Shown piece after piece: positions 1 to 64,000 of a stretch of 64,000 nt of DNA; the first letter of the stretch is position 1, and every line of letters begins with the position of its first letter. This DNA comes from Nitrospirota bacterium (GTDB lineage Bacteria > Nitrospirota > Thermodesulfovibrionia > Thermodesulfovibrionales > Dissulfurispiraceae). The notes under the pieces were generated by a model. That model was not told the origin of the DNA, made no database searches, and was given only the letters and a program-made list of their open reading frames with translations. The translations under genes were made by a program, and so were the position numbers. The stretch covers positions 1-64,000 of the forward strand of contig JAFGXL010000008.1 in assembly GCA_016936655.1 (NCBI GenBank), written 5' to 3'.

Positions 1-921
1 ATCGCAGATCGTGTGATGGGGCAGAGGGAGCAGGGGCTTTTTGAGTTGAGCCATGATGCTGACTTTGCTTACAGCATACAGGGCGTAGGCAGATTCAGGT
101 GCAATATCTTTTTGCAGCGCGGCACAGTCGGACTGGTTTTCAGGACAGTGCCGTTCAGCATACCTGATTTTGAATTGCTCCATCTGCCGAATATAATCAG
201 GCAGCTATGTCTTGCTGAACGCGGACTCATCCTTGTTACAGGCGCAACAGGCAGCGGAAAGACAACCACTCTCGCATCCATGATCGATATGATAAATGCC
301 TCGCGGTCTGTAAACATTGTAACGATCGAAGATCCGATTGAGTATCTGCACAAGGATAAAAAGGGCATCATAACACAGCGTGAAGTAGGCGGAGACACGC
401 TCTCTTTTAACGCAGCGCTAAGGGCAGCGCTCAGGCAGGACCCTGATGTAATACTCGTTGGCGAGATGCGGGATGCAGAGACTATTGAGACAGCGATAAC
501 CGCAGCAGAGACCGGACATCTGGTTATGAGCACGCTGCATACAGTAGATGCAACAGAGACCATCAACAGGGTGATCGCATCTTTTGCGCCATTTATACAA
601 CAGCAGATTAGAAGACAGCTTGCATCAGTACTCTCTGGTGTTGTGTCTCAGAGGCTGCTGCCAAGGGCCGATGCAAAAGGCAGAGTGCCTGCTGTTGAGG
701 TGATGCTCGCAACAGAAACAGTGAAGGCATGCATACTTGATCCTGACAAGACGAACAGCCTGAAGTCAGTTATGCAGGAAGGTAAAAACTACTATAATAT
801 GCAGACCTTTGACCAGTCGCTTTATGATCTGCACAGAGAAGGTCTTATATCATACGAAGAGGCGCTAAAAAACAGCACAAGCCCAAAAGACCTTGAGCTG
901 AGGATAAAGGGCATTGAGTAG
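1..921 (+). CDS. pilT: Type IV pilus retraction ATPase PilT (5' end cut by window)
   Basis: Cytoplasmic hexameric ATPase that drives pilus retraction for twitching motility. The frame is open from base 1, so the amino terminus lies outside the window; about 306 residues are visible against roughly 345-370 in the family. Visible signatures are the Walker A motif GATGSGKTTT (near base 241), an Asp-box with IEDPIEY, and the Walker B region DVILVGEMRD followed by the His-box STLHTVDATETINR. It overlaps the next gene by a few bases. The minor-pilin and PilY1 genes at 48.9-54 kb in this window are plausible partners. PilU is a less likely alternative; the separation of PilT from PilU was not tested. 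Confidence 0.9.
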   Translation: MADRVMGQREQGLFELSHDADFAYSIQGVGRFRCNIFLQRGTVGLVFRTVPFSIPDFELLHLPNIIRQLCLAERGLILVTGATGSGKTTTLASMIDMINASRSVNIVTIEDPIEYLHKDKKGIITQREVGGDTLSFNAALRAALRQDPDVILVGEMRDAETIETAITAAETGHLVMSTLHTVDATETINRVIASFAPFIQQQIRRQLASVLSGVVSQRLLPRADAKGRVPAVEVMLATETVKACILDPDKTNSLKSVMQEGKNYYNMQTFDQSLYDLHREGLISYEEALKNSTSPKDLELRIKGIE

Positions 922-1402
922 AGCAGCAAAAACATCCTGCTCATCAACCATGCAGTCAGCGGTAAAATTCGGAATTAAACTCCTTGCTTATCGAGACAGG
1001 AGCAAAAAAGAGCTTCTGGACAGGATGGTTCGCAAGGGCTTTTCTGAGCAGGATGCAGCAAGTGCGGTCGCTTATTTAGGGCAGAAGGGGTTTGTTGATG
1101 ACAGGCGTCTTGCTGATATGTTGGTAAGGGATGGAATATCCCGCAAATGTCTCGGCAGGCGCGGACTGATTGTATATCTTCAAAAAAGGGGTATACCTTC
1201 TGATATTATAGAAGATGCAGTCGGCAGCGGAGATGACAGCCTGGATGCAGCGCTCGATATTGCTGAGCGTAGACTCCAGAAAATGGCGAGGCTGGACAAG
1301 GATACTATAAGAAGAAGACTTGCAGGAGTTTTATCGAGAAGAGGGTTTTCGTACTCCACAATAAAAACAGTCTTCGGGAAAATCAAACTCAAGGAGGATT
1401 AA
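914..1402 (+). CDS. recX: Regulatory protein RecX
   Basis: Small helical modulator of the RecA filament. The protein shows the RecX three-helix repeats, beginning with KKELLDRMVRKGFSEQDAASAV and continuing with GFVDDRRLADMLVRDG; about 162 residues from the TTG at 914, or 150 from the ATG at 950. Neither start has a strong Shine-Dalgarno sequence; the TTG overlaps the pilT stop by 8 bases, which would allow translational coupling. recA itself is not in the window. Family assignment rests on the motif pattern and size. Confidence 0.82.
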   Translation: MSRAAKTSCSSTMQSAVKFGIKLLAYRDRSKKELLDRMVRKGFSEQDAASAVAYLGQKGFVDDRRLADMLVRDGISRKCLGRRGLIVYLQKRGIPSDIIEDAVGSGDDSLDAALDIAERRLQKMARLDKDTIRRRLAGVLSRRGFSYSTIKTVFGKIKLKED

Positions 1403-1404
1403 TT

Positions 1405-1737
1405 ATGAAGAAGGCTTTAATCGCTGTATTGATGGTTTCCCTATTTACTATTTCATGTTCACAGGCAGTAAGGTACTCTGCAGAGGAGATCAAGAGCTAT
1501 CCTGCTGACATCCAGCAGAGGATAATCAAGGGTGAGGTTTCACCCGGCATGACGCAGCAGCAGGTGAGATATGCATGGGGCTCTCCTGATAGCATAAGGA
1601 GCCTTGAGCCTGAAGCAGGCAAGGCAAAGGAAGAGTGGATATACTCAAACACTCTCGGCATATTCAAGACAAGGCTTGTGTTTATAGACAACAAGGTTGT
1701 TTATATAATCACCAGTGATCCTGGGAAGGTGGAGTAA
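1405..1737 (+). CDS. BamE/SmpA-like outer-membrane lipoprotein
   Basis: A 110-residue exported lipoprotein. The signal peptide ends in a lipobox (FTISC, lipid-modified Cys about residue 18). The mature part contains the BamE/OmlA-type pattern: GEVSPGMTQQQVRYAWGSPD, then a beta-strand segment with EEWIYS and a terminal hairpin LVFIDNKVVYI. In better-known bacteria such domains stabilise the BAM complex or act as small periplasmic adaptors. A strong AAGGAGG precedes the ATG. It lies 2 bases after recX and 8 bases before alaS, so it is likely cotranscribed with both. It is smaller than a complete BamE and may be a BamE-fold protein of another role. Confidence 0.7.
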   Translation: MKKALIAVLMVSLFTISCSQAVRYSAEEIKSYPADIQQRIIKGEVSPGMTQQQVRYAWGSPDSIRSLEPEAGKAKEEWIYSNTLGIFKTRLVFIDNKVVYIITSDPGKVE

Positions 1738-1745
1738 CTGCAAAA

Positions 1746-4376
1746 ATGAAGAGTTCAGATATACGCAGCGCATTTCTTGAGTATTTCAAATCAAAGGGCC
1801 ATACAGAGGTGAGGAGCGCATCGCTCATACCCAGAAACGACCCAACGCTGCTTTTTACTAACGCCGGAATGGTTCAGTTTAAATCAGTTTTTCTTGGTGA
1901 AGAGCAAAGACCATATACAAGGGCAGCCACATCTCAGAAGTGCATAAGGGCTGGAGGCAAGCATAATGATCTCGAAAATGTGGGCCACACAGCAAGGCAT
2001 CACACATTTTTCGAGATGCTCGGCAACTTCTCATTTGGCGACTACTTTAAAAAGGATGCGATACTCTTTGCGTGGGAACTCTTAACACAAGTTTATAAAC
2101 TGCCCAAGGACAAACTCTGGGTATCAGTGTATGAAGATGATGATGAAGCAGAGAAACTTTGGAAAGAGCTGACAGATATTTCGGATGCGCATATAGTCAG
2201 GCTTGGAGCAAAGGATAACTTCTGGCAGATGGGCGACACAGGCCCATGCGGCCCATGCTCAGAGATCATAATAGATCAAGGTGAAGAGATGGGCTGCGGA
2301 AAGCCGGACTGCAGGGTTGGATGCGACTGCGACAGGTATCTCGAGATATGGAACCTGGTATTCATGCAGTACAACCGCGATGATGAGGGCAATCTTCATC
2401 CATTGCCTCATCCGAGCATAGATACAGGCATGGGGCTTGAGCGCCTAAGCGCTGTTCTTCAGGGTAAAAAGAATAATTTCGATTCAGATCTTTTTACGCC
2501 CATTATAGATGCTGCTGCCCGCATGGCTGGCGTCACTTACGGCAAATCACCAGAGACCGACATATCTCTCAGGGTTATAGCAGACCATATAAGATCAACA
2601 GTGTTTCTGCTTTCAGAGGGGTTGATTCCTTCAAACGAGGGCAGAGGATATGTGCTCAGAAGGATAGTAAGAAGGGCAGCACGACATGCAAGACTGCTCG
2701 GGCTGCATGGCAATGTTCTTAGCAAGCTTCTCGGTTCAGTAGGTGATGTGCTCGGTTCGGTCTATCCTGAATTATTGTCAGAGCAGGAGCGCTCTGCAAA
2801 GGTGCTATCATTCGAAGAAGAGCGTTTTACACGCACTCTTGAGCAGGGCATGAGGATGATTGATGACATCATCAGCCAGATGCATAAGGACGGATCTAAT
2901 GTCATTCCCGGCGCAGAGATATTCAAACTTTACGACACATTCGGATTTCCGCTTGACCTTGCGAGGGATATAGCGCTCGACAACCATATGCAGCTAGATG
3001 AAGAGGGCTTTAACAGAGAGATGCAGGAGCAGAGAGAACGCGCACGCGCATCATGGGTTGGCGAAGAAGAGGCGATAGCTACAATTTATAGAGAGCTCCA
3101 GTCAGAGATCGGAGAGACAGAGTTTCTGGGCTATGAGACACTCACATCCGACTCTGTTGTTAAATCCATTATTTGTGACGGAAAGGTTGTTCTCGAAGCT
3201 GACAGCTCATCAGAAGTTGAGCTTCTGCTGGACAAGACGCCATTTTATGGCGAATCCGGAGGCCAGACCGGCGACACAGGCATAATTACAGGGTCAGGTT
3301 TTGAGGCTGAAGTGATTAACACCAAAAAAGAGCTCGGACTGCACAGCCACATCGTCAGGATCACAAGCGGCACAGTGAAGGTCTGGGACAAGGTGAAATG
3401 TGCAGTTGAAGCTGAGAGGCGTGCTTCCACTGCACGCAACCATACATCAACACATCTTGTGCATACAGCATTGAGAAATGTGCTCGGAGACCACATTAAG
3501 CAGGCAGGCTCACTCGTGTCTCCTGACAGAATGCGCTTTGACTTTACGCACTTCTATCCGGTTGATGCATCAGAGATAGCTGCGATAGAGGATATTGTCA
3601 ACGCAGAGATAATCAAAAATATTCCTGTTCGCACAGAGGTGATGGACCTTCAGGATGCTGTAAAGTCAGGAGTGATCGCGCTCTTTGGCGAAAAGTATGG
3701 AGAAAAGGTGAGGGTTGTCAGGGTGGAGGGCTTCAGCTCTGAACTCTGCGGCGGCACGCATGCAAAGGCAACAGGAGACATAGGCTCTTTTGTCATTGTA
3801 TCTGAGGGCAGCGTAGCATCGGGCATACGAAGGCTCGAGGCGCTTACAGGCAGGGCTGCTTATGAATATCTCTCTGAAAAGAGGGCTGAGCTCAGAAGAG
3901 TAGCTGATGCGCTCAAGACTGACAAGCCTTATGAAAGAGTGCTTAAGCTGATGTCTGACATGAAAGAGATCGAGAAACAGGCTGATGCGCTAAAGTCAAA
4001 ACTCGCTTCAAAAGATTCATCATCAATAATCGATTCAGCAAAAGATATAAACGGTGTAAAGGTGCTTGCATACAGGCAGGACAATCTTGAACAAAAAGAC
4101 ATTAGAGTGCTTGCAGACAATGTGAGAGACAGGCTCGGCTCAGGAGTAATACTGATCGCATCAGCAAAAGACGATCAGGCGTCAATGCTCGCTATGGTAA
4201 CAAAAGACCTTGTTCAGAAGGTGAAGGCGGGAGACATACTGAAGCAGGTTGCTGAACTCTGCGGCGGCAGGGGAGGCGGCAAGCCTGACATGGCGCAGGG
4301 CGGTACAAAGGAGCTCGACAAGCTCAACAAGGCTATCGAAGCTGTCTACGGAATAGTTGAAAAAAGTTTAACCTAA
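1746..4376 (+). CDS. alaS: Alanine--tRNA ligase
   Basis: Charges tRNA-Ala in the cytoplasm. The 876-residue length is normal for a full bacterial AlaRS. The class II catalytic core is at the amino end (TNAGMVQFKSVFLG, then RHHTFFEMLGNFSFGDYFK). The editing domain has the zinc motif HTSTH near residue 565 and CGGTH near residue 668, so mischarged Ser/Gly-tRNA clearance should be intact. The C-Ala domain shows the glycine-rich signature GGRGGGKPDMAQGG near residue 840. It follows the BamE-like gene closely and ends in a strong hairpin terminator. Confidence 0.98.
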   Translation: MKSSDIRSAFLEYFKSKGHTEVRSASLIPRNDPTLLFTNAGMVQFKSVFLGEEQRPYTRAATSQKCIRAGGKHNDLENVGHTARHHTFFEMLGNFSFGDYFKKDAILFAWELLTQVYKLPKDKLWVSVYEDDDEAEKLWKELTDISDAHIVRLGAKDNFWQMGDTGPCGPCSEIIIDQGEEMGCGKPDCRVGCDCDRYLEIWNLVFMQYNRDDEGNLHPLPHPSIDTGMGLERLSAVLQGKKNNFDSDLFTPIIDAAARMAGVTYGKSPETDISLRVIADHIRSTVFLLSEGLIPSNEGRGYVLRRIVRRAARHARLLGLHGNVLSKLLGSVGDVLGSVYPELLSEQERSAKVLSFEEERFTRTLEQGMRMIDDIISQMHKDGSNVIPGAEIFKLYDTFGFPLDLARDIALDNHMQLDEEGFNREMQEQRERARASWVGEEEAIATIYRELQSEIGETEFLGYETLTSDSVVKSIICDGKVVLEADSSSEVELLLDKTPFYGESGGQTGDTGIITGSGFEAEVINTKKELGLHSHIVRITSGTVKVWDKVKCAVEAERRASTARNHTSTHLVHTALRNVLGDHIKQAGSLVSPDRMRFDFTHFYPVDASEIAAIEDIVNAEIIKNIPVRTEVMDLQDAVKSGVIALFGEKYGEKVRVVRVEGFSSELCGGTHAKATGDIGSFVIVSEGSVASGIRRLEALTGRAAYEYLSEKRAELRRVADALKTDKPYERVLKLMSDMKEIEKQADALKSKLASKDSSSIIDSAKDINGVKVLAYRQDNLEQKDIRVLADNVRDRLGSGVILIASAKDDQASMLAMVTKDLVQKVKAGDILKQVAELCGGRGGGKPDMAQGGTKELDKLNKAIEAVYGIVEKSLT

Positions 4377-4379
4377 TAA

Positions 4380-4419
4380 CATATAGAGCGCTGCCCTGGG
4401 GCAGTGCTCTATATGTTTT
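4380..4419 (+). terminator. Intrinsic terminator of the pilT-alaS unit
   Basis: An outer arm CATATAGAGC and an inner arm CTGCCC pair with GGGCAG and GCTCTATATG around a TG loop, forming a 16-bp stem interrupted by a one-base G/T mismatch, followed by TTTT. It starts 4 bases after the alaS stop. Confidence 0.85.
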
Positions 4420-4473
4420 CAATCCGCACCTTTACAACAATCGCTCTCAATTGGTACTATATACATCTTTGAT

Positions 4474-4566
<93 letters not shown>

Positions 4567-4710
4567 TTTTAATCTTTTCTGATTAAACTATCCATATTTT
4601 CCCACTAGACAGCCTTATTATTATTTGATACTATTTGATTAATAAACCAAGATGCAAAATAAAAAATATTTAATATTTGTGATTAAAATGCAAATCCCCA
4701 GGAGATTAAA

Positions 4711-5073
4711 ATGGAAGAAAACGCTCAGAGCGCATCATCACTTGTTATAGATGAACATTTAAAGTCTGCCAGACAAATTACTTTAGTAGTTTATATTCTG
4801 CAGGCAGCCTCTTTTTTTGTAGGACTAACATTTATTGCAGCAGTGATTATTAACTACATAAAGAAAGAGGATGTGCGCGGAACATGGCTTGAGTCTCATT
4901 TTCGCTGGCAGATCCGCACCTTCTGGTTCAGTTTATTATGGGGTGCAATAGGCCTGATCACAATGTTTGCAGCGATTGGCTTTGCAGTGCTTATTGCTGA
5001 TGGTGTATGGATTATATATCGAATCATCAAAGGCTGGCTGCGTATGAATGATGGAAAAGAGATGTATAGTTAA
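4711..5073 (+). CDS. Small membrane protein, DUF4870/Tic20-like
   Basis: A 120-residue integral membrane protein with three to four predicted hydrophobic segments (about residues 22-46, 72-94 and 90-105). The motif EDVRGTWLESHFRWQIRTFW followed by a second helix pair and RIIKGWLRMNDGK is typical of the DUF4870-type proteins of Proteobacteria and relatives. Function unknown. It has a good Shine-Dalgarno (AGGAG) and stands alone between the tRNA and a non-coding stretch. The upstream 140 bases are AT-rich and contain the palindrome AAATATTTAATATTT, possibly part of its promoter. Confidence 0.7.
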   Translation: MEENAQSASSLVIDEHLKSARQITLVVYILQAASFFVGLTFIAAVIINYIKKEDVRGTWLESHFRWQIRTFWFSLLWGAIGLITMFAAIGFAVLIADGVWIIYRIIKGWLRMNDGKEMYS

Positions 5074-5629
5074 TAAATACTGAGCATAGCCAGTATATAC
5101 TCATAGAGTATTAGTGAATAAACTGCTGAGTATATAAAAATCGGTATAAAGCTACAATTGGCATGCTTAATTTTTATAGACTTTTATACGTACCTACATT
5201 AGTCATATTTATACTCCTAAAGACTTACTGATCTCGCTTGCTTTAAACAACTTTTAAAATATTCCCCTCTTGTAACAGGCTTGCCATTAATCATAATGAA
5301 TAACGAAGAGAACAGCGCAATGATGCTAAACAAATCACAATAACAATAAGTTATGCAGCATACTGAGATTTGAAATACGTATAATGACAACGCAGTTGAC
5401 TACGACCATTTTTCTGGTGTATATTATTTTCAGTTGGTTGCTGCGAACTTTTGATTTTATTTTTTGCCGGTTATGAGCGAGCGGTGATTATTGTATTAGT
5501 ATCCCCGTGTTAATGCTATCTATCACCGCTCGCATTTCTGGTCATACCAAAACATACTGTCCTATCCTTTGTGAAATACACCTCAAAATATGATAATTTG
5601 TTACAATTGATGTAAATATTTATTAAGCT
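5074..5629. other. Non-coding stretch with inverted repeats
   Basis: No convincing gene in about 550 AT-rich bases. It contains a 10-bp inverted repeat (5094-5103 TATATACTCA with 5127-5136), a 12-bp inverted repeat (5477-5488 with 5522-5533, listed separately), and, on the minus strand around 5215-5300, a short coding-like tail reading MINGKPVTRGEYFKSCLKQA with no upstream start or Shine-Dalgarno. That tail could be the remnant of a decayed gene. No tRNA or known riboswitch fold was recognised. Confidence 0.5.
5477..5533. repeat. 12-bp perfect inverted repeat
   Basis: GCGAGCGGTGAT (5477-5488) and its exact reverse complement ATCACCGCTCGC (5522-5533) enclose a 33-base spacer. The arms are GC-rich inside an AT-rich region, so a hairpin or a protein-binding site is plausible. 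There is no T-run after it, arguing against a simple terminator. Confidence 0.75.
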
Positions 5630-5639
5630 GGAGGTGTTA

Positions 5640-6155
5640 GTGAAGAGATTCATATTTTTTTCTATGACACTGTTAATTGTTTTGTCTGTTTCAGCAGGTT
5701 GCAAGAAGTCTGAGCAGCAGCCAAAGGCATCTGATCCGCAAGCTGCAGGTTCTGGATCTTCTCTGTCTGATGCGCATTCAGGTACTTCAGTAAAGAGCCA
5801 AAAGCCTGTAGATGTGCCTGATGATGTGAAAAAGACATGGAAAAAGGTTGTGCTGATTGTTGAGGACAGGGACAATAAGAAAAAGATGGAGTATGTGGCT
5901 GATATTGGATCTGAGATATCTCTTGCTGATTCAGATGTTAAGGTGAAGGTTCTCTATTTTCTGCCTCACTTCATGATTCAGGAAGAGAAGGTCACATCAC
6001 TGAGTAATAATCCTGACAATCCGAGCGTAAGGCTCAGTATAAAAGAAAAGGGTAAAGAGATTTTTGACAACTGGATCTATTCAAAACATCCAGATATTTA
6101 TACATTTGATCACAGCAGGTTCAGCATTATACTTAAAGAGGGACTTAAAAACTGA
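5640..6155 (+). CDS. Putative lipoprotein, DUF2155-like
   Basis: About 171 residues with a lipoprotein signal peptide ending in SAGC. After a low-complexity Ser/Ala/Gln linker, the domain includes ADIGSEISLADSDVKVKVLYF and a closing segment with EIFDNWIYSKHPDIYTFDH, which resembles the DUF2155 beta domain of unknown function. The GTG at 5640 was preferred over GTG 5634 because GGAGG (5630-5634) lies 5 bases before it. It appears monocistronic: a non-coding stretch precedes it and the pyr leader promoter follows. Confidence 0.6.
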   Translation: MKRFIFFSMTLLIVLSVSAGCKKSEQQPKASDPQAAGSGSSLSDAHSGTSVKSQKPVDVPDDVKKTWKKVVLIVEDRDNKKKMEYVADIGSEISLADSDVKVKVLYFLPHFMIQEEKVTSLSNNPDNPSVRLSIKEKGKEIFDNWIYSKHPDIYTFDHSRFSIILKEGLKN

Positions 6156-6195
6156 TGGTTCGTTGCAGAGAGCTGCTCTATCTGTAATAATAATT

Positions 6196-6225
6196 TTGAC
6201 AAATTATTCAGTTTATGTTTAAATA
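6196..6225 (+). promoter_or_regulatory. Probable sigma-70 promoter of the pyr operon
   Basis: TTGACA at 6196-6201 followed after 17-18 bases by TTTAAATA (best -10 call about 6219-6225). Transcription would begin near 6232, giving a leader of about 145 bases that carries the PyrR attenuator. Confidence 0.7.
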
Positions 6226-6237
6226 ACTGAGCTTTTA

Positions 6238-6368
6238 ATGATAGCCCCGTGAGGCTAAAAGGCAAGGAGATTTTGTGAGCTTATTTATGGATTATAATTC
6301 CGGATTGTCCGGAATGTCATTTAAATCATATAATGAAGCCTTCCCTTTTTGAGGGAAGGCTTTTTTTT
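6238..6368 (+). promoter_or_regulatory. PyrR-dependent transcription attenuator (leader RNA)
   Basis: AGCCCCGTGAGGCT at 6243-6256 matches the shape of PyrR-binding loops (AGUCC-x-GxGAGGCU in Bacillus). The following AAAAGGCAAGG (about 6257-6267) can pair at 10 of 11 positions with CCTTCCCTTTT (6340-6350), the left side of the downstream terminator. So three mutually exclusive folds are visible: PyrR-binding hairpin, antiterminator and terminator. UMP-bound PyrR would stabilise the binding hairpin and permit termination. A further hairpin ATTCCGG/CCGGAAT lies at 6296-6314. Not tested by folding software. Confidence 0.8.
6338..6368 (+). terminator. Attenuator terminator before pyrR
   Basis: GCCTTCCC (6338-6345), loop of seven bases, GGGAAGGC (6353-6360), then eight T residues. 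It ends ten bases before the pyrR ATG, so it is placed to switch the entire pyr operon off. Confidence 0.92.
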
Positions 6369-6377
6369 GGCCAGATC

Positions 6378-6923
6378 ATGAAAAAAGAACTACTGAACAA
6401 AAAAGATATTGACAGGGCTGTATCTCGAATTGCACATGAAATTATAGAAAAGAACAAGAGCCTGGAGGATGCATGTCTTATAGGTATACAAAGCGGAGGC
6501 ATTCATCTTGCAAGGCGTATAGCTGCCAAGATTAAAGATGTTGAGGGCGTAGAGCTTCAGATAGGTTCGCTGGATATATCTTTTTACAGAGACGATGTAG
6601 GCATTCGCAAACAGCAGCCTGTTGTGAAGTCTTCGGATATAACATGCGAAGTTAGCGGCATGAAGATAATACTGGTGGATGATGTGTTGTTTACAGGCAG
6701 GTCTATAAGGGCTGCCATGGATGCGATTATGGATCTCGGAAGGCCGGCTATTATACAGCTTGTTGTTCTTATAGACAGAGGACATAGGGAGCTGCCCATA
6801 AGGGCAGATTATGTTGGCAAAAATATACCTACATCTCTCAATGAAAAGGTTGATGTCTGTCTTGCAGAAGACTCCATAGAAGATGGCGTATTTATAACAC
6901 AGATTGATCAAGGTGCTATATGA
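6378..6923 (+). CDS. pyrR: Bifunctional pyr regulator / uracil phosphoribosyltransferase PyrR
   Basis: RNA-binding attenuation regulator of pyrimidine synthesis with residual uracil phosphoribosyltransferase activity. The PRPP loop VLVDDVLFTGRS is present and the closing region RGHRELPIRADYVGKNIPTS is characteristic of PyrR; 181 residues, the usual size. The ATG at 6378 was chosen because the upstream in-frame ATG at 6333 lies within the terminator hairpin. The start lacks a clear Shine-Dalgarno sequence. First gene of the pyr operon; its 3' end overlaps pyrB in an ATGA junction. Confidence 0.95.
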   Translation: MKKELLNKKDIDRAVSRIAHEIIEKNKSLEDACLIGIQSGGIHLARRIAAKIKDVEGVELQIGSLDISFYRDDVGIRKQQPVVKSSDITCEVSGMKIILVDDVLFTGRSIRAAMDAIMDLGRPAIIQLVVLIDRGHRELPIRADYVGKNIPTSLNEKVDVCLAEDSIEDGVFITQIDQGAI

Positions 6924-7831
6924 AAGATCTTGTAAGCATAAAAGATATCAACAGGGAGCAGATAGAGCTGATTCTGTCTACTGCTGCTTCATTTAAGGTT
7001 GTACTGCAGCGCGACATCAAAAAGGTGCCTGCACTTAGAGGCAAGACGGTTGTTAACCTCTTTTTTGAGCCTTCTACTCGCACAAAGACATCTTTTGAAC
7101 TGGCAGAAAAGAGGCTTAGCACTGATGTGCTAAATTTCTCTGTTCCCACAAGCAGTGTTGTAAAGGGTGAGACGCTTCTGGATACTGTAAGGACAATTGA
7201 GTCTTATGGGGTTGACTATATTGTTATAAGACATTCTTCAAGCGGAGTGCCACATTTTATATCTAAAAATACTCATGCTTCTGTTGTAAACGCAGGTGAC
7301 GGAACTAATGAACATCCTACGCAGGCTCTGCTTGATGCCTTCAGCATACTTGACAAGAAAGAGACTCTTGAAGGACTGAAAATAGCTATAGTTGGTGATG
7401 TTTGCCACAGCAGAGTAGCAAAGTCCAATATATATCTTTTTAGTAATTTTGCATCAGAAGTTCGGCTTGTCGGACCCCCTACGCTTGTTCCTGAGTTCAA
7501 GGGCTACAATGTGCAGTATTTCAATAAGATTGAGGACGGTATACAAGGTGCAGATGTTGTGATGATGCTCAGAATACAGTCCGAACGGATGACAAAGGGA
7601 TTTTTCCCATCTACACTCGAGTATGCCAGCCTCTGGGGACTAAACTCCGCCAGACTTAAATTGGCAAAAAAGGATGCTATAGTGATGCATCCCGGCCCAA
7701 TGAACAGGGGTGTTGAGATAACCTCTGAGGTTGCTGATTCAGATCAATCAATAATTTTAGAGCAGGTTACAAACGGTCTTGCTGTAAGGATGGCCGTAAT
7801 TTATCTGTTGGGCAGGGACAATGAGCAATAA
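6920..7831 (+). CDS. pyrB: Aspartate carbamoyltransferase catalytic subunit
   Basis: Joins carbamoyl phosphate and aspartate, the committed pyrimidine step. The carbamoyl-phosphate loop FFEPSTRTKTSFE is at about residues 50-62, with the HPTQALLDAFSI motif near residue 130 and HPGPMNRGVE near residue 257; 303 residues is normal. No regulatory pyrI gene follows, consistent with control by PyrR. Starts at the ATG overlapping the pyrR stop and overlaps pyrC by 11 bases. Confidence 0.97.
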   Translation: MKDLVSIKDINREQIELILSTAASFKVVLQRDIKKVPALRGKTVVNLFFEPSTRTKTSFELAEKRLSTDVLNFSVPTSSVVKGETLLDTVRTIESYGVDYIVIRHSSSGVPHFISKNTHASVVNAGDGTNEHPTQALLDAFSILDKKETLEGLKIAIVGDVCHSRVAKSNIYLFSNFASEVRLVGPPTLVPEFKGYNVQYFNKIEDGIQGADVVMMLRIQSERMTKGFFPSTLEYASLWGLNSARLKLAKKDAIVMHPGPMNRGVEITSEVADSDQSIILEQVTNGLAVRMAVIYLLGRDNEQ

Positions 7832-9119
7832 AATTGTTATCAGAGACTGCAGGATAGTAGATGTTTCTCAGGATATAGACTCATCTGGAGACATTATTAT
7901 CGAAAACAACAAGGTATTGGACCTTGTTGTTCATAAGCCCGGCTTAAAGCCTGATTATGCTGACTTTGAGGTTGTTGAGGCATCCGGCTTTATGGCGATG
8001 CCCGGTTTTATTGATATTCATACGCACCTGAGGGAGCCAGGCTTTGAGCATAAAGAGACTATAGCTACAGGCACTTTGGCAGCAATAAAGGGCGGATTCA
8101 CATCTGTATGCCCTATGCCGAACACCAATCCTGTAAATGATAACCCTACTGTAACTACATTTATTATTAAAAGAGCGATGAAACGTGGATCATGCAATGT
8201 TTATCCTATAGGCGCTATAACTAAAGGCCAAAATGGTGAAGAGCTGGCAGAGATGGGTATGATGCTCGAGGCTGGCTGCGTGGCATTCTCTGATGACGGC
8301 AAGCCTGTGATGAATGCCCTTGTAATGAAAAGGGCGCTTGAGTATTCGAAGGTGTTCGGAGTGCCCCTCATATCCCACTGCGAGGATATGAGCCTCACTG
8401 CAATGGGTGTGATGAATGAAGGCTATCTGGCCACTTTGCTAGGTCTGGAGGGTATCCCCAGATCCTCTGAAGAGCTCATTGTGAGCCGCGACATTATGCT
8501 GGCTGGATATGCAGGAGCAAGACTCCATATAGCGCATGTATCAACAAGAGGTTCTGTTGATATTATCAGGCGCGCAAAGGCAAGTGGAGTACAGGTTACA
8601 GCAGAGACCTGTCCCCACTACTTTACAATAACCGAAGATGCTGTGAAAGGATATAATACTGATGCCAAGGTGAATCCTCCTCTGCGGTGCGCTGAAGATA
8701 TTGAAGCAATAAAAGAGGGTCTCAGAGACGGCACTATAGATGTGATAGCTACAGATCATGCTCCTCACCATGCTGATGAAAAGGTACTTGAGTTTGACAG
8801 GGCACCTTCAGGTATATCTGGGCTGGAAACAGCTCTTAGCCTAAGCCTCAGACTTGTCGATGAGGGAGTGCTGACCTACTCAGATCTTTGTAAAAAGATA
8901 TCTTATGAACCTTCAAAAATATTCGGCATAGGAAAGGGAACACTTAAAAAAGGTGCATGTGCTGACATCACAATCATAGATACTAAAAAAGAGTTTATCG
9001 TATCAAAAAGCAAACTCCTGTCCAAGGGCAAGAATACGCCATTTGAAGGTATGAATCTTATGGGAATGCCTGTGGCTGTTGTTGTGAAGGGGAAATATAT
9101 AAATGTTCTGGAGCTTTAA
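7821..9119 (+). CDS. pyrC: Dihydroorotase (type I)
   Basis: Zinc amidohydrolase closing carbamoyl-aspartate to dihydroorotate. Metal ligands are visible: DIHTHLREPG near residue 60, HCEDMS near residue 185, HIAHVST near residue 237 and ATDHAPH near residue 310. The intact ligand set and 432-residue length indicate an active enzyme rather than an inactive PyrC' partner of PyrB. Overlaps pyrB at its start and carA through a TAATG junction. Confidence 0.96.
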   Translation: MSNKIVIRDCRIVDVSQDIDSSGDIIIENNKVLDLVVHKPGLKPDYADFEVVEASGFMAMPGFIDIHTHLREPGFEHKETIATGTLAAIKGGFTSVCPMPNTNPVNDNPTVTTFIIKRAMKRGSCNVYPIGAITKGQNGEELAEMGMMLEAGCVAFSDDGKPVMNALVMKRALEYSKVFGVPLISHCEDMSLTAMGVMNEGYLATLLGLEGIPRSSEELIVSRDIMLAGYAGARLHIAHVSTRGSVDIIRRAKASGVQVTAETCPHYFTITEDAVKGYNTDAKVNPPLRCAEDIEAIKEGLRDGTIDVIATDHAPHHADEKVLEFDRAPSGISGLETALSLSLRLVDEGVLTYSDLCKKISYEPSKIFGIGKGTLKKGACADITIIDTKKEFIVSKSKLLSKGKNTPFEGMNLMGMPVAVVVKGKYINVLEL

Positions 9120-10249
9120 TGAGTAGAGCGATTCTTGTTTTAAAAGATGGTACAGTTTTCGAGGGTAAAAGCTTCGGAGCAGAGTCAGAGGCTATTGGTG
9201 AAGTAGTTTTTAATACATCAATGACAGGGTATCAGGAAATACTTACTGATCCGTCCTATAAAGGACAGATTGTGACCATGACGTATACCCAGATAGGCAA
9301 CTATGGCGTTAATGAACAGGATATAGAATCTTTAGGAGGACCGAAGGCAGAGGGTTTTATTGCACGTGAATATATGGATTTACCCAGCAATTGGCGTTCT
9401 GTTTCATCACTCGGTAGCTATCTTAAAAGTAATGGAATTCCCGGCATACATGGTATAGACACGAGGGCATTGACCAGACATCTCAGAAAATATGGCGCGC
9501 AGATGGGCATTATATCAGCAACAGATTTTAATCCAGCAAGCCTATTAGCCAAAGTCAGGTCGCATAAGGACATTGGTGATGCGGATCTTGTTAAAATGGT
9601 TGCAGGCAATGATGTTCGGGCATGGGAAGAGAGGGTGTGGAGGTGGCCAGCTTCTTTGGTTGAGTCTACGCCTGCACTGGAGCAGGTGCGCTTAAGGATG
9701 GTTGTTTATGATTTTGGGGTTAAGCTTAACATTTTGAGAAATCTTGTTGATGCAGATTTTGATGTTGTAGTCGTTCCAGCAGAAACTCCTGCAGAGGCTG
9801 TGATAGAGTTGAAGCCTGATGCAATTCTTTTGAGCAATGGGCCTGGAGATCCAAAAACGGTAACGTATGCTATAGAAAATTCTAAAAAACTGATAGGCAA
9901 GCTTCCTGTTTTTGGTATATGCCTTGGACATCAGTTACTCGGTCTAGCTTTAGGCGGCAGCACTTATAAGCTCAAGTTCGGGCACCATGGCGGGAATCAT
10001 CCTGTAAAAGACCTTAAGACATCAAAGATAGAGATAACATCTCAAAACCATAACTACTGCGTTGATATAAGCAGCTTAAAAGGACAAGTTAAACTGACAC
10101 ATAGAAATCTTTATGATGGTACAGAAGAGGGTATGCAGCATATTGATCTGCCCTTGTTATCTGTGCAGCACCATCCAGAGGCTGGACCTGGTCCTAATGA
10201 TTCAACAGGTATTTTTACAAGATTTCGAGAGATCATAAAAGCGGCCTAA
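9119..10249 (+). CDS. carA: Carbamoyl-phosphate synthase small subunit
   Basis: Glutaminase subunit that channels ammonia to CarB. The amidotransferase domain carries the nucleophile in FGICLGHQLLGLALGG and the His/Glu pair in QHHPEAGPGP. The amino-terminal CPSase small-chain domain (STSMTGYQEILTDPSY) is complete; 376 residues. Unlike the usual direct carA-carB arrangement, a membrane-protein gene intervenes before carB. Confidence 0.97.
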   Translation: MSRAILVLKDGTVFEGKSFGAESEAIGEVVFNTSMTGYQEILTDPSYKGQIVTMTYTQIGNYGVNEQDIESLGGPKAEGFIAREYMDLPSNWRSVSSLGSYLKSNGIPGIHGIDTRALTRHLRKYGAQMGIISATDFNPASLLAKVRSHKDIGDADLVKMVAGNDVRAWEERVWRWPASLVESTPALEQVRLRMVVYDFGVKLNILRNLVDADFDVVVVPAETPAEAVIELKPDAILLSNGPGDPKTVTYAIENSKKLIGKLPVFGICLGHQLLGLALGGSTYKLKFGHHGGNHPVKDLKTSKIEITSQNHNYCVDISSLKGQVKLTHRNLYDGTEEGMQHIDLPLLSVQHHPEAGPGPNDSTGIFTRFREIIKAA

Positions 10250-10286
10250 TTTTTTTTCGCGCATACCGCTTTATATATAGGGTTAT

Positions 10287-10907
10287 ATGGAAGATAGATG
10301 TTTTATAATCTCAGACGATGACAACGTCCTTGATTTCAGCACATCGTCGTTCAGCACTCTACAGCATAGCGCGCTGCATAGCGGAGCGTTCAATTCTGAA
10401 CTTGCTTCTTCAGTAGCTGCAGGAACTGTAATGATGCTGCTGCTGATAATTATGAGAGGCTCAATAGCCTTCTCTCTTTCAGTGTTGATTGCTGGGGTCT
10501 CTATTTATGGGCTTTTGTTTCTTCTGTTTAGGCGATTTGTAATCAAAGAGCCGCATCTGCAGGCACGCTTCAGCAGGGCAGACAGATCTGTCGAAATCAT
10601 CAGGACAAGATTCTTTTTTAAAATAAGGCAAAGGCATGCTTTTGATCAGATAGAGGCTGCTCTGCTTAAAGAGATTGCGCACAGTTTCACTAATCCTGAT
10701 GGCATAGATGTTGTCGAAAAGATTGCGCTTGACCACAATACAGTGATGATAGGTTTTGGCAAACCTGACCATTTGTATGCTGCTGCTCTAAGGCTGGCAG
10801 ATCAGCGTGAAATAGTCCTCTTTTCATCAGAAAACAGAGAACATGCAGATAAGATTATCGAAAAAATAAATCAATTTTTAGAGGTAAAGGATGCCGAAAC
10901 GGACTGA
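10287..10907 (+). CDS. Two-helix membrane protein of unknown function between carA and carB
   Basis: Not recognised as a named family. The 206-residue protein has two adjacent hydrophobic helices at about residues 43-60 and 63-82, then a soluble carboxy-terminal domain of about 120 residues ending in [18 protein letters not shown], a pattern resembling bacterial PH-like domains that follow helix pairs. It starts 37 bases after carA without a clear Shine-Dalgarno sequence and overlaps carB by 17 bases, so it is translationally tied to the pyr operon. Whether it has any role in pyrimidine metabolism is unknown. Confidence 0.6.
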
Positions 10908-13900
10908 CATCAAAAAGATTATGCTTATCGGATCTGGACCGATTGTGATCGGACAGGCCTGCGAATTTGACTACTCTGGAGCTCAGGCCTGCAAGGCGCT
11001 GCGTGAAGAAGGCTACAAGGTTGTTCTGGTGAACTCAAATCCTGCAACCATCATGACAGATCCTGATATGGCTGATTCCACTTATATTGAACCTCTTAAC
11101 ACATCAATGCTTGAGCTGATTATAAGCAAGGAAAGGCCTGATGCACTATTGCCTACGATGGGAGGCCAGACAGCTCTAAATTTAGCTGTTGATCTCGCAG
11201 AGTCTGGAATTCTGAAGAAATATGCAGTTGAATTAATCGGTGCAAAACTGCCTGCCATAAAAAAGGCAGAGGATCGAGAGCTCTTTAAGTCAGCAATGAG
11301 GAAAATCGGCATTGATGTGCCCAAGAGTGCTGCGATAACAAACCTTAAGGACGGGCTCGACTTGATTGAGCATATAGGCTTTCCAGCTATACTCAGGCCT
11401 GCTTTTACACTTGGGGGATCAGGCGGAGGCATTGCTTATAACATGGAAGAGTATAGAGATCTGCTGGACAAGGGGCTTAAGCTCAGTCCAGTACAGCAGG
11501 TTCTTGTAGAGGAGTCGATGCTCGGATGGAAAGAGTATGAACTCGAAGTCATGCGCGATACAATGGATAACGTGGTGATTATATGCTCAATAGAAAATTT
11601 TGATCCTATGGGTGTGCATACAGGAGACTCGATAACTGTAGCTCCGGCCCAGACACTTACAGACAAGGAGTATCAGCGCATGAGGGATGCCTCTTTGGCT
11701 GTAATACGAGAGATCGGTGTGGATACAGGCGGTTCTAATATTCAGTTTGCTATAGATCCTGCAACTGGCAGGATGATAATTATAGAGATGAATCCAAGGG
11801 TCTCCAGAAGCTCTGCGCTCGCGAGCAAGGCTACAGGGTTTCCGATAGCCAAGATAGCTGCCAAACTGGCAGTAGGCTACACTCTTGACGAGATAAAAAA
11901 TGATATTACGAGACTAACGCCTGCCTCTTTCGAGCCAGCGATAGACTATGTGGTAACAAAAATACCGAGATTCACTTTCGAGAAGTTTGCTGAGGCAGAC
12001 ACAACACTAACAACACAGATGAAGTCTGTCGGCGAGGTTATGGCAATAGGCAGGACATTTAAAGAATCTCTACAAAAAGCTCTGAGGAGTCTAGAGACCG
12101 GGTCTGCAGGATTTGAGCCTTTTGATGCTACACTCGATGAGCTGCGCAAAAGACTTAAAACTCCAAACTCAGAGAGAATATGGTCTGCTGCTCAGGCTAT
12201 AAGGCAGGGCATGTCTATTGAAGAGATATTCTCTATCAGCTCCATTGACCCATGGTTTTTGAATAACATAAAACAAATTACTGATATGGAGAGTCTGATA
12301 GCAGAAAGTTCCGATAAAATAAGTAATGCAGATGATGAGGCGGCTGATATTCTGCACGAGGCAAAGGAGTATGGATTTTCTGACAGGAGGATAGCAGCAC
12401 TCTGCAAAGTAAAAGAGAATGATATAAGAAATCTACGCCTAAGCTTGGGTATAGAGCCTTCGTACAAACTGGTTGATACATGTGCTGCTGAGTTTGAGGC
12501 TTATACTCCTTATCTATATTCGACATATGAGAAGTCTTTCCAAATGGCTAATGGCGCTAGAGTTACAGAGTGCGAGGCGAGGCCTACTGACAGAAAAAAA
12601 ATCATAATCCTGGGCTCTGGTCCGAATAGAATAGGTCAGGGCATTGAGTTTGACTACTGCTGTGTTCAGGCTGTTTTTGGTCTTAAAGAGCTCGGTTATG
12701 AAACAATAATGGTTAATTGCAATCCTGAGACAGTAAGCACAGACTACGATACTGCTGATAGACTCTATTTCGAACCGCTCACAATTGAGGACGTACTGAG
12801 CATAATAAGAATTGAAAAGCCAGAGGGAGTTATTGTCCAGTTTGGAGGACAGACTCCTCTTAAACTATCTGTGCCTCTCGAAGAAGAGGGAGTAAAAATA
12901 CTAGGCACATCACCAGACTCCATAGATAGGGCAGAGGACAGAAAGAGATTCAAGGATCTTCTGCATAAACTCGACCTCAAACAGCCGCAGAGCGGAACAG
13001 CTGAATCTACGGACGAGGCTTTGGAGATAGCCAACAGCATAGGATATCCTGTAATGGTTAGACCTTCTTATGTGCTTGGTGGCAGGGCTATGGAGATTGT
13101 TTATGATGACAGCTCAATGATCGACTATATGAGGAGGGCTGTGAAGGCATCCCCAGGGCATCCTGTGCTTGTGGATATGTATCTTCAGGACGCTATCGAG
13201 ATAGATGTGGATGCGCTTTCTGATGGATGCGATACTGTAGTCGGTGGCGTTATGCAGCACATTGAAGAGGCTGGAGTACATTCAGGAGATTCAGCTTGTT
13301 CCCTGCCTCCATATTCACTTAATGACGATATAATTAATGAGATAAAAAATCAGACAAAAGCTCTGGCTAAAGAGTTAAGTGTGATAGGCCTGATGAATAT
13401 ACAGTTCGCTGTCAAGGATGATGAGATTTATATACTGGAAGTTAATCCGCGAGCATCAAGAACAGTGCCTTTTGTTAGCAAGGCCACGGGTGTTCCGCTT
13501 GCTAGGCTGGCAGCAAAGGTTATAGCTGGTAGAAATCTTAAAGAGCTTGGATTTACAAAGGAAAAAAGTATAACTCATGTAGCTGTTAAAGAGGCAGTCT
13601 TTCCTTTCGACAAATTCCCAGGAGTGGATACCATACTTGGGCCGGAGATGAAGTCAACGGGAGAGGCGATGGGAATTGATCAGGATTTTGGTATGGCATA
13701 TGCCAAGGCTCAGGCAGCCAGCTATAACAGCATACCAACATCAGGCAAATTTTTCTTGAGTGTAAAGGATAAAGATAAGCCTCACGCTGTTTGTATAGTA
13801 AAAAAGCTGCTCAGCATGGGCGTACAGATAATAGCAACAAAAGGAACTGCTGCATATCTTGCAGACAATGGAATAGAGGTTGAATCAATCAATAAAGTTG

Positions 13901-14145
13901 CTGAGGGCAGGCCGCATATAGTTGACCTTATAAAAAACAGAGATGTAAGCTTTATAATAAATACTGTTGCCGGGGCTCAAGCTCAGCGTGATTCGCTTTC
14001 TATCAGGCGCAGCGCGCTGCAGTTCAAGGTGCCGTACACGACAACCATATCTGGAGCACAGGCTGTTGTTAGGGCTGTTGAGATGCTTCAGCAAAAAGAG
14101 TTGGGCATAAAATCAATTCAGGATTACCACAAAACAGGAGGGTAG
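10891..14145 (+). CDS. carB: Carbamoyl-phosphate synthase large subunit
   Basis: Two-step ATP-dependent carbamoyl phosphate synthesis. The 1084 residues contain the duplicated architecture: ATP-grasp 1 (start [29 protein letters not shown] near residue 170), oligomerisation domain, ATP-grasp 2 ([19 protein letters not shown] near residue 571; [10 protein letters not shown]) and the MGS-like allosteric domain at the end ([13 protein letters not shown]). Start preceded by GAGGTAAAGG; followed after two bases by glpX. Confidence 0.98.
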
Positions 14146-14147
14146 CG

Positions 14148-15119
14148 ATGGAACAGTTGATGCTTGAGATAGTAAAGGTTACTGAGCAGGCTGCAATAGC
14201 TGCTGCAAGGCTTATGGGCAAGGGCGACAGAAATGGTGCGGACCAGGAAGCCGTAACAGCAATGAGAACTGCCCTAAATCAAATCCCGATACATGGCAGG
14301 ATAGTTATCGGCGAAGGCGAAAGAGATGAGGCTCCCATGCTTTATATTGGTGAGGAGGTCGGAAATGGAAGCGACGGAGATAAACAGGTTGATATTGCCG
14401 TTGATCCCTTGGAGGGCACTAACCTCTGCGCTACCGGCTCGCCAAATGCGCTTGCAGTAATGGCTATAGCAGAGAGAAACGGACTGCTTCACTGTCCGGA
14501 TACATATATGGAAAAGCTTGTTGTAAGGCCGAGCGCTAAAGGCGTTGTTGATATAAGAGCATCTGTTAAGGATAATCTGAAGGCGATAGCAAAGGCTGAG
14601 GATAGGGATATTGATGATCTAGTTGTTGTTATATTGGACAGACCCAGACATGAACAGATAATAAAAGATGTAAGAGCAACCGGAGCCAGAATTAAACTTA
14701 TTACAGATGGTGATATAACTCCTGCTATTGCAGCGGTTGTCGAGGGTACAGGCATACATGCACTTATGGGCATCGGCGGCGCTCCTGAAGGTGTGCTCTC
14801 TGCTGCAGCGATAAAATGTCTTGGCGGAGAGATACAAGCACGCATGAGATGGAGGAGTGAAGAGGAGAAGAAGAGGGCGAGTGCTATGGGTGTAGACCTG
14901 AGCGAAGAGAAGGTATATACAACTGATGACCTTGCTCCTGGCAATAATATAATATTTGTAGCCAGCGGTGTTACAAAGGGTGATATAGTTGAAGGAGTGA
15001 GCTTTTTCGGCGGCGGAGCAAGGACGCATACGATAGCACTGTCTGCTATATCCAGACAGATCAGATTTATTGATTCTATCCATATGCTGGAAAAAGTTGG
15101 AAAGATTAAACTAAAATAA
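14148..15119 (+). CDS. glpX: Fructose-1,6-bisphosphatase class II (GlpX)
   Basis: Gluconeogenic hydrolysis of fructose-1,6-bisphosphate. Metal and substrate motifs GEGERDEAPML (near residue 52) and DPLEGTNL (near residue 87) are those of the GlpX family; 323 residues, the usual length. A GGAGG sequence precedes the ATG and the gene lies two bases after carB, so it is read with the pyrimidine genes. An additional sedoheptulose-bisphosphatase activity is possible in this family but cannot be judged here. Confidence 0.94.
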   Translation: MEQLMLEIVKVTEQAAIAAARLMGKGDRNGADQEAVTAMRTALNQIPIHGRIVIGEGERDEAPMLYIGEEVGNGSDGDKQVDIAVDPLEGTNLCATGSPNALAVMAIAERNGLLHCPDTYMEKLVVRPSAKGVVDIRASVKDNLKAIAKAEDRDIDDLVVVILDRPRHEQIIKDVRATGARIKLITDGDITPAIAAVVEGTGIHALMGIGGAPEGVLSAAAIKCLGGEIQARMRWRSEEEKKRASAMGVDLSEEKVYTTDDLAPGNNIIFVASGVTKGDIVEGVSFFGGGARTHTIALSAISRQIRFIDSIHMLEKVGKIKLK

Positions 15120-15124
15120 TTTCT

Positions 15125-15721
15125 ATGACAGAGAGAAATTTTGAATCACTTCTAAATGAGTCTGTTAAGGTGCATGGACATCTATGCCCAGGTCAAGTGC
15201 TTGGAGTGCGGATGTCCATGCTTGGACTTAAACTGATAGCCATCGAAGATCCAAGAGGTAAAGACAGAAAGAGTATAATCGTCTTTGTAGAGATAGACAG
15301 ATGCGCAACTGACGCGATACAGTCTGTTACCGGATGCAGTCTTGGCCACAGGACAATGAAGTTCGTTGACCTCGGCAAAATGGCTGCCACATTTATCAAT
15401 CTGAAGACAGGTAAGGCTGTACGTCTAATAGCGCGTGAAGATACAAGACAGAAAGCCAAGGATATGTTTCCTGAAATAGAGAACAAATATGCAGCACAGC
15501 TCGAGTCATACAAAGTTATGACAGATGAAGACCTTTTTGAAATTATGGAAGTGTCTGTTGATATAAAGCCTGAGGATATGCCGGGCAGACCCCTCAGGAG
15601 AGTCTGCTGCGATGTTTGCGGCGAGTATGTACAGGATATGAGAGATGTGGAAAAAGACGGCAAGGTTTTATGTAAAAGCTGTTCAGAAAAGTGCTATTAT
15701 TCCGATGCAAATGTTTCTTGA
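15125..15721 (+). CDS. FmdE-family protein with zinc-ribbon tail
   Basis: 198 residues. The amino-terminal domain carries the FmdE signature HGHLCPG (residues 17-23) and CATDAIQSVTGCSLGHRT, with the carboxy end forming a CC-x2-C and C-x2-C zinc-ribbon-like tail. FmdE proteins copurify with molybdenum/tungsten formylmethanofuran dehydrogenase in methanogens; in bacteria they occur beside formate dehydrogenase or molybdenum-cofactor genes and their reaction is unresolved. Here the neighbours are a ModE-like regulator and a molybdopterin-binding protein, supporting a role around Mo/W cofactors. Confidence 0.82.
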   Translation: MTERNFESLLNESVKVHGHLCPGQVLGVRMSMLGLKLIAIEDPRGKDRKSIIVFVEIDRCATDAIQSVTGCSLGHRTMKFVDLGKMAATFINLKTGKAVRLIAREDTRQKAKDMFPEIENKYAAQLESYKVMTDEDLFEIMEVSVDIKPEDMPGRPLRRVCCDVCGEYVQDMRDVEKDGKVLCKSCSEKCYYSDANVS

Positions 15722-15731
15722 TTTTTTTTAA

Positions 15732-15741
15732 ATAACGTTAT
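15732..15741. promoter_or_regulatory. ATAACGTTAT palindrome overlapping the ModE-like start codon
   Basis: A perfect 10-bp palindrome that includes the first two bases of the ATG. The inner TAACG/CGTTA halves resemble the arms of known ModE operators, so autoregulation is a reasonable guess, though the full-length operator has a longer spacer between arms. Confidence 0.35.
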
Positions 15742-16096
15742 GCGAAAAAGTCACAACGACATAGAGATAAGATCAAAGCTCTGGATAGAGATTGACGGAG
15801 AGCCTGTGTTTGGCAGAGGCAGGAGATTTTTGTTGAACGCTGTTGATCGGTATGGATCAATCAACAGGGCAGCTAAAGAGATTAATATTTCTTACAGAAA
15901 AGCTTGGAGCTATATAAAGGCTATGGAAGACAGGCTAGGCATAAAGCTTGTCGAGAGGCAGGCTGGGGGCGTTAATGGCGGCGGAGCAGTGCTGACAGAT
16001 GCTGCCAGATTATTTCTAAAAAATTATGAAGAACTTGAATCTGGAATAAAAGAGCTTGTTGATAATAAATTTGATGATATATTCGGACAGAAATAA
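15740..16096 (+). CDS. ModE-like winged-helix regulator, DNA-binding domain only
   Basis: 118 residues corresponding to the ModE amino-terminal LysR-type winged helix: INRAAKEINISYRKAWSYIKAMEDRLGIKLVERQAGG is the recognition region and GGAVLTDAA the wing. The carboxy-terminal molbindin (TOBE) domains that bind molybdate in E. coli ModE are absent, so any metal sensing would need another protein. The gene sits between the FmdE-family gene and a molybdopterin-binding protein. Start chosen as the first ATG; no strong Shine-Dalgarno is seen. Confidence 0.82.
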   Translation: MRKSHNDIEIRSKLWIEIDGEPVFGRGRRFLLNAVDRYGSINRAAKEINISYRKAWSYIKAMEDRLGIKLVERQAGGVNGGGAVLTDAARLFLKNYEELESGIKELVDNKFDDIFGQK

Positions 16097-16131
16097 TGCA
16101 AAGAAAGGATTTTTTTTTATAAGGGGGCAGT

Positions 16132-17211
16132 ATGTGTGATACTCTTCAATCTGATCTGAAACTTCGTTCAGGTGTTGTTGCTATTCCGGTAGCTGACGCT
16201 GCCGGCACTGTATTGGCGCATGATATCACAGAAATCAGAAGGGGCGAATTTAAAGGCCGTGCATTCAGAAAGGGGCATGTTGTAGCGCCTGAGGATATAG
16301 ATTATTTGAGGAATCTAGGTAAGGAACATCTGTATGTTTTGAAAATCGCGGATGACGAAATGCATGAAGACGATGCAGCACATGAGCTGGTATCAGCTCT
16401 TATTGGTCAAAATGTCCAGATGGATGGAGAGCCCAAAGAGGGCAAAATAGGAATACTTGCATCAGAGGACGGGATCCTGAAGGTTAATGCTGAGGCATTA
16501 AGAGCTTTTAATGAACTGCAAGATGTTATGTGCGCAACAATTCACAATAATACAGTCATCAAAAAAGGCAGGATGCTCGGAGGAGCCAGAGCTATTCCAC
16601 TTGTTGTTAAAAAAAGCTCAATCCAGAGAGCAGCAGATTTTGCACGCACTAACTATCCAATAATTGAAGTAAAAAAAATGAGAAGGCCAAATGTAGGTGT
16701 TGTTATAACAGGCAGCGAGGTTTTTTACGGAAGAATTAAGGATGGTTTTAAACCCGTTATTGAGCAGAAGATAAAATCTGTTGATGGCAATATTGTCGAT
16801 ATCCTTTACGCGCCTGATAATCTAGATAAAATAGAGCAGAGTATGAGAGATCTTATTAATGCTGGTGCAGACCTGCTTATAACAACTGGAGGGATGTCTG
16901 TTGATCCAGACGATATAACAAGATTTGCCATAAAAAATATAGGCGCTAAAGATATATGCTATGGTGCGTCAGTATTGCCTGGCGCGATGTTTCTTATTGG
17001 TTATATTGATGCTGCTTCCAGCATTCAGATACCTGTGCTCGGCATACCTGCATGCGGCATGTACTACAAGACTACAATATTTGATCTAATTCTGCCGAGA
17101 GTGCTCGCAGGAGAAAAGATTGGCAGAAAAGAGATCGCATACTACAGCCACGGCGGATTATGCATGACCTGCCAGACATGCGTTTATCCTCACTGCCCTT
17201 TCGGCAAGTGA
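16132..17211 (+). CDS. Molybdopterin-binding (MoCF domain) protein with cysteine-rich tail
   Basis: 359 residues. The first part resembles the MoeA entry domain (GRAFRKGHVVAPEDIDYLRNLG, about residues 45-62); the central MoCF/MogA-type fold runs from VGVVITGSEVFYGRIKDG to LITTGGMSVDPDD and the GIPACGMYY loop. The last 16 residues hold four cysteines (344, 347, 350, 355; CMTCQTCVYPHC), a possible metal or Fe-S site. A molybdopterin-binding or insertion role is likely from the fold; the substrate enzyme is unknown. Clear Shine-Dalgarno (GGGGG, with 5-base spacing). Confidence 0.8.
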   Translation: MCDTLQSDLKLRSGVVAIPVADAAGTVLAHDITEIRRGEFKGRAFRKGHVVAPEDIDYLRNLGKEHLYVLKIADDEMHEDDAAHELVSALIGQNVQMDGEPKEGKIGILASEDGILKVNAEALRAFNELQDVMCATIHNNTVIKKGRMLGGARAIPLVVKKSSIQRAADFARTNYPIIEVKKMRRPNVGVVITGSEVFYGRIKDGFKPVIEQKIKSVDGNIVDILYAPDNLDKIEQSMRDLINAGADLLITTGGMSVDPDDITRFAIKNIGAKDICYGASVLPGAMFLIGYIDAASSIQIPVLGIPACGMYYKTTIFDLILPRVLAGEKIGRKEIAYYSHGGLCMTCQTCVYPHCPFGK

Positions 17212-17220
17212 GGGTTCTGT

Positions 17221-17249
17221 TTGACAGGCGGGATCTTTTCTGATATTCT
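17221..17249 (+). promoter_or_regulatory. Sigma-70 promoter giving a nearly leaderless mRNA
   Basis: TTGACA (17221-17226), 17 bases, TATTCT (17244-17249). The downstream ATG is only 9 bases after the -10 box and lacks a Shine-Dalgarno, so transcription probably starts at or within 2-3 bases of the start codon. Confidence 0.75.
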
Positions 17250-17258
17250 CAAACACGA

Positions 17259-18038
17259 ATGAAAAGACTGCTTATAATAACTCTCCTTGCAGTTTCATTT
17301 GCCAATACTGCTGACTGTTATGAGGTCAAGGGGCTTCAGCCGTTAGCTCCTTACGGCGTATTCTCAACATTCAGCGCTGAGACATTAAACCATAAAAAAT
17401 TTAACCTCGGAATGAATCTCGAAAAGATTCAGGATCCAAACTTCTATAGAGCATCTATTCAGTTTGCTTACGGTCTGACTAAGAATATAGAATTCAGCGC
17501 AGCGCTGCCGATAGTGCTTAACTGGCAGGAGAGTACGGATGGAACTGAAGATCTTGCTTTCGGCATCAAGCACAAAATCTATAATGGATCATCAGTATTG
17601 CCTGCTGTATCTTACCTCATAGCAGTTTCAGGGTATTCTGGTAAAGACAACTTTACAACTGAGGGCAGAATAGGCGGCGGACTCATTCTGACAAAAAAAA
17701 TAGGGCCATTCAAAGGTCATATGAACTTTTTCTACTTCAAGCCTGGCAAGAGCGAGCTACATGAAGAGTACTCCCTTAATATAGGCACTGAACTCGCAGT
17801 ATCAAACAGGTCTGTTATACTTGCTGAGGTTATAGGGAAAAAAGAATTCGACAAAAACAAGATCAATATGCTTGAATGGCGTCTTGGATATAGAACAAGG
17901 ACTGCTGATAATATATATACAACAATAGGCGCCGGATTTGACATTAAAAACAGGACTCCAGATCTGCGTATAATGTTTTCAGTAAACTTTATCCTGCCTA
18001 TAGACAAAGTCAGAATAGAAAGAGTTGTCGAAGAATAG
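17259..18038 (+). CDS. Outer-membrane beta-barrel protein
   Basis: 259 residues with a signal peptide (MKRLLIITLLAVSFANTADC, cut near residue 20) and alternating amphipathic strands throughout: examples are FYRASIQFAYGLTKNIEFSA, GRIGGGLILTK and IYTTIGAGFDIKNR. Such a pattern fits a 10-12 stranded outer-membrane barrel of the phenol-degradation/transporter-like type. No specific family or substrate was recognised. It has its own promoter and precedes tatA. Confidence 0.65.
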   Translation: MKRLLIITLLAVSFANTADCYEVKGLQPLAPYGVFSTFSAETLNHKKFNLGMNLEKIQDPNFYRASIQFAYGLTKNIEFSAALPIVLNWQESTDGTEDLAFGIKHKIYNGSSVLPAVSYLIAVSGYSGKDNFTTEGRIGGGLILTKKIGPFKGHMNFFYFKPGKSELHEEYSLNIGTELAVSNRSVILAEVIGKKEFDKNKINMLEWRLGYRTRTADNIYTTIGAGFDIKNRTPDLRIMFSVNFILPIDKVRIERVVEE

Positions 18039-18052
18039 TTTTGTGCTATAAT
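18025..18052 (+). promoter_or_regulatory. Extended -10 promoter of tatA
   Basis: TGCTATAAT (TATAAT at 18047-18052 with an upstream TG) and TTGTCG at 18025-18030 with 16-base spacing. The tatA ATG lies 8 bases after the -10 box and there is no Shine-Dalgarno, again suggesting a leaderless message. Confidence 0.65.
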
Positions 18053-18060
18053 AATAAACT

Positions 18061-18609
18061 ATGTTTGATCTAGGAATTCAGGAACTAATCGTAATTTTTA
18101 TTGTGGCTCTTCTTGCGTTCGGCCCTAAAAAGCTGCCCGAGATTGGCCGTACACTGGGTCGCGGCATGAATGAGCTGAAACGGGCTATGCAGGGTGTAAA
18201 AGAACAGATGGATTCAGAGATGCATCAAATTACAGAGTCTGAAGGCCTAAAAGAGCTGAAAGAGATTAAGGAGTCTATGAATCTTGATAATATCCTGACT
18301 CCAGAGCAGCAAAGCAGCATAACAGATTCACTTAAAATCAGTGATGATCCATATAATTCAACACCCGGCGAGAACTCTAGCGATACTGACACATCTTCTG
18401 CATCTGTTGATGAGTATGAAACCGACAATATGGAAAGTGGCTACGGATCGATGGATACAGATACTTATGTTGAGGTTAACGATTCTGTTATTCAGCCGGA
18501 AGAGTCTATCGCTGATGCTGATGCTGACACAAAAAATTACAAGTCTGAAACCTCAGCCTCTGCTGATGATAAAAAGAAGAGCGATAAACAGCCAGAGGAC
18601 GCTGCTTAA
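18061..18609 (+). CDS. tatA: Twin-arginine translocase TatA/TatB-like subunit with long acidic tail
   Basis: Sec-independent export of folded proteins. The amino end shows one transmembrane helix (LIVIFIVALLAFGPKKLPEI, residues about 9-28), the FGPKKLPE hinge and an amphipathic helix. At 182 residues it is longer than a usual TatA; the last 100 or so are acidic and Ser/Thr-rich with few hydrophobics. The proline after the FG-PKK hinge and the length lean towards TatB, but the two cannot be separated here. tatC overlaps its stop. The Tat-targeted fdhA product in this window is a natural client. Confidence 0.85.
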   Translation: MFDLGIQELIVIFIVALLAFGPKKLPEIGRTLGRGMNELKRAMQGVKEQMDSEMHQITESEGLKELKEIKESMNLDNILTPEQQSSITDSLKISDDPYNSTPGENSSDTDTSSASVDEYETDNMESGYGSMDTDTYVEVNDSVIQPEESIADADADTKNYKSETSASADDKKKSDKQPEDAA

Positions 18610-19412
18610 TGCTCGTTGACAAGCTTCCTCTTACTAAGCACCTTCAGGATCTGCGAAAAACTATTCTCGTATCTCTTGTATCGATTCTGACTACCTTTCT
18701 TGTGACATTCACATTTTCAGAAGAAATTTTCAGGTTTCTCATGTTTCCATTAAGGTACTCTCTCGATTTTTCTGTCAGAGACATGTATATGGGCTTTGTC
18801 GCAAATGATAAGCTGGGTACAATGAAGCTGGTTTTTCTGGGGCCTGCAGAGGCTTTCTGGATGAACATAAAAATCGCTTTTGTAGCAAGCATAGTTGTAT
18901 CACTCCCTGTTGTATTTTCCCAAGTATGGAGGTTTATATCACCGGGACTGCACGACAAGGAAAAGAAGTATGTTATGCCTTTTATATTTTTTGCTACCCT
19001 GCTTTTTTTAGTGGGAGCAGCTTTCTGTTTCTTCATAGTTTTGCCGTTCGCTATGGGATTTCTGCTTACATACAAGGTTGGCGATTTTATGATGCCTATG
19101 CTGTCTGTAGGCCAGTATGCAGATTTTTGTCTTAAATTTATACTCGCATTTGGTGTTGTGTTTGAGCTGCCTATAGTAATATTGTTTTTGACAAGAATGA
19201 ATATAATAACAACAAAAACATTGGCAAGAAATAGAAAATACTCGCTTATAATCGCATTTATTCTCGCAGCGCTGCTTACTCCTACACCTGATGCGTTTAA
19301 CCAGACGCTAATGGCTGTACCGATAATACTGCTTTATGAATTTGGCATATTGTTGTCTATCTTTATGGACAGGATGAAAAAAAATGCCGGAGCCGCTAAA
19401 GAGGAGTCTTGA
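18609..19412 (+). CDS. tatC: Sec-independent protein translocase TatC
   Basis: Polytopic receptor for twin-arginine signal peptides. Six hydrophobic helices are visible in 267 residues. The conserved periplasmic and loop motifs are present: LQDLRKTI at the start, VFSQVWRFISPGLHDKEKKY, the Phe-Val-Glu-like stretch AFGVVFELPIVILFLTR and FILAALLTPTPDAFNQTLMAVP. Overlaps tatA at the TAATG junction and the following small gene by 29 bases. Confidence 0.96.
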   Translation: MLVDKLPLTKHLQDLRKTILVSLVSILTTFLVTFTFSEEIFRFLMFPLRYSLDFSVRDMYMGFVANDKLGTMKLVFLGPAEAFWMNIKIAFVASIVVSLPVVFSQVWRFISPGLHDKEKKYVMPFIFFATLLFLVGAAFCFFIVLPFAMGFLLTYKVGDFMMPMLSVGQYADFCLKFILAFGVVFELPIVILFLTRMNIITTKTLARNRKYSLIIAFILAALLTPTPDAFNQTLMAVPIILLYEFGILLSIFMDRMKKNAGAAKEES

Positions 19413-19656
19413 GGCGATAGCCTCTGACATTGCTGAGGGCTACATTACTGTTAATCCCCTTTATCTAAAGAGGATGGATAAGGATTCCATCAGATCTCTT
19501 TTTGAATTTCTCCAGAAGAAGCAGAATGAAATAAGGGCTGAACCATTTCCTTACAACGATGTTATAGGTATACGCAAAAGGAATCTCAAGCTACAGAGGC
19601 TTTTTAATTCAGTAATTGTGATAAAGAATTTTGCGAGAGAAAAAAACCGTCTCTAA
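19384..19656 (+). CDS. Small basic protein overlapping tatC, unknown function
   Basis: 90 residues, charged and predicted helical, with no signal peptide or membrane segment; core segment LKRMDKDSIRSLFEFLQKK. Not recognised. It begins inside the tatC 3' end (29-base overlap) with AGGATG upstream, so it is probably translated by coupling. Its basic end (NFAREKNRL) is notable. Real coding is supported by the overlap, position and balanced composition only. Confidence 0.5.
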   Translation: MPEPLKRSLEAIASDIAEGYITVNPLYLKRMDKDSIRSLFEFLQKKQNEIRAEPFPYNDVIGIRKRNLKLQRLFNSVIVIKNFAREKNRL

Positions 19657-19832
19657 AAAAACTATTTAGTCCTACATATATCTTGGATCATTCAGTAATT
19701 GTGCAAAATATTCCATATCAAGGAAAATATTTCCTGTCGTTGTTTCATAATCTTGAAAAATTCTCAATTAAAATAATTGCGTCAAGTTGGCTTGATATTT
19801 GCATGTCATATAGATGCTTAAAAGGTGAATAT

Positions 19833-20897
19833 ATGACAAAAATCAAGTATGCACTTAAAAAACTATTCCTTGCAATCAATGCAGCTGCTTCAGCTGCAAC
19901 GGGTATGGATTACAAAACGCTTAATAAATATATCATAAAGCTCAATGGGTTGAATGATATAGAGAACGCAGTAAAGTGCATTTCTGAATGTTTTAAAAAT
20001 CTGCTCGACTACGAAGTATTTGGGTTAGCATTAAATACTCAGGATCAGCTCAAGGTATGGGTATATCCGGCATTGCATGCTGATATCATTGCAGCGAGGG
20101 TGAAAGAAGATTTTAAATGTCATGAATTTGACGGAATATGCAGGTTGTCGCTAGATAAAGATGTTGATAATTTTGACGGAGAGCTTAAATTAGATCTTAT
20201 TCCCTATCCAATAGAGGATGACAACTTCAATGCTATGCTTTATATTGCGCCGCGCAAAAGGAAGCTTGCTCATCATGATGAGATAATCCAGATTATTGTT
20301 GCCTCGCTGAAGACTGTTCTTGAAAATATGATAAACATACAGAGACTCCAGAATGCCGCGGCAACGGATCCTCTTACTGACTGTCTTAACAGAAGGGCGC
20401 TTTATAAATATCTTGATCACGACATATCTGTAGCAAAGAGGTATGGCGGCAGTCTTTCACTAATCATGTTTGATATAGATTACTTTAAGCAGATTAATGA
20501 TACTTATGGTCACCAGGCAGGGGATAGGGTGCTCAAAGATATATCAGGTTTAGTAAGATCTGTTATACGAAAGAGCGACTACCTTTCCAGATATGGCGGC
20601 GAGGAGTTTGTTCTGGTTCTTCCTAACACAGGACATCATATAGCTATAACTCTTGCTGAACGTCTCAGAAAAAAAATACATTCAAGGCCAGTTTCTGTAG
20701 GGAGCTATGAGGTTGCATATACGGCCAGCTTTGGTGTTGCAACTCTTAAGGAATCATCAGACATAGAAGGGCTCATACTTGATGCTGACAAAATGCTATA
20801 TAGAGCGAAGAAGGCTGGCAGAAATATAGTCATGCCACATCATATAAAATCAAAAAAGAGGGAATTCCAGCGCAACCTATGCTGTGCAGGTATTTAG
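19833..20897 (+). CDS. Diguanylate cyclase (GGDEF domain)
   Basis: Makes cyclic di-GMP. From ATG 19833 the protein is 354 residues: an unassigned, possibly GAF-like sensory region (about residues 20-170) and a GGDEF domain. The active site is GGEEF at residues 255-259, and an intact inhibitory RxxD site (RKSD, residues 246-249) lies five residues upstream, suggesting product inhibition. The ATG at 19833 was preferred over upstream candidates because AAAGGTGA precedes it by five bases. Converges on prmA, with stop codons overlapping. Confidence 0.9.
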   Translation: MTKIKYALKKLFLAINAAASAATGMDYKTLNKYIIKLNGLNDIENAVKCISECFKNLLDYEVFGLALNTQDQLKVWVYPALHADIIAARVKEDFKCHEFDGICRLSLDKDVDNFDGELKLDLIPYPIEDDNFNAMLYIAPRKRKLAHHDEIIQIIVASLKTVLENMINIQRLQNAAATDPLTDCLNRRALYKYLDHDISVAKRYGGSLSLIMFDIDYFKQINDTYGHQAGDRVLKDISGLVRSVIRKSDYLSRYGGEEFVLVLPNTGHHIAITLAERLRKKIHSRPVSVGSYEVAYTASFGVATLKESSDIEGLILDADKMLYRAKKAGRNIVMPHHIKSKKREFQRNLCCAGI

Positions 20898-21745
20898 ATG
20901 CTGCATCTTCTCATCGTGAGAGTAATCCATTTGCCATCATGAAAAGTTTCTAGCAGTCTCAATCCGGAGTTTGTATATTTTTTAATGACATCCTCTTGCT
21001 GACCATTTATCATTCCTGAAAGAATAAGTGTTCCGCTGAATGAAAGCCTCTCTATTATCTTATCGGCTATATCTATAAGCGTCTCTGAGATGATGTTTGC
21101 AGCGATAAGATCAAATTTTTGGTCAGTGTGTTCAATTGTTCCTGTGATGAGCTCTATATTGTTCAGTCGGTTGTGAGCAATATTTAGTGTCGCAGCCTCT
21201 TCTGCCATGCTGTCATTATCAATTGCTACAACTTTTTTAAAACCGAGTTTTGATGCTGCTATCGATAGAATGCCTGTTCCTGCGCCTAGATCAAGAAAGC
21301 CTGATCTGACTGAGATCTGAGAGAGTTCTTCAATGAGCAGCAGGCATCTTGCGGTTGTTTCGTGATGTCCTGTGCCAAAAGCCATAGCTGGGTCAACAAT
21401 TATCTCTATCCTGCTGCTTTTATCTGATTTGAGCCAGGGCGGTGTTACCACGAGCCTCTTGCCGATATTTATCGGAACAAAACTCTTTTTCCACTCTTCA
21501 TTCCAGTCTGTTTCTGGCAAGCGGTCTACAGAAAATTTTATTGTTGTATCTGGTTGATCTTTTTTCAGATATTCAAGCAATTCACTTATTGATTCAGATA
21601 TTTTATCTATATCAGAGGATTCATCAAAATAGGCGTTTATAAACTCATCCTCAAATACACCCTTCATGTTGTACTGGTTTAGAAGAAATATAATCGGCTC
21701 TCTTGCATTATCTGATAAATTAATTTTTATATGGATGTATGACAT
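20894..21745 (-). CDS. prmA: Ribosomal protein L11 methyltransferase
   Basis: SAM-dependent methylation of L11. Visible are the amino-terminal substrate-recognition domain, the SAM motif LDLGAGTGILSIAASKLG, the upstream VDPAMAFGTGHHETT signature and the catalytic region LIAANIISETLIDIA. About 283 residues from ATG 21745; a start at 21757 would add four residues. No clear Shine-Dalgarno is present for either. Transcribed away from crcB; its 3' end overlaps the diguanylate cyclase gene. Confidence 0.95.
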   Translation of the reverse strand: MSYIHIKINLSDNAREPIIFLLNQYNMKGVFEDEFINAYFDESSDIDKISESISELLEYLKKDQPDTTIKFSVDRLPETDWNEEWKKSFVPINIGKRLVVTPPWLKSDKSSRIEIIVDPAMAFGTGHHETTARCLLLIEELSQISVRSGFLDLGAGTGILSIAASKLGFKKVVAIDNDSMAEEAATLNIAHNRLNNIELITGTIEHTDQKFDLIAANIISETLIDIADKIIERLSFSGTLILSGMINGQQEDVIKKYTNSGLRLLETFHDGKWITLTMRRCSI

Positions 21746-21819
21746 GATAAGAATCATAACATAACACTCTGCTATTGGATATGATTGTTTTATGATATGT
21801 TACAATTACTATTAATACT

Positions 21820-22194
21820 ATGATCAAATATTTATATATAGGAGCTGGGGGGTTTTTAGGTGCGATAGCCAGATATGCGCTCTCTTCATGGATAGGGCAT
21901 GGCTGGGGCAGAAACTTTCCTCTGGGCACTCTTGTTGTGAATGTTACAGGCTGTTTTTTAATAGGGGCTGTTATGACCCTTTTTACTGAAAGGATGCTTA
22001 TGAGCTCTCAGGCAAGATCTTTTATATGTATAGGATTTTTAGGAGCCTATACTACATTTTCTGCTTTTGAATATGAAACATCGGAGCTGTTTAGGGATGG
22101 AGAGCAGTTTATGGCTATACTGAATATATTTATCAGCGTTGTTTTGGGTTTTCTTGCGCTTAAGCTTGGTGATTATGTGGCAAGGGCAATATAG
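21820..22194 (+). CDS. crcB: Fluoride channel CrcB/FluC
   Basis: Dual-topology fluoride exporter. 124 residues with four hydrophobic helices and the family motifs GAGGFLGAIARYALS, PLGTLVVNVTGCFLIG and GFLGAYTTFSAFEYET, the last being the conserved Phe-box/TTFS pore region. Single-gene FluC forms antiparallel homodimers. It has no Shine-Dalgarno and no fluoride riboswitch was recognised in the 75-base gap upstream. A DUF190 gene follows in 9 bases, a recurrent pairing. Confidence 0.94.
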   Translation: MIKYLYIGAGGFLGAIARYALSSWIGHGWGRNFPLGTLVVNVTGCFLIGAVMTLFTERMLMSSQARSFICIGFLGAYTTFSAFEYETSELFRDGEQFMAILNIFISVVLGFLALKLGDYVARAI

Positions 22195-22202
22195 GCGGAT
22201 AT

Positions 22203-22529
22203 ATGAAATACGAAAAAAAGAAAAAACTTACCATATATCTTGATGAGACTGCAAAATATGCAGGAAGGCCTGCTTATGAAGTCATCCTTGATCTTTGCAC
22301 AAGGCATCATGCAGCAGGAGCAAGCGTTTTTAGAGGTGTTGCTGGATACGGAGGAAGCGGTGTCCTGCATAGAGCAAAGTTTATAGATCTTTCTGCCTCA
22401 ATGCCTGTAAAAATCGAGATTATTGATTCTGAAGAGAAGATTGAATCGATGCTTGCTGAAGCTGCCAGAATCGCTTCAAAGGGACTTGTCGAAATATCTG
22501 ATGTGACTGTTCTTAAGGCCACGGAATAG
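22203..22529 (+). CDS. DUF190 (UPF0166) PII-like protein
   Basis: 108 residues with the DUF190 pattern: KKKLTIYLDETAKYAGRPAYEVI, GASVFRGVAGYGG and a carboxy-terminal ferredoxin-like strand with VEISDVTVLKA. Members have a PII-like fold and are usually encoded next to crcB; a regulatory role on fluoride export has been proposed but not shown. Cotranscribed with crcB here. Confidence 0.9.
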   Translation: MKYEKKKKLTIYLDETAKYAGRPAYEVILDLCTRHHAAGASVFRGVAGYGGSGVLHRAKFIDLSASMPVKIEIIDSEEKIESMLAEAARIASKGLVEISDVTVLKATE

Positions 22530-22578
22530 CTTAAAGAAATAGCATGAAACTACGAAAACTTTAATTAAGGTTTATTTA

Positions 22579-23358
22579 ATGAATATTGCTGAAAATATCA
22601 TAAGGCCGATCGGTGCGTGGGGTATGGATGTTGTCCGCAGCATGGGGCACATGTTCATATTTTTACTCCGTACAATATACTACACATTCGCGCCTCCTTT
22701 TAAATTCAGCCTGCTTCTCAAACAGATTCGTTTTATCGGCAGCAAGTCCATGGTAGTAATTCTGCTTACCGGCGCTTTTGCTGGAATGGTTTTAGCTCTC
22801 CAGCTTTTTTACACTTTGAGAAAATTTGGATCAGAGGCTCTTCTTAGTCCTGCCATTGCTCTTAGCCTTATACGTGAACTTGGCCCTGTGCTAGCTGCAT
22901 TGATGATTACAGGCAGGGCAGGATCTGCGATCGCAGCAGAAATAGGAATAAAGCGCATTACTGAACAGATAGATGCGCTTGTATCTATGGCGCTAAATCC
23001 ATTCCGATATCTTATAGTTCCAAATTTTGTTGCAAGCCTTATAGTATTTCCTCTGCTTGCTGCTATATTTGATGTTGTAGGAATATTTGGCGGCTATATT
23101 GTAGCTGTCAAGCTTTTGGGTCTTAGCTCTGGCACATATTTTTCTCAGATAGATGTGTTCGTAACAATGACAGACATAAGGATTGGTCTCTACAAGTCTG
23201 TCTCTTTCGGTATGATTGTATCGTGGGTCTGCTGCTATAAGGGATTCTATTCCGGCTATGGAGCAGAGGGTGTAAGCAAGGTCACAACACAGGCTGTTGT
23301 GCTCTCTTCAGTGCTCATACTTATATGGGACTACTTCTTGGGATCGATCCTGCTGTAA
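22579..23358 (+). CDS. mlaE: ABC transporter permease MlaE
   Basis: Inner-membrane permease for phospholipid transport between membranes. 259 residues with five to six helices; conserved GAFAGMVLALQ, LIRELGPVLAALMITGRAGSA, AEIGIKRITEQIDALVSM and the final VVLSSVLILIWDYF. First gene of an mlaE-mlaF-mlaD-tolC-mlaC operon; starts 50 bases after DUF190. Confidence 0.95.
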   Translation: MNIAENIIRPIGAWGMDVVRSMGHMFIFLLRTIYYTFAPPFKFSLLLKQIRFIGSKSMVVILLTGAFAGMVLALQLFYTLRKFGSEALLSPAIALSLIRELGPVLAALMITGRAGSAIAAEIGIKRITEQIDALVSMALNPFRYLIVPNFVASLIVFPLLAAIFDVVGIFGGYIVAVKLLGLSSGTYFSQIDVFVTMTDIRIGLYKSVSFGMIVSWVCCYKGFYSGYGAEGVSKVTTQAVVLSSVLILIWDYFLGSILL

Positions 23359-23367
23359 GGTTAGATA

Positions 23368-24117
23368 ATGATAAAAATTAAAGAACTGAAAAAATCATTC
23401 GGCAAACAGCAGGTGCTCAAGGGTGTTAATCTTGAGATTGCATCTGGTGAGCTGCTGGCTGTTATAGGCATGAGCGGCGGCGGCAAGAGCGTTCTTCTTA
23501 AACATCTTATAGGTCTGCTCAAGCCGGACAGCGGCGAGATACTGATTAATGGGCGTAATATTGTAAGCATGAACCAGGAAGATCTTGATGAGATACGCAG
23601 CATGGTAGGGGTATTATTTCAGGGAGGCGCGTTGTTTGATTCGATGACTGTTTATGAAAATGTATCTTTCCCTCTTAAGGAAAAGACTAAAATGAACAGA
23701 GAAGATATTGATGTCAGAGCGCTTTCTGCTTTGGAAGATGTCGGACTCAGCGGTATGGGGCATAAATATCCTGCTGAAATAAGCGGCGGTATGAGAAAAA
23801 GGGTAGGTCTAGCTAGAGCGCTTATTTCAGAGCCTTCTGTTGTACTTTTTGATGAACCCACAACAGGTCTTGACCCAATAACACTCAACTCAATTCACAG
23901 ATTGATAAAGTCTACACAGAAGAAGCACGGCTTTACAGGCGTCATAATAAGTCATGAACTTCCTGAAATTTTTGATATAGCGGACAGAGTGGCTGTTATC
24001 CATCAGGGAACCATTGTACAGTCGGGGCCATCTGATGAGATTAGAAACTCTACAGACCCTCTTGTACAGCAGTTTATATCCGGCGGCCAGGCTGGACCTA
24101 TTAAAACAATAAGCTGA
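23368..24117 (+). CDS. mlaF: Phospholipid ABC transporter ATPase MlaF
   Basis: ATP-binding component that powers MlaE/MlaD. Walker A GMSGGGKSVLL (near residue 35), signature loop ISGGMRKRVGLAR, and Walker B VVLFDEPTTGLDP are all intact; 249 residues. Follows mlaE by 9 bases. Confidence 0.95.
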   Translation: MIKIKELKKSFGKQQVLKGVNLEIASGELLAVIGMSGGGKSVLLKHLIGLLKPDSGEILINGRNIVSMNQEDLDEIRSMVGVLFQGGALFDSMTVYENVSFPLKEKTKMNREDIDVRALSALEDVGLSGMGHKYPAEISGGMRKRVGLARALISEPSVVLFDEPTTGLDPITLNSIHRLIKSTQKKHGFTGVIISHELPEIFDIADRVAVIHQGTIVQSGPSDEIRNSTDPLVQQFISGGQAGPIKTIS

Positions 24118-24134
24118 TTATTTTCGGAGGATTT

Positions 24135-24578
24135 ATGAGGAAATTCGATACAGAGCTTTCAGTAGGCATATTTTTGCTTATTGGTATGCTCGCATTAGGC
24201 TATCTTTCTATCAAGCTTGGAAAGATGGAGGTTATAGGCAGCGGAGGTTATTCTGTATATGCCAAGTTTGAAAAGGCTGGTGGCGTTAAGTCTGGAGCTG
24301 TCGTCGAGATTGCCGGTGTGCAGGTAGGAAAGGTGAAGTCTGTTGTTCTTGACAAGGATTATCAGGCGCTTATGGAGTTTACAATTCAAGAAGGAGTAAA
24401 AATTCAGGATGATGCGATAGCTTCTGTCCGCACAAAAGGACTCATCGGTGAAAAATATATTCTTATAACTCCAGGTGGCAGCGACAGGTTTGTGACTAAA
24501 GGCAACAAGATCAGAGAGACAGAGTCTCCTGTAGATATTGAAGAGCTGATTGGCAAGTACGTATTCGGAAAGGTTTAA
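24135..24578 (+). CDS. mlaD: MCE-domain protein MlaD
   Basis: Membrane-anchored lipid-binding hexamer subunit. One amino-terminal helix (SVGIFLLIGMLALGYLSIKL) then a single MCE domain (about residues 40-118) containing KFEKAGGVKSGAVVEIAGVQVG and IGEKYILITPGG. At 147 residues it is short, consistent with an E. coli-type MlaD ring and without the needle seen in larger MCE proteins. Good GGAGG Shine-Dalgarno. Confidence 0.93.
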   Translation: MRKFDTELSVGIFLLIGMLALGYLSIKLGKMEVIGSGGYSVYAKFEKAGGVKSGAVVEIAGVQVGKVKSVVLDKDYQALMEFTIQEGVKIQDDAIASVRTKGLIGEKYILITPGGSDRFVTKGNKIRETESPVDIEELIGKYVFGKV

Positions 24579-24587
24579 GGAGGATAT

Positions 24588-25955
24588 ATGAGAATAGGCA
24601 GAGTTATCATTATAAGCATCGCTCTTATGTCTGTTCTGCTTTCTGCGGTTATAACATCTGCGAATGCAGAGACGGGCAGAAAGTATACTCTTAAGGAATG
24701 CCTTGATATGGCAATAGCTATAAGTCCTGAGATCGGTGAAGAAAAGGCTGGAGTTAATTTCTTCAAGGCAAAAAAGATGCAGGCAGAGGGAACCAAATAC
24801 CCGCAGATAGAGATGCTGGCCATTGCCGGACCATCGCCTAGAGCTAAACGCGAACATATTTCTCCCAATGTCCAGACATCTGTAGGAACGACTATTGATG
24901 GCGTATTTGGCAGGGCAGACTTTACTCTGATACAGCCGCTTTATACTTTTGGAATGATAAGCGCTTATAACGAAGCTGCAGAGGGCGGAGTAAAGGCTTC
25001 TGAGGCTGCTGTAAATACGAAGACTGCTGATATAGCGCTAAGGATTAAAGAGCTGTATAACGGTATGCTCATGGCAAAAGAGATGAAGGGTTTGCTATAT
25101 GAGATCAGGGATGAGATCGACAGATCTATAAAAAAGGCTGAAAAGCAGCTCGCTAACGATTCTCCATGGGCTGACGAAACTAATTTGTATAAGCTTCGCT
25201 CTTATATGGGCGAAGTTATGAGAAATATTAATGAAGCTGAAAAAGGATATAAATTAGCTAAAGATGCATTGATGACCAGCATGGGTCTGTCTCAGGGGTC
25301 TGATTTTGATATTGCTGACCAGTCACTCGTTCCGCTAGATATAAATCCAGAGCCTGTTGTCACATACATGGCCAGATCAAAAGAGCTGAGGCCAGAGTTT
25401 GAACAGCTTAAATATGGACTCGCTGCAAGGGCTGCTCTTATAGAGGCAGAAAAAAGCACATACTATCCGATGGTTTTTTTAGGAGCTAAGGTAGTAGGCG
25501 CTGCTGCCACAAACCGTGAGCGTGTTGATAATCCGTACATATCTGACTTTTTTAACAGTTCTTATGGAGCGCTCTTTCTTGGGCTTAAATGGTCATTTAA
25601 TTTCGGAATTACAGACGGCAAAGTTAAAGAGGCAGAGGCAGAGTACAACAAGCTGATAGAGAAGAAGCGATTTGCTGATGAGGCCATACCTTTTCAGGTT
25701 AGAAAGGCTTATCTGGAGCTTGAAGAGGCTAAAAAGAGCAGCGCTGAGACAAAGTTCGCTTACGAAAATGCCCGCAAATGGTTGGTTACAGCTATGGCAA
25801 ATTTTGATCTTGGACTGACAGATGCCAAGGAGATAGGCGAGGCTGCAGCTCTTTATGTGATGATGAAGGCTAACCACATAAAATCCAATTACAACCAGCG
25901 CATCAGCTATGCGAATTTACAGTATGCTGCAGGCGAATTGTACTCAAAAAAATAG
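24588..25955 (+). CDS. TolC-family outer-membrane protein
   Basis: 455 residues with a signal peptide and TolC-type duplicated coiled-coil repeats: the first opens with YTLKECLDMAIAISPEI and passes FTLIQPLYTFG, the second starts near residue 270 and contains KWSFNFGITDGKVKEAEAEYNK. The protein should form an outer-membrane channel with a periplasmic tunnel. The position between mlaD and mlaC suggests it forms the outer-membrane end of this lipid pathway rather than drug efflux; there is no membrane-fusion-protein or RND gene nearby. Confidence 0.88.
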   Translation: MRIGRVIIISIALMSVLLSAVITSANAETGRKYTLKECLDMAIAISPEIGEEKAGVNFFKAKKMQAEGTKYPQIEMLAIAGPSPRAKREHISPNVQTSVGTTIDGVFGRADFTLIQPLYTFGMISAYNEAAEGGVKASEAAVNTKTADIALRIKELYNGMLMAKEMKGLLYEIRDEIDRSIKKAEKQLANDSPWADETNLYKLRSYMGEVMRNINEAEKGYKLAKDALMTSMGLSQGSDFDIADQSLVPLDINPEPVVTYMARSKELRPEFEQLKYGLAARAALIEAEKSTYYPMVFLGAKVVGAAATNRERVDNPYISDFFNSSYGALFLGLKWSFNFGITDGKVKEAEAEYNKLIEKKRFADEAIPFQVRKAYLELEEAKKSSAETKFAYENARKWLVTAMANFDLGLTDAKEIGEAAALYVMMKANHIKSNYNQRISYANLQYAAGELYSKK

Positions 25956-25969
25956 GGGGAGTAAAAAAT

Positions 25970-26590
25970 ATGTTTAAAAAGATTGCATTTATACTTATAC
26001 TGGTTTTTTCATTGCCCATGTCTATCCAATATGCTGCAGCTGGAGAGGTCATAGACCAGCTTAAAACATCTATTGACAAGGTTATCGACATAGTCAAAAA
26101 CAAGGAGCTCAAGAAGGCAGAAAATACAGCAAAGAGAAGATCCATGATCAGGAAGGCGATAAGCGAGAGCTTTGCCTTTGATGAGATGGCAAAAAGATCG
26201 CTTGCTGCACATTGGAGAGGAAGAACAGATGCTGAGAAAAAGGAGTTTGTTGCCCTTTTTACAGACCTACTTGAAAGATCTTATATAAACAAGATAGAGT
26301 CTTATTCTGATGAGAAGATAATTTATCAGAGTGAAAATTTAGACGGAGAATACGCTATTGTAAAAACAAAAATGCTCACAACCAAAAATGTAGAGATACC
26401 TGTTGACTACAAGATGCTTAAATCCGGTTCAAAGTGGCATGTTTATGATGTGGCTATTGAGGGTGTGGGCTTGGTAAACAACTATAGAACTCAATTCAAC
26501 AAAATTATCAGAAGCAGTTCTTATCAGAATCTTGTCAAACGTATGCAGAGTAAGCAGGATGAGATAGATTTTGACGAAAAATCCAAATAA
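25970..26590 (+). CDS. mlaC: Periplasmic phospholipid carrier MlaC
   Basis: Soluble lipid shuttle of the Ttg2D/MlaC family. Cleavable signal peptide ending in AAAG, then about 180 residues including FAFDEMAKRSLAAHWRGRT and a segment typical of MlaC, VDYKMLKSGSKWHVYDVAIEGVGLV. Last gene of the mla operon, followed by a strong terminator. Confidence 0.93.
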   Translation: MFKKIAFILILVFSLPMSIQYAAAGEVIDQLKTSIDKVIDIVKNKELKKAENTAKRRSMIRKAISESFAFDEMAKRSLAAHWRGRTDAEKKEFVALFTDLLERSYINKIESYSDEKIIYQSENLDGEYAIVKTKMLTTKNVEIPVDYKMLKSGSKWHVYDVAIEGVGLVNNYRTQFNKIIRSSSYQNLVKRMQSKQDEIDFDEKSK

Positions 26591-26599
26591 TTAGTGACA

Positions 26600-26631
26600 A
26601 GCCCCCCTTGCATATACATGGGGGGCTTTTA
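26600..26631 (+). terminator. Intrinsic terminator of the mla operon
   Basis: AGCCCCCC (26600-26607) and GGGGGGCT (26620-26627) pair around a 12-base loop, followed by TTTT. Confidence 0.9.
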
Positions 26632-26688
26632 TTTTAATACTTGGCAGAAATAGCAGTTTGTTATAAAAGTGTGCTAAATACTGCAATA

Positions 26689-26718
26689 TTGAAAATAACT
26701 CATTCTCTGCCTTAGGAT
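26689..26718 (+). promoter_or_regulatory. Candidate promoter for the NifS-like gene
   Basis: TTGAAA (26689-26694), 18 bases, TAGGAT (26713-26718). The ATG at 26727 lacks a Shine-Dalgarno, so a leaderless transcript would fit. The -10 box is a weak match. Confidence 0.4.
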
Positions 26719-26726
26719 AGTATTAT

Positions 26727-27902
26727 ATGCGACAATGCTATTTTGACCATGCAGCAGCCAATCCGCTGGATCCTGCTGTGATGGATGCTATGCTCCCTTA
26801 CCTTAAGCAAGAGTATGGTAATCCCCTTAGCATTTATGAGCTTGGGATTAATGCACGTAAAGCTGTTGAAAAAGCCAGACAGCAGGTAGCAGCTCTCATC
26901 AATGTAAAGCCGGCTACAGTTATATTCACATCCAGCGGTACAGAAGCAAACAACTTTGCTTTAAGAGGCATCGCGATGGCGAGACAGGCTCAGGGCAAAC
27001 ATATCATAATATCAAAAATCGAGCATCAGTCTGTGTTGAATTCATCACGTCTTCTTGAAAAATCGGGCTTTACTGTTACACAGCTTTCTGCTGATAAATT
27101 CGGTTTTGTAGATCCAAAGTCTGTTGAGGATGCTATAACAGAAGAAACTATACTTGTTTCTGTCGCGCATGCAAGCAGGGAGATAGGAACAATTGAACCT
27201 ATCAGAGAGATATCAGAGGTGACAAAAAAGCACAATGTCATACTGCATACAGACGGCGTTGCTACAGTAGGCAATATTCCGGTAGATGCGTTAGACCTTG
27301 GAGCTGATATAATCAGTATGACTGCACACCAATTCTATGGTCCTAAAGGCATGGGGGCGCTTTATGTGCGTGAAGGCTTAAGGGTTTCGCCATTAATATA
27401 CGGCGGCATACAGGAGGGCGGTAGACGTGCAGGCACAGAGAATGTTGCCTCTATAGCTGGTATGGGTATGGCAGCAGAGCTAGCTATGAAGCAGATGGAC
27501 GAACGAAGAGCCTATCTGGCCATGCTGCGTGACAAACTTATACGCGGTGTCCTGACTATTCCTGATGTTCGGCTTACAGGTCACCCCGAGTTCCGGCTGC
27601 CGAATCATGCCAGCTTTGTTGTTGAGTATATTGAGGGTGAATCTATGCTTTTGATGCTCTCAGCCAAGGGTATATATTCATCAAGCGGCTCTGCCTGCTC
27701 ATCCAGATCGCTTAAATCCTCACCTGTTCTGCTATCACTCGGGATGCCCGCTTCTCTTGCGCAGGGCTCGATAGTTTTTACATTGGGTATGGGCAATAGC
27801 GTAGAGGATGTAGACTATTTTCTTCAAGAGTTTCGTTCTGTAATCAACAAGCTTAGAGAGATGTCTCCCTTTAGCAAGGGATGGGGCAATTCCGGCGCTT
27901 AG
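26727..27902 (+). CDS. NifS/IscS-like protein lacking the PLP lysine
   Basis: 391-residue member of the class V aminotransferase fold close to IscS/NifS cysteine desulfurases. Fold landmarks are intact: FTSSGTEANNFALRG, IEHQSVLN, and the catalytic-Cys loop SSSGSACSSRS (Cys324). However the lysine that binds PLP is replaced by Gln202 (motif TAHQFYGPKG instead of HKxxGPKG), and the usual NNEIG becomes SREIG and DATQS becomes DGVAT. A normal PLP-dependent reaction is therefore unlikely. An Archaeoglobus IscS with lysine replaced by Asp is a known precedent. Translated with the adjoining iscU gene 27 bases downstream. Confidence 0.9.
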   Translation: MRQCYFDHAAANPLDPAVMDAMLPYLKQEYGNPLSIYELGINARKAVEKARQQVAALINVKPATVIFTSSGTEANNFALRGIAMARQAQGKHIIISKIEHQSVLNSSRLLEKSGFTVTQLSADKFGFVDPKSVEDAITEETILVSVAHASREIGTIEPIREISEVTKKHNVILHTDGVATVGNIPVDALDLGADIISMTAHQFYGPKGMGALYVREGLRVSPLIYGGIQEGGRRAGTENVASIAGMGMAAELAMKQMDERRAYLAMLRDKLIRGVLTIPDVRLTGHPEFRLPNHASFVVEYIEGESMLLMLSAKGIYSSSGSACSSRSLKSSPVLLSLGMPASLAQGSIVFTLGMGNSVEDVDYFLQEFRSVINKLREMSPFSKGWGNSGA

Positions 27903-27929
27903 AATAGCTTATAAAATCTAGGAGGATTC

Positions 27930-28301
27930 ATGTATACGGAAAAAGTTATGGATCACTTTATGAACCCGAGGAATGTTGGGGAAATACAGGACGCTGACGG
28001 AGTTGGTACAGAGGGGAACCCTACTTGCGGCGATGTTATGCAGATATTTCTTAAGGTGGAAAATAACATGATAAAAGAGGTAAAGTTCAAGACGTTTGGA
28101 TGTGGCGCCTCTATAGCAGTAAGCAGCATGATAACAGAGATGGTTAAAGGTAAAACGCTGGATGAGGCGCTTGCGATTTCAAAAGAAGATGTTGCAGCAG
28201 AGCTCGGCGGCCTGCCTCCGCAGAAGATGCATTGCTCCAATCTCGGCTCTGATGCCCTCAGAAAGGCAATAGAGGACTACAGGTCAAGGAATAAGTCTTG
28301 A
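27930..28301 (+). CDS. iscU: Fe-S cluster scaffold IscU/NifU-like
   Basis: 123-residue scaffold on which Fe-S clusters are assembled. The three cluster cysteines are present: CGD in GNPTCGDVM, GCG in FKTFGCGASIA and the MHCSNL cysteine. Strong AGGAGG upstream. It directly follows the desulfurase-like gene and should pair with it; no iscA, hscA, hscB or fdx lies in the window. Confidence 0.93.
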   Translation: MYTEKVMDHFMNPRNVGEIQDADGVGTEGNPTCGDVMQIFLKVENNMIKEVKFKTFGCGASIAVSSMITEMVKGKTLDEALAISKEDVAAELGGLPPQKMHCSNLGSDALRKAIEDYRSRNKS

Positions 28302-28326
28302 CAATTTCAGACAGTATTACTAAAAT
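28298..28326 (+). promoter_or_regulatory. Sigma-70 promoter of the receiver-domain gene
   Basis: TTGACA (28298-28303) overlapping the iscU stop, 17 bases, TAAAAT (28321-28326). Predicted start about 28333, giving a 30-base leader with an AAGGGG Shine-Dalgarno. Confidence 0.7.
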
Positions 28327-28362
28327 TTGAAAGCATAATAAATTGTTTTCAAAGGGGAAAGA

Positions 28363-29295
28363 ATGTCTTACAGACTCCTGCTCGCAGACGACAGTCTCAC
28401 CATCCAGAAAGTTGTTGAACTGGTTCTCGCAAATGAAGATTTTGAGATAAAGGCTGTAAATGATGGTGAGACAGCATATGGTCTGGTTAGTTCATTCAAT
28501 CCGCATATTATACTTGCAGACATAGATATGCCACAGCTTAACGGATATCAGCTCTGCCAGAAGGTTAAGGGATCTCCGGCTACTGCACATATCCCTGTAA
28601 TCCTGCTCGCTGGAGCATTCGAACCGTTTGATGAAGAGTATTCAAGAGAAGTAGGCGCTGATGACTCAATTATTAAACCTTTTGAGTCTCAGGAGCTTAT
28701 AAGTAAGGTAAAAGCACTAATTGCAAATGTCGTTACTCCTGCCGCTGAAGTGGAAGCTTCAGCGCCCGAAAATGATAGCTTTGATTTTGAAGAAGACTTT
28801 CAGGCATCAGAACCTACATCCATAGATGAACTAAAGTGGGAGTCAGACGTTGCTAACCTTACTGCTGAGGCTGCAGAAGCAGAGACAGATGAAGACATAG
28901 CTGCTTTTAAAAATAATGATGATGACTTCAAGGATGTTCTATCTGAGGTTTTACGCTCTAAAAGCGCTGAAGATGCAGAGCTTGCAGCAGAGCCTCAGGC
29001 TATTTTTACAAGGCAGGATTCAGGAGCTGTAGCTTCTGAACAGATAGAAAGAAATATTACAGCAATGTTCAATTCAGATCTCTTGCCTAGCATAAAGTCA
29101 TCTGTAAAAGAGTCTGTAGAAAAGATGGTGTCATCATCAGCTCCAGAGATAATCACGAATGTCACAAAAGAACTGGTGATCGATCTGCTGCCTGACCTCA
29201 GATCTATGATCGAGGCTCAGATAAGAAAAAGCATCCCTGAAATTGCCGAAAGAATAATAACAAAAGAGATAGAAAAGATTAAATCAGGCTCTTAA
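28363..29295 (+). CDS. Response regulator with acidic linker and helical tail
   Basis: 310 residues. The amino-terminal CheY-like receiver domain (1-120) has acidic pair Asp9-Asp10, phospho-acceptor Asp53 (LADIDMPQ) and the conserved Lys in IIKPFES. A Glu/Asp-rich linker (about 125-210) leads to a predicted helical segment (about 225-305). There is no DNA-binding or enzymatic output domain, so signalling probably goes through protein contacts, for example with motility or pilus components. Specific partner unknown. Confidence 0.78.
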   Translation: MSYRLLLADDSLTIQKVVELVLANEDFEIKAVNDGETAYGLVSSFNPHIILADIDMPQLNGYQLCQKVKGSPATAHIPVILLAGAFEPFDEEYSREVGADDSIIKPFESQELISKVKALIANVVTPAAEVEASAPENDSFDFEEDFQASEPTSIDELKWESDVANLTAEAAEAETDEDIAAFKNNDDDFKDVLSEVLRSKSAEDAELAAEPQAIFTRQDSGAVASEQIERNITAMFNSDLLPSIKSSVKESVEKMVSSSAPEIITNVTKELVIDLLPDLRSMIEAQIRKSIPEIAERIITKEIEKIKSGS

Positions 29296-29331
29296 GCAAT
29301 ACATATCTGTACGCTGCCTTGAACAAAAAAG

Positions 29332-29361
29332 TTGTCCTTTTCAGTCCAAAATCCGTATTAT
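29332..29361 (+). promoter_or_regulatory. Candidate valS promoter
   Basis: TTGTCC (29332-29337) and TATTAT (29356-29361) with 18-base spacing; a second possible -10 TATAAT lies at 29369-29374. Confidence 0.4.
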
Positions 29362-29403
29362 TTAATACTATAATTATTACATAATGAAAACAGGGATCTG
29401 ATT

Positions 29404-32223
29404 ATGAACGAATTAAACAAATCTTATGAGCCATCCCAGATCGAAGACAAGTGGTATGAATTATGGGAAAACTCCGGTTATTTTAAGCCTTCAAACAACG
29501 CAGAGCGCGGTTCTTTCTGTATAGTTATTCCTCCGCCTAATGTGACAGGTTCTCTGCATATGGGGCACGCCCTTAACGCAACACTTCAGGACATACTATC
29601 CAGATGGAAAAGGATGCTTGGATACAAGACCTTATGGCTGCCCGGCACAGACCACGCAGGCATAGCGACCCAGAATGTGGTTGAAAGGGAACTTGCCAGG
29701 CAGAAAATAAGCAGGCACTCCATAGGCCGAGAGGCGTTTATCCAGAAAATATGGGAGTGGAAGGCAGAATATGGCATCAGGATAATACACCAGCTCAAGA
29801 AGATCGGCGCATCATGCGACTGGTCGAGAGAGCGCTTTACGCTTGATGAAGGCCTTTCAGAAGCTGTAAGAGAGGTATTTGTGCAGCTCTTTGAGGAAGG
29901 GCTTATATACAGGGATAACCGACTGATAAACTGGTGTCCCAGATGTCATACAGCTTTATCAGACCTCGAAGTTGAGTATGAGGATACCGAAGGCAGAATT
30001 TATTACATCCAGTATCCCTTAGCAGATGGCAGCGGTCATGTTACTGTCGCTACCACCAGACCTGAAACCATGCTCGGTGATACGGCTGTAGCTGTTAATC
30101 CTGACGACAAACGCTACAAAAAGTTTATAGGGAAGAGCCTTGAGCTGCCTTTGTCAGGCAGGCAGATACCAATAGTTAAGGATGAAGCTGTAGATCCGGA
30201 ATTTGGGACAGGCGCTGTAAAGGTCACCCCTGCTCATGATTTTAATGATGAAGCTATAGGGAAGAGGCATGGTCTGCATTCAATTCAGGTGATGTCCGAA
30301 GACGGCAGGATGACTGCTGATGCTGGCAAAAGATATAACGGTCTTGACAGGTATGAATGCAGAAAGCTGGTGCTCGATGATCTTAAGGAGCTGCATCTGC
30401 TTGAAGGTGACAGACGTCATCCGCATTCAGTAGGGCATTGCTACAGGTGTAAGACTACAATAGAGCCGCTGCAGACAATTCAATGGTATGTTGACGTATC
30501 AGGAATGTCAAAAGAAGCGGTAGCTGCAGTAAAAGATAATAAAATTAATATTGTTCCTGAATCGTGGGAGAATAACTACTACGGCTGGATGAACAACATA
30601 AAGGACTGGTGTGTATCTAGACAGATATGGTGGGGACACCAGATACCTGCATGGTACTGCCCATCATGCAAAAACGAAAAGGGCGTTCTTCAGGCAGATC
30701 TTATTGAGCACATATTTTTTGAGCCGGTTGCAACGTCTGACGGCGCTATGCTGCTCACAGGATCTTACGCAAGTTTAAGGTCAAAAGGTCTTACTCATGA
30801 ACAGATAATAAAAAATTCCAAGATTATTAGAGTATCCAGAGATGTTAAACCACGCTGCTCAAGGACTGATATTTCAGCATGCCCTGAGTGTGGCAATAAG
30901 GAGATCATACGCGATCCGGATGTGCTTGATACTTGGTTTTCATCAGCGCTCTGGCCTTTTTCCACACTTGGCTGGCCGAAAGAGACTGAGGATCTGCAGA
31001 CATTTTATCCCACAAGCGTTCTCATTACAGGATTTGACATACTTTTTTTCTGGGTAGCCAGGATGATCATGATGGGTCTTAAATTTAAAAAGGATGTTCC
31101 TTTCAAGAATGTTTATATACATGCACTTGTGCGAGATTCAAAAGGACAGAAAATGTCAAAGTCCAAGGGCAATGTTGTCGATCCGCTGGATATGATCGAC
31201 AGATTCGGAGCTGATGCATTTAGATTTTCGCTCGTGGCTTTTGCTGCGCAGGGCAGGGATATAAGATTCTCAGAAGAGAGGGTAGAGGGATACAGGCATT
31301 TTATAAACAAGTTATGGAATGCTTCGAAATTCATACTCGGAAACCTCAGCAGCATGAATTGTGAGGATCCTGGGCTGCCCCAGAATCCTGATCTTACTGA
31401 TAGATGGATATTGTCAAGATTTGGCGCTGCCATTGAAGATGTAAACAGACATCTCGAAAATTACAGATTTAATGAGGCTGCAAACAGCATATACCAATTT
31501 ATGTGGCATGAGTTCTGCGACTGGTATATAGAGCTGTCTAAGTCTTCAATGTATGGGGATGATGAAGAGCAGAAGAAAAAAACTATAGGCTGCCTCATGT
31601 ACATTCTCAAGAGGTCTTTGGTAATGCTTCATCCATTTATACCTTTTGTTACTGAAGAGGTATGGCATGCTCTGCCCGGATCAGAGGGCAGCATTATGCT
31701 GCAGAGCTATCCTGAGGGATTAAGCAGGGATCTTGACGCTGAGGCTTCTATGGAGTATGTTTTAAACACAGTGACAGGCATAAGAAGCCTGAGAGGCGAG
31801 CTTAATATCGCTCCTTCACTTGAGCTTAAGGTTTACATAAAAACATCTGATAATAAAGTTGCCGCAATTCTCGATGAGAACATGGCATCAATAAAAAAGA
31901 TGGTTAAGGCATCAGAGATAGAAGCAGGCGTTAATACAGCAAAACCCGCAGGTTCTGCTGTATGCGTGCAGAAGGATATGGAGATATACCTGCCTGTGGA
32001 AGGACTGCTCGATATAAAATCAGAGGTAGTCCGTCTGCAGAAGGAGATGTCCAAGCTGGAGGAGTCTATGGATTTTCTCACAAAAAAGCTATCTAATGAA
32101 AAGTTTATTAACAGCGCTCCAAAAGAGGTTATAGAAAAGGATAATGCCCGTTTTGAAGAGCTTAAGGAGAAGGCAGCCAAGGTTTCTGAAAACTTAGCGC
32201 TTCTAGAAAAGATCGGCTCATAA
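29404..32223 (+). CDS. valS: Valine--tRNA ligase
   Basis: Class I synthetase, 939 residues. HIGH-type motif PPNVTGSLHMGHALN near residue 46, the KMSKS loop KMSKSKGN at 31149-31172 (near residue 583), the connective editing domain with TTRPETMLGDTAVAV, and a terminal tRNA-binding coiled coil (about 870-939). It carries several Cys pairs in the CP region (CPRC, CPSC, CPEC), probable zinc sites. Followed 22 bases later by the beta-solenoid gene. Confidence 0.97.
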   Translation: MNELNKSYEPSQIEDKWYELWENSGYFKPSNNAERGSFCIVIPPPNVTGSLHMGHALNATLQDILSRWKRMLGYKTLWLPGTDHAGIATQNVVERELARQKISRHSIGREAFIQKIWEWKAEYGIRIIHQLKKIGASCDWSRERFTLDEGLSEAVREVFVQLFEEGLIYRDNRLINWCPRCHTALSDLEVEYEDTEGRIYYIQYPLADGSGHVTVATTRPETMLGDTAVAVNPDDKRYKKFIGKSLELPLSGRQIPIVKDEAVDPEFGTGAVKVTPAHDFNDEAIGKRHGLHSIQVMSEDGRMTADAGKRYNGLDRYECRKLVLDDLKELHLLEGDRRHPHSVGHCYRCKTTIEPLQTIQWYVDVSGMSKEAVAAVKDNKINIVPESWENNYYGWMNNIKDWCVSRQIWWGHQIPAWYCPSCKNEKGVLQADLIEHIFFEPVATSDGAMLLTGSYASLRSKGLTHEQIIKNSKIIRVSRDVKPRCSRTDISACPECGNKEIIRDPDVLDTWFSSALWPFSTLGWPKETEDLQTFYPTSVLITGFDILFFWVARMIMMGLKFKKDVPFKNVYIHALVRDSKGQKMSKSKGNVVDPLDMIDRFGADAFRFSLVAFAAQGRDIRFSEERVEGYRHFINKLWNASKFILGNLSSMNCEDPGLPQNPDLTDRWILSRFGAAIEDVNRHLENYRFNEAANSIYQFMWHEFCDWYIELSKSSMYGDDEEQKKKTIGCLMYILKRSLVMLHPFIPFVTEEVWHALPGSEGSIMLQSYPEGLSRDLDAEASMEYVLNTVTGIRSLRGELNIAPSLELKVYIKTSDNKVAAILDENMASIKKMVKASEIEAGVNTAKPAGSAVCVQKDMEIYLPVEGLLDIKSEVVRLQKEMSKLEESMDFLTKKLSNEKFINSAPKEVIEKDNARFEELKEKAAKVSENLALLEKIGS

Positions 32224-32245
32224 ATATTTTACGGAGGATGCTGAT

Positions 32246-32728
32246 ATGGCAAAAGATGTTGTAGATATTTTTGGGGAAAATGTCGATATAGTAGAGGCTG
32301 AGTTTGTTAATCTGAAGCAGAGCACAGTTCGTTCTGTAGACGGCGGGCATATCGATATGCAGCAGGTAGGAGCGCTCAGCATTGACGGCGAGAGGGTGGA
32401 GGTTACACAGGGCGCAGCAGCACTCGTCCGCGGTCATAATGTATCCATGAATCAGAGCCTTGGACTGGTTGCTGCCGGTACAAATGTTAACCTCAATTTC
32501 TCACTGGCTCCTGCTGCAGTTGCGTATGATCAGATAGAGATAAACAAGAGCGCTGCCGGCATGCTTGCTGCTAATACTATCAATGCCAACAATAGCACAT
32601 CAATACTTATGATTGGAAACAATGTAAACGGCAATGTCACCACTCTTCTTGACTGGAGATCAGCTCTTGCTATCGGGGCTGTTGCAGGAGGAGTTTTCGG
32701 GCTGCTTACGCTTTTCAAGAAAAGATAA
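32246..32728 (+). CDS. Tail-anchored beta-solenoid protein of 15-residue repeats, unknown function
   Basis: 160 residues. From residue 21 to 138 the sequence is a tandem of about seven near-15-residue units of the form [VI]-x-[LVMI]-x-[QN]-S-x-x-x-[LA]-V-x-[GA]-x-N; examples are VEVTQGAAALVRGHN, VSMNQSLGLVAAGTN and INANNSTSILMIGNN. That regularity predicts a parallel beta-helix. The C-terminus is a single hydrophobic helix (about 139-156) closed by KKR, so the protein is probably anchored to the inner membrane with the solenoid in the cytoplasm. There is no signal peptide. No family was recognised; the bactofilin gene 3 kb downstream has a related fold but a different repeat. Confidence 0.65.
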   Translation: MAKDVVDIFGENVDIVEAEFVNLKQSTVRSVDGGHIDMQQVGALSIDGERVEVTQGAAALVRGHNVSMNQSLGLVAAGTNVNLNFSLAPAAVAYDQIEINKSAAGMLAANTINANNSTSILMIGNNVNGNVTTLLDWRSALAIGAVAGGVFGLLTLFKKR

Positions 32729-32744
32729 GGAGCGAAATATTATT

Positions 32745-33590
32745 TTGTATCCTGAATATCTGAAAAAGTTTATATCCCTCTCTCTACAAGAGGATATAGG
32801 CAGTTCTGATATCACTTCAGAGCTTACTGTTGGCAGCGATTTGCGCTGCTCTGCTGAGATAACAGCAAAAGAGGACTGCATAGTTGCAGGCATGCCTTTC
32901 GTAGGCTTGGTCTTCAGTATGCTCGACTCCAGTATTAGGGTTGAACAGATCATTCAGGAAGGCTCTGCTGCATCAAGCGGAGATCTTATCGCCGCAATAT
33001 CAGGCAATGCCAGAGCTGTTCTCTCAGGAGAAAGGCTGGCTTTAAACATTCTACAGAGGCTTTGCGGTGTGGCGACACTCACTAGTATGTTTGCAAAGGC
33101 TGTGGCATCCACAAGTGTGAAGGTTACAGATACTAGAAAGACAACGCCTGGCATGAGATATATGGAAAAGTATGCTGTCAGGATCGGCGGCGGATATAAT
33201 CATAGAGCTGGTCTCTATGACGGACTTCTTATCAAAGATAATCATATCAAAGTGTGCGGCAGCATAACAAAAGCTGTATCTGCATGCAAAAAGGCAAGTC
33301 ATCTAATCAAGATAGAGGTGGAGGTCACAACTCTCGATGAGCTTAAAGAGGCTGTCAGCGCAGGCGCTGATGTGATAATGCTGGATAATATGAGCATAAA
33401 TGACATGAGGACAGCTGTTCAGTATGTCAGGAAAAAATCCAACTCTATATTGATAGAAGCTTCCGGCAATATTGCCCTGGAAAATATAAACAGCATCGCT
33501 TCAACAGGTGTAGATCTTATATCATCAGGCTCACTCACCCACTCTGCAAAAGCTGCTGATATAAGCATGAATATAAAAATCAAACAATAA
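32745..33590 (+). CDS. nadC: Nicotinate-nucleotide pyrophosphorylase (quinolinate phosphoribosyltransferase)
   Basis: Converts quinolinate and PRPP to nicotinate mononucleotide in NAD synthesis. Motifs: LSLQEDIGSSDITSE at the start, LNILQRLCGVATLT, DTRKTTPGMRYMEKYAVRIGGGYNHRAGLYDGLLIKDNH and the terminal SGSLTHSAKAADISM; about 281 residues. The TTG at 32745 is used; ATT codons at 32739/32742 are closer to AAGGAG (32727-32732) and cannot be excluded. An upstream extension to 32634 would overlap the previous gene and lacks homology. Confidence 0.93.
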   Translation: MYPEYLKKFISLSLQEDIGSSDITSELTVGSDLRCSAEITAKEDCIVAGMPFVGLVFSMLDSSIRVEQIIQEGSAASSGDLIAAISGNARAVLSGERLALNILQRLCGVATLTSMFAKAVASTSVKVTDTRKTTPGMRYMEKYAVRIGGGYNHRAGLYDGLLIKDNHIKVCGSITKAVSACKKASHLIKIEVEVTTLDELKEAVSAGADVIMLDNMSINDMRTAVQYVRKKSNSILIEASGNIALENINSIASTGVDLISSGSLTHSAKAADISMNIKIKQ

Positions 33591-33601
33591 AGAGGTTTTA
33601 G

Positions 33602-34636
33602 ATGGATCATATGACTTATAAAAAATCGGGTGTTGATATCGAGGCAGGTGATGAGCTTGTCAAAAGGATCGGGCCGTTGGCAAAACGGACATTTAGACCT
33701 GAAGTGCTGACAGACCTGGGTTCTTTTGGCGCTCTTTTTAATCTGGATAAAAGTAAATACAGCGAACCTGTTCTGGTGAGCGGCACTGATGGAGTAGGCA
33801 CAAAACTCAAGGTGGCATTTCTTACTGGAGTGCATAACACAGTCGGAATAGATCTTGTCGCAATGTGTGTAAATGACATACTTACTCTCGGAGCAGAACC
33901 ACTGTTTTTCCTCGACTACTTTGCTACTGGGAAGCTTAATCTCGGAGTTGCAGAAGATGTTATAAAGGGTATTTCTGACGGATGCAAAGAGGCAGGATGC
34001 GCACTTATCGGAGGAGAAACTGCTGAGATGCCTGGCTTTTACCCTGACGGAGAGTATGATATGGCAGGTTTTGCAGTAGGAGTAGTGGATAGGAAAGAGA
34101 TAATAAACGGCTCTGATATAAAAGAAGGAGATATTCTTATAGGGCTGCCCTCAAGCGGAATACATAGCAATGGGTATTCACTAGCCAGGAAGGTGCTTAT
34201 TGAGCACGCTGGTTATGTTATGGATCAGCATCTGCCGGAAATCGGCAAAACACTTGGTTCAGAGCTGCTGACCCCTACTAAAATTTATGTATCTGCAGTC
34301 AATATGGCTAAAAAGGCAGCAAGGATTAAAGGAATGGCTCATATAACAGGCGGCGGTATAACAGGCAATCTGCCCAGAGTCTTTCCTAAAGGCATATCAG
34401 CTGATCTGAATCTGGGTTCGTGGCCTGTGCCAGAGATTTTTAAAATGATACAAAAGACAGGGAATGTGCCTGATGATGAGATGTTTAAGACTTTCAATAT
34501 GGGCATAGGGTATGTTATTGTTTTGGAAAATCTCGCAGCTGAAAAGGTTTTGTCAACGCTTAATAATTCAGGAGTTCCTGCTTACAGAATTGGTTGTATA
34601 ACCAAAGGAGATCAGCAGGGTGTCAATTACATATAA
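33602..34636 (+). CDS. purM: Phosphoribosylformylglycinamidine cyclo-ligase
   Basis: AIR synthetase in purine synthesis. The PurM motifs GTDGVGTKLKVAF, DLVAMCVNDILTLGAEPLFFLDYFATG and GGETAEMPGFYPDGEYD are complete; 344 residues. No other pur genes lie in the window. The next gene begins within its last residues. Confidence 0.96.
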   Translation: MDHMTYKKSGVDIEAGDELVKRIGPLAKRTFRPEVLTDLGSFGALFNLDKSKYSEPVLVSGTDGVGTKLKVAFLTGVHNTVGIDLVAMCVNDILTLGAEPLFFLDYFATGKLNLGVAEDVIKGISDGCKEAGCALIGGETAEMPGFYPDGEYDMAGFAVGVVDRKEIINGSDIKEGDILIGLPSSGIHSNGYSLARKVLIEHAGYVMDQHLPEIGKTLGSELLTPTKIYVSAVNMAKKAARIKGMAHITGGGITGNLPRVFPKGISADLNLGSWPVPEIFKMIQKTGNVPDDEMFKTFNMGIGYVIVLENLAAEKVLSTLNNSGVPAYRIGCITKGDQQGVNYI

Positions 34637-35519
34637 AATCAAGAGGTTTATCAGGAAGATATTTACTCCTGTAACAATTGTACTGATACCTCATGACAGC
34701 CTAAGGACAATACATCTCAAGATGCCTTCTGTAGGTCTTGTACTATCTGTCGCAGCCTGGCTAGTGGGCACAATTTTTATTATTTCTACAGCAGTTAGGA
34801 CATTTGAGTATTACAACATGAAGGCAGCCCTAAGCCAGTACAGCAGGGTGTTTGCAGAGACTCGCAGCGCTATTGTGTATCTGCAGAGCGCAGAAGCTGA
34901 ACTGAGGAGGCTGCTCTCTTTTAAAAGTAAGGAAAAAATTCTCGAAAATGTACATCCAATGTCAGCTACGGAACCCCGTTTTCTTGAATCATCGGCAGCT
35001 GAAGGGTCAATAAATATAGATCTTCTTAAAGAACAGATGAAACTTAGTGTTGAAAACGCAAAGGCTGTATCCGATTATCTTGACAAGCAAAAAAATATAT
35101 TTCTAGCCACACCGAGCGGATGGCCTATAAACGGCACAGTAACTTCTGAATACGGCAAAAGGGTATCTCCGATACATGGCGTTCAGGAGTTTCATTCCGG
35201 AATTGATATTTCAGCTCCTTCAGGAACTCCAATAAAGGCAACAGCAGACGGAGTTGTAACGTTCTCCGGATTTAATGCTGGAAACGGAAACCTTGTTGTT
35301 ATTGAACATGGCTTAGGATACAAGACATTCTACGCCCACAACTCTGTCAATAAAGTCGAGCCTGGCAAGAGAGTAAAAAGAGGTAATGTAGTCGCTCTGG
35401 TAGGTTCAACCGGTAACACCACCGGGCCGCACCTGCATTATGAGGTCTGGCGTAATGATACACACAAAAATCCCCGCATTTTCATCAAGGAGACTCTTAA
35501 TGTTCTCAAGGAAAAATGA
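34620..35519 (+). CDS. Membrane-anchored M23 peptidase (LytM-type)
   Basis: 299 residues: one transmembrane helix (about 34-58), a coiled-coil region (about 65-150), and a carboxy-terminal zinc endopeptidase domain with metal ligands HSGIDIS and HLHYEVW and supporting loops TADGVVTFSG and VGSTGNTTGPH. A peptidoglycan hydrolase or septal activator (NlpD/EnvC-like) is likely. Start GTG 34620 overlaps the purM stop by 17 bases. The bactofilin gene starts just before its end, a recurring M23-bactofilin pair linked to cell shape. Confidence 0.87.
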   Translation: MSITYKIKRFIRKIFTPVTIVLIPHDSLRTIHLKMPSVGLVLSVAAWLVGTIFIISTAVRTFEYYNMKAALSQYSRVFAETRSAIVYLQSAEAELRRLLSFKSKEKILENVHPMSATEPRFLESSAAEGSINIDLLKEQMKLSVENAKAVSDYLDKQKNIFLATPSGWPINGTVTSEYGKRVSPIHGVQEFHSGIDISAPSGTPIKATADGVVTFSGFNAGNGNLVVIEHGLGYKTFYAHNSVNKVEPGKRVKRGNVVALVGSTGNTTGPHLHYEVWRNDTHKNPRIFIKETLNVLKEK

Positions 35520-35862
35520 TAAGTTCGACACACTTATAGGCAATAATTCAGAGTTTAATGGCACTGTTATTGTAGATGGTACTGTGCGAATAGACGGCAG
35601 ATTCACAGGCAATATAAAAGCTGACTGGGTGATTATAGGCAACAGCGCTGATTTTAGCGGAGACGTAAATGCAAGAGGTGTAGTAATCGGTTCTAGAATG
35701 CATGGAAATATCGAGGCTTCTGAGCTTGTTGAGATAAAACCTAAAGGTATGCTTTATGGTGATGTAAAGACAAAAAAGCTGACAGTTGCTGAAGGGGCTG
35801 TATTTGAAGGCAGGTCTTTTATACATAAAGATGCTGCTGAGCCTGATAATTCTGAAGAATAG
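35500..35862 (+). CDS. Bactofilin
   Basis: 120-residue cytoskeletal beta-helix protein. Strong Shine-Dalgarno AAGGAG (35487-35492) sets ATG 35500; reading frame overlaps the M23 gene end. The central region has typical bactofilin repeats GNNSEFNGTVIVDGTVRIDGRF and GNIKADWVIIGNSADFSGDV with a polar amino terminus. Bactofilins polymerise and recruit peptidoglycan enzymes, fitting its position beside the M23 peptidase. Confidence 0.9.
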   Translation: MFSRKNDKFDTLIGNNSEFNGTVIVDGTVRIDGRFTGNIKADWVIIGNSADFSGDVNARGVVIGSRMHGNIEASELVEIKPKGMLYGDVKTKKLTVAEGAVFEGRSFIHKDAAEPDNSEE

Positions 35863-35915
35863 TAATAGTTTAGAATATTATAAACTTTTCTTATAGCTAT
35901 ATTTTTAATGGTTAA

Positions 35916-35944
35916 TTGACTTGGGTCAGGGTATTAAATAAAAT
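35916..35944 (+). promoter_or_regulatory. Sigma-70 promoter of the formate dehydrogenase operon
   Basis: TTGACT (35916-35921), exactly 17 bases, TAAAAT (35939-35944). Transcription would start near 35951, giving a 54-base leader with GGGGAGG before the fdhA ATG. Confidence 0.75.
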
Positions 35945-36004
35945 AATTCTAAAGTAATTTTAGGTAGAAGCTTAGCAGCACAAACTATTTCACGGGGAGG
36001 TAGT

Positions 36005-39000
36005 ATGGGAGTATCACGTCGAGATTTTCTTAAGCTGTCCGGCGTCTCTCTTCTGGCAGGTTCCGCAGGTATCAATCTTGAACCAGCAAAAGCATATGCT
36101 CAGGGTCTCAGGATTAAAAATGCCAAAGAGACGACAACAGTCTGTCCTTATTGTTCTGTTGGGTGCGGCATTATTGTGCACACAGTAGACGGCAAGGTTG
36201 TTAACACTGAAGGGGATGCAGATCATCCTATCAATGAGGGGGCTCTCTGTTCAAAGGGTGGCTCGCTTTACCAGCTGGTAAATAACTCATTAAGACCATC
36301 AAAGCCGCTTTACAGGGCTCCCGGAGCTGACAAGTGGAAAGAGGTTGAGTGGAGCTGGGCATTCGATGAAATTGCAAAGAGAGTAAAAGGAACAAGAGAC
36401 AGAACATTCAAGACAACATCAAAATCAAAGGTTACAGAAAAGCTGCCTGATGGTACAGAAAAGGTGGTTGAGAAAGAGTTTGTTGTAAACAGAACCGATG
36501 GCATAGCCCATATCGGAAGCGCAGCTCTTGATAACGAAGAGTGCTTTCTCATCCAGAAGATGATGAGGTCATGGGGATTGACCTGGATAGAACACCAGGC
36601 CCGAATATGACACTCCGCAACTGTTGCGGCTCTGGCAGAGTCGTTCGGACGCGGTGCGATGACAAATCACTGGATTGATTTCAAGAATGCTAATGTAATT
36701 CTTGTAATGGGTTCAAACCCTGCTGAAAACCATCCTATCTCTATGAAGTGGATCATGAGAGCTAAAGAGAGGGGTGCAAAGCTGCTGGTTGTTGACCCGC
36801 GCTTTACAAAGACAGCAACAAAAGCTGATGTTTATGCTTCACTGCGTTCTGGAACAGACATAGCGTTCCTTGGCGGTATGATCAAATATATACTTGACAA
36901 TAATCTCTACTTTAAAGAGTATGTTGCCAAGTATACCAATGCTACTTATCTGGTGAATCCTGATTTTAAGATGCCAGGAGAACTCAATGGTCTCTTCTCC
37001 GGCTATGACGAGAAATCCAGAAAGTATGACAAAAAGACATGGTCATTCCAGCTTGACGAAAATGGTCTACCAAAGCAGGATCCTACGCTTAAAGATCCAA
37101 ATTGTGTGTTCCAGCTTCTAAAGAAACACTATTCAAGGTACACAATTGATAAGGTTGTTGATATTACAGGCACTGACAAGAATAAGCTTCTTGAAGTCTA
37201 TAAGGCCTATGCATCAACAGGAAGACCCAATATGTCAGGCACAGAGCTTTACGCTATGGGCTGGACACAGCATACAGTAGGCACTCAGAACATAAGGGCT
37301 ATGTGCATAATTCAGCTTTTGCTCGGCAACATCGGTATAGCTGGAGGCGGCATCAACGCTATGAGAGGAGAGTCAAATGTTCAGGGTTCAACTGACTATG
37401 GTCTCCTGTTCCACATACTACCTGCGTATCTGCCTGTACCTAATGCAGCACTTACAGATCTGAGCACATACAAAGAAAAAACAACTCCTAAGAGCAAAGA
37501 TCCAAAGAGTGTCAACTGGTGGTCAAACAGAGGCAAATACATAACCAGCTATCTCAAAGCGATATATGGAAATAAAGCTACGAAGGAAAATGATTTTGGA
37601 TATGCATGGCTTCCAAAGCTTGATGTCGGAATGAACGCTTCATGGCTCAATCTGTTTGACAAGATGCTGGAAGGCAAGTTCGAGGGCTTCTTTGCATGGG
37701 GTCAGAATCCGGCATGCTCAGGAGCAAACTCAAACAAGACCAGAAAGGCTATGAGCAAGCTTAAATGGATGGTAAATGTCAATCTCTTTGACAATGAGAC
37801 AGGCTCATTCTGGAGAGGTCCTGGCTTGAATCCCAAGGACATCCAGACAGAAGTATTCTTCCTTCCATGCGCTTCTTCAGTAGAGAAAGAGGGCAGTATA
37901 TCCAACTCAGGCAGATGGGCGCAGTGGCGGTACAAGGCTGTTGAGCCGATAGGCGGAACACTTCCTGACGGAGAGATGATCAATGAACTCCAGAAGAGGG
38001 TTAAGAGTTTATACCAGAAAGAGGGCGGAAAGTTCCCTGCTCCTATCATAAATCTCGCATGGGATTATGAGATTCCTGGCGGACACGGTCAATTTAGCAA
38101 GATAGATATCCATAAGGTTGCAAAGGAGATAAATGGATACTACCTGCAGGATGTTTATGACAAAAAGACCGGGAAACTTATAGGCAAAAAGGGCGACCTC
38201 TGCACAAACTTTGTCACACTGCAGGATGATGGTTCAACATCAAGCGGAAACTGGCTTTATAGCGGCAGCTATACGCTTAAAGACGGCAAGCCGGTTAACA
38301 TGATGGCAAGAAGAAAGAAGGGCGACCCTACAGGACTCGGCATGTTCCCTGAATGGTCGTGGTGCTGGCCTGTAAACAGAAGAATACTCTACAACAGGGC
38401 ATCTGTAAATCCGGATGGTCAGCCATGGAATCCAAAGAAAACTGTAATCAAGTGGGATCCAAATAAAATTGATCCTGCTACAAAGAAGGGGACTCCAGGA
38501 TGGGTAGGTGATGTGCCGGACGGACCTGCTCCTCCTATGTCTGACGAAAAGAACGGTAAGTATCCGTTCATAATGAAGACAGACGGCAAGGGATCTATCT
38601 ATGGACCTGGTCTTGCAGACGGACCATTCCCTGAACATTATGAGGCTCTTGAATGTCCGCTCCAGGAGAATATCCTCTCTAAACAGAGGATTAATCCGGC
38701 AACCAAGCTTTTCCATGACAAAGGTAAAGGCAAAGATGAGGACGTATTCTACTCATGCGATATGAGATACCCGTATGTAGCATCTACATACAGGGTAACT
38801 GAGCATTGGCAGACAGGACTCATGACTCGTCATCTCTCATGGCTTCTCGAGATGCAGCCGCAGCAGTTTGTCGAGGTCAGCATGGAGCTCGCAAAAGAGA
38901 AGGATATTAAAAATGGCGATAAGATGATCGTAAAATCTGCACGCGGACAGGTAAATGCGATAGCCATTGTAACAAACAGGTTTAAACCCTTCAAGGTGGC

Positions 39001-39172
39001 AGGAAGCACAATTCATCAGGTAGGTCTGCCGTGGCACTTTGGATGGCAGTTCCCTGAGGACGGCAGCGGCTTTGACAGCGCTAACCTGCTGACACCTACC
39101 ATCGGGGATCCGAACACCATGATCCCTGAATCAAAGGCCTTTATGGTCAATATTGAAAAGGCGAGGGGGTAA
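36005..39172 (+). CDS. fdhA: Selenocysteine formate dehydrogenase catalytic subunit (periplasmic, Tat-exported)
   Basis: Molybdopterin (or tungstopterin) formate dehydrogenase, 1055 residues with one in-frame TGA at codon 202 (36608-36610). The TGA sits where FdnG-type enzymes have Sec, in ARI-U-HSATVAALAESFGRGAMTNHW order, and the frame continues for 854 more residues, so readthrough is required. The amino end has a twin-arginine signal (SRRDFLK, Arg5-Arg6) followed by a hydrophobic stretch to about residue 32, then the 4Fe-4S cluster motif CPYCSVGC. FdnG-like length. Candidate SECIS 18 bases after the TGA. fdhB begins 6 bases later. Confidence 0.95.
36628..36642 (+). promoter_or_regulatory. 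Candidate SECIS hairpin for fdhA Sec202
   Basis: GGCTCT pairs with AGAGTC (one G.T wobble) around the loop GGC (36634-36636), 24-26 bases after the TGA. Bacterial SECIS hairpins have their apical loop roughly 16-37 bases from the UGA and a G in the first two loop positions; this one fits. An alternative fold using CTGTTGC/GGCAG is possible. Confidence 0.55.
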
Positions 39173-39178
39173 ACTACA

Positions 39179-39940
39179 ATGAAAAGAAAAGCATTATTGA
39201 TATCGCCTGAACTCTGTATAGGCTGCAGGGCCTGCCAGGTTGCATGCAAATCATGGAACCAGCTTGATGGCACAAGAACCAACAACAGGGGTACATTTGA
39301 GAATCCGCCGGATCTCACTCCTGCGCTTTATAACAAAATACGTTTTGTCGAAGTTCCATCAGAAAAGGATGATATGCGTTGGCTTTTTGTGAGCCAGAGA
39401 TGCATGCACTGCGATGATGCAGGCTGCATGAAAATATGTCCATCTCCGGGAGCACTCTATAGGACAAAAGAGGGTGCAGTTGTATTTGATAAAGACAAAT
39501 GCATAGGCTGCAAACTCTGCGTTGCTGCCTGTCCTTTTGATGTTCCAAGATACGACAAGAACGATAAAATATCTAAGTGTACACTCTGTGCTGACAGGAT
39601 AGCTGAAAACCTCGAGCCTCTCTGTGCAAAGACATGCCCCACCGGAGCTATAAAGTTCGGTGACAGGGATGAGCTTATTGCAGAGGCGCAGAAGGCAGGC
39701 TATCAGAAGGTGTATGGTCAAAATGATCTTGGCGGACTAGGCGCGCTGTATGCATTCAAGGAGCCCCCTAAATTCTACGGCATGGATGATAAGCCGCAGA
39801 TACCAGATTCTGTAATATTCTGGCATAAGGTGCTTAAACCTCTTGCTGTTATAGGATTGGGAGGCGCTGTTGCAGCTTCTCTCCTCCACTACGCTGTAGT
39901 GGGCCCCAAAAAAGACAAGGAGGAGAACAACGATGAGTAA
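39179..39940 (+). CDS. fdhB: Formate dehydrogenase iron-sulfur subunit
   Basis: 253 residues with four ferredoxin-type 4Fe-4S sites: CIGCRACQVACKSWN, CMHCDDAGCMKICP, CIGCKLCVAACP and CTLCADRIAENLEPLCAKTCP. The carboxy end is a single transmembrane helix (about 220-240), so the subunit transfers electrons from FdhA to the membrane cytochrome. Overlaps fdhC by 8 bases. Confidence 0.95.
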   Translation: MKRKALLISPELCIGCRACQVACKSWNQLDGTRTNNRGTFENPPDLTPALYNKIRFVEVPSEKDDMRWLFVSQRCMHCDDAGCMKICPSPGALYRTKEGAVVFDKDKCIGCKLCVAACPFDVPRYDKNDKISKCTLCADRIAENLEPLCAKTCPTGAIKFGDRDELIAEAQKAGYQKVYGQNDLGGLGALYAFKEPPKFYGMDDKPQIPDSVIFWHKVLKPLAVIGLGGAVAASLLHYAVVGPKKDKEENNDE

Positions 39941-40535
39941 AATGATCAGAAAGGCATCGACCTTTGAGATAGTTAACCACTGGATTCTTGCGGTCAGCTG
40001 CATATTTCTTGTGGTGAGCGGGTTTGCGTTCCTCTTCCATCTTGAACAGCTGAACACAGTGTTCGGAAGTTTTATAACACTCAAAAATCTGCATAACTGG
40101 GTAGGTGTTGTATTTGTTGTATCGCTGCTGGCAACAGTTTCTCATTACCTGCCGGTAGCGCTTAATCTCTCATCAGAAGATCTCGTATGGTTGTCTAAAG
40201 GCGGGGGATATATAGTAAAAAATGTGAAGCTGCCTGAACAGGATATTATCAACTCTGGCCAGAAGCTCTACTATCTAGCCATACTCGGAGCAGGAGTGCT
40301 TATATCCATTTCAGGGTTCATAATATGGATAGCACCAGGATCAAGAACCCTCGTGCTTATATCGCATTTGCTTCACAATTTAAGCTTTATTGTATTTGTG
40401 ATGGCTATTCCGATTCATGCTTATCTGGCATCCATCGCAAACCCTGGAACTTTCAGGATAATGGTTCAGGGAACAGTCCCTCTTGAGTGGGCTAGGAAAA
40501 GGCACGGCAAGTGGGTAAAAAGACTAGGATACTAA
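39933..40535 (+). CDS. fdhC: Formate dehydrogenase cytochrome b556 subunit
   Basis: 200-residue membrane di-haem b subunit of the FdnI type; four helices are predicted (about 16-38, 50-72, 105-128 and 138-160). Haem-ligand histidines lie in FEIVNHWILA, HNWVGVVF and the LLHNLSFIVFVMAIPIHAYLA stretch. It passes electrons to quinone. Starts at ATG overlapping fdhB, stop followed 12 bases later by the DsbA-like gene. Confidence 0.93.
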   Translation: MSKMIRKASTFEIVNHWILAVSCIFLVVSGFAFLFHLEQLNTVFGSFITLKNLHNWVGVVFVVSLLATVSHYLPVALNLSSEDLVWLSKGGGYIVKNVKLPEQDIINSGQKLYYLAILGAGVLISISGFIIWIAPGSRTLVLISHLLHNLSFIVFVMAIPIHAYLASIANPGTFRIMVQGTVPLEWARKRHGKWVKRLGY

Positions 40536-40547
40536 GGAGAATATGAT

Positions 40548-41153
40548 ATGAACCTGACGGTGCGCTGTATTTTTGTGATTCTAGTAATGCTTTGTATTGC
40601 GCCTTTTGCTTATTGCGATGAGCAGAGATACAGCGTGCCGGTCGGGGACTCTCCTGTTTACGGACCTGCAAACGCACCTGTAACAATAATTGAGTTTCTC
40701 GACTACCAGTGACCTCACTGCGTAGCTGTCGGTCCGACAGTCAAAAAACTTCTTGCTGAATTTAAGGATAAGGTAAGGCTCGCAGTAAAGCAATATCCTT
40801 ATAAATACCGTGATCATGCTTTTATATCATCTCAGGCAGCGCTGGCAGCCAGGGATCAGGGCAAATTCTGGGAGATGCATACCCTGCTGCTCCAGAGGTC
40901 TCCAAGGCTGGACAGAAACAGTCTTATACAGTATGCAAAAGAGCTGAACCTTGATGTAAAGCGCTTCACAAAGGATATAGATTCAAAGAAACATGCAAAA
41001 GAGATTCAGGCAGATTTAAAGCTCGCTCAGGATATTGACTTATATAACACCCCGACATTTTTTATTAATGGAATAAGGATTGTTGGCAACAGACCATATG
41101 ATTATATCAGAGACATACTGGTTAAGGAGCTTGATCGTGTGCAGAAGAAATAA
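40548..41153 (+). CDS. DsbA-like thiol-disulfide oxidoreductase with selenocysteine in the active site
   Basis: 201 residues if TGA at codon 55 (40710-40712) is read as Sec. Signal peptide up to about residue 23, then VPVGDSPVYGPANAPVTIIEFLDYQ and the active site U-P-H-C (Sec55, Cys58), where homologues have CPHC. Helical insert follows (about 85-170) and the cis-Pro loop LYNTPTFFINGIRI is intact near residue 178. Chance loss is unlikely: the stop falls exactly on the catalytic Cys and the rest is conserved. A hairpin with SECIS geometry follows. It overlaps the peroxidase gene by 17 bases and lies between fdhC and that gene. Start chosen from AAGGAG (40534-40539) before ATG 40548; ATG 40543 is out of frame. 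Confidence 0.85.
40725..40741 (+). promoter_or_regulatory. Candidate SECIS hairpin for the DsbA-like selenoprotein
   Basis: CTGTCG (40726-40731) pairs perfectly with CGACAG (40735-40740), with G40725.T41 wobble below, around a GTC loop (40732-40734). The loop is +20 to +22 from the last base of the TGA, the same spacing as the GUC of the E. coli fdhF SECIS loop. No bulged U is seen, which differs from E. coli. Confidence 0.65.
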
Positions 41154-42201
41154 AATAATAATCGGACTTGTATTTGCTCTCGTTTTTATCCCTGCTACTC
41201 TATTTGCTGCGCATATAGAGTATTTCAAGAGCATTCCTGTGCCAGCAGATAATCCTCAGACTCCCGAAAAGATTGAACTGGGTAAACAGCTCTTTTTTGA
41301 CAGAAGGCTATCTGGAGACGGCACAATGAGCTGCGCCACATGCCATGTGCCTGAACAAGCGTTTGCTGACGGCTTGGATATATCGATGAGTTATCCTACA
41401 ACAAAAAATTGGCGTAACACTCCTACTCTGCTTAATGTGGCATTTTATAAATCCTTCTTTTTTGACGGCAGGGCAGCTACGCTCGAAGAGCAGGCTCTTT
41501 TCCCTGTCATGTCCGCATTTGAGATGAACAAAAACCTTGACTATCTCGAAGAGCATATCAGAAGCGTGCCTTCTTATGTGGCAGACTTTAAAAAAGTGTT
41601 CGGAGGAGATGTTACGCGCGGCCGCATAGCTATGGCTCTCGCCGCATTTCAGAGGACTCTTATATCAATGAATGCACCAATAGATAAATACCTTAAAGGC
41701 GACACCAAGGCTCTATCTGCAGAAGCAAAAAAAGGCTATGAGCTTTTCAAAGGCAAGGCTCGATGCATTAAATGTCATGATGGAGTACTGCTTTCAGACA
41801 GCCGGTTTCATGCACTGAATGTGCCGGAAAACCCGGCTTTTGTTAATGATCCTGATGTAAAAGCCACAAGAAGGTTTGTAGCAAAGGTGTATCACTATGC
41901 TGACTACAAAAAACTTAATGAAGATCCAGGAAGATTTCTTGTTACAAACAATAAAAAGGATTGGCGTGCTTTTAGGACACCAACATTAAGAAATATTGCC
42001 CAGACAGCTCCATATATGCATAACGGAATATTCAAGACACTTGATGAAGTGATAGATTTTTTAAATAATGGAGGAGGTAAAGGCAATAAGGTTTTAACAC
42101 CACTGGGTCTTACATCTGAGGAGAAAAAATATATAAAAACATTCCTCATTGAAGGTCTTACTGGAGATAAGGTAAAGATAAAACATCCTGATATACCTTA
42201 A
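41137..42201 (+). CDS. Di-haem cytochrome c peroxidase/MauG-like protein
   Basis: Periplasmic, about 354 residues. Two c-type haem motifs are visible, CATCH near residue 67 and CIKCH near residue 208, and the sixth-ligand region TAPYMHNG. The signal peptide is IIIGLVFALVFIPATLFA. GTG 41137 is used because AAGGAG lies 7 bases upstream (41124-41129) and it starts the signal peptide; upstream in-frame starts lie in the DsbA-like gene. Family members reduce hydrogen peroxide or carry out oxidations. The fdh neighbourhood suggests formate-derived electrons could feed it, an inference only. Confidence 0.88.
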   Translation: MCRRNKIIIGLVFALVFIPATLFAAHIEYFKSIPVPADNPQTPEKIELGKQLFFDRRLSGDGTMSCATCHVPEQAFADGLDISMSYPTTKNWRNTPTLLNVAFYKSFFFDGRAATLEEQALFPVMSAFEMNKNLDYLEEHIRSVPSYVADFKKVFGGDVTRGRIAMALAAFQRTLISMNAPIDKYLKGDTKALSAEAKKGYELFKGKARCIKCHDGVLLSDSRFHALNVPENPAFVNDPDVKATRRFVAKVYHYADYKKLNEDPGRFLVTNNKKDWRAFRTPTLRNIAQTAPYMHNGIFKTLDEVIDFLNNGGGKGNKVLTPLGLTSEEKKYIKTFLIEGLTGDKVKIKHPDIP

Positions 42202-42230
42202 CACGTTAGTATTGAATTGCCTGATAATAA

Positions 42231-42977
42231 ATGGATACAAAAGAGCTGGCAGCAAAAAAACCACACCTGCAGGATGCAGTAAGATTTTATGAGAAAGTGT
42301 TAAACTTTCTAGAACTTGCTGAAAAATATAAGTATGCTCCGTCAAAAGAGGAGACTACTTATAAAAGCGATGTAGCCGAGGTTCTTTTGAATGACTTGGC
42401 ATCATCACTCAAAATCCCTCAGGAGAATATACAGCCCCTAAAAGAAGCCCTCCTTTTTGGGAGAATAGATTTCAGGAGGCTACCGCTTAATGAAATACCT
42501 TCATTTCAGTCTCCATATCACGAAGATGAATTAGCTTCAATTCTATATATACTCGGCATGCCATTTCTTCACTGGTATGCTGAAGCTTCCGGCATAAACA
42601 CTGCAGGCTGGGAGAATGGGAAATGTCCTGTATGCGGCGCAACCCCTTCTTTTGCTGTTATGAAGAAAGAGGATAAAAAGACACTTTTTTGCTCTTTTTG
42701 CGGCACCAAGGGCACATGGCGCAGAATTGGCTGCCCATCTTGCATGGAAATAAACGGATCAAAAATTGAAATTCTTGAAGCAGAGAATGAGGAGAGCATA
42801 AGGCTTGAGCTCTGCAGCACATGCAAATGCTATATAAAAGCTGCTGATGAAAAGCTGCTGACAGACAGCACCTCATATCTGCTGGATTTAATTTCCTTGC
42901 CGCTTGATATAGTAGCGCAGCAGAAAGGTTTTAAGAGATTGTCTCCAAATCCTCTCGGACTCAAAAATCTTGTTTAA
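42231..42977 (+). CDS. fdhE: Formate dehydrogenase accessory protein FdhE
   Basis: Cytoplasmic maturation factor for respiratory formate dehydrogenases. 248 residues with the family's zinc/iron-binding Cys pairs in the second half: CPVCGATPS, CSFCGTKG, CPSC and CSTCKCYIK. The amino-terminal part is helical (about 1-110). Ten bases upstream of the MoeA-fusion gene and 29 bases after the peroxidase, so still within the fdh operon. Confidence 0.9.
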   Translation: MDTKELAAKKPHLQDAVRFYEKVLNFLELAEKYKYAPSKEETTYKSDVAEVLLNDLASSLKIPQENIQPLKEALLFGRIDFRRLPLNEIPSFQSPYHEDELASILYILGMPFLHWYAEASGINTAGWENGKCPVCGATPSFAVMKKEDKKTLFCSFCGTKGTWRRIGCPSCMEINGSKIEILEAENEESIRLELCSTCKCYIKAADEKLLTDSTSYLLDLISLPLDIVAQQKGFKRLSPNPLGLKNLV

Positions 42978-42986
42978 GGACAGATA

Positions 42987-44909
42987 ATGAAGCAGATTTT
43001 TTTAGATGTTATGTCCATGGACAGAGCCAAAGAGCTGATACTCAGCAGGGTTTTAGAACTTTTAGATGGCATAGAGATGTCTGAGACTATAGATGTTGTC
43101 AAGTCTCGTGGGAGAATAACTGCTGAACCTGTATTTGCAAAATATTCTTCTCCTTTTTATCACGCATCAGCAATGGACGGATACGCTGTAAAGTTTTCTG
43201 ATACATTCAGCGCTTCTGAGTCTGAGCCCGCTCTTCTGACAATCGGCAAAGATACATTTTATATTGATACAGGAGATCCCCTGCCTGAAGGGTTTAACGC
43301 TGTAGTTATGATAGAAGATGTGAATATTGTTGGAGAGTGCATCGAAATTTACCAGCCACTAACTCCATACCAGAATACGCGAACTATAGGTGAAGACATA
43401 GTTTCTACGGAAATGATAGCTCCACTTAATCATAAAATCAGGCCTGTGGATGTAGGGGCCATGCTCGCCAGCGGTTGTGTTCAGGTGAAGGTGCGAAGAA
43501 GACCTCTCGTTACTGTCATACCTACAGGTACAGAACTGATCACGCCTAAAGAGGCGCAAAAAGGCATAAAGGCGCCCGAGATAATAGAGTACAACTCGTT
43601 GGTTCTATCAGGTCTTGTTGAGGAATCAGGAGGAAGCGCTGTCTGCAATCCTATAGTTAAAGATGATTTTGATTCTATTAAGAACGCTATAAGAGATGCT
43701 TCGCTGTCTTCGGATATTGTTATTATAAATGCAGGATCAGGAAGGGGGTCTGAGGACTACACAGCTTCAGCCATAAAAGAACTGGGTGAGCTACTTGTTA
43801 ACGGAGTTTCTATAAAGCCAGGAAAACCATTTATTGCAGGTATTGTGAACAATAAGCCTGTACTGGGCATTCCTGGGTATCCTGTTTCTGCTTACCTCAC
43901 TTTTCAGCTTTTTGCTTTACCGGTTATTAATAAGTATCTTGGGATGTCGCATATAGAGACGGATTGCATTAAAGCAATAGTCTCCAGAAATATGGCATCT
44001 CCAATGGGAGTAGATGAGTATATAAGAGTAAAGCTTGGCGTTGTGAAGGACAAGTATATAGCAACTCCGATCAGCAGAGGAGCAGGCCTTCTCATGTCTG
44101 TAGTAAGAGCAGATGGCATGCTCAGAATACCTGCCAACTCAGAGGGAGTAAAGGCTGGCAGCGAGGTGAGTGTTAATCTGATCAATAGTATAAATCAGAT
44201 TAAACATACTATTGTCTGTATAGGCAGCCATGACAATACTCTAGATATTTTGGCAAATGCTCTAAAGATCAAGCACCCTGAGTTAACCTTTTCGTCTGCA
44301 CATGTTGGATCTATGGGCGGTCTTATGGCTCTTAAAAGATCTGAAGCGCATCTTTGCGGCACACACCTGCTTGACGAAGATACCGGCGAATATAATGTAC
44401 TCTATATCAACAAATTCTTTAATCCAGGTGATATTACGCTAATAACTCTTGTTCATAGGGAGCAGGGACTGTTGGTCAAAAAAGGAAATCCAAAAGCTAT
44501 AAAGGGCATCGAGGATCTTGTTAGAAATGACCTGCTCTTTGTAAACAGACAGCAGGGGTCTGGCACAAGGCTGCTGCTTGATAAAAACCTGAGAGAGCGC
44601 AATATCAATCCTTATTTGATAAAAGGATACGACCGCGAAGAGTATACCCATATGTCTGTTGCCTCGGCAGTGCTAACCGGGCTGTGTGATACAGGTATGG
44701 CTGTGTATTCATCAGCTGTTGCGCTTGGTCTAGATTTTATACCTATCGCAACCGAGAGATATGATCTAGCAATACCTACCGAGATATTGGAATCTGACAT
44801 TATAAAGGCTCTGCTTGATATCATCCGCAATGATGATGAGTTTAAACATTCTGTACTCAAACTCGGAGGCTATGATGTCAGCATGATGGGGCATGTTGTA
44901 AATATCTAA
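42987..44909 (+). CDS. MoeA-type molybdopterin molybdenumtransferase fused to a periplasmic-binding-like domain
   Basis: 640 residues. Residues 1-410 are MoeA-like: ASAMDGYAVKF, IDTGDPLPEGFNAVVMIEDV, VTVIPTGTEL, GSGRGSEDYTASAIKELGE and GIPGYPVSAYLTF. From about residue 410 there is a LysR-effector/PBP-like domain (CIGSHDNTLDILANALK, NRQQGSGTRLLLDKNL, YTHMSVASAVLTGLCDTGMAVYS). Members are annotated as molybdopterin biosynthesis protein with an extra regulatory domain; the ligand is unknown, molybdate or tungstate plausible. Seventh gene of the fdh operon; ends convergently with the LysM-NlpC gene two bases away. Confidence 0.88.
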   Translation: MKQIFLDVMSMDRAKELILSRVLELLDGIEMSETIDVVKSRGRITAEPVFAKYSSPFYHASAMDGYAVKFSDTFSASESEPALLTIGKDTFYIDTGDPLPEGFNAVVMIEDVNIVGECIEIYQPLTPYQNTRTIGEDIVSTEMIAPLNHKIRPVDVGAMLASGCVQVKVRRRPLVTVIPTGTELITPKEAQKGIKAPEIIEYNSLVLSGLVEESGGSAVCNPIVKDDFDSIKNAIRDASLSSDIVIINAGSGRGSEDYTASAIKELGELLVNGVSIKPGKPFIAGIVNNKPVLGIPGYPVSAYLTFQLFALPVINKYLGMSHIETDCIKAIVSRNMASPMGVDEYIRVKLGVVKDKYIATPISRGAGLLMSVVRADGMLRIPANSEGVKAGSEVSVNLINSINQIKHTIVCIGSHDNTLDILANALKIKHPELTFSSAHVGSMGGLMALKRSEAHLCGTHLLDEDTGEYNVLYINKFFNPGDITLITLVHREQGLLVKKGNPKAIKGIEDLVRNDLLFVNRQQGSGTRLLLDKNLRERNINPYLIKGYDREEYTHMSVASAVLTGLCDTGMAVYSSAVALGLDFIPIATERYDLAIPTEILESDIIKALLDIIRNDDEFKHSVLKLGGYDVSMMGHVVNI

Positions 44910-44911
44910 AA

Positions 44912-45952
44912 CTACTTGGCTGGCTGCTGTTGAATAGCCTGTTCATCACTATCTGAAGGCTGTTTTTCGAGTTTTTCAATCTCTTGAATTTCCTCAGGCA
45001 AAAGTTTCCTAGCTCCGATATATCTTTTTAGGTAGTATGGAGTATCAAGACTATTTATTACTATCTTCTTTGACTTAGATGATGCATGGATAAAAAGATT
45101 GTTGCCGAGATATATGCCAACATGTGAAGGGAATGATGCATATGTCCTGAAGAATACGAGATCTCCGACATTGAGCGAACTTTTATCAACTGGCTCTCCG
45201 ATCTTGTACTGCTCTCTAGCGCTTCTCGGAAGACTCAACCCAGCCGCTGATGTGTATACCTTCTGGACATAAGAGGAGCAGTCCAGGCCTGTATTTCCAG
45301 TGCCGCCGAATTTGTATGGTATGTGGAGCATCTTTTTAGCAAACAGGGTAAGCCTATCCCTGATGCTCATATCAGATATCTCATCAGACTTCAGAAACTC
45401 CTTGGCCTCCTGAATTCTTTCAGGAGTTGTTTTAGGAGCTTCTTTGTCATTAATTATTATCTTAGTATCGTCCTCTTCTTTAGCTGGTGATATCAGCAGT
45501 TTCTGCCCTCTCTTGAGTGAGGCAGACTTCATGTTATTAAGACGCTTCAGCTCAGAAACTGATACAGAATATTTTTTTGATATTCTTGTAAGGGTATCTC
45601 CTTTTTTAATAATATGGTATTTAGCATCATGACTGTTTGTGTTTTTGACTGGACTGCTGGCGTGTTCAGGAGCGGCAGATTTTTTATCAGGAACTTTTCC
45701 GGGAATAATAAGCCTTGTACCTACAGAAAGCCTGTTTGAAGTAAGGTTATTAGCATATTTAATTTTATCGATAGAAACATTATGCTTTTTAGAAATCTTT
45801 ATGAGGGTGTCGCCTTTTTTTACAGTATATTTGGTGGCTGATGACAAAGAAGCATTATTGCCGGTTTTTTTTATTGCAGCATGCGAACTGGTAAATCCTG
45901 TCAGGAGCAGAAGTGTTGCGAGAAAAATTAGTATTGTGAAGTTTTTATTCAT
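44912..45952 (-). CDS. LysM-containing NlpC/P60 peptidoglycan hydrolase
   Basis: 346 residues, secreted. Signal peptide (FLATLLLLTGFTSSHAA), two LysM repeats (about 40-87 and 113-155; openings YTVKKGDTL and YHIIKKGDTL), and a carboxy NlpC/P60 cysteine peptidase with Cys in GLDCSSYVQKVY, His in SHVGIYLG and FIHASSK. Cuts peptide cross-links of peptidoglycan. Its upstream neighbour is scpB in the same orientation; no terminator is seen between the convergent moeA-type gene and this one. Confidence 0.92.
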   Translation of the reverse strand: MNKNFTILIFLATLLLLTGFTSSHAAIKKTGNNASLSSATKYTVKKGDTLIKISKKHNVSIDKIKYANNLTSNRLSVGTRLIIPGKVPDKKSAAPEHASSPVKNTNSHDAKYHIIKKGDTLTRISKKYSVSVSELKRLNNMKSASLKRGQKLLISPAKEEDDTKIIINDKEAPKTTPERIQEAKEFLKSDEISDMSIRDRLTLFAKKMLHIPYKFGGTGNTGLDCSSYVQKVYTSAAGLSLPRSAREQYKIGEPVDKSSLNVGDLVFFRTYASFPSHVGIYLGNNLFIHASSKSKKIVINSLDTPYYLKRYIGARKLLPEEIQEIEKLEKQPSDSDEQAIQQQPAK

Positions 45953-45989
45953 TTACACCTCGTTGTACTAATAATTCTGCACATCACTT

Positions 45990-46526
45990 TCAGGCTGCCT
46001 CATCTTTTAAAAAGTCGGATATAGGTGGCAGTTCTGCAAGATTCTTTAGCCCAAAGTACTGAAGAAACTCTTTTGTAGTGCCGTATAGGAAAGGGCGGCC
46101 GGGAGCCTCTTTTTTGCCTATTATTTTGATAAGTCTTCTGTCCACTAGCGTTTTTACAGCTCCATCAGAATTTACACCCCTAAGCTGATCAACCTCTACT
46201 TTTGTAAGAGGCTGCTTATAAGCGATAATTGCGAGCGTTTCCAGGGCTGCCTGTGAAAGCTTTGTGTTCTGATTTATATTGCGTAGTTTTCTCACCCAGA
46301 ATCCATTATCTGGATTTGTTATCATCTGGAATCCATCAGCTATTTCTGTAATGATTATGCCGGAGGATCTCTTTTTATAGCTCTCCACAAGATCATTAAT
46401 ATAGTGTTTTACGTCAGCTTCTGGTATGTCTGTAAGCTTAGCCATAGCAGAACAGGTTATAGGTTCTCCAGCTACAAAAAGAAGTGATTCCAATATTGAT
46501 TTAGCCTCTATATTATCCATCGCCAT
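45990..46526 (-). CDS. scpB: Segregation and condensation protein ScpB
   Basis: Winged-helix kleisin partner of SMC. 178 residues containing the ScpB signature LLFVAGEPITCSAMAKLTDI, LSQAALETLAIIAYKQPLTKVEVDQLRGV and RPFLYGTTKEFLQYFGL. Unusually, scpA is not adjacent: the divergent upstream neighbour is a sensor kinase on the other strand. Confidence 0.94.
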   Translation of the reverse strand: MAMDNIEAKSILESLLFVAGEPITCSAMAKLTDIPEADVKHYINDLVESYKKRSSGIIITEIADGFQMITNPDNGFWVRKLRNINQNTKLSQAALETLAIIAYKQPLTKVEVDQLRGVNSDGAVKTLVDRRLIKIIGKKEAPGRPFLYGTTKEFLQYFGLKNLAELPPISDFLKDEAA

Positions 46527-46561
46527 AAATTATAGCAAAAAAGCATCTACAAGTCCAAAAA

Positions 46562-46577
46562 ATGTTATATTTAACAT
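46562..46577. promoter_or_regulatory. Palindrome between scpB and the sensor kinase
   Basis: ATGTTA, spacer TATT, TAACAT. It lies in the divergent control region of about 200 bases; an operator is possible. Confidence 0.3.
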
Positions 46578-46728
46578 ATATTAGCGCTTAAGTATTAATC
46601 AGTTAAATTTTTGAGCAATTTTTCAATAAATTATTTCTGATGCATAAAGGCTGTCTGCCTGCCTATGGGCTGGTTAACCAAATACATGGAGGTAAACAGA
46701 TCTGCAAACAGAAATACTCTTCTCATTT

Positions 46729-47541
46729 TTGCTCGCAACCTTATCGCTTGTAGCGCTGATAGCGCTAATCATAATTATCCCGCGCTTTCTCCGCAAAAAA
46801 AATATCACCAGCGATCATGATATGCAGAGTGTTATTGGTACATTCGACACCCTCGGAAATGAGATAAAGAGCCTCAGAAGCCAGCTCGTCATAAAGGAGC
46901 GCATGGCCGCTCTCGGGGAATTTTCAGCAGCTATTGCGCACGAGTTCAGAAATCCCATGGCAGTAATAGCAGGCTATGCAAAACTTCTGAATAAAAACTT
47001 GCCTGATAGTGATCCTAACAAGAACATTTCATACAGCATACTCAAAGAAATTGAACAGATGAATATCGTGATGGAGGAGCTGCTAAGGTTTTCTAAAGCA
47101 GAACCTTTGGCTAAAACCGAAGTGAGTCTGAACAAGCTTATTTTTAGTGTAGTTTCTTCATTAGACAAATCGAATATCAGGATTATATTTGACCCTGAAT
47201 GCGAGATATCTATTGATGCAGACGAGATACTTCTGAAGCAGGCGCTCAGAAATCTTATACAAAATGGAATTGAGTCCGGAGATAGGGTGGTTATAAAAAT
47301 AAAAGATATTAAACAAAAATCCGAAAACATAATAGCTATAACAGTACAAGACAATGGTGCGGGCATACCTGCTGATAAACTTGATGCAGTGTTTATGCCG
47401 TTTTACACAACCAAGGAAAAAGGCCTTGGAATCGGGCTCGCTTTTGTACAGAAGGTGGCTGTTGCACATGGCGGCAGTGTAACCGCTCAGAATGTAGAAG
47501 GAAAGGGCGCAGCATTTACTCTGCGCCTGCCAAAACAATAA
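46729..47541 (+). CDS. Membrane sensor histidine kinase (PilS-like position)
   Basis: 270 residues. A hydrophobic helix (LVALIALIIIIPRFL) near the start, then HisKA with the phospho-acceptor His in SAAIAHEFRNPMAVIAGYAK, and HATPase with VQDNGAGIP, TTKEKGLGIGLAFV and GKGAAFTLRLP. There is no periplasmic sensor domain. The start is uncertain: TTG 46729 is used, but CTG 46702 lies 9 bases after a GGAGG (46688-46692) and would restore about 9 residues. Overlaps the regulator by a TAATG junction. Confidence 0.85.
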   Translation: MLATLSLVALIALIIIIPRFLRKKNITSDHDMQSVIGTFDTLGNEIKSLRSQLVIKERMAALGEFSAAIAHEFRNPMAVIAGYAKLLNKNLPDSDPNKNISYSILKEIEQMNIVMEELLRFSKAEPLAKTEVSLNKLIFSVVSSLDKSNIRIIFDPECEISIDADEILLKQALRNLIQNGIESGDRVVIKIKDIKQKSENIIAITVQDNGAGIPADKLDAVFMPFYTTKEKGLGIGLAFVQKVAVAHGGSVTAQNVEGKGAAFTLRLPKQ

Positions 47542-48905
47542 TGAACACTATTTTGATAGTGGAAGACAATAAAGGCATGCGTGAAATGCTCGAAAGCACA
47601 CTCGCAGCAGAAGGCTTTTGCGTTCAGACAGCAGCCAGCGTTAAGGATGCCATGGATGTTATAGAATCAGGCGGATTCGATGCTGCTGTAACTGATCTTA
47701 AACTGCCTGATGGAGATGGCATGCAGGTTTTGTCTGCTATCCATGATCGTATGCCCATGATGCCTGTTGTCGTGATGACAGCCTTTGCTTCAATCGAACT
47801 CGCTGTAAAGGCTGTAAAGTCCGGAGCATATGACTTTATTACCAAGCCATTCGATACTGACCATCTGCTGCTTATTCTTAAAAGAGCTCTTTCTGAAAAA
47901 TCTGTCATAAAAGAAAATCTGATTATGAAGAGCGAGCTTCCACACTACATGCAGCTGCCGGATATAATCGGCAGCTGCACTGCATGGAAAGAGGTTATGG
48001 ACAAGGCTGACAGGGTTGCATCATTAAAGACAACAGTACTTCTACTGGGTGAAAGCGGCACCGGGAAAGAGTTGCTTGCCAGAAAGATTCACTACTCAGG
48101 GATCCGATCGTCAGAATCTTTTGTTGCTGTAAACTGCGCTGCGATCCCGTGCGAACTTGTTGAAAATGAGATATTCGGTCACGAAAAGGGCGCATTCAGC
48201 GGTGCAAATGAGATAAAGCCCGGCAGATTTGAGCTTGCTGACAAGGGAACGATATTTCTTGATGAGATAGGTGATATGGATCTATCCCTACAGTCCAAGC
48301 TGCTCCGGGTGCTGCAGGAGAGAGAGTTTGAAAGAGTGGGCGGCACTCGTACCATAAAGGTGGACTGCCGTGTAATAGCTGCAAGCAACAAGAATATAGA
48401 AAAGGATGTTGCTGACGGCAAATTCCGCGAAGACCTCTATTACCGCCTGAATGTCTTCCCTATAGTTGTGCCTCCGCTCAGACATAGGAGTGAAGACATA
48501 ATACCGCTTGCAGAGCACTTTATCAAAACCTGTTCAGGCAGCATATGCCGGAGAAATGCCACTCTCTCTAAGGAAGTGGTCGAAATGTTTATGAACTACG
48601 AATGGAAGGGTAATGTCCGTGAGCTCAAAAACATAATAGAGCGCGCCCTTATACTCTGCGACAGCGACACCATCGAGCCGCGCCACATATCATTTCATAA
48701 CAGCTATAAAAAGGAATCAGCGCCAGAGCCCGCAACTTCTATATCGTTACATGAAGCATCTGCCAGGGCAGCAAGAGCCGCTGAGATAGAGAAGATCAAA
48801 TCTGCCCTCAGCCGTACCAAGGGCAACAAGACAAAGGCAGCAGAACTGCTTGATGTGAGCTACAAAACACTTTTGACCAAAATCAAAGATTATGGAGTAG
48901 AGTGA
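47541..48905 (+). CDS. Sigma-54-dependent NtrC-type response regulator
   Basis: 454 residues: receiver domain (acidic residues in ILIVEDNKGM, phospho-Asp in AVTDLKLPDGDG), AAA+ domain with GESGTGKE Walker A, sigma-54 contact loop GAFSGA (Ser in place of the usual Thr, found in some members), GNVRELKN, and a Fis-type helix-turn-helix tail NKTKAAELLDVSYKTLL. Pairs with the upstream kinase; the adjoining pilin genes are the probable targets (PilR-like). No clear -24/-12 promoter was found in the 30 bases before the pilin operon. Confidence 0.93.
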   Translation: MNTILIVEDNKGMREMLESTLAAEGFCVQTAASVKDAMDVIESGGFDAAVTDLKLPDGDGMQVLSAIHDRMPMMPVVVMTAFASIELAVKAVKSGAYDFITKPFDTDHLLLILKRALSEKSVIKENLIMKSELPHYMQLPDIIGSCTAWKEVMDKADRVASLKTTVLLLGESGTGKELLARKIHYSGIRSSESFVAVNCAAIPCELVENEIFGHEKGAFSGANEIKPGRFELADKGTIFLDEIGDMDLSLQSKLLRVLQEREFERVGGTRTIKVDCRVIAASNKNIEKDVADGKFREDLYYRLNVFPIVVPPLRHRSEDIIPLAEHFIKTCSGSICRRNATLSKEVVEMFMNYEWKGNVRELKNIIERALILCDSDTIEPRHISFHNSYKKESAPEPATSISLHEASARAARAAEIEKIKSALSRTKGNKTKAAELLDVSYKTLLTKIKDYGVE

Positions 48906-48935
48906 CTGGTAAATATGAAAGGAGGTTCATGATTT

Positions 48936-49517
48936 ATGAAGCGCATTACACAGTTATATTTTAAAGCCTTTAAAAAAACATTTAAAAACATCATGTCTCA
49001 ATCAGGCATTTTTCTTGCAAATGTGTTTTGTATGAATAAAAGGATTGCTTGTCAATCAGGCTTTTCGCTTGTAGAGGTTTTGATTGTAATCGCAATAATA
49101 ATTATAATCAGCGCTCTTGCTATGCCATCTCTTCAAGGATATGTTATAAACAGGTCTCTTAAGTCAGCAGCAAGAGAAGTTATTTCTGATATTAATGAAT
49201 TTAAAGAGAGGGCAATCGCAGAAAATCGTGCTTACAGAATAACCTTAACTCCAAACAGCCCGAATTATACAATTGAGCAATGTGCAAACACCGGAGCAAC
49301 ATGTAACGGATTTCAAAATTTCCAAAATAAGTCGTTAGCTTTATTTGAAAATAGTATAAAAATTGAAACTTCAGGCACAACAGCTACTCAGTATGATTTT
49401 CAGACAAGGGGAACCGTTAATGCCGGCACAATACAGCTTATAAATCAGAGAGGTTCCACATCAAACATAGTAACAAATATAACTGGGAGGGCAAGTGTTC
49501 AGTTCATTATGCAATAA
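48936..49517 (+). CDS. Type IV minor pilin, FimT/GspH-like
   Basis: 193 residues. The prepilin cleavage signature QSG-FSLVEVLIVIAIIIIISALAMPSL is at about residues 41-66 from ATG 48936, so the leader would be some 42 residues, unusually long. ATG 49032 gives a conventional 10-residue leader (MNKRIACQSG) but has no Shine-Dalgarno, whereas 48936 follows AAAGGAGG by 10 bases. The rest is a GspH-like soluble domain. First gene of a minor-pilin operon. Confidence 0.8.
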   Translation: MKRITQLYFKAFKKTFKNIMSQSGIFLANVFCMNKRIACQSGFSLVEVLIVIAIIIIISALAMPSLQGYVINRSLKSAAREVISDINEFKERAIAENRAYRITLTPNSPNYTIEQCANTGATCNGFQNFQNKSLALFENSIKIETSGTTATQYDFQTRGTVNAGTIQLINQRGSTSNIVTNITGRASVQFIMQ

Positions 49518-49953
49518 ATCTGGAATCAGCTTAATAGAGGTGCTTATAGCGACTCTTCTTGTAATGATTGGAGTTATGGCTATGCTGAGCATGCAGCCGC
49601 AGGGATGGGTATTGGCAGGCCAATCTGATATGTTAGGCAGGGCTGCTGAGCTGCTACATGAAGAGCTCGAAAGAAATGAACTGCACATCATGAACACATG
49701 CAATACAGCCTCTTTATGGGGAGCAGCATTGCCTGCTAATGTTAATAGTACTATACAAAATACCACGAGCATTACTTCCAGCGGTCAGGCTGCAGTTGCC
49801 GGTGATGCTACTTATACAGTTGCTACAACTATTACTAACCGATCTTCTCTTTCGTGGCTTGTCTCTGTCAGGGTAACAACGCCGGGTAATAAAACTATAT
49901 CTGAGAGCCGAATAGTTGCTAGACAAGATTATTTAAGGCAGGGGTGCATATGA
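49495..49953 (+). CDS. Type IV minor pilin, PilV-like
   Basis: 152 residues from GTG 49495, which overlaps the previous stop. Short leader MFSSLCNKSG then ISLIEVLIATLLVMIGVMAML, the pilin helix with Glu5, followed by a mostly beta soluble domain. Order FimT-PilV-PilW-PilX-PilY1 supports the assignment. Starts translationally coupled; stop overlaps pilW start as ATGA. Confidence 0.82.
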   Translation: MFSSLCNKSGISLIEVLIATLLVMIGVMAMLSMQPQGWVLAGQSDMLGRAAELLHEELERNELHIMNTCNTASLWGAALPANVNSTIQNTTSITSSGQAAVAGDATYTVATTITNRSSLSWLVSVRVTTPGNKTISESRIVARQDYLRQGCI

Positions 49954-50633
49954 AAATCTATCAATTAAAACAAAATGGCTTTACTCTTGTAGAGATACTT
50001 TTTGTTATTGTTACTACAATGCTGCTTCTTGCTGCTATATATATGGCAACAAGTTCAGGCCAGAGATCATCTATGGCTATCGAGCAGAAGGTCGCTGCTC
50101 AGCAAGATGCTAGGGCAGCACTTAATGTTATGGCACTTGAGATTGGCATGGCATCATATGATAAAGGTGCCCCCAACACAGTATGGACAGCCCCTATCGC
50201 TTGCCCGTCAAGCACAGGAGTATTATCTGCCCCACATAAAGGAATTCAGCTGGCAGCCTCTGACTGTCTGAATATACAGGCTGATCTTAATGGTGATGCA
50301 GATTTTATTGATGAAAATGAGAACATAACCTATTTCTATGATGGAGTAAATCAATTGATCACAAGAAATACAGGAGGAGGCGGACAGCCTTTTCTTGGTG
50401 AGGCCCCAGGCACAACTTCACGATCTTTGCGTGTTGTAAACAACATTGTAAACATCCCGGTTTTTAGTTATTTAGATGGGCAAGGCAACCCAACCACTTC
50501 TATCGAACAATCAAGAAGAATAGATATCACACTTATTGTAGAAACAGATCGTATAGACCCCAATACTGGACAAAGAAGACGCATGGTTTATTCAACCAGC
50601 GTAATTCCCAAAAACCATGCTATCAAATTATAG
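49950..50633 (+). CDS. Type IV minor pilin, PilW-like
   Basis: 227 residues from ATG 49950, placed five bases after AGGGG. Leader KIYQLKQNG and pilin helix FTLVEILFVIVTTMLLLAAIYM. A central segment with NGDADFIDENENITYFYDG looks like a calcium-binding-type acidic loop, and the carboxy-terminal part is a beta domain. PilW assemblies help initiate and stabilise pili. Confidence 0.82.
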   Translation: MKIYQLKQNGFTLVEILFVIVTTMLLLAAIYMATSSGQRSSMAIEQKVAAQQDARAALNVMALEIGMASYDKGAPNTVWTAPIACPSSTGVLSAPHKGIQLAASDCLNIQADLNGDADFIDENENITYFYDGVNQLITRNTGGGGQPFLGEAPGTTSRSLRVVNNIVNIPVFSYLDGQGNPTTSIEQSRRIDITLIVETDRIDPNTGQRRRMVYSTSVIPKNHAIKL

Positions 50634-50641
50634 GGGATAAC

Positions 50642-51100
50642 ATGAATGATAAATACTTAAATTCAAAATCAGGATTTGCCATGATAGCCGCGCTGCTGGC
50701 TCTTTTGATATTAACTGCAGTCGGCGTGATTGTATTTACATCAACAACCCGTGATATGAGAATAGCAGGGAGAGTTGTTGGTGAAAAAAAAGCCTTTGCA
50801 GCAGCAGAAGCAGGACTGCATGATCTTTTAAGCAATCCCAACTTTTCTGCCAGCCTTGCTGCCAGCAATATACAGGTGAGCCAGCTAACAGATCCTGATT
50901 CTGTATACTCATATGCTGTTGGCTCAAGCTCTTCTGGGTGTACAGATCCGCCAACTGGTTTTAATGTCGAGAAGTATAGCAGGCTTCTGTATCCAGTAAA
51001 TATTGCTGGACAAAATTTACGATATGGATCACGAGTGGAATTAGAAGTAAGTATAGGGCTTTTTAGTAGCGGAAAATGCGAAAAAACAACAGAAAACTAA
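50642..51100 (+). CDS. Type IV pilus assembly protein PilX-like
   Basis: 152 residues. PilX signature at the start: SGFAMIAALLALLILTAVGVIVF, followed by RDMRIAGRVVGEKKAFAAAEAGLHDLL, the typical PilX sequence after the membrane helix. The mature domain is short. It lies between pilW and pilY1. Confidence 0.85.
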   Translation: MNDKYLNSKSGFAMIAALLALLILTAVGVIVFTSTTRDMRIAGRVVGEKKAFAAAEAGLHDLLSNPNFSASLAASNIQVSQLTDPDSVYSYAVGSSSSGCTDPPTGFNVEKYSRLLYPVNIAGQNLRYGSRVELEVSIGLFSSGKCEKTTEN

Positions 51101-51109
51101 GCAGGAGGC

Positions 51110-53992
51110 ATGATGGATAGAATTAAGAGGATATACATAGTTGTTATAGTGCTATTATTTGGAATTTATGCATCATCAGCCCTTGCAGATGAGAGCGAAA
51201 TGTTTTCGAGTGTTGCGCCTGATTCTCTGATAGTGCTTGACCTTTCAGGAAGTATGGCATGGACCCCTGCTGGCGGAACTGCCACAACAACAGGGTTGCC
51301 ATGTACAGCTACCACCTGCAGTAGGCTAAATATCGCCAAAACAACTCTATTTAACATATTTGATAGTGATAACAACTCGTTAATTGATAGTAATGATGAG
51401 AAAAACCTTAATATCAGAATCGGATATATGCGCTTCTATGATTGCTATGCAGATGATACAGCAGGCAGTTATTCCAGCGGATGCAACCAGCTTGTGTACG
51501 GTATAAATACCCAATACACAAAAATCTATTGCAATAAATCAGCACCAAATACATGCTTAATAACAGATGGAAGCTCTCCATGCGTTAAAACAGAATCAGC
51601 TTCCGGCGGCACTCCTTTAGGAGCCGCATTAACAGAAGCCAAGTATTACCTTGATTACCATAAATCAAGAGATGCTGCACAAGCCTGCAGACCAAAGTTT
51701 GTTATTTTCATTACTGATGGAGAAGACACTTACTCATGTGGGGGTAGCGGTTCTACAGGCAGTATAGGCAGAAGGATGACAACTGTAGCTAAAGCCAAAG
51801 CATTGGCTGATGCAGGCTATAAGGTTTTTGTCATCGGTTTTGGATCGGGGATGCCAGCCTCGTTAAAAAATACACTTAACTGGGCAGCATATTTTGGTCA
51901 GACTGAAAATCCAAATACAACAAATACTGGTGATACATCAGCGATAACTATTCCTGCAATCCCATGTTCTGCAACAACTGATCCTGGAGCTGCAGCTCTA
52001 GACGGCTATGCGTTTATGGCTGAAAATGCAAATGAACTAGAGGCAGCGATAAAACAGGCGCTAGCTGTTATTTCGGGTTCTATATATACATTTTCCACGC
52101 CTGCTGTTGCAGCAATACGAACTGCTGATGAGAATTTTCTATACGAGGGATCTCTTACTCCTAACAGTGTAGATCCTTTCTGGAAAGGATATCTCAAACA
52201 ATACGAATTTGGAGCTAATAATACGTTGGTGTTAAAGTGGGAAGCCGGGCAAAAATTGGCTGACACGGCAGCATCATCAAGAAAAATATATACATACAAA
52301 TCTGCTGCTGTTACAGAATTCAATACTACAAACATATCAGTATCAGATCTCGGAGTTTCCACAACAGCACAAAGAGATATGGTGGTAGGATATTTTCGAG
52401 GCGATCCCACATACAATCCAGAAAATTGGAAGCTCGGCGATATATTCCATTCAGGTCCTACTGTAGTAGGAACTCCTAATATATATTTTTCTGATATTAT
52501 CGATACCAGCAGTCCTGCTGCCTTTAGCGTATACAGAGATAATAATCTCAGATCTACTGCTAATGGCAAGAGGATAGTTCTGGTTGGGGCTAATGATGGA
52601 CAGCTGCATGCCTTTAAAACCAGCGATGGCACTGAGACATGGAGTTTTATCCCTCCGAATTTGCTTTCACGGCTATCCCAAATTGCCCATGACAGCCATC
52701 CTACAGCGCTCATGCATACATTTTATGTTGACGGCCCCATTACACAATCTGATGTGTGGACAGGCAGCGGCGACGGCACAACAAAGCAGGCCAGCGACTG
52801 GAGATCTTTTATAGTTTTTGGACTTGGCAGAGGCGGAGATAAAACTTTATGGAGCTCTTCTGCATCATGCGACAGCGGCTTCAATGACAAATATACTACA
52901 ACTTATACCAACTACTGCGGATACTATGCTCTTGATGTTACAGATACCATTAGTGCCCCACTTTACAAATGGAAGATTTCATCAAGCGCAAGCGAAGCAC
53001 CTTATATTGGCCAGCCTTGGTCAAAGATGACTATAGGCAAGATCAAAATAAGTGATGAAGAGAGATGGGTGGGAATTATAGGGGGCGGATACAATGCAGC
53101 AGCCTGCAATACAGGGCAGCAAAACTGCGACACAAGAGGCAAGGGTATCTTCATAATAGATATGAAGACAGGCTCTGTTCTTAAAGCCTTTACAAGGGCT
53201 AACGTGTCAGGTATGGATTTTAGCATGCCCAGTCAGGCCGCAGCTTTTGATAAAGATGGCGATGGGTTTATGGATATTATTTATATTGGCGATCTTGGAG
53301 GAAATGTTTGGAAGGTTAACATGTGCGGCAAAAACTCGCCTGCTACATGTGCTGCTTCTGACTGGACAATCAGCACACTTTTTGCAGCATCAAGCGGAGT
53401 TATAAGGCCAATATACAACAAGCCGGTTATTGCAAGAGACTCGGCAAGCAATTACTGGGTATATTGGGGCACTGGAGATGATACTGACCCTACTGCTGCA
53501 AATGCTCAAGAGAAGTTCTATGCAGTAATGGACACAGGCATTACCTTAACAATAAATGATTTGGAAAATATAACAACCGGCACCTACAACCCCTCAACAT
53601 CCACAAAACCGGGCTGGTATATAAACCTGCCAGGTTCAGGTGAAAAAATACTGACTGAACCTGATATATTTGGTGGAGTTGTATACTTTACCACTTATGT
53701 ACCTGCAAATGGTAATGACCCATGCGACATGACAGGTGATTCTAATTTGTATGGTGTTAATTATATAACAGGCGCTGCAGCGTTGCCGGGCAACACTGCA
53801 CGAAGCATTGATGTAGGTGAAGGCATAAAAATGCCGATTATAACAACCGGTCCAACAGGCAATCCTCGATTGATAACACCTGGCGGAACCAGTACTCCCG
53901 GGGCAGTAATAAGTGATGGTGGTTTTGATATTTTAGGTGGCATGTCAAATTCACGGTGGCTAATGTACTGGAAAGATAAGCGTCTAAAATAA
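51110..53992 (+). CDS. PilY1-like pilus adhesin/assembly protein
   Basis: 960 residues. Signal peptide, then a von Willebrand A domain with MIDAS motif DLSGSM near residue 45 and TDGED near residue 205, and a carboxy-terminal PilY1/PilC beta-propeller domain (ANDGQLHAFKTSDG, GLGRGGDKTLW, SMPSQAAAFDKDGDGFMDIIYIGDLGGN). The loop DKDGDGFMD is a canonical EF-hand-like calcium site, as in PilY1. Promotes pilus extension and surface attachment. Last gene of the operon, followed by a terminator. Confidence 0.92.
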   Translation: MMDRIKRIYIVVIVLLFGIYASSALADESEMFSSVAPDSLIVLDLSGSMAWTPAGGTATTTGLPCTATTCSRLNIAKTTLFNIFDSDNNSLIDSNDEKNLNIRIGYMRFYDCYADDTAGSYSSGCNQLVYGINTQYTKIYCNKSAPNTCLITDGSSPCVKTESASGGTPLGAALTEAKYYLDYHKSRDAAQACRPKFVIFITDGEDTYSCGGSGSTGSIGRRMTTVAKAKALADAGYKVFVIGFGSGMPASLKNTLNWAAYFGQTENPNTTNTGDTSAITIPAIPCSATTDPGAAALDGYAFMAENANELEAAIKQALAVISGSIYTFSTPAVAAIRTADENFLYEGSLTPNSVDPFWKGYLKQYEFGANNTLVLKWEAGQKLADTAASSRKIYTYKSAAVTEFNTTNISVSDLGVSTTAQRDMVVGYFRGDPTYNPENWKLGDIFHSGPTVVGTPNIYFSDIIDTSSPAAFSVYRDNNLRSTANGKRIVLVGANDGQLHAFKTSDGTETWSFIPPNLLSRLSQIAHDSHPTALMHTFYVDGPITQSDVWTGSGDGTTKQASDWRSFIVFGLGRGGDKTLWSSSASCDSGFNDKYTTTYTNYCGYYALDVTDTISAPLYKWKISSSASEAPYIGQPWSKMTIGKIKISDEERWVGIIGGGYNAAACNTGQQNCDTRGKGIFIIDMKTGSVLKAFTRANVSGMDFSMPSQAAAFDKDGDGFMDIIYIGDLGGNVWKVNMCGKNSPATCAASDWTISTLFAASSGVIRPIYNKPVIARDSASNYWVYWGTGDDTDPTAANAQEKFYAVMDTGITLTINDLENITTGTYNPSTSTKPGWYINLPGSGEKILTEPDIFGGVVYFTTYVPANGNDPCDMTGDSNLYGVNYITGAAALPGNTARSIDVGEGIKMPIITTGPTGNPRLITPGGTSTPGAVISDGGFDILGGMSNSRWLMYWKDKRLK

Positions 53993-54019
53993 ATACAATG
54001 CAATTAAAATGCTTTATAA

Positions 54020-54054
54020 ATATGCCGGCAGTATTAACTGCCGGCATATTTTTT
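54020..54054 (+). terminator. Intrinsic terminator of the pilin operon
   Basis: ATATGCCGGCAG and CTGCCGGCATAT form a perfect 12-bp stem with a 6-base loop, followed by a T-run to 54054. Confidence 0.93.
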
Positions 54055-54070
54055 AACTACCTATCATTTC

Positions 54071-54100
54071 TTGAATGCCTCTGTTTTTGCGTGGTATCAT
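54071..54100 (+). promoter_or_regulatory. Promoter of miaB, nearly leaderless
   Basis: TTGAAT (54071-54076), 18 bases, TATCAT (54095-54100). The ATG at 54106 lies five bases after the -10 box and has no Shine-Dalgarno. Confidence 0.55.
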
Positions 54101-54105
54101 AATAA

Positions 54106-55416
54106 ATGTCTGAAAATTATAAGAAGAAGTATTGTCTCATAACCTTTGGCTGTCAGATGAATGAGCACGATTCAGAGCGTATCGCAGGTCTGCTTAGGGC
54201 AGACAACTACACTGAAACTGATATCCCCAAAGAAGCTGATCTGATTATCCTGAATACATGCAGCATCCGTCAAAAAGCTGAACAGAAGGTATTTAGCATG
54301 ATCGGAAGGCTTAAAAAACTTAAGCATACCAGGCCGGATCTAAAGATAATGCTTGCGGGTTGTATAGCCCAGCATAGAGGTAAGTCGATTTTTAGACGCG
54401 CGCCATCAATTGATTATGTTGTTGGTCCTCAAAATATCAATAAAATACCAGACATTATAAAGAACGGGGCAGGGCAGTTATTAATTGCGGATAATCTAGA
54501 TCTGAAACTGCTTAATCTGCCTGCTGTGCGCAAAGATAGCTTCAGGGCATGGGTAAATATAATATATGGTTGTAATAATTTCTGCAGCTACTGTATTGTG
54601 CCTTATACAAGGGGTAGAGAGGTTAGCAGACCTTCTGATGATATTGTTAATGAAGTGGCAGGTCTGGTATCAGACGGCTATAAAGAAATAACGCTGCTAG
54701 GGCAGAATGTAAACTCTTATTCTGATTCAATGAGTTTTGCAGGACTGCTTAAAGAACTGGATAAGATTAAAGGTATTCAGAGGCTAAGATTTATGACTTC
54801 TCATCCAAAGGATATTTCTGATGAGTTGATATTTGCTGTGCGAGATCTTGGCAGTCTTTGCGAACATATTCATTTACCTTTGCAGTCAGGTTCAACAAGG
54901 ATATTGAATCTTATGAATAGAAAATATACACGAGATGATTATATGAAAAAGATTGAGATGATTAAAAATACTATTCCCGGCGTATCGATTACAACCGATA
55001 TTATTGTTGGTTTTCCGGGCGAGTCAGATCAAGATCATAAAATGACTATACAAACTATTAAAGACATTGGCTACGACGGCATGTATGCTTTTAAATACTC
55101 TCCAAGAGAAGGCACAAAAGCAGCTACGCTTGATGATCAGGTTGATGAGGCCATAAAGGAAGATAGGTTGGATGAGCTGCTTGTTTGTCAGGATTTAATT
55201 ACAGAAAATATAAACAGAAGGCTCGAAGGAAGCATTTTAGAAGTGCTTGTCGAGTCTACTGATACTATTTCTGGAGGCTTTATGACAGGAAGAACAAGAA
55301 ATAATAAAATAGTTACTATTGCTGCGGATCAAAAACTAGAAGTTGGATCATTTGTAGATATTGAAATAACAGAGGGGTATAGGCATAATCTTAAAGGTAA
55401 ACCTGCAATAAGATGA
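54106..55416 (+). CDS. miaB: tRNA-2-methylthio-N6-dimethylallyladenosine synthase MiaB
   Basis: Radical-SAM enzyme that methylthiolates A37 of tRNA. 436 residues: UPF0004 cluster-binding domain (FGCQMNEHDSE), radical-SAM CxxxCxxC in YGCNNFCSYCIVP, RGREVSRP, and a carboxy-terminal TRAM domain (about 370-436). Stop overlaps the next gene in an ATGA junction. Confidence 0.95.
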   Translation: MSENYKKKYCLITFGCQMNEHDSERIAGLLRADNYTETDIPKEADLIILNTCSIRQKAEQKVFSMIGRLKKLKHTRPDLKIMLAGCIAQHRGKSIFRRAPSIDYVVGPQNINKIPDIIKNGAGQLLIADNLDLKLLNLPAVRKDSFRAWVNIIYGCNNFCSYCIVPYTRGREVSRPSDDIVNEVAGLVSDGYKEITLLGQNVNSYSDSMSFAGLLKELDKIKGIQRLRFMTSHPKDISDELIFAVRDLGSLCEHIHLPLQSGSTRILNLMNRKYTRDDYMKKIEMIKNTIPGVSITTDIIVGFPGESDQDHKMTIQTIKDIGYDGMYAFKYSPREGTKAATLDDQVDEAIKEDRLDELLVCQDLITENINRRLEGSILEVLVESTDTISGGFMTGRTRNNKIVTIAADQKLEVGSFVDIEITEGYRHNLKGKPAIR

Positions 55417-56660
55417 GAGTTGCCATATTAACACTAGGATGCAGGACTAACCAGGCAGAGAGCTTTATGCTTGAGCAGCAGCTGCAGTCGGCTGGTCATC
55501 ATATAGTCGGACTTTCTGAGTCTCCTGACTTCGCAGTCATTAATACATGCACAGTTACAGAAAAGGCAGATCACCAGTCTGAGCATATGATAAGAAGTGC
55601 GCTCAAAAAGAGCAGTGTTGTTATTTCTACAGGATGTTTTTCGCAGCTCAAAAGCTCTGAGCTTTATAATAAATACCCAACTATAACGATTGTTCAAAAT
55701 AAGGATAAAGATAATTTAATCAATTTGATAGACAGCTGTAGTAAAAGCAATAAATTAGGTATTTTGTATGGTTCACGGCATAGGCCTTCTCTAAAGGTTC
55801 AGGATGGGTGCAACTTTTCCTGCGCATACTGTACAATTCCTCTGGCGCGTGGCGCATCAAAAAGCAGGGCGATTGATGATGTTATAGAAGATGTGGTTAG
55901 GCTTGAACAGGCAGGCTATAACGAAGTTGTTTTATGCGGAATACATTTAGGACTATACGGCAAGGATTTAAAACCTTTAGTATCTATTGATAATCTGCTT
56001 AATGTATTACTTGAGGTTACTGAATCTATACGCTTTAGACTCAGCTCAATAGAGATTACTGAAGTCAGTGATGAGCTTATAGGTATAATTAAAAACAACA
56101 GCAGAGTATGCAGGCATCTGCATCTGCCTATGCAGAGCGGTGACAATAAGATTCTTGAGAGCATGAACAGATTTTATACTGTAAAACAGTTTAGCGATAG
56201 AATTAAAAAGATCTCTTCAACAATACCTAATATATCGCTTGGCACAGATGTTATAGTCGGATTTCCAGGAGAGACAGATCAGAGCTTTAATAGAACCAAG
56301 TCTATTATTAACGATCTGCCAATAACATATCTGCATGCATTCCCTTACTCAAAGAGGCCAAATACAGCAGCTCTGAAGCTTGACGGGCATATGGACGATT
56401 ACATAAAAAGAGACCGGGTTGATAAGTTAAGAGAGTTGTCAGCATCAAAGAAAAGAGCCTTTATACGGGCTAATCTCTCTAAAACCCTTGCTGTTGTTAC
56501 TGAATCTATTGATAGCGGTCATATAAACGGAACTACAGATAATTATATCAAGGTTTTGATGAAACTCTCTGACGAGCTCAGGCCTGGAATGCTTGTCAAT
56601 ACACGCATTGAAGAGAGCTCTTCCGGCCAGATTATCGCATATGCTGTAAAAAAATCTTAA
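55413..56660 (+). CDS. mtaB: tRNA threonylcarbamoyladenosine methylthiotransferase MtaB
   Basis: Companion radical-SAM enzyme acting on t6A37 in ANN-reading tRNAs. 415 residues: LGCRTNQAES in the UPF0004 domain, DGCNFSCAYCTIPLARGASKSR radical-SAM cluster and a TRAM-like end. MtaB differs from MiaB in the RGxSKSR stretch. Adjacent miaB-mtaB paralogues translated by coupling suggest joint control of A37 thiolation. Confidence 0.9.
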   Translation: MRVAILTLGCRTNQAESFMLEQQLQSAGHHIVGLSESPDFAVINTCTVTEKADHQSEHMIRSALKKSSVVISTGCFSQLKSSELYNKYPTITIVQNKDKDNLINLIDSCSKSNKLGILYGSRHRPSLKVQDGCNFSCAYCTIPLARGASKSRAIDDVIEDVVRLEQAGYNEVVLCGIHLGLYGKDLKPLVSIDNLLNVLLEVTESIRFRLSSIEITEVSDELIGIIKNNSRVCRHLHLPMQSGDNKILESMNRFYTVKQFSDRIKKISSTIPNISLGTDVIVGFPGETDQSFNRTKSIINDLPITYLHAFPYSKRPNTAALKLDGHMDDYIKRDRVDKLRELSASKKRAFIRANLSKTLAVVTESIDSGHINGTTDNYIKVLMKLSDELRPGMLVNTRIEESSSGQIIAYAVKKS

Positions 56661-57029
56661 CCTCCTGTTAATGCGTGTTATTTCCCCTGCCTGTTTTTTA
56701 ATCAATTCAATACAACCCTTGAAATTCGGTAATCGCAGCGCGATGAGTGATATCTTAACAACAAGTTATCAACATCACGCGTTTATTTATAATGTCCGAT
56801 AAGATATATTATGTAAAGTTTAATATTCTTGGCGCAGCTTTCGCGTGTTGTCCTTTTACAAGTCTCTGATTTTGTGACTTCTTATTTTTACACTCAGATA
56901 TCTGGTTTCATTATACCAAGAGAACTATTTTTATCTTGTTCCTAATATATATTAATAAAATTATCTGGCGTATGATGTGAGTTTTACTGTAAATTAAATA
57001 CCTGATCTATTAATCTGGAGGAATTGAGA
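56661..57029. other. AT-rich non-coding region upstream of proS
   Basis: No gene seen in 370 bases. It contains an imperfect inverted repeat with CGCG arms (56739-56742 and 56778-56781) and a TTATCAACA word (56766-56774) inside that hairpin region. No T-box motif for proS was recognised. Confidence 0.55.
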
Positions 57030-58718
57030 ATGTACTTTTCTAAGATGTTAATCCCTACTCTGAGAGATGTGCCTGCAGATGCAGAGGCCGTGAGTCATAA
57101 ATTAATGTTGAGAGCTGGTTATGTGCGCCAGCTTGCTGCAGGTTTATATATATATTTGCCATTAGCTCTTCGTGTAATGAATAAAATCAACTCTATTTTA
57201 AGGCAAGAGATGAACTTCATAAATGCACAGGAGATAACAATGCCTGTGCTGCACCCAGCAGAGATATGGCAGAAGACAGGCAGATGGTATGAGATTAAAG
57301 ACGAGATGTTCAGACTTAAAGATAGAACTGATCGTGATATGTGCCTTGGCATGACTCATGAGGAGATTATGACCTGGCTAGCTGCGCGAGAGATCCGTTC
57401 TTACCGCGACCTTCCACAGTCATGGTATCAGATACAGACAAAGCTTAGGGATGAGGCGCGCCCAAAAAGCGGCATTCTGCGCACACGTGAATTTACAATG
57501 AAAGACAGCTACAGCTTTGATGCTGATGAGGCAGGCTTAGATGTTAGTTATGCAAATCATGCGGAAGCCTATCACAGAATTTTCAATAGATGCGGACTCA
57601 GGTTTTATCAGGTAGAGTCAGATCCAGGAATGATGGGAGGCGCAACAGCTCATGAATTTATGGCTCCAAGCTCTGCTGGTGAAGATGAAATTGTTATATG
57701 TAATTCATGCGGTTATGTGGCAAATATTGAAGTCGCTTCTTCAATTCATACAAAGACGGAAGATCTGGACTGCTCATATCAAGAAGTGCATACTCCTGGC
57801 AAAAAGAGCATAAAAGATGTCTCTGCATTTTTAGGCTTAGCGCCGACAAATCTGTTAAAAAGCCTTCTTGTCATGTGTTCAGATACACCTATGCTTGTAT
57901 TACTTAGAGGCGATCAGGAGCTGCACGAAAAGAAGCTCCTGAAGCTGGTCGGAAAATTCAGACCTGCATCAAATGATGAAATTATAAATACATTAGGAGT
58001 GGAGGCGGGCTTTATTGGTCCTATGTCTCACGATATAAAAATAATCTCTGACCCTTCCCTTAAATCCGGCATGTTTGTAGCTGGCGCTAACAAATCAGAT
58101 TATCATGTAAAAGGTATTAAGGCTGATACACACTTTAAAGCTGAATGGCATGACATTCATGTTGCAAAAGCTGGGGATGGATGCCCAAAATGCGGAAAGA
58201 TTCTCTCATCTGAAGCCGTGATAGAGATTGGGAATATATTCAAGCTTGGAACTAAATACTCAAAACCCTTAAATGCTGTTTATCTGGACAGTAATGGCAA
58301 GGAAAACCCTATCATTATGGGCAGCTACGGCATTGGTCCTGCAAGAATAGCAGCAGCTGCAATTGAACAGAATAATGATAAGGACGGCATAATCTGGCCA
58401 AAAAATATAGCTCCATTCGATATCCAGATAAGCCCTCTTAATCTTTCTGATCAGGCAACAAGAGATACTCTGGATGCTATGTATAAAGAACTCTCACCAA
58501 AAGGATTCGAGATACTAGTGGATGACAGAGACGAACGACCGGGAGTAAAGTTTAAGGACGCAGACTTGATAGGCATTCCTATTCATATAATACTTGGTGA
58601 AAAATCTTTAAAAGAGGGGCTCGTTGAGATTAAGACAAGAAAAACCAGAGAGTCCGCCAAGATTAATGTTAATGATGCTGTTAATGCTGCTATAAAGGCA
58701 CATTCAGAAGCCTTTTAA
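57030..58718 (+). CDS. proS: Proline--tRNA ligase
   Basis: Class II synthetase, about 562 residues with the bacterial-type insertion editing domain. Motif 2 (TKLRDEARPKSGILRTREFTMKDSYSF), motif 3 (GSYGIGPARIAAAAIEQ) and the HGTH-like start region LAAGLYIYLPLALRVM are intact. The start is ATG 57030 (GGAGG 57017-57021) rather than TTG 57024. Confidence 0.96.
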   Translation: MYFSKMLIPTLRDVPADAEAVSHKLMLRAGYVRQLAAGLYIYLPLALRVMNKINSILRQEMNFINAQEITMPVLHPAEIWQKTGRWYEIKDEMFRLKDRTDRDMCLGMTHEEIMTWLAAREIRSYRDLPQSWYQIQTKLRDEARPKSGILRTREFTMKDSYSFDADEAGLDVSYANHAEAYHRIFNRCGLRFYQVESDPGMMGGATAHEFMAPSSAGEDEIVICNSCGYVANIEVASSIHTKTEDLDCSYQEVHTPGKKSIKDVSAFLGLAPTNLLKSLLVMCSDTPMLVLLRGDQELHEKKLLKLVGKFRPASNDEIINTLGVEAGFIGPMSHDIKIISDPSLKSGMFVAGANKSDYHVKGIKADTHFKAEWHDIHVAKAGDGCPKCGKILSSEAVIEIGNIFKLGTKYSKPLNAVYLDSNGKENPIIMGSYGIGPARIAAAAIEQNNDKDGIIWPKNIAPFDIQISPLNLSDQATRDTLDAMYKELSPKGFEILVDDRDERPGVKFKDADLIGIPIHIILGEKSLKEGLVEIKTRKTRESAKINVNDAVNAAIKAHSEAF

Positions 58719-58726
58719 AATACTTT

Positions 58727-59638
58727 ATGCATCGAGACTTTGCTGTAATTGATATCGGCACTAACACAATAAGACTGATAATCGCCTCTGTTAAAGACGG
58801 TAGGCTTGTACGCAGGGTGTCCCGACGCGTTGCTGCAAGGCTTGGCGCTAAAATTAATGATACAGGCAAGCTCGATACAGAAGGCATGAATAAGGCGCTT
58901 GATGCATTACAGTCATTCAGTCAAACAATAAACTTATACAATGTTGTATCAATAAAGGCCGTAGGCACTTATGCCCTTCGCGTAGCTGCCAATTCCAAGC
59001 AGTTTATAAAAGAAGCAGCTGACAAGACAGGGATTAGTATAGATGTAATATCGGGTGAGCAAGAGGCTGATCTTACGCTAAAAGGCATAACAGCCGGCTG
59101 CCCTTCCCTGACACCTCCTTATGTGCTTATAGATATTGGCGGAGGAAGCACAGAATTGATAAGTGTTTCAGAAAATACAAGACAGAGGAGCATACCAGTA
59201 GGAGCTGTAAAACTTCATGATAAGTTATTCAGCGGCCAGCACCAGATAGATATCTCAATTAAAGAGTCTCGAGTCTATTTATCAGAACTTTTTAAAAAAA
59301 TCGTTCCTAATATTTCAGATGGATTATTGCATGTCGCGGCTACTGGCGGCACAGCAACAACATTGGCAGCTATAGATATGCAGCTGGAATACTATGACCC
59401 TGAAAAGGTGCATGGACATCTGATTAGCTTGAGGAAGATTGATAAAATAATCGAGAATTTATCTTCTATTCCGATGGAAAAAAGGCCGGATGTAAAAGGA
59501 TTAGAAAAAGACAGGGCGGATATAATCATACCGGGTGCGCTAATATTGTCATCAATCGTCAGCATGCTTCCTGCTTCATCAGTAGTTATAAGCGATTACG
59601 GACTTCTTGAGGCACTTATATTTGACGCTTCAGAGTGA
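58727..59638 (+). CDS. Ppx/GppA-family exopolyphosphatase/guanosine pentaphosphatase
   Basis: 303 residues of the Ppx/GppA actin-like fold: DIGTNTIRLIIASV, GTYALRVAANSKQF, ISGEQEADLTLKGI, IDIGGGSTELISV and ATGGTATTLAAID. The short, single-domain form lacks the carboxy-terminal HD-like domain of E. coli Ppx. Substrate (polyphosphate or pppGpp) cannot be decided. Confidence 0.9.
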   Translation: MHRDFAVIDIGTNTIRLIIASVKDGRLVRRVSRRVAARLGAKINDTGKLDTEGMNKALDALQSFSQTINLYNVVSIKAVGTYALRVAANSKQFIKEAADKTGISIDVISGEQEADLTLKGITAGCPSLTPPYVLIDIGGGSTELISVSENTRQRSIPVGAVKLHDKLFSGQHQIDISIKESRVYLSELFKKIVPNISDGLLHVAATGGTATTLAAIDMQLEYYDPEKVHGHLISLRKIDKIIENLSSIPMEKRPDVKGLEKDRADIIIPGALILSSIVSMLPASSVVISDYGLLEALIFDASE

Positions 59639-59671
59639 CAAAGATATAGATTTTCACTCTGTATATTGTGG

Positions 59672-59677
59672 TATTAT
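59672..59677 (+). promoter_or_regulatory. Candidate -10 box before the ferredoxin oxidoreductase genes
   Basis: TATTAT lies six bases before ATG 59684, which has no Shine-Dalgarno. A matching -35 was not evident. Confidence 0.3.
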
Positions 59678-59683
59678 TAAAAA

Positions 59684-60436
59684 ATGAACATAATATTTGA
59701 CAGGCCAGAGAGCCTCAAAAAAACCAACTTCAGATATTGCCCCGGTTGCGGTCACAGTATAATTCACAGAATCATCGCAGAGACTATTGATAAACTCGGC
59801 ATAAGAGAACAGACGATCGGCATAGCTCCTGTTGGATGCGCTGTATTTGCTTATGACTATTTCAATATTGATATGATAGAGGTTCCTCATGGCAGGCCGC
59901 CTGCTGCTGCAACAGGCATGAAGAGAGTTCTTCCTGACAAAATAATATTCTCTTATCAGGGCGATGGAGACCTTGCTGCTATAGGAACAGCGGAAATAAT
60001 CCATGCGGCAAACAGAGGCGAAAACCTCTCAATGTTCTTTGTTAACAACACCACCTACGGAATGACAGGCGGACAGATGGCTCCAACCACACTTGCGGGT
60101 CAGAGAACATCTACTACACCAAAAGGAAGAAGCACAGAATCAGCCGGTCATCCTATAAGAGTTGCAGAGCTCCTGTCAAATCTTGATGGTGTTAAATTTT
60201 CGGCCAGAGCTGCTGTTGATTCTTTTAAAAATATTGCTGCAACAAAAAAACTTGTCGAGAAGGTATTCTTGAATCAGATCAACGGCAAGGGGTTCAGCTT
60301 TCTTGAGATACTCTCACCATGCCCAACAGACTGGGGCATGACGCCTGAAAAGTCGATTGCATGGCTCAGGGAAAATATGATCCCATTCTATCAGCTGGGC
60401 ATTATAAAAGACCTGACAGATCAGGAGAAAAAATGA
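59684..60436 (+). CDS. 2-oxoacid:ferredoxin oxidoreductase beta subunit
   Basis: Thiamine-diphosphate subunit; 250 residues. TPP-binding GDGDLAAIGTAEIIHAANRG and FFVNNTTYGMTGGQMAPTT, with an amino-terminal RYCPGCGHSII cluster motif. Homologues are KorB/VorB types. The alpha (substrate-binding) gene is not immediately upstream; the preceding gene is the Ppx/GppA protein, so the partner must be encoded elsewhere. Overlaps the gamma gene in an ATGA junction. Confidence 0.92.
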   Translation: MNIIFDRPESLKKTNFRYCPGCGHSIIHRIIAETIDKLGIREQTIGIAPVGCAVFAYDYFNIDMIEVPHGRPPAAATGMKRVLPDKIIFSYQGDGDLAAIGTAEIIHAANRGENLSMFFVNNTTYGMTGGQMAPTTLAGQRTSTTPKGRSTESAGHPIRVAELLSNLDGVKFSARAAVDSFKNIAATKKLVEKVFLNQINGKGFSFLEILSPCPTDWGMTPEKSIAWLRENMIPFYQLGIIKDLTDQEKK

Positions 60437-60966
60437 CAAAAAGGATAATAATAGCAGGTTCCGGAGGACAGGGGGTGCTCTTCCTTGGGAAGCTTTTAGC
60501 ATATACAGCTATGCTGGAGGATAGAGAGGTCACCTGGTTCCCATCATACGGTGCAGAAATGCGGGGCGGAACTGCAAACTGCACAGTTGTTATATCTGAC
60601 GACATAATCGGCTCTCCTGTAGTAAGGAACCCAGATATTCTGATAACACTTAACGAAGCATCATACAGGAAGTTCGGACCTGCTGTTAAAAGCGACGGAC
60701 TTATACTTTATGACTCAACAATAAAGAGCATGCCTGAAGGAATACAGTCAGTGACAAAGAGTATAGATGCAACATCTCTTGCAGCATCCATGAATGTTCC
60801 TGGTTCTGCAAACATGGCTATGGTCGGCGCCTGTGCAGCTGCTGACATTATATCTCTTGATGCTGCTTTTAACGCGCTTGAGGCAGTGACTCCACCAAGG
60901 AGAAGAGACTCGCTAGAACTAAATAAAAAAATAATTACTACAGTATATGAAAACTCAAAAAATTAG
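60433..60966 (+). CDS. 2-oxoacid:ferredoxin oxidoreductase gamma subunit
   Basis: 177 residues from ATG 60433 (AGGAG upstream): IIIAGSGGQGVLFLGKLLAYTAM, EVTWFPSYGAEMRGGTANCTVVIS, and a regular carboxy region that ends KIITTVYENSKN. Structural subunit contacting alpha and beta. A longer frame from 60361 would lie within the beta gene and was rejected. Overlaps the acetyltransferase gene by 20 bases. Confidence 0.92.
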   Translation: MTKRIIIAGSGGQGVLFLGKLLAYTAMLEDREVTWFPSYGAEMRGGTANCTVVISDDIIGSPVVRNPDILITLNEASYRKFGPAVKSDGLILYDSTIKSMPEGIQSVTKSIDATSLAASMNVPGSANMAMVGACAAADIISLDAAFNALEAVTPPRRRDSLELNKKIITTVYENSKN

Positions 60967-61408
60967 AAGAGCAACAATATCTGATGCAAAGACCATTCAT
61001 AAGCTCGTTAATGATCATGCGAGAAAAGAACAGATGCTCCCGCGCTCTCTAAATGACATATATGAGTGCATCAGAGACTTCTTTGTTTATGACGAGTCGA
61101 GCGCAATAAAAGGTGTATGCGCACTTAAGATAGTTTGGGAAGATCTTGCAGAGGTTCGCTCATTGGTTGTTGCAGATGAATTTCAGGGGAAGGGAATAGG
61201 CACGAGTCTGGTAAAAAAATGTTTAGAGGATGCAGTTAATCTTGGAGTGACAAGGGTTTTTTCTCTGACTTACAGAGTAGACTTCTTTAAAAGACTCGGG
61301 TTTAAGGATATAAATAAAAACAAGCTGCCTCAGAAAATTTGGGGGGATTGCCTAAAATGCCATAAATTCCCTGACTGTGACGAGACCGCAGTGATAATAA
61401 ATCTTTAG
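60947..61408 (+). CDS. N-acetylglutamate synthase-like GNAT acetyltransferase
   Basis: 153 residues. GNAT acetyl-CoA loop VVADEFQGKGIGTSLVKKCLEDA with the conserved RVDFFKRLGF, and a terminal ArgA-short-form signature LPQKIWGDCLKCHKFPDCDE. Known members acetylate glutamate at the start of arginine synthesis; no other arg gene is in the window, so assignment is by family resemblance. Starts within the gamma gene and converges on the SurA-like gene, with overlapping stops. Confidence 0.8.
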   Translation: MKTQKIRRATISDAKTIHKLVNDHARKEQMLPRSLNDIYECIRDFFVYDESSAIKGVCALKIVWEDLAEVRSLVVADEFQGKGIGTSLVKKCLEDAVNLGVTRVFSLTYRVDFFKRLGFKDINKNKLPQKIWGDCLKCHKFPDCDETAVIINL

Positions 61409-61917
61409 TCTTCGAGCCTTACTCTGATATCTGACTGCATTCTAAGTGTATTTATAAGCTCTTTTATTTTTTTATTCTTATTTAATTCGTAAAGATACCG
61501 TTCAATCTCATCATGCACAGCCATATATTCTTTGCCTCCAAACTCTTTACTGTTTTTATTGTAAAAGTCCTGAATTTCCTCTTCTCTAATAATTATGCCT
61601 GATTCGACTTTTATATCAAAATATTCCTTGATCATATTATCAGGATTTGTCTCATCGAGCCTCATCTCTTTTGCCTCCTGATAAACAAGCATGCGGTTTA
61701 TTACAGACTGTAGGGCTTCCGCTTTTGTTATCGACGGAGACCGCTCTTTTATTTTCTCGTAATTTTTCAAAAATTCCGACCTCACAACAGGCACGCCGTT
61801 TACAACAGCGACAACTCTGTCAATTATCATATGATCATCAGATGAAAGAGAGATGTATGGATTAGCAGCCATAAGCAAAACAATCAAAAAGGTGTATTTA
61901 AAATATTTTTTTATCAT
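61405..61917 (-). CDS. SurA-N-like periplasmic chaperone, no PPIase domain
   Basis: 170 residues: signal peptide, then a SurA amino-terminal-like domain (IIDRVVAVVNGVPVVRSEFLKNYEK and ALQSVINRMLVYQEAKEM), a helical stretch and a short carboxy helix. The parvulin PPIase domain of SurA is missing. It lies 5 bases downstream of the Omp85 gene in the same orientation, so a role as a chaperone for outer-membrane proteins is likely. Confidence 0.75.
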   Translation of the reverse strand: MIKKYFKYTFLIVLLMAANPYISLSSDDHMIIDRVVAVVNGVPVVRSEFLKNYEKIKERSPSITKAEALQSVINRMLVYQEAKEMRLDETNPDNMIKEYFDIKVESGIIIREEEIQDFYNKNSKEFGGKEYMAVHDEIERYLYELNKNKKIKELINTLRMQSDIRVRLED

Positions 61918-61922
61918 TTTTA

Positions 61923-64000
61923 TTAGAAAGCATGCCCTATGCTGAAATGCAATTCCCCCCTGCTCATTGATTCCCTCTTGTTAAGTTTAACTCCGTAATC
62001 TATTCTTATTGGACCAACAGGTGTTTTGTATCGCAGGCCTAGTCCGCTTGAAAATTTAAGTTCTGACATGCTTGCATCACTAATGCTGTACCAAACATCC
62101 CCTGCATCAAAAAAAGTGACTACTCCTATGCCTTTGCCTACATCTGTTCTGAGCTCTATGTTCGCCATAGCGAATGCATTACCGCCGGTAGGATTATTGT
62201 TGGAGCCCTTTGGGCCGAGCATGTCCTGCTCATAGCCTCTTACTGTTGTTCTTCCTCCAAGAAAAAACCTTTCGACAAGAGGAAGCTCTTTGGTCTCGCC
62301 TATGCCCTTTCCATAGCCTACCCTGCCTGATATAGCTAAAACCACTCTCTTGCTTATGCTGACAAAATTATTCAGATATGCCGAGAACTTGAAAAAATCG
62401 GTCTCTGAAAAGAGCATCCCAGTTGCCCACTTTGCAGTTACTCCAGCAATATAACCTTTTGACGGTTCAAACGGATTGTCTCTTTTATCATAAATAATCC
62501 CAGCTCTTAATCCACTAATTAAGAGGCTTCCAGTATCTTCGCGCGACAAAACAACGTCAGGCTGAACTTCTGTTGTTTTTACAACTGATAGATCGTAGTA
62601 GAGCTCGCTTGTTATGTTGTTAGACAGCTTCTTTTCAATTCCAACCGTAGCTGTTTCTCGCCTTAGTTTATATCTGGTTTCGTCAGTATCGATATTTTTC
62701 TCTTCCCTGTTTTCGTGCAGCAGAAGCATCTTAAGCGGCATCCTTGAATTCAGAAACCATGGTTCCGTAAAAGTGATGATAGCTCTCTGCTCAATTGTGC
62801 TAAACTCTGTTCTTAGAGTGGCTTGCTTATTAAGTCCCCATAAGTTTCTGTAGCCTACTTCTGCAAAACCGCGCGCCTTTTCATATTCTCCATAGCCCGC
62901 TCCAAACTCAACAAATCCCTGGTTGCCTTCCTTTAATTTGTACAGCACATCCTTGCGTCCATCACCAGAATCGATCAGTTTTGTATCTATATCAGAGAAA
63001 AGCCCAAGCCTGTATAGGTTCTGCCTTTCTGTAAGGATAAGGCTGTAGTCAGCCGGCATGCCCTCTGAGTGCAGTAGTTCTCTCTTTATAACCTTTGGCC
63101 TTGTGCTTCCGTTGCCGGATATAATTGACTTTCCAAAAAATAAACGATTGCCTTCATTTATATTAAAAACTACTGTTGCTGATCCATTTTTTATATCTCT
63201 GCTGATATCAACTTTAGCGTTAAAATAACCTTCTTTGAGATACAGGTCGCTAATCACCCTTTTTGCATCGAGTATATCAACCTCATTGTACTGGCTGCCA
63301 GGTTTGATTGATAACCTGGTTTTTATATTTTCTGGTGTAAAAGCCTTTGCATTTGCGATATCAATTTTACTGATAGTAACCTGGACGCCTTCCTTAAGAT
63401 TAAACTCAACATCTGCTGTTCTGGTATCGCTATTTTCAATAATCAGCGGCTCATCAACATCAGCATAAAGGTAACCGAGAGACCTGTAGAAATCCTTAAG
63501 TGTCTCAGCAGCGCCATCCACGACGCCTCTCCTGTAAACATCGCCCGGCTTAACCCCAAGAATTTCATATAGACGTTTTTCATCTATTGATGATCCTGAA
63601 AACTTGATGCTGCCGAAATTGTAAATACTGCCCTCGAAAATGTAGAGATCGAGATTAATTTTAGAACTGCTATAAGTTACAACAGGTGTTATTATTGCTT
63701 TTATATAGCCGTTGTCAGCATAAAAAGTCGTGAGTCGGTTTATAGACTCTTCCAGAAGATCGAATGAGAATTCATTTCTTTCATAAAATATTAGTTCATC
63801 CATAATTCTGGAGCTGCTGATGTTATTGTTGTTATGCAGATCTATTTTCAGTTCTCTTCCTGGATCAAGCTTAGCAGTTAATAGTTCAGAATCGTAGGCG
63901 TAAGAAAAATCAACACCTATATGACCTATCTTTTTATAATCGTCAAGAATTTTTCTTTTTGTCTGCTCCATCATAATCATATCGAATATGTCGCCTTCGA
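61923..64000 (-). CDS. Omp85/BamA-TamA-family outer-membrane protein (amino end cut by window)
   Basis: Frame is open to the window edge (translated EGDIFDMIMM continues beyond the first ATG at 63980), so the true start lies outside. At least four POTRA-like modules are visible (INLDLYIFEGSIYNFGSIKF, EGVQVTISKIDIANA, NEGNRLFFGKSIISGNG, KLKEGNQGFVEFGAG), then a beta-barrel with Omp85 signature RTTVRGYEQDMLGP. Function is insertion or assembly of outer-membrane proteins; BamA versus TamA or a lipid-export homologue cannot be decided without the amino end. Confidence 0.88.
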   Translation of the reverse strand, partial: EGDIFDMIMMEQTKRKILDDYKKIGHIGVDFSYAYDSELLTAKLDPGRELKIDLHNNNNISSSRIMDELIFYERNEFSFDLLEESINRLTTFYADNGYIKAIITPVVTYSSSKINLDLYIFEGSIYNFGSIKFSGSSIDEKRLYEILGVKPGDVYRRGVVDGAAETLKDFYRSLGYLYADVDEPLIIENSDTRTADVEFNLKEGVQVTISKIDIANAKAFTPENIKTRLSIKPGSQYNEVDILDAKRVISDLYLKEGYFNAKVDISRDIKNGSATVVFNINEGNRLFFGKSIISGNGSTRPKVIKRELLHSEGMPADYSLILTERQNLYRLGLFSDIDTKLIDSGDGRKDVLYKLKEGNQGFVEFGAGYGEYEKARGFAEVGYRNLWGLNKQATLRTEFSTIEQRAIITFTEPWFLNSRMPLKMLLLHENREEKNIDTDETRYKLRRETATVGIEKKLSNNITSELYYDLSVVKTTEVQPDVVLSREDTGSLLISGLRAGIIYDKRDNPFEPSKGYIAGVTAKWATGMLFSETDFFKFSAYLNNFVSISKRVVLAISGRVGYGKGIGETKELPLVERFFLGGRTTVRGYEQDMLGPKGSNNNPTGGNAFAMANIELRTDVGKGIGVVTFFDAGDVWYSISDASMSELKFSSGLGLRYKTPVGPIRIDYGVKLNKRESMSRGELHFSIGHAF

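Follow-up and report, generated by a model that had tools for sequence, protein, structure and literature searches.

A gene for a predicted selenocysteine-containing protein of the DsbA fold (seleno-DsbA) and the gene for a di-haem protein form a two-gene cassette which, in the genomes examined, is gained and lost as a unit and is found only in genomes with a formate dehydrogenase (FDH) of the FdnG/FdhA type, and the loss of one cysteine of that enzyme, C918, is coupled to the absence of the cassette, as shown by a column scan and a parsimony branch test. The operon was found in a stretch of 64,000 nt (the window) of contig JAFGXL010000008.1 (GCA_016936655.1), from a Nitrospirota bacterium, to which all window coordinates refer (Table 1).

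Table 1. Features of the window discussed in the text, with the basis of each assignment.
Feature	Position	Strand	Basis or remarks
FdhA/FdnG, alpha subunit	36005..39172	+	TAT signal, Sec202, C884/C918; TIGR01553 1417 bits; aligns to D. vulgaris FdhA 6sdr
TGA assigned as Sec202 of FdhA	36608..36610	+	
Cys884 codon of FdhA, equivalent of D. vulgaris FdhA C845	38654..38656	+	alignment, conservation
Cys918 codon of FdhA, equivalent of D. vulgaris FdhA C872	38756..38758	+	alignment, column scan
FDH beta, iron-sulfur subunit	39179..39940	+	TIGR01582 238 bits, below cut-off 334.7
FDH gamma, cytochrome b subunit	39933..40535	+	TIGR01583 114.7 bits, cut-off 115.85
Seleno-DsbA (UPHC) gene	40548..41153	+	predicted periplasmic, DSBA/Thioredoxin_4 fold
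TGA, very likely selenocysteine 55	40710..40712	+	TGA in all orthologues covering the site; Sec machinery in the genome
SECIS hairpin (stem of 6 bp, loop GUC)	40726..40740	+	covariation in 41 homologues; GGUC position as in fdhF
Di-haem CCP/MauG-like protein, second cassette gene	41137..42201	+	PF03150; adjacency; co-occurrence
FdhE accessory protein	42231..42977	+	PF24860; TIGR01562 below cut-off
MoeA fused to PBP-like domain (molybdenum cofactor)	42987..44909	+	

The open reading frame of the seleno-DsbA contains a single in-frame TGA, the readthrough of which yields 201 aa with the active site ...EFLDYQ-U-P-H-C..., a signal peptide and a Thr-cisPro loop. The best Pfam match is Thioredoxin_4 (7.9e-26), followed by DSBA (4.6e-18), and the AlphaFold2 model, built on 39 aligned sequences, has a mean pLDDT of 89.7, rising above 90 in the mature domain, the signal peptide being the only segment below 50. 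By its profile match, its thioredoxin fold with a helical insertion and its cis-Pro loop, the protein satisfies the test for the DsbA fold family (PF01323/PF13462), and it fails the CxxC criterion, as all members have UxxC. The closest solved folds are the Silicibacter oxidoreductase 3gyk, Wolbachia alpha-DsbA2, BdbD and ScsC (TM about 0.7–0.8). The window protein is very likely periplasmic, of the DsbA fold, and has a Sec-Cys pair as its active site, its selenium content and disulfide activity being inferred from sequence.

The reading of the TGA as selenocysteine, obligate throughout the orthologue group, is likewise very likely, although it is inferred from comparative sequence data and selenium in the protein has not been measured. 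In a sample of 296 Nitrospirota genomes, 54 have an orthologue, of 43% identity or more and in two cases interrupted by a contig break, and every orthologue that covers the site carries TGA; the same is true of all those found in the Desulfobulbia, to which Desulfoprunum belongs (in 40 of the 258 genomes), which gives 94 genomes in the two groups, plus Geoalkalibacter. Among the named genomes, all 35 loci of ≥49% identity (Nitrospirota, Desulfobulbaceae, Geoalkalibacter) have TGA, whereas the 45 loci at or below about 45% identity all have TGC or TGT, and these Cys relatives present mostly CPFC sites, without FDH or CCP genes in the vicinity. Above about 45% identity, the homologues in the Nitrospirota, the Desulfobulbia and the named genomes included no Cys orthologue, and since the search query had Cys at the Sec position, such orthologues would have been detected.

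The alternative explanation, a sequencing error or a decaying gene, finds its only support in the TGA itself. Against it are, firstly, the conservation of the TGA in those 94 genomes and Geoalkalibacter and the strong purifying selection on the 145 codons 3′ of it (pN 0.16 vs pS 0.70, against the nearest relative), which together argue that it is not a decayed stop, and furthermore a conserved SECIS and the full Sec machinery of the window genome, in which selA, selB, selC (tRNA-Sec, with UCA anticodon) and selD were all found; this alternative is all but excluded. As separate observations, the selD of this genome (G000:C18:12193-13125, L087) has itself one in-frame TGA, so that SelD looks like a selenoprotein, and a second, more distant DsbA-like group (about 32–37% identity), also with one TGA, exists in other Nitrospirota (for example G058:C30:32556-33053 and 35736-36236, G272:C1:1867625-1868128, G012 and G002) and is perhaps a separate seleno-DsbA subfamily.

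The stem of the SECIS hairpin comprises nt 17–22/26–31, counted from the U of the UGA, and places GGUC at 22–25, exactly where GGTC lies in E. coli fdhF (MG1655 sequence). Over 41 homologues G19, G23, U24 and C25 are invariant, 88.8% of the stem cells are paired and four of the six pairs show double changes, the covariation score is reached by none of 500 shuffles, and a shift of the partner by 1–3 columns lowers every pairing measure. The case for the SECIS rests on this comparative covariation, because in single-sequence folding the window hairpin alone is no more stable than its shuffles (z −0.97); an Rfam search returned no SECIS at 40710. An earlier note on the window, made before any comparison, had claimed that the TGA replaces the first Cys of a CPHC-type site with the frame, signal peptide and cis-Pro loop intact, and that a 6-bp hairpin with a GTC loop follows it at the spacing of E. 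coli fdhF. Both claims held, the first by the reading frame, the model and the homologues, the second by the shared GGUC position and the covarying stem. The same note had left to be checked whether Cys or Sec aligns at position 55 (a Sec codon in all orthologues covering the site) and whether selA, selB, selC and selD accompany it (they do), and had named a degraded stop in a decaying gene as what would refute it, which, given the conserved TGA and the purifying selection, is not borne out.

The operon of the window runs fdnG(Sec)-fdnH-fdnI-secDsbA-ccp-fdhE-moeA, and a possible GTG start of the di-haem gene, at 41137, overlaps the end of the seleno-DsbA gene. In 40 related loci the di-haem gene (CCP) directly follows the seleno-DsbA gene in all but two (L079 and L084), and in the named genomes it does so again, except at contig ends. 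In most loci an FDH lies upstream of the pair; some have fdnGHI, and in the others fdnG is accompanied by a different beta subunit and by a polytopic protein of 379 aa, which we take to be NrfD-like. In five loci (L057, L067, L069, L081, L082) the FDH is not beside the pair, whose two genes nevertheless stay together, mostly among unrelated genes, with L081 still having fdhE and moeA downstream. The earlier claim that the gene belongs to an FDH operon therefore holds with a correction, as the FDH, considered as the tightest neighbour of the seleno-DsbA, was rejected in favour of the CCP gene. The FdhE of the window is, for its part, short and diverged, scoring 54 of the 188 bits of TIGR01562 despite its place in an FDH operon.

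At the level of genomes, a match to FdhA (E<=1e-200) is present in all 54 Nitrospirota genomes with seleno-DsbA, vs 91 of the 296 overall, and 51 of those 54 have the CCP orthologue, which occurs in 52 genomes of the sample. The three without it are G217, where the seleno-DsbA is in tandem, G199, where the protein is a divergent UPYC form, and G213, where the contig ends; the one remaining CCP genome, G041, has seleno-DsbA only as a fragment at a contig end. In G217 no CCP gene was found genome-wide at E<=1e-80. In its locus L079 (about 7483–8805) fdnGHI is followed by a tandem pair of seleno-DsbA genes, the second of which has U-T-H-C and not U-P-H-C. A general oxidative-folding DsbA that sits in the FDH operon by chance would agree with the DSBA/Thioredoxin_4 fold and with 3gyk, BdbD and ScsC as nearest solved folds, but not with the confinement to FdhA-bearing genomes, the pairing with CCP, the obligate Sec or the absence of VKOR, which was not found in the window genome (DsbB lay outside the search), and this reading is all but excluded.

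The di-haem protein meets the PF03150 test, that is, a profile match and two CxxCH motifs. Among the NCBIfam models it reaches 242 of the 444 bits required for MauG and 229 of the 363 for MbnH, so that neither cut-off is met. The Met297 of MacA is an axial ligand of the electron-transfer haem, and in nearly all of 72 di-haem orthologues the residue aligned with it is Phe or Leu (once Tyr). By alignment, then, the protein fails the axial-Met criterion of a classical CCP of the MacA type, and it is possible, on this basis only, that its electron-transfer haem lacks the usual ligand.

The FdhA of the window is closest to those of D. vulgaris and D. gigas; its C884 and C918 align with C845 and C872 of the D. 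vulgaris enzyme, and the equivalent of Met405 is also present. C845–C872 has been named as the allosteric disulfide of D. vulgaris FdhA (PMC11323313), the reduction of which activates FdhAB, while its oxidation protects the enzyme from O2 (PMC11134731, PMC13397495). By alignment, the window enzyme likely belongs to the class with an allosteric redox switch, its activation on reduction being inferred by analogy. Both switch cysteines are present, where covered, in every FdhA with an adjacent seleno-DsbA. In a tree of 145 FdhA sequences, in which named and sampled genomes partly overlap (136 distinct sequences), 80 have the cassette and Cys/Cys and only one has the cassette without Cys/Cys, this being G199, the genome with the divergent UPYC protein and no CCP; without the cassette, 11 have Cys/Cys (an eight-member clade plus G130, G104 and G332) and 50 do not; the three whose cassette state is unknown are all Cys/Cys. 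In many cassette-less FDH operons fdnI is directly followed by fdhE, and in G254 (L113), where FdhA is Ser/Ser, a fused remnant of the seleno-DsbA and ccp genes still lies between the two. A separate case is G205 (L125, L126), with two FdhA copies, one with Sec and the other with Cys as metal ligand, and with the switch cysteines in both.

The column scan covered the 99-sequence clade around the window, in which 80 cassette-bearing and 15 cassette-less FdhA were compared. Of the 258 columns invariant in the former, 239 are also unchanged in the latter, and the one most changed in the absence of the cassette is C918 (12/15), followed by R921 and C884 (5/15 each); C884 is never lost alone within the clade. 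In this unbiased scan C918 ranks first of the 1006 FdhA columns, by frequency difference as well as by entropy difference. Under parsimony, all six losses of C918 fall on cassette-less branches, which make up 17.7% of the tree length (binomial P=3e-5), in a test that treats length as opportunity and ignores the uncertainty of the tree. Independent pairs on well-supported branches run 4–5 one way and 0 the other (p 0.06), limited by their number.

If the cassette acts on this switch, the events could have been the following: (i) air or peroxide would close the surface disulfide C884–C918, and FdhA would be parked in a protected, inactive form; (ii) a membrane reductase of the CcdA type would recharge the seleno-DsbA; (iii) the selenolate would attack the disulfide, Cys58 would resolve the intermediate and the FDH would be reactivated; (iv) and finally, the di-haem protein would clear the H2O2 formed when the FDH meets O2, a related enzyme, FdhM, being one that reduces O2 to H2O2 (PMC13397495). 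That the cassette thus serves the oxygen-protection switch, with the seleno-DsbA as the most likely reductant and the peroxidase removing H2O2, we would as readily expect to fail as to hold, given that the direct contact, the direction of the electrons, the role of the peroxidase and the CcdA donor are all inferred. Loss of the reductase would trap FdhA in the off state and would therefore select for the loss of C918, and the residue replaced in the cassette-less lineages is precisely this switch cysteine. The window genome has three DsbD_TM/CcdA genes, two of them adjoining thioredoxin-like lipoproteins; one CcdA-type gene, in G000 C4 (locus L272), adjoins what we take to be molybdenum cofactor genes of the MoaB/MOSC type. 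Against the proposal, 11 cassette-less FdhA keep both cysteines, and D. vulgaris, which has the switch, is not known to have the cassette, which implies that the switch can also be operated in other ways; similarly, CCP cannot be strictly needed, because G217, with its tandem seleno-DsbA, keeps Cys/Cys in the absence of CCP. The earlier note had supposed a periplasmic redox task tied to the FDH or to the downstream di-haem peroxidase, without specifying it; comparative data support this and now point to a task at the allosteric disulfide of FdhA, shared with the di-haem peroxidase, the direct chemistry being unproven.

A shared ecological cause could possibly yield the same pattern of cassette and C918. 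In this alternative, the cassette and the switch would be separate oxygen-protection devices, both lost in permanently anoxic lineages without any direct contact between them, as might be supposed from the protective function of the switch (PMC13397495), the handling of peroxide by CCP-type proteins, the coupled losses of cassette and C918, and the loss of CCP together with the seleno-DsbA. However, the constraint is released at C918, and then at C884 and R921, not across FdhA, and the cassette is confined to genomes with an FdhA of the FdnG/FdhA type, and this explanation is clearly less likely than not. More distant is the proposal that the two proteins are a general periplasmic peroxide-reducing pair for which the FDH is merely a source of H2O2; the constancy of the gene pair and the ready reaction of Sec selenolates with H2O2 (PMC10779653) speak for it, but the focused link to C918 would not be expected from it, and it is very unlikely.

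The direction of the reaction could also be the reverse, with the di-haem protein and H2O2 oxidizing the seleno-DsbA, which would then close the FdhA disulfide in a protective shutdown. The strict pairing of the two genes, the scores nearest to MauG and MbnH (protein-oxidizing enzymes, their cut-offs missed) and the lack of a VKOR to re-oxidize a DsbA would favour such an oxidant relay; against it are those same missed cut-offs and the Phe or Leu, in place of Met or Tyr, at the ligand position of the electron-transfer haem, the little pressure towards C918 loss that the loss of an oxidase would exert, and G217, which keeps the switch without CCP. We regard it as unlikely. A bolder reading, that a dedicated periplasmic relay of di-haem peroxidase and seleno-DsbA sets the allosteric disulfide according to the level of peroxide, is unlikely but possible and, if true, would mean that selenium chemistry switches a CO2/formate enzyme on and off.

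Returning to the cassette as the putative operator of the switch, its interest lies in that the Sec-containing W/Mo formate dehydrogenases are leading catalysts of CO2 reduction whose use is limited by oxygen, and that the recently described disulfide switch protects one of them. The cassette would be a concrete candidate for its operator, found from gene content and backed by an unbiased residue scan that picked out the switch cysteine, and would offer a possible role to seleno DsbA-like proteins of a class without known function; Desulfoprunum benzoelyticum DSM 28570 and Desulfobulbus sp. Tol-SR are isolates suited to testing it.

Among known systems, seleno DsbA-like proteins have been listed as predicted families with no function (PMC1088965, PMC1794560, PMC9312934, PMC13188914). 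The nearest of these is form 1 (PF01323, UxxC; Sargasso Sea, COG2761; PMC1088965, PMC9312934, PMC13188914), with the same fold and Sec at the first active-site position; the window protein meets its PF01323 and UxxC criteria, without orthology to the listed sequences being established, but its group best matches Thioredoxin_4, is exported and obligately Sec, and is tied to FdhA and the di-haem gene, while no operon, partner or function for form 1 was found in the relevant sections of those three papers. The best NCBIfam match is the Rcas_1661 family (seleno)lipoprotein, or DsbG-like selenoprotein, NF041057, also UxxC and of the Thioredoxin_4 type, membership of which was rejected (82.3 vs a cut-off of 190 bits). 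The closest folds, ScsC, BdbD, alpha-DsbA2 and 3gyk, have Cys instead of Sec and 20–28% identity, and to our knowledge no link to FDH. With the C845–C872 switch of D. vulgaris FdhAB (PMC11323313, PMC11134731, PMC13397495) the window FdhA shares both cysteines and the Met405 equivalent, and in the relevant sections of those papers no reductant or partner acting in vivo is named. The di-haem protein shares PF03150 and two CxxCH motifs with the MacA-type CCP and with MauG/MbnH, from which it differs, respectively, in the residue at MacA Met297 and in its scores. No seleno-DsbA linked to FDH operons or to CCP was found in the literature searched, mostly without subscription journals. Thus, with seleno DsbA-like families already predicted, what is new with respect to that literature is the obligate-Sec subgroup, its di-haem partner and the coupling to the FdhA switch.
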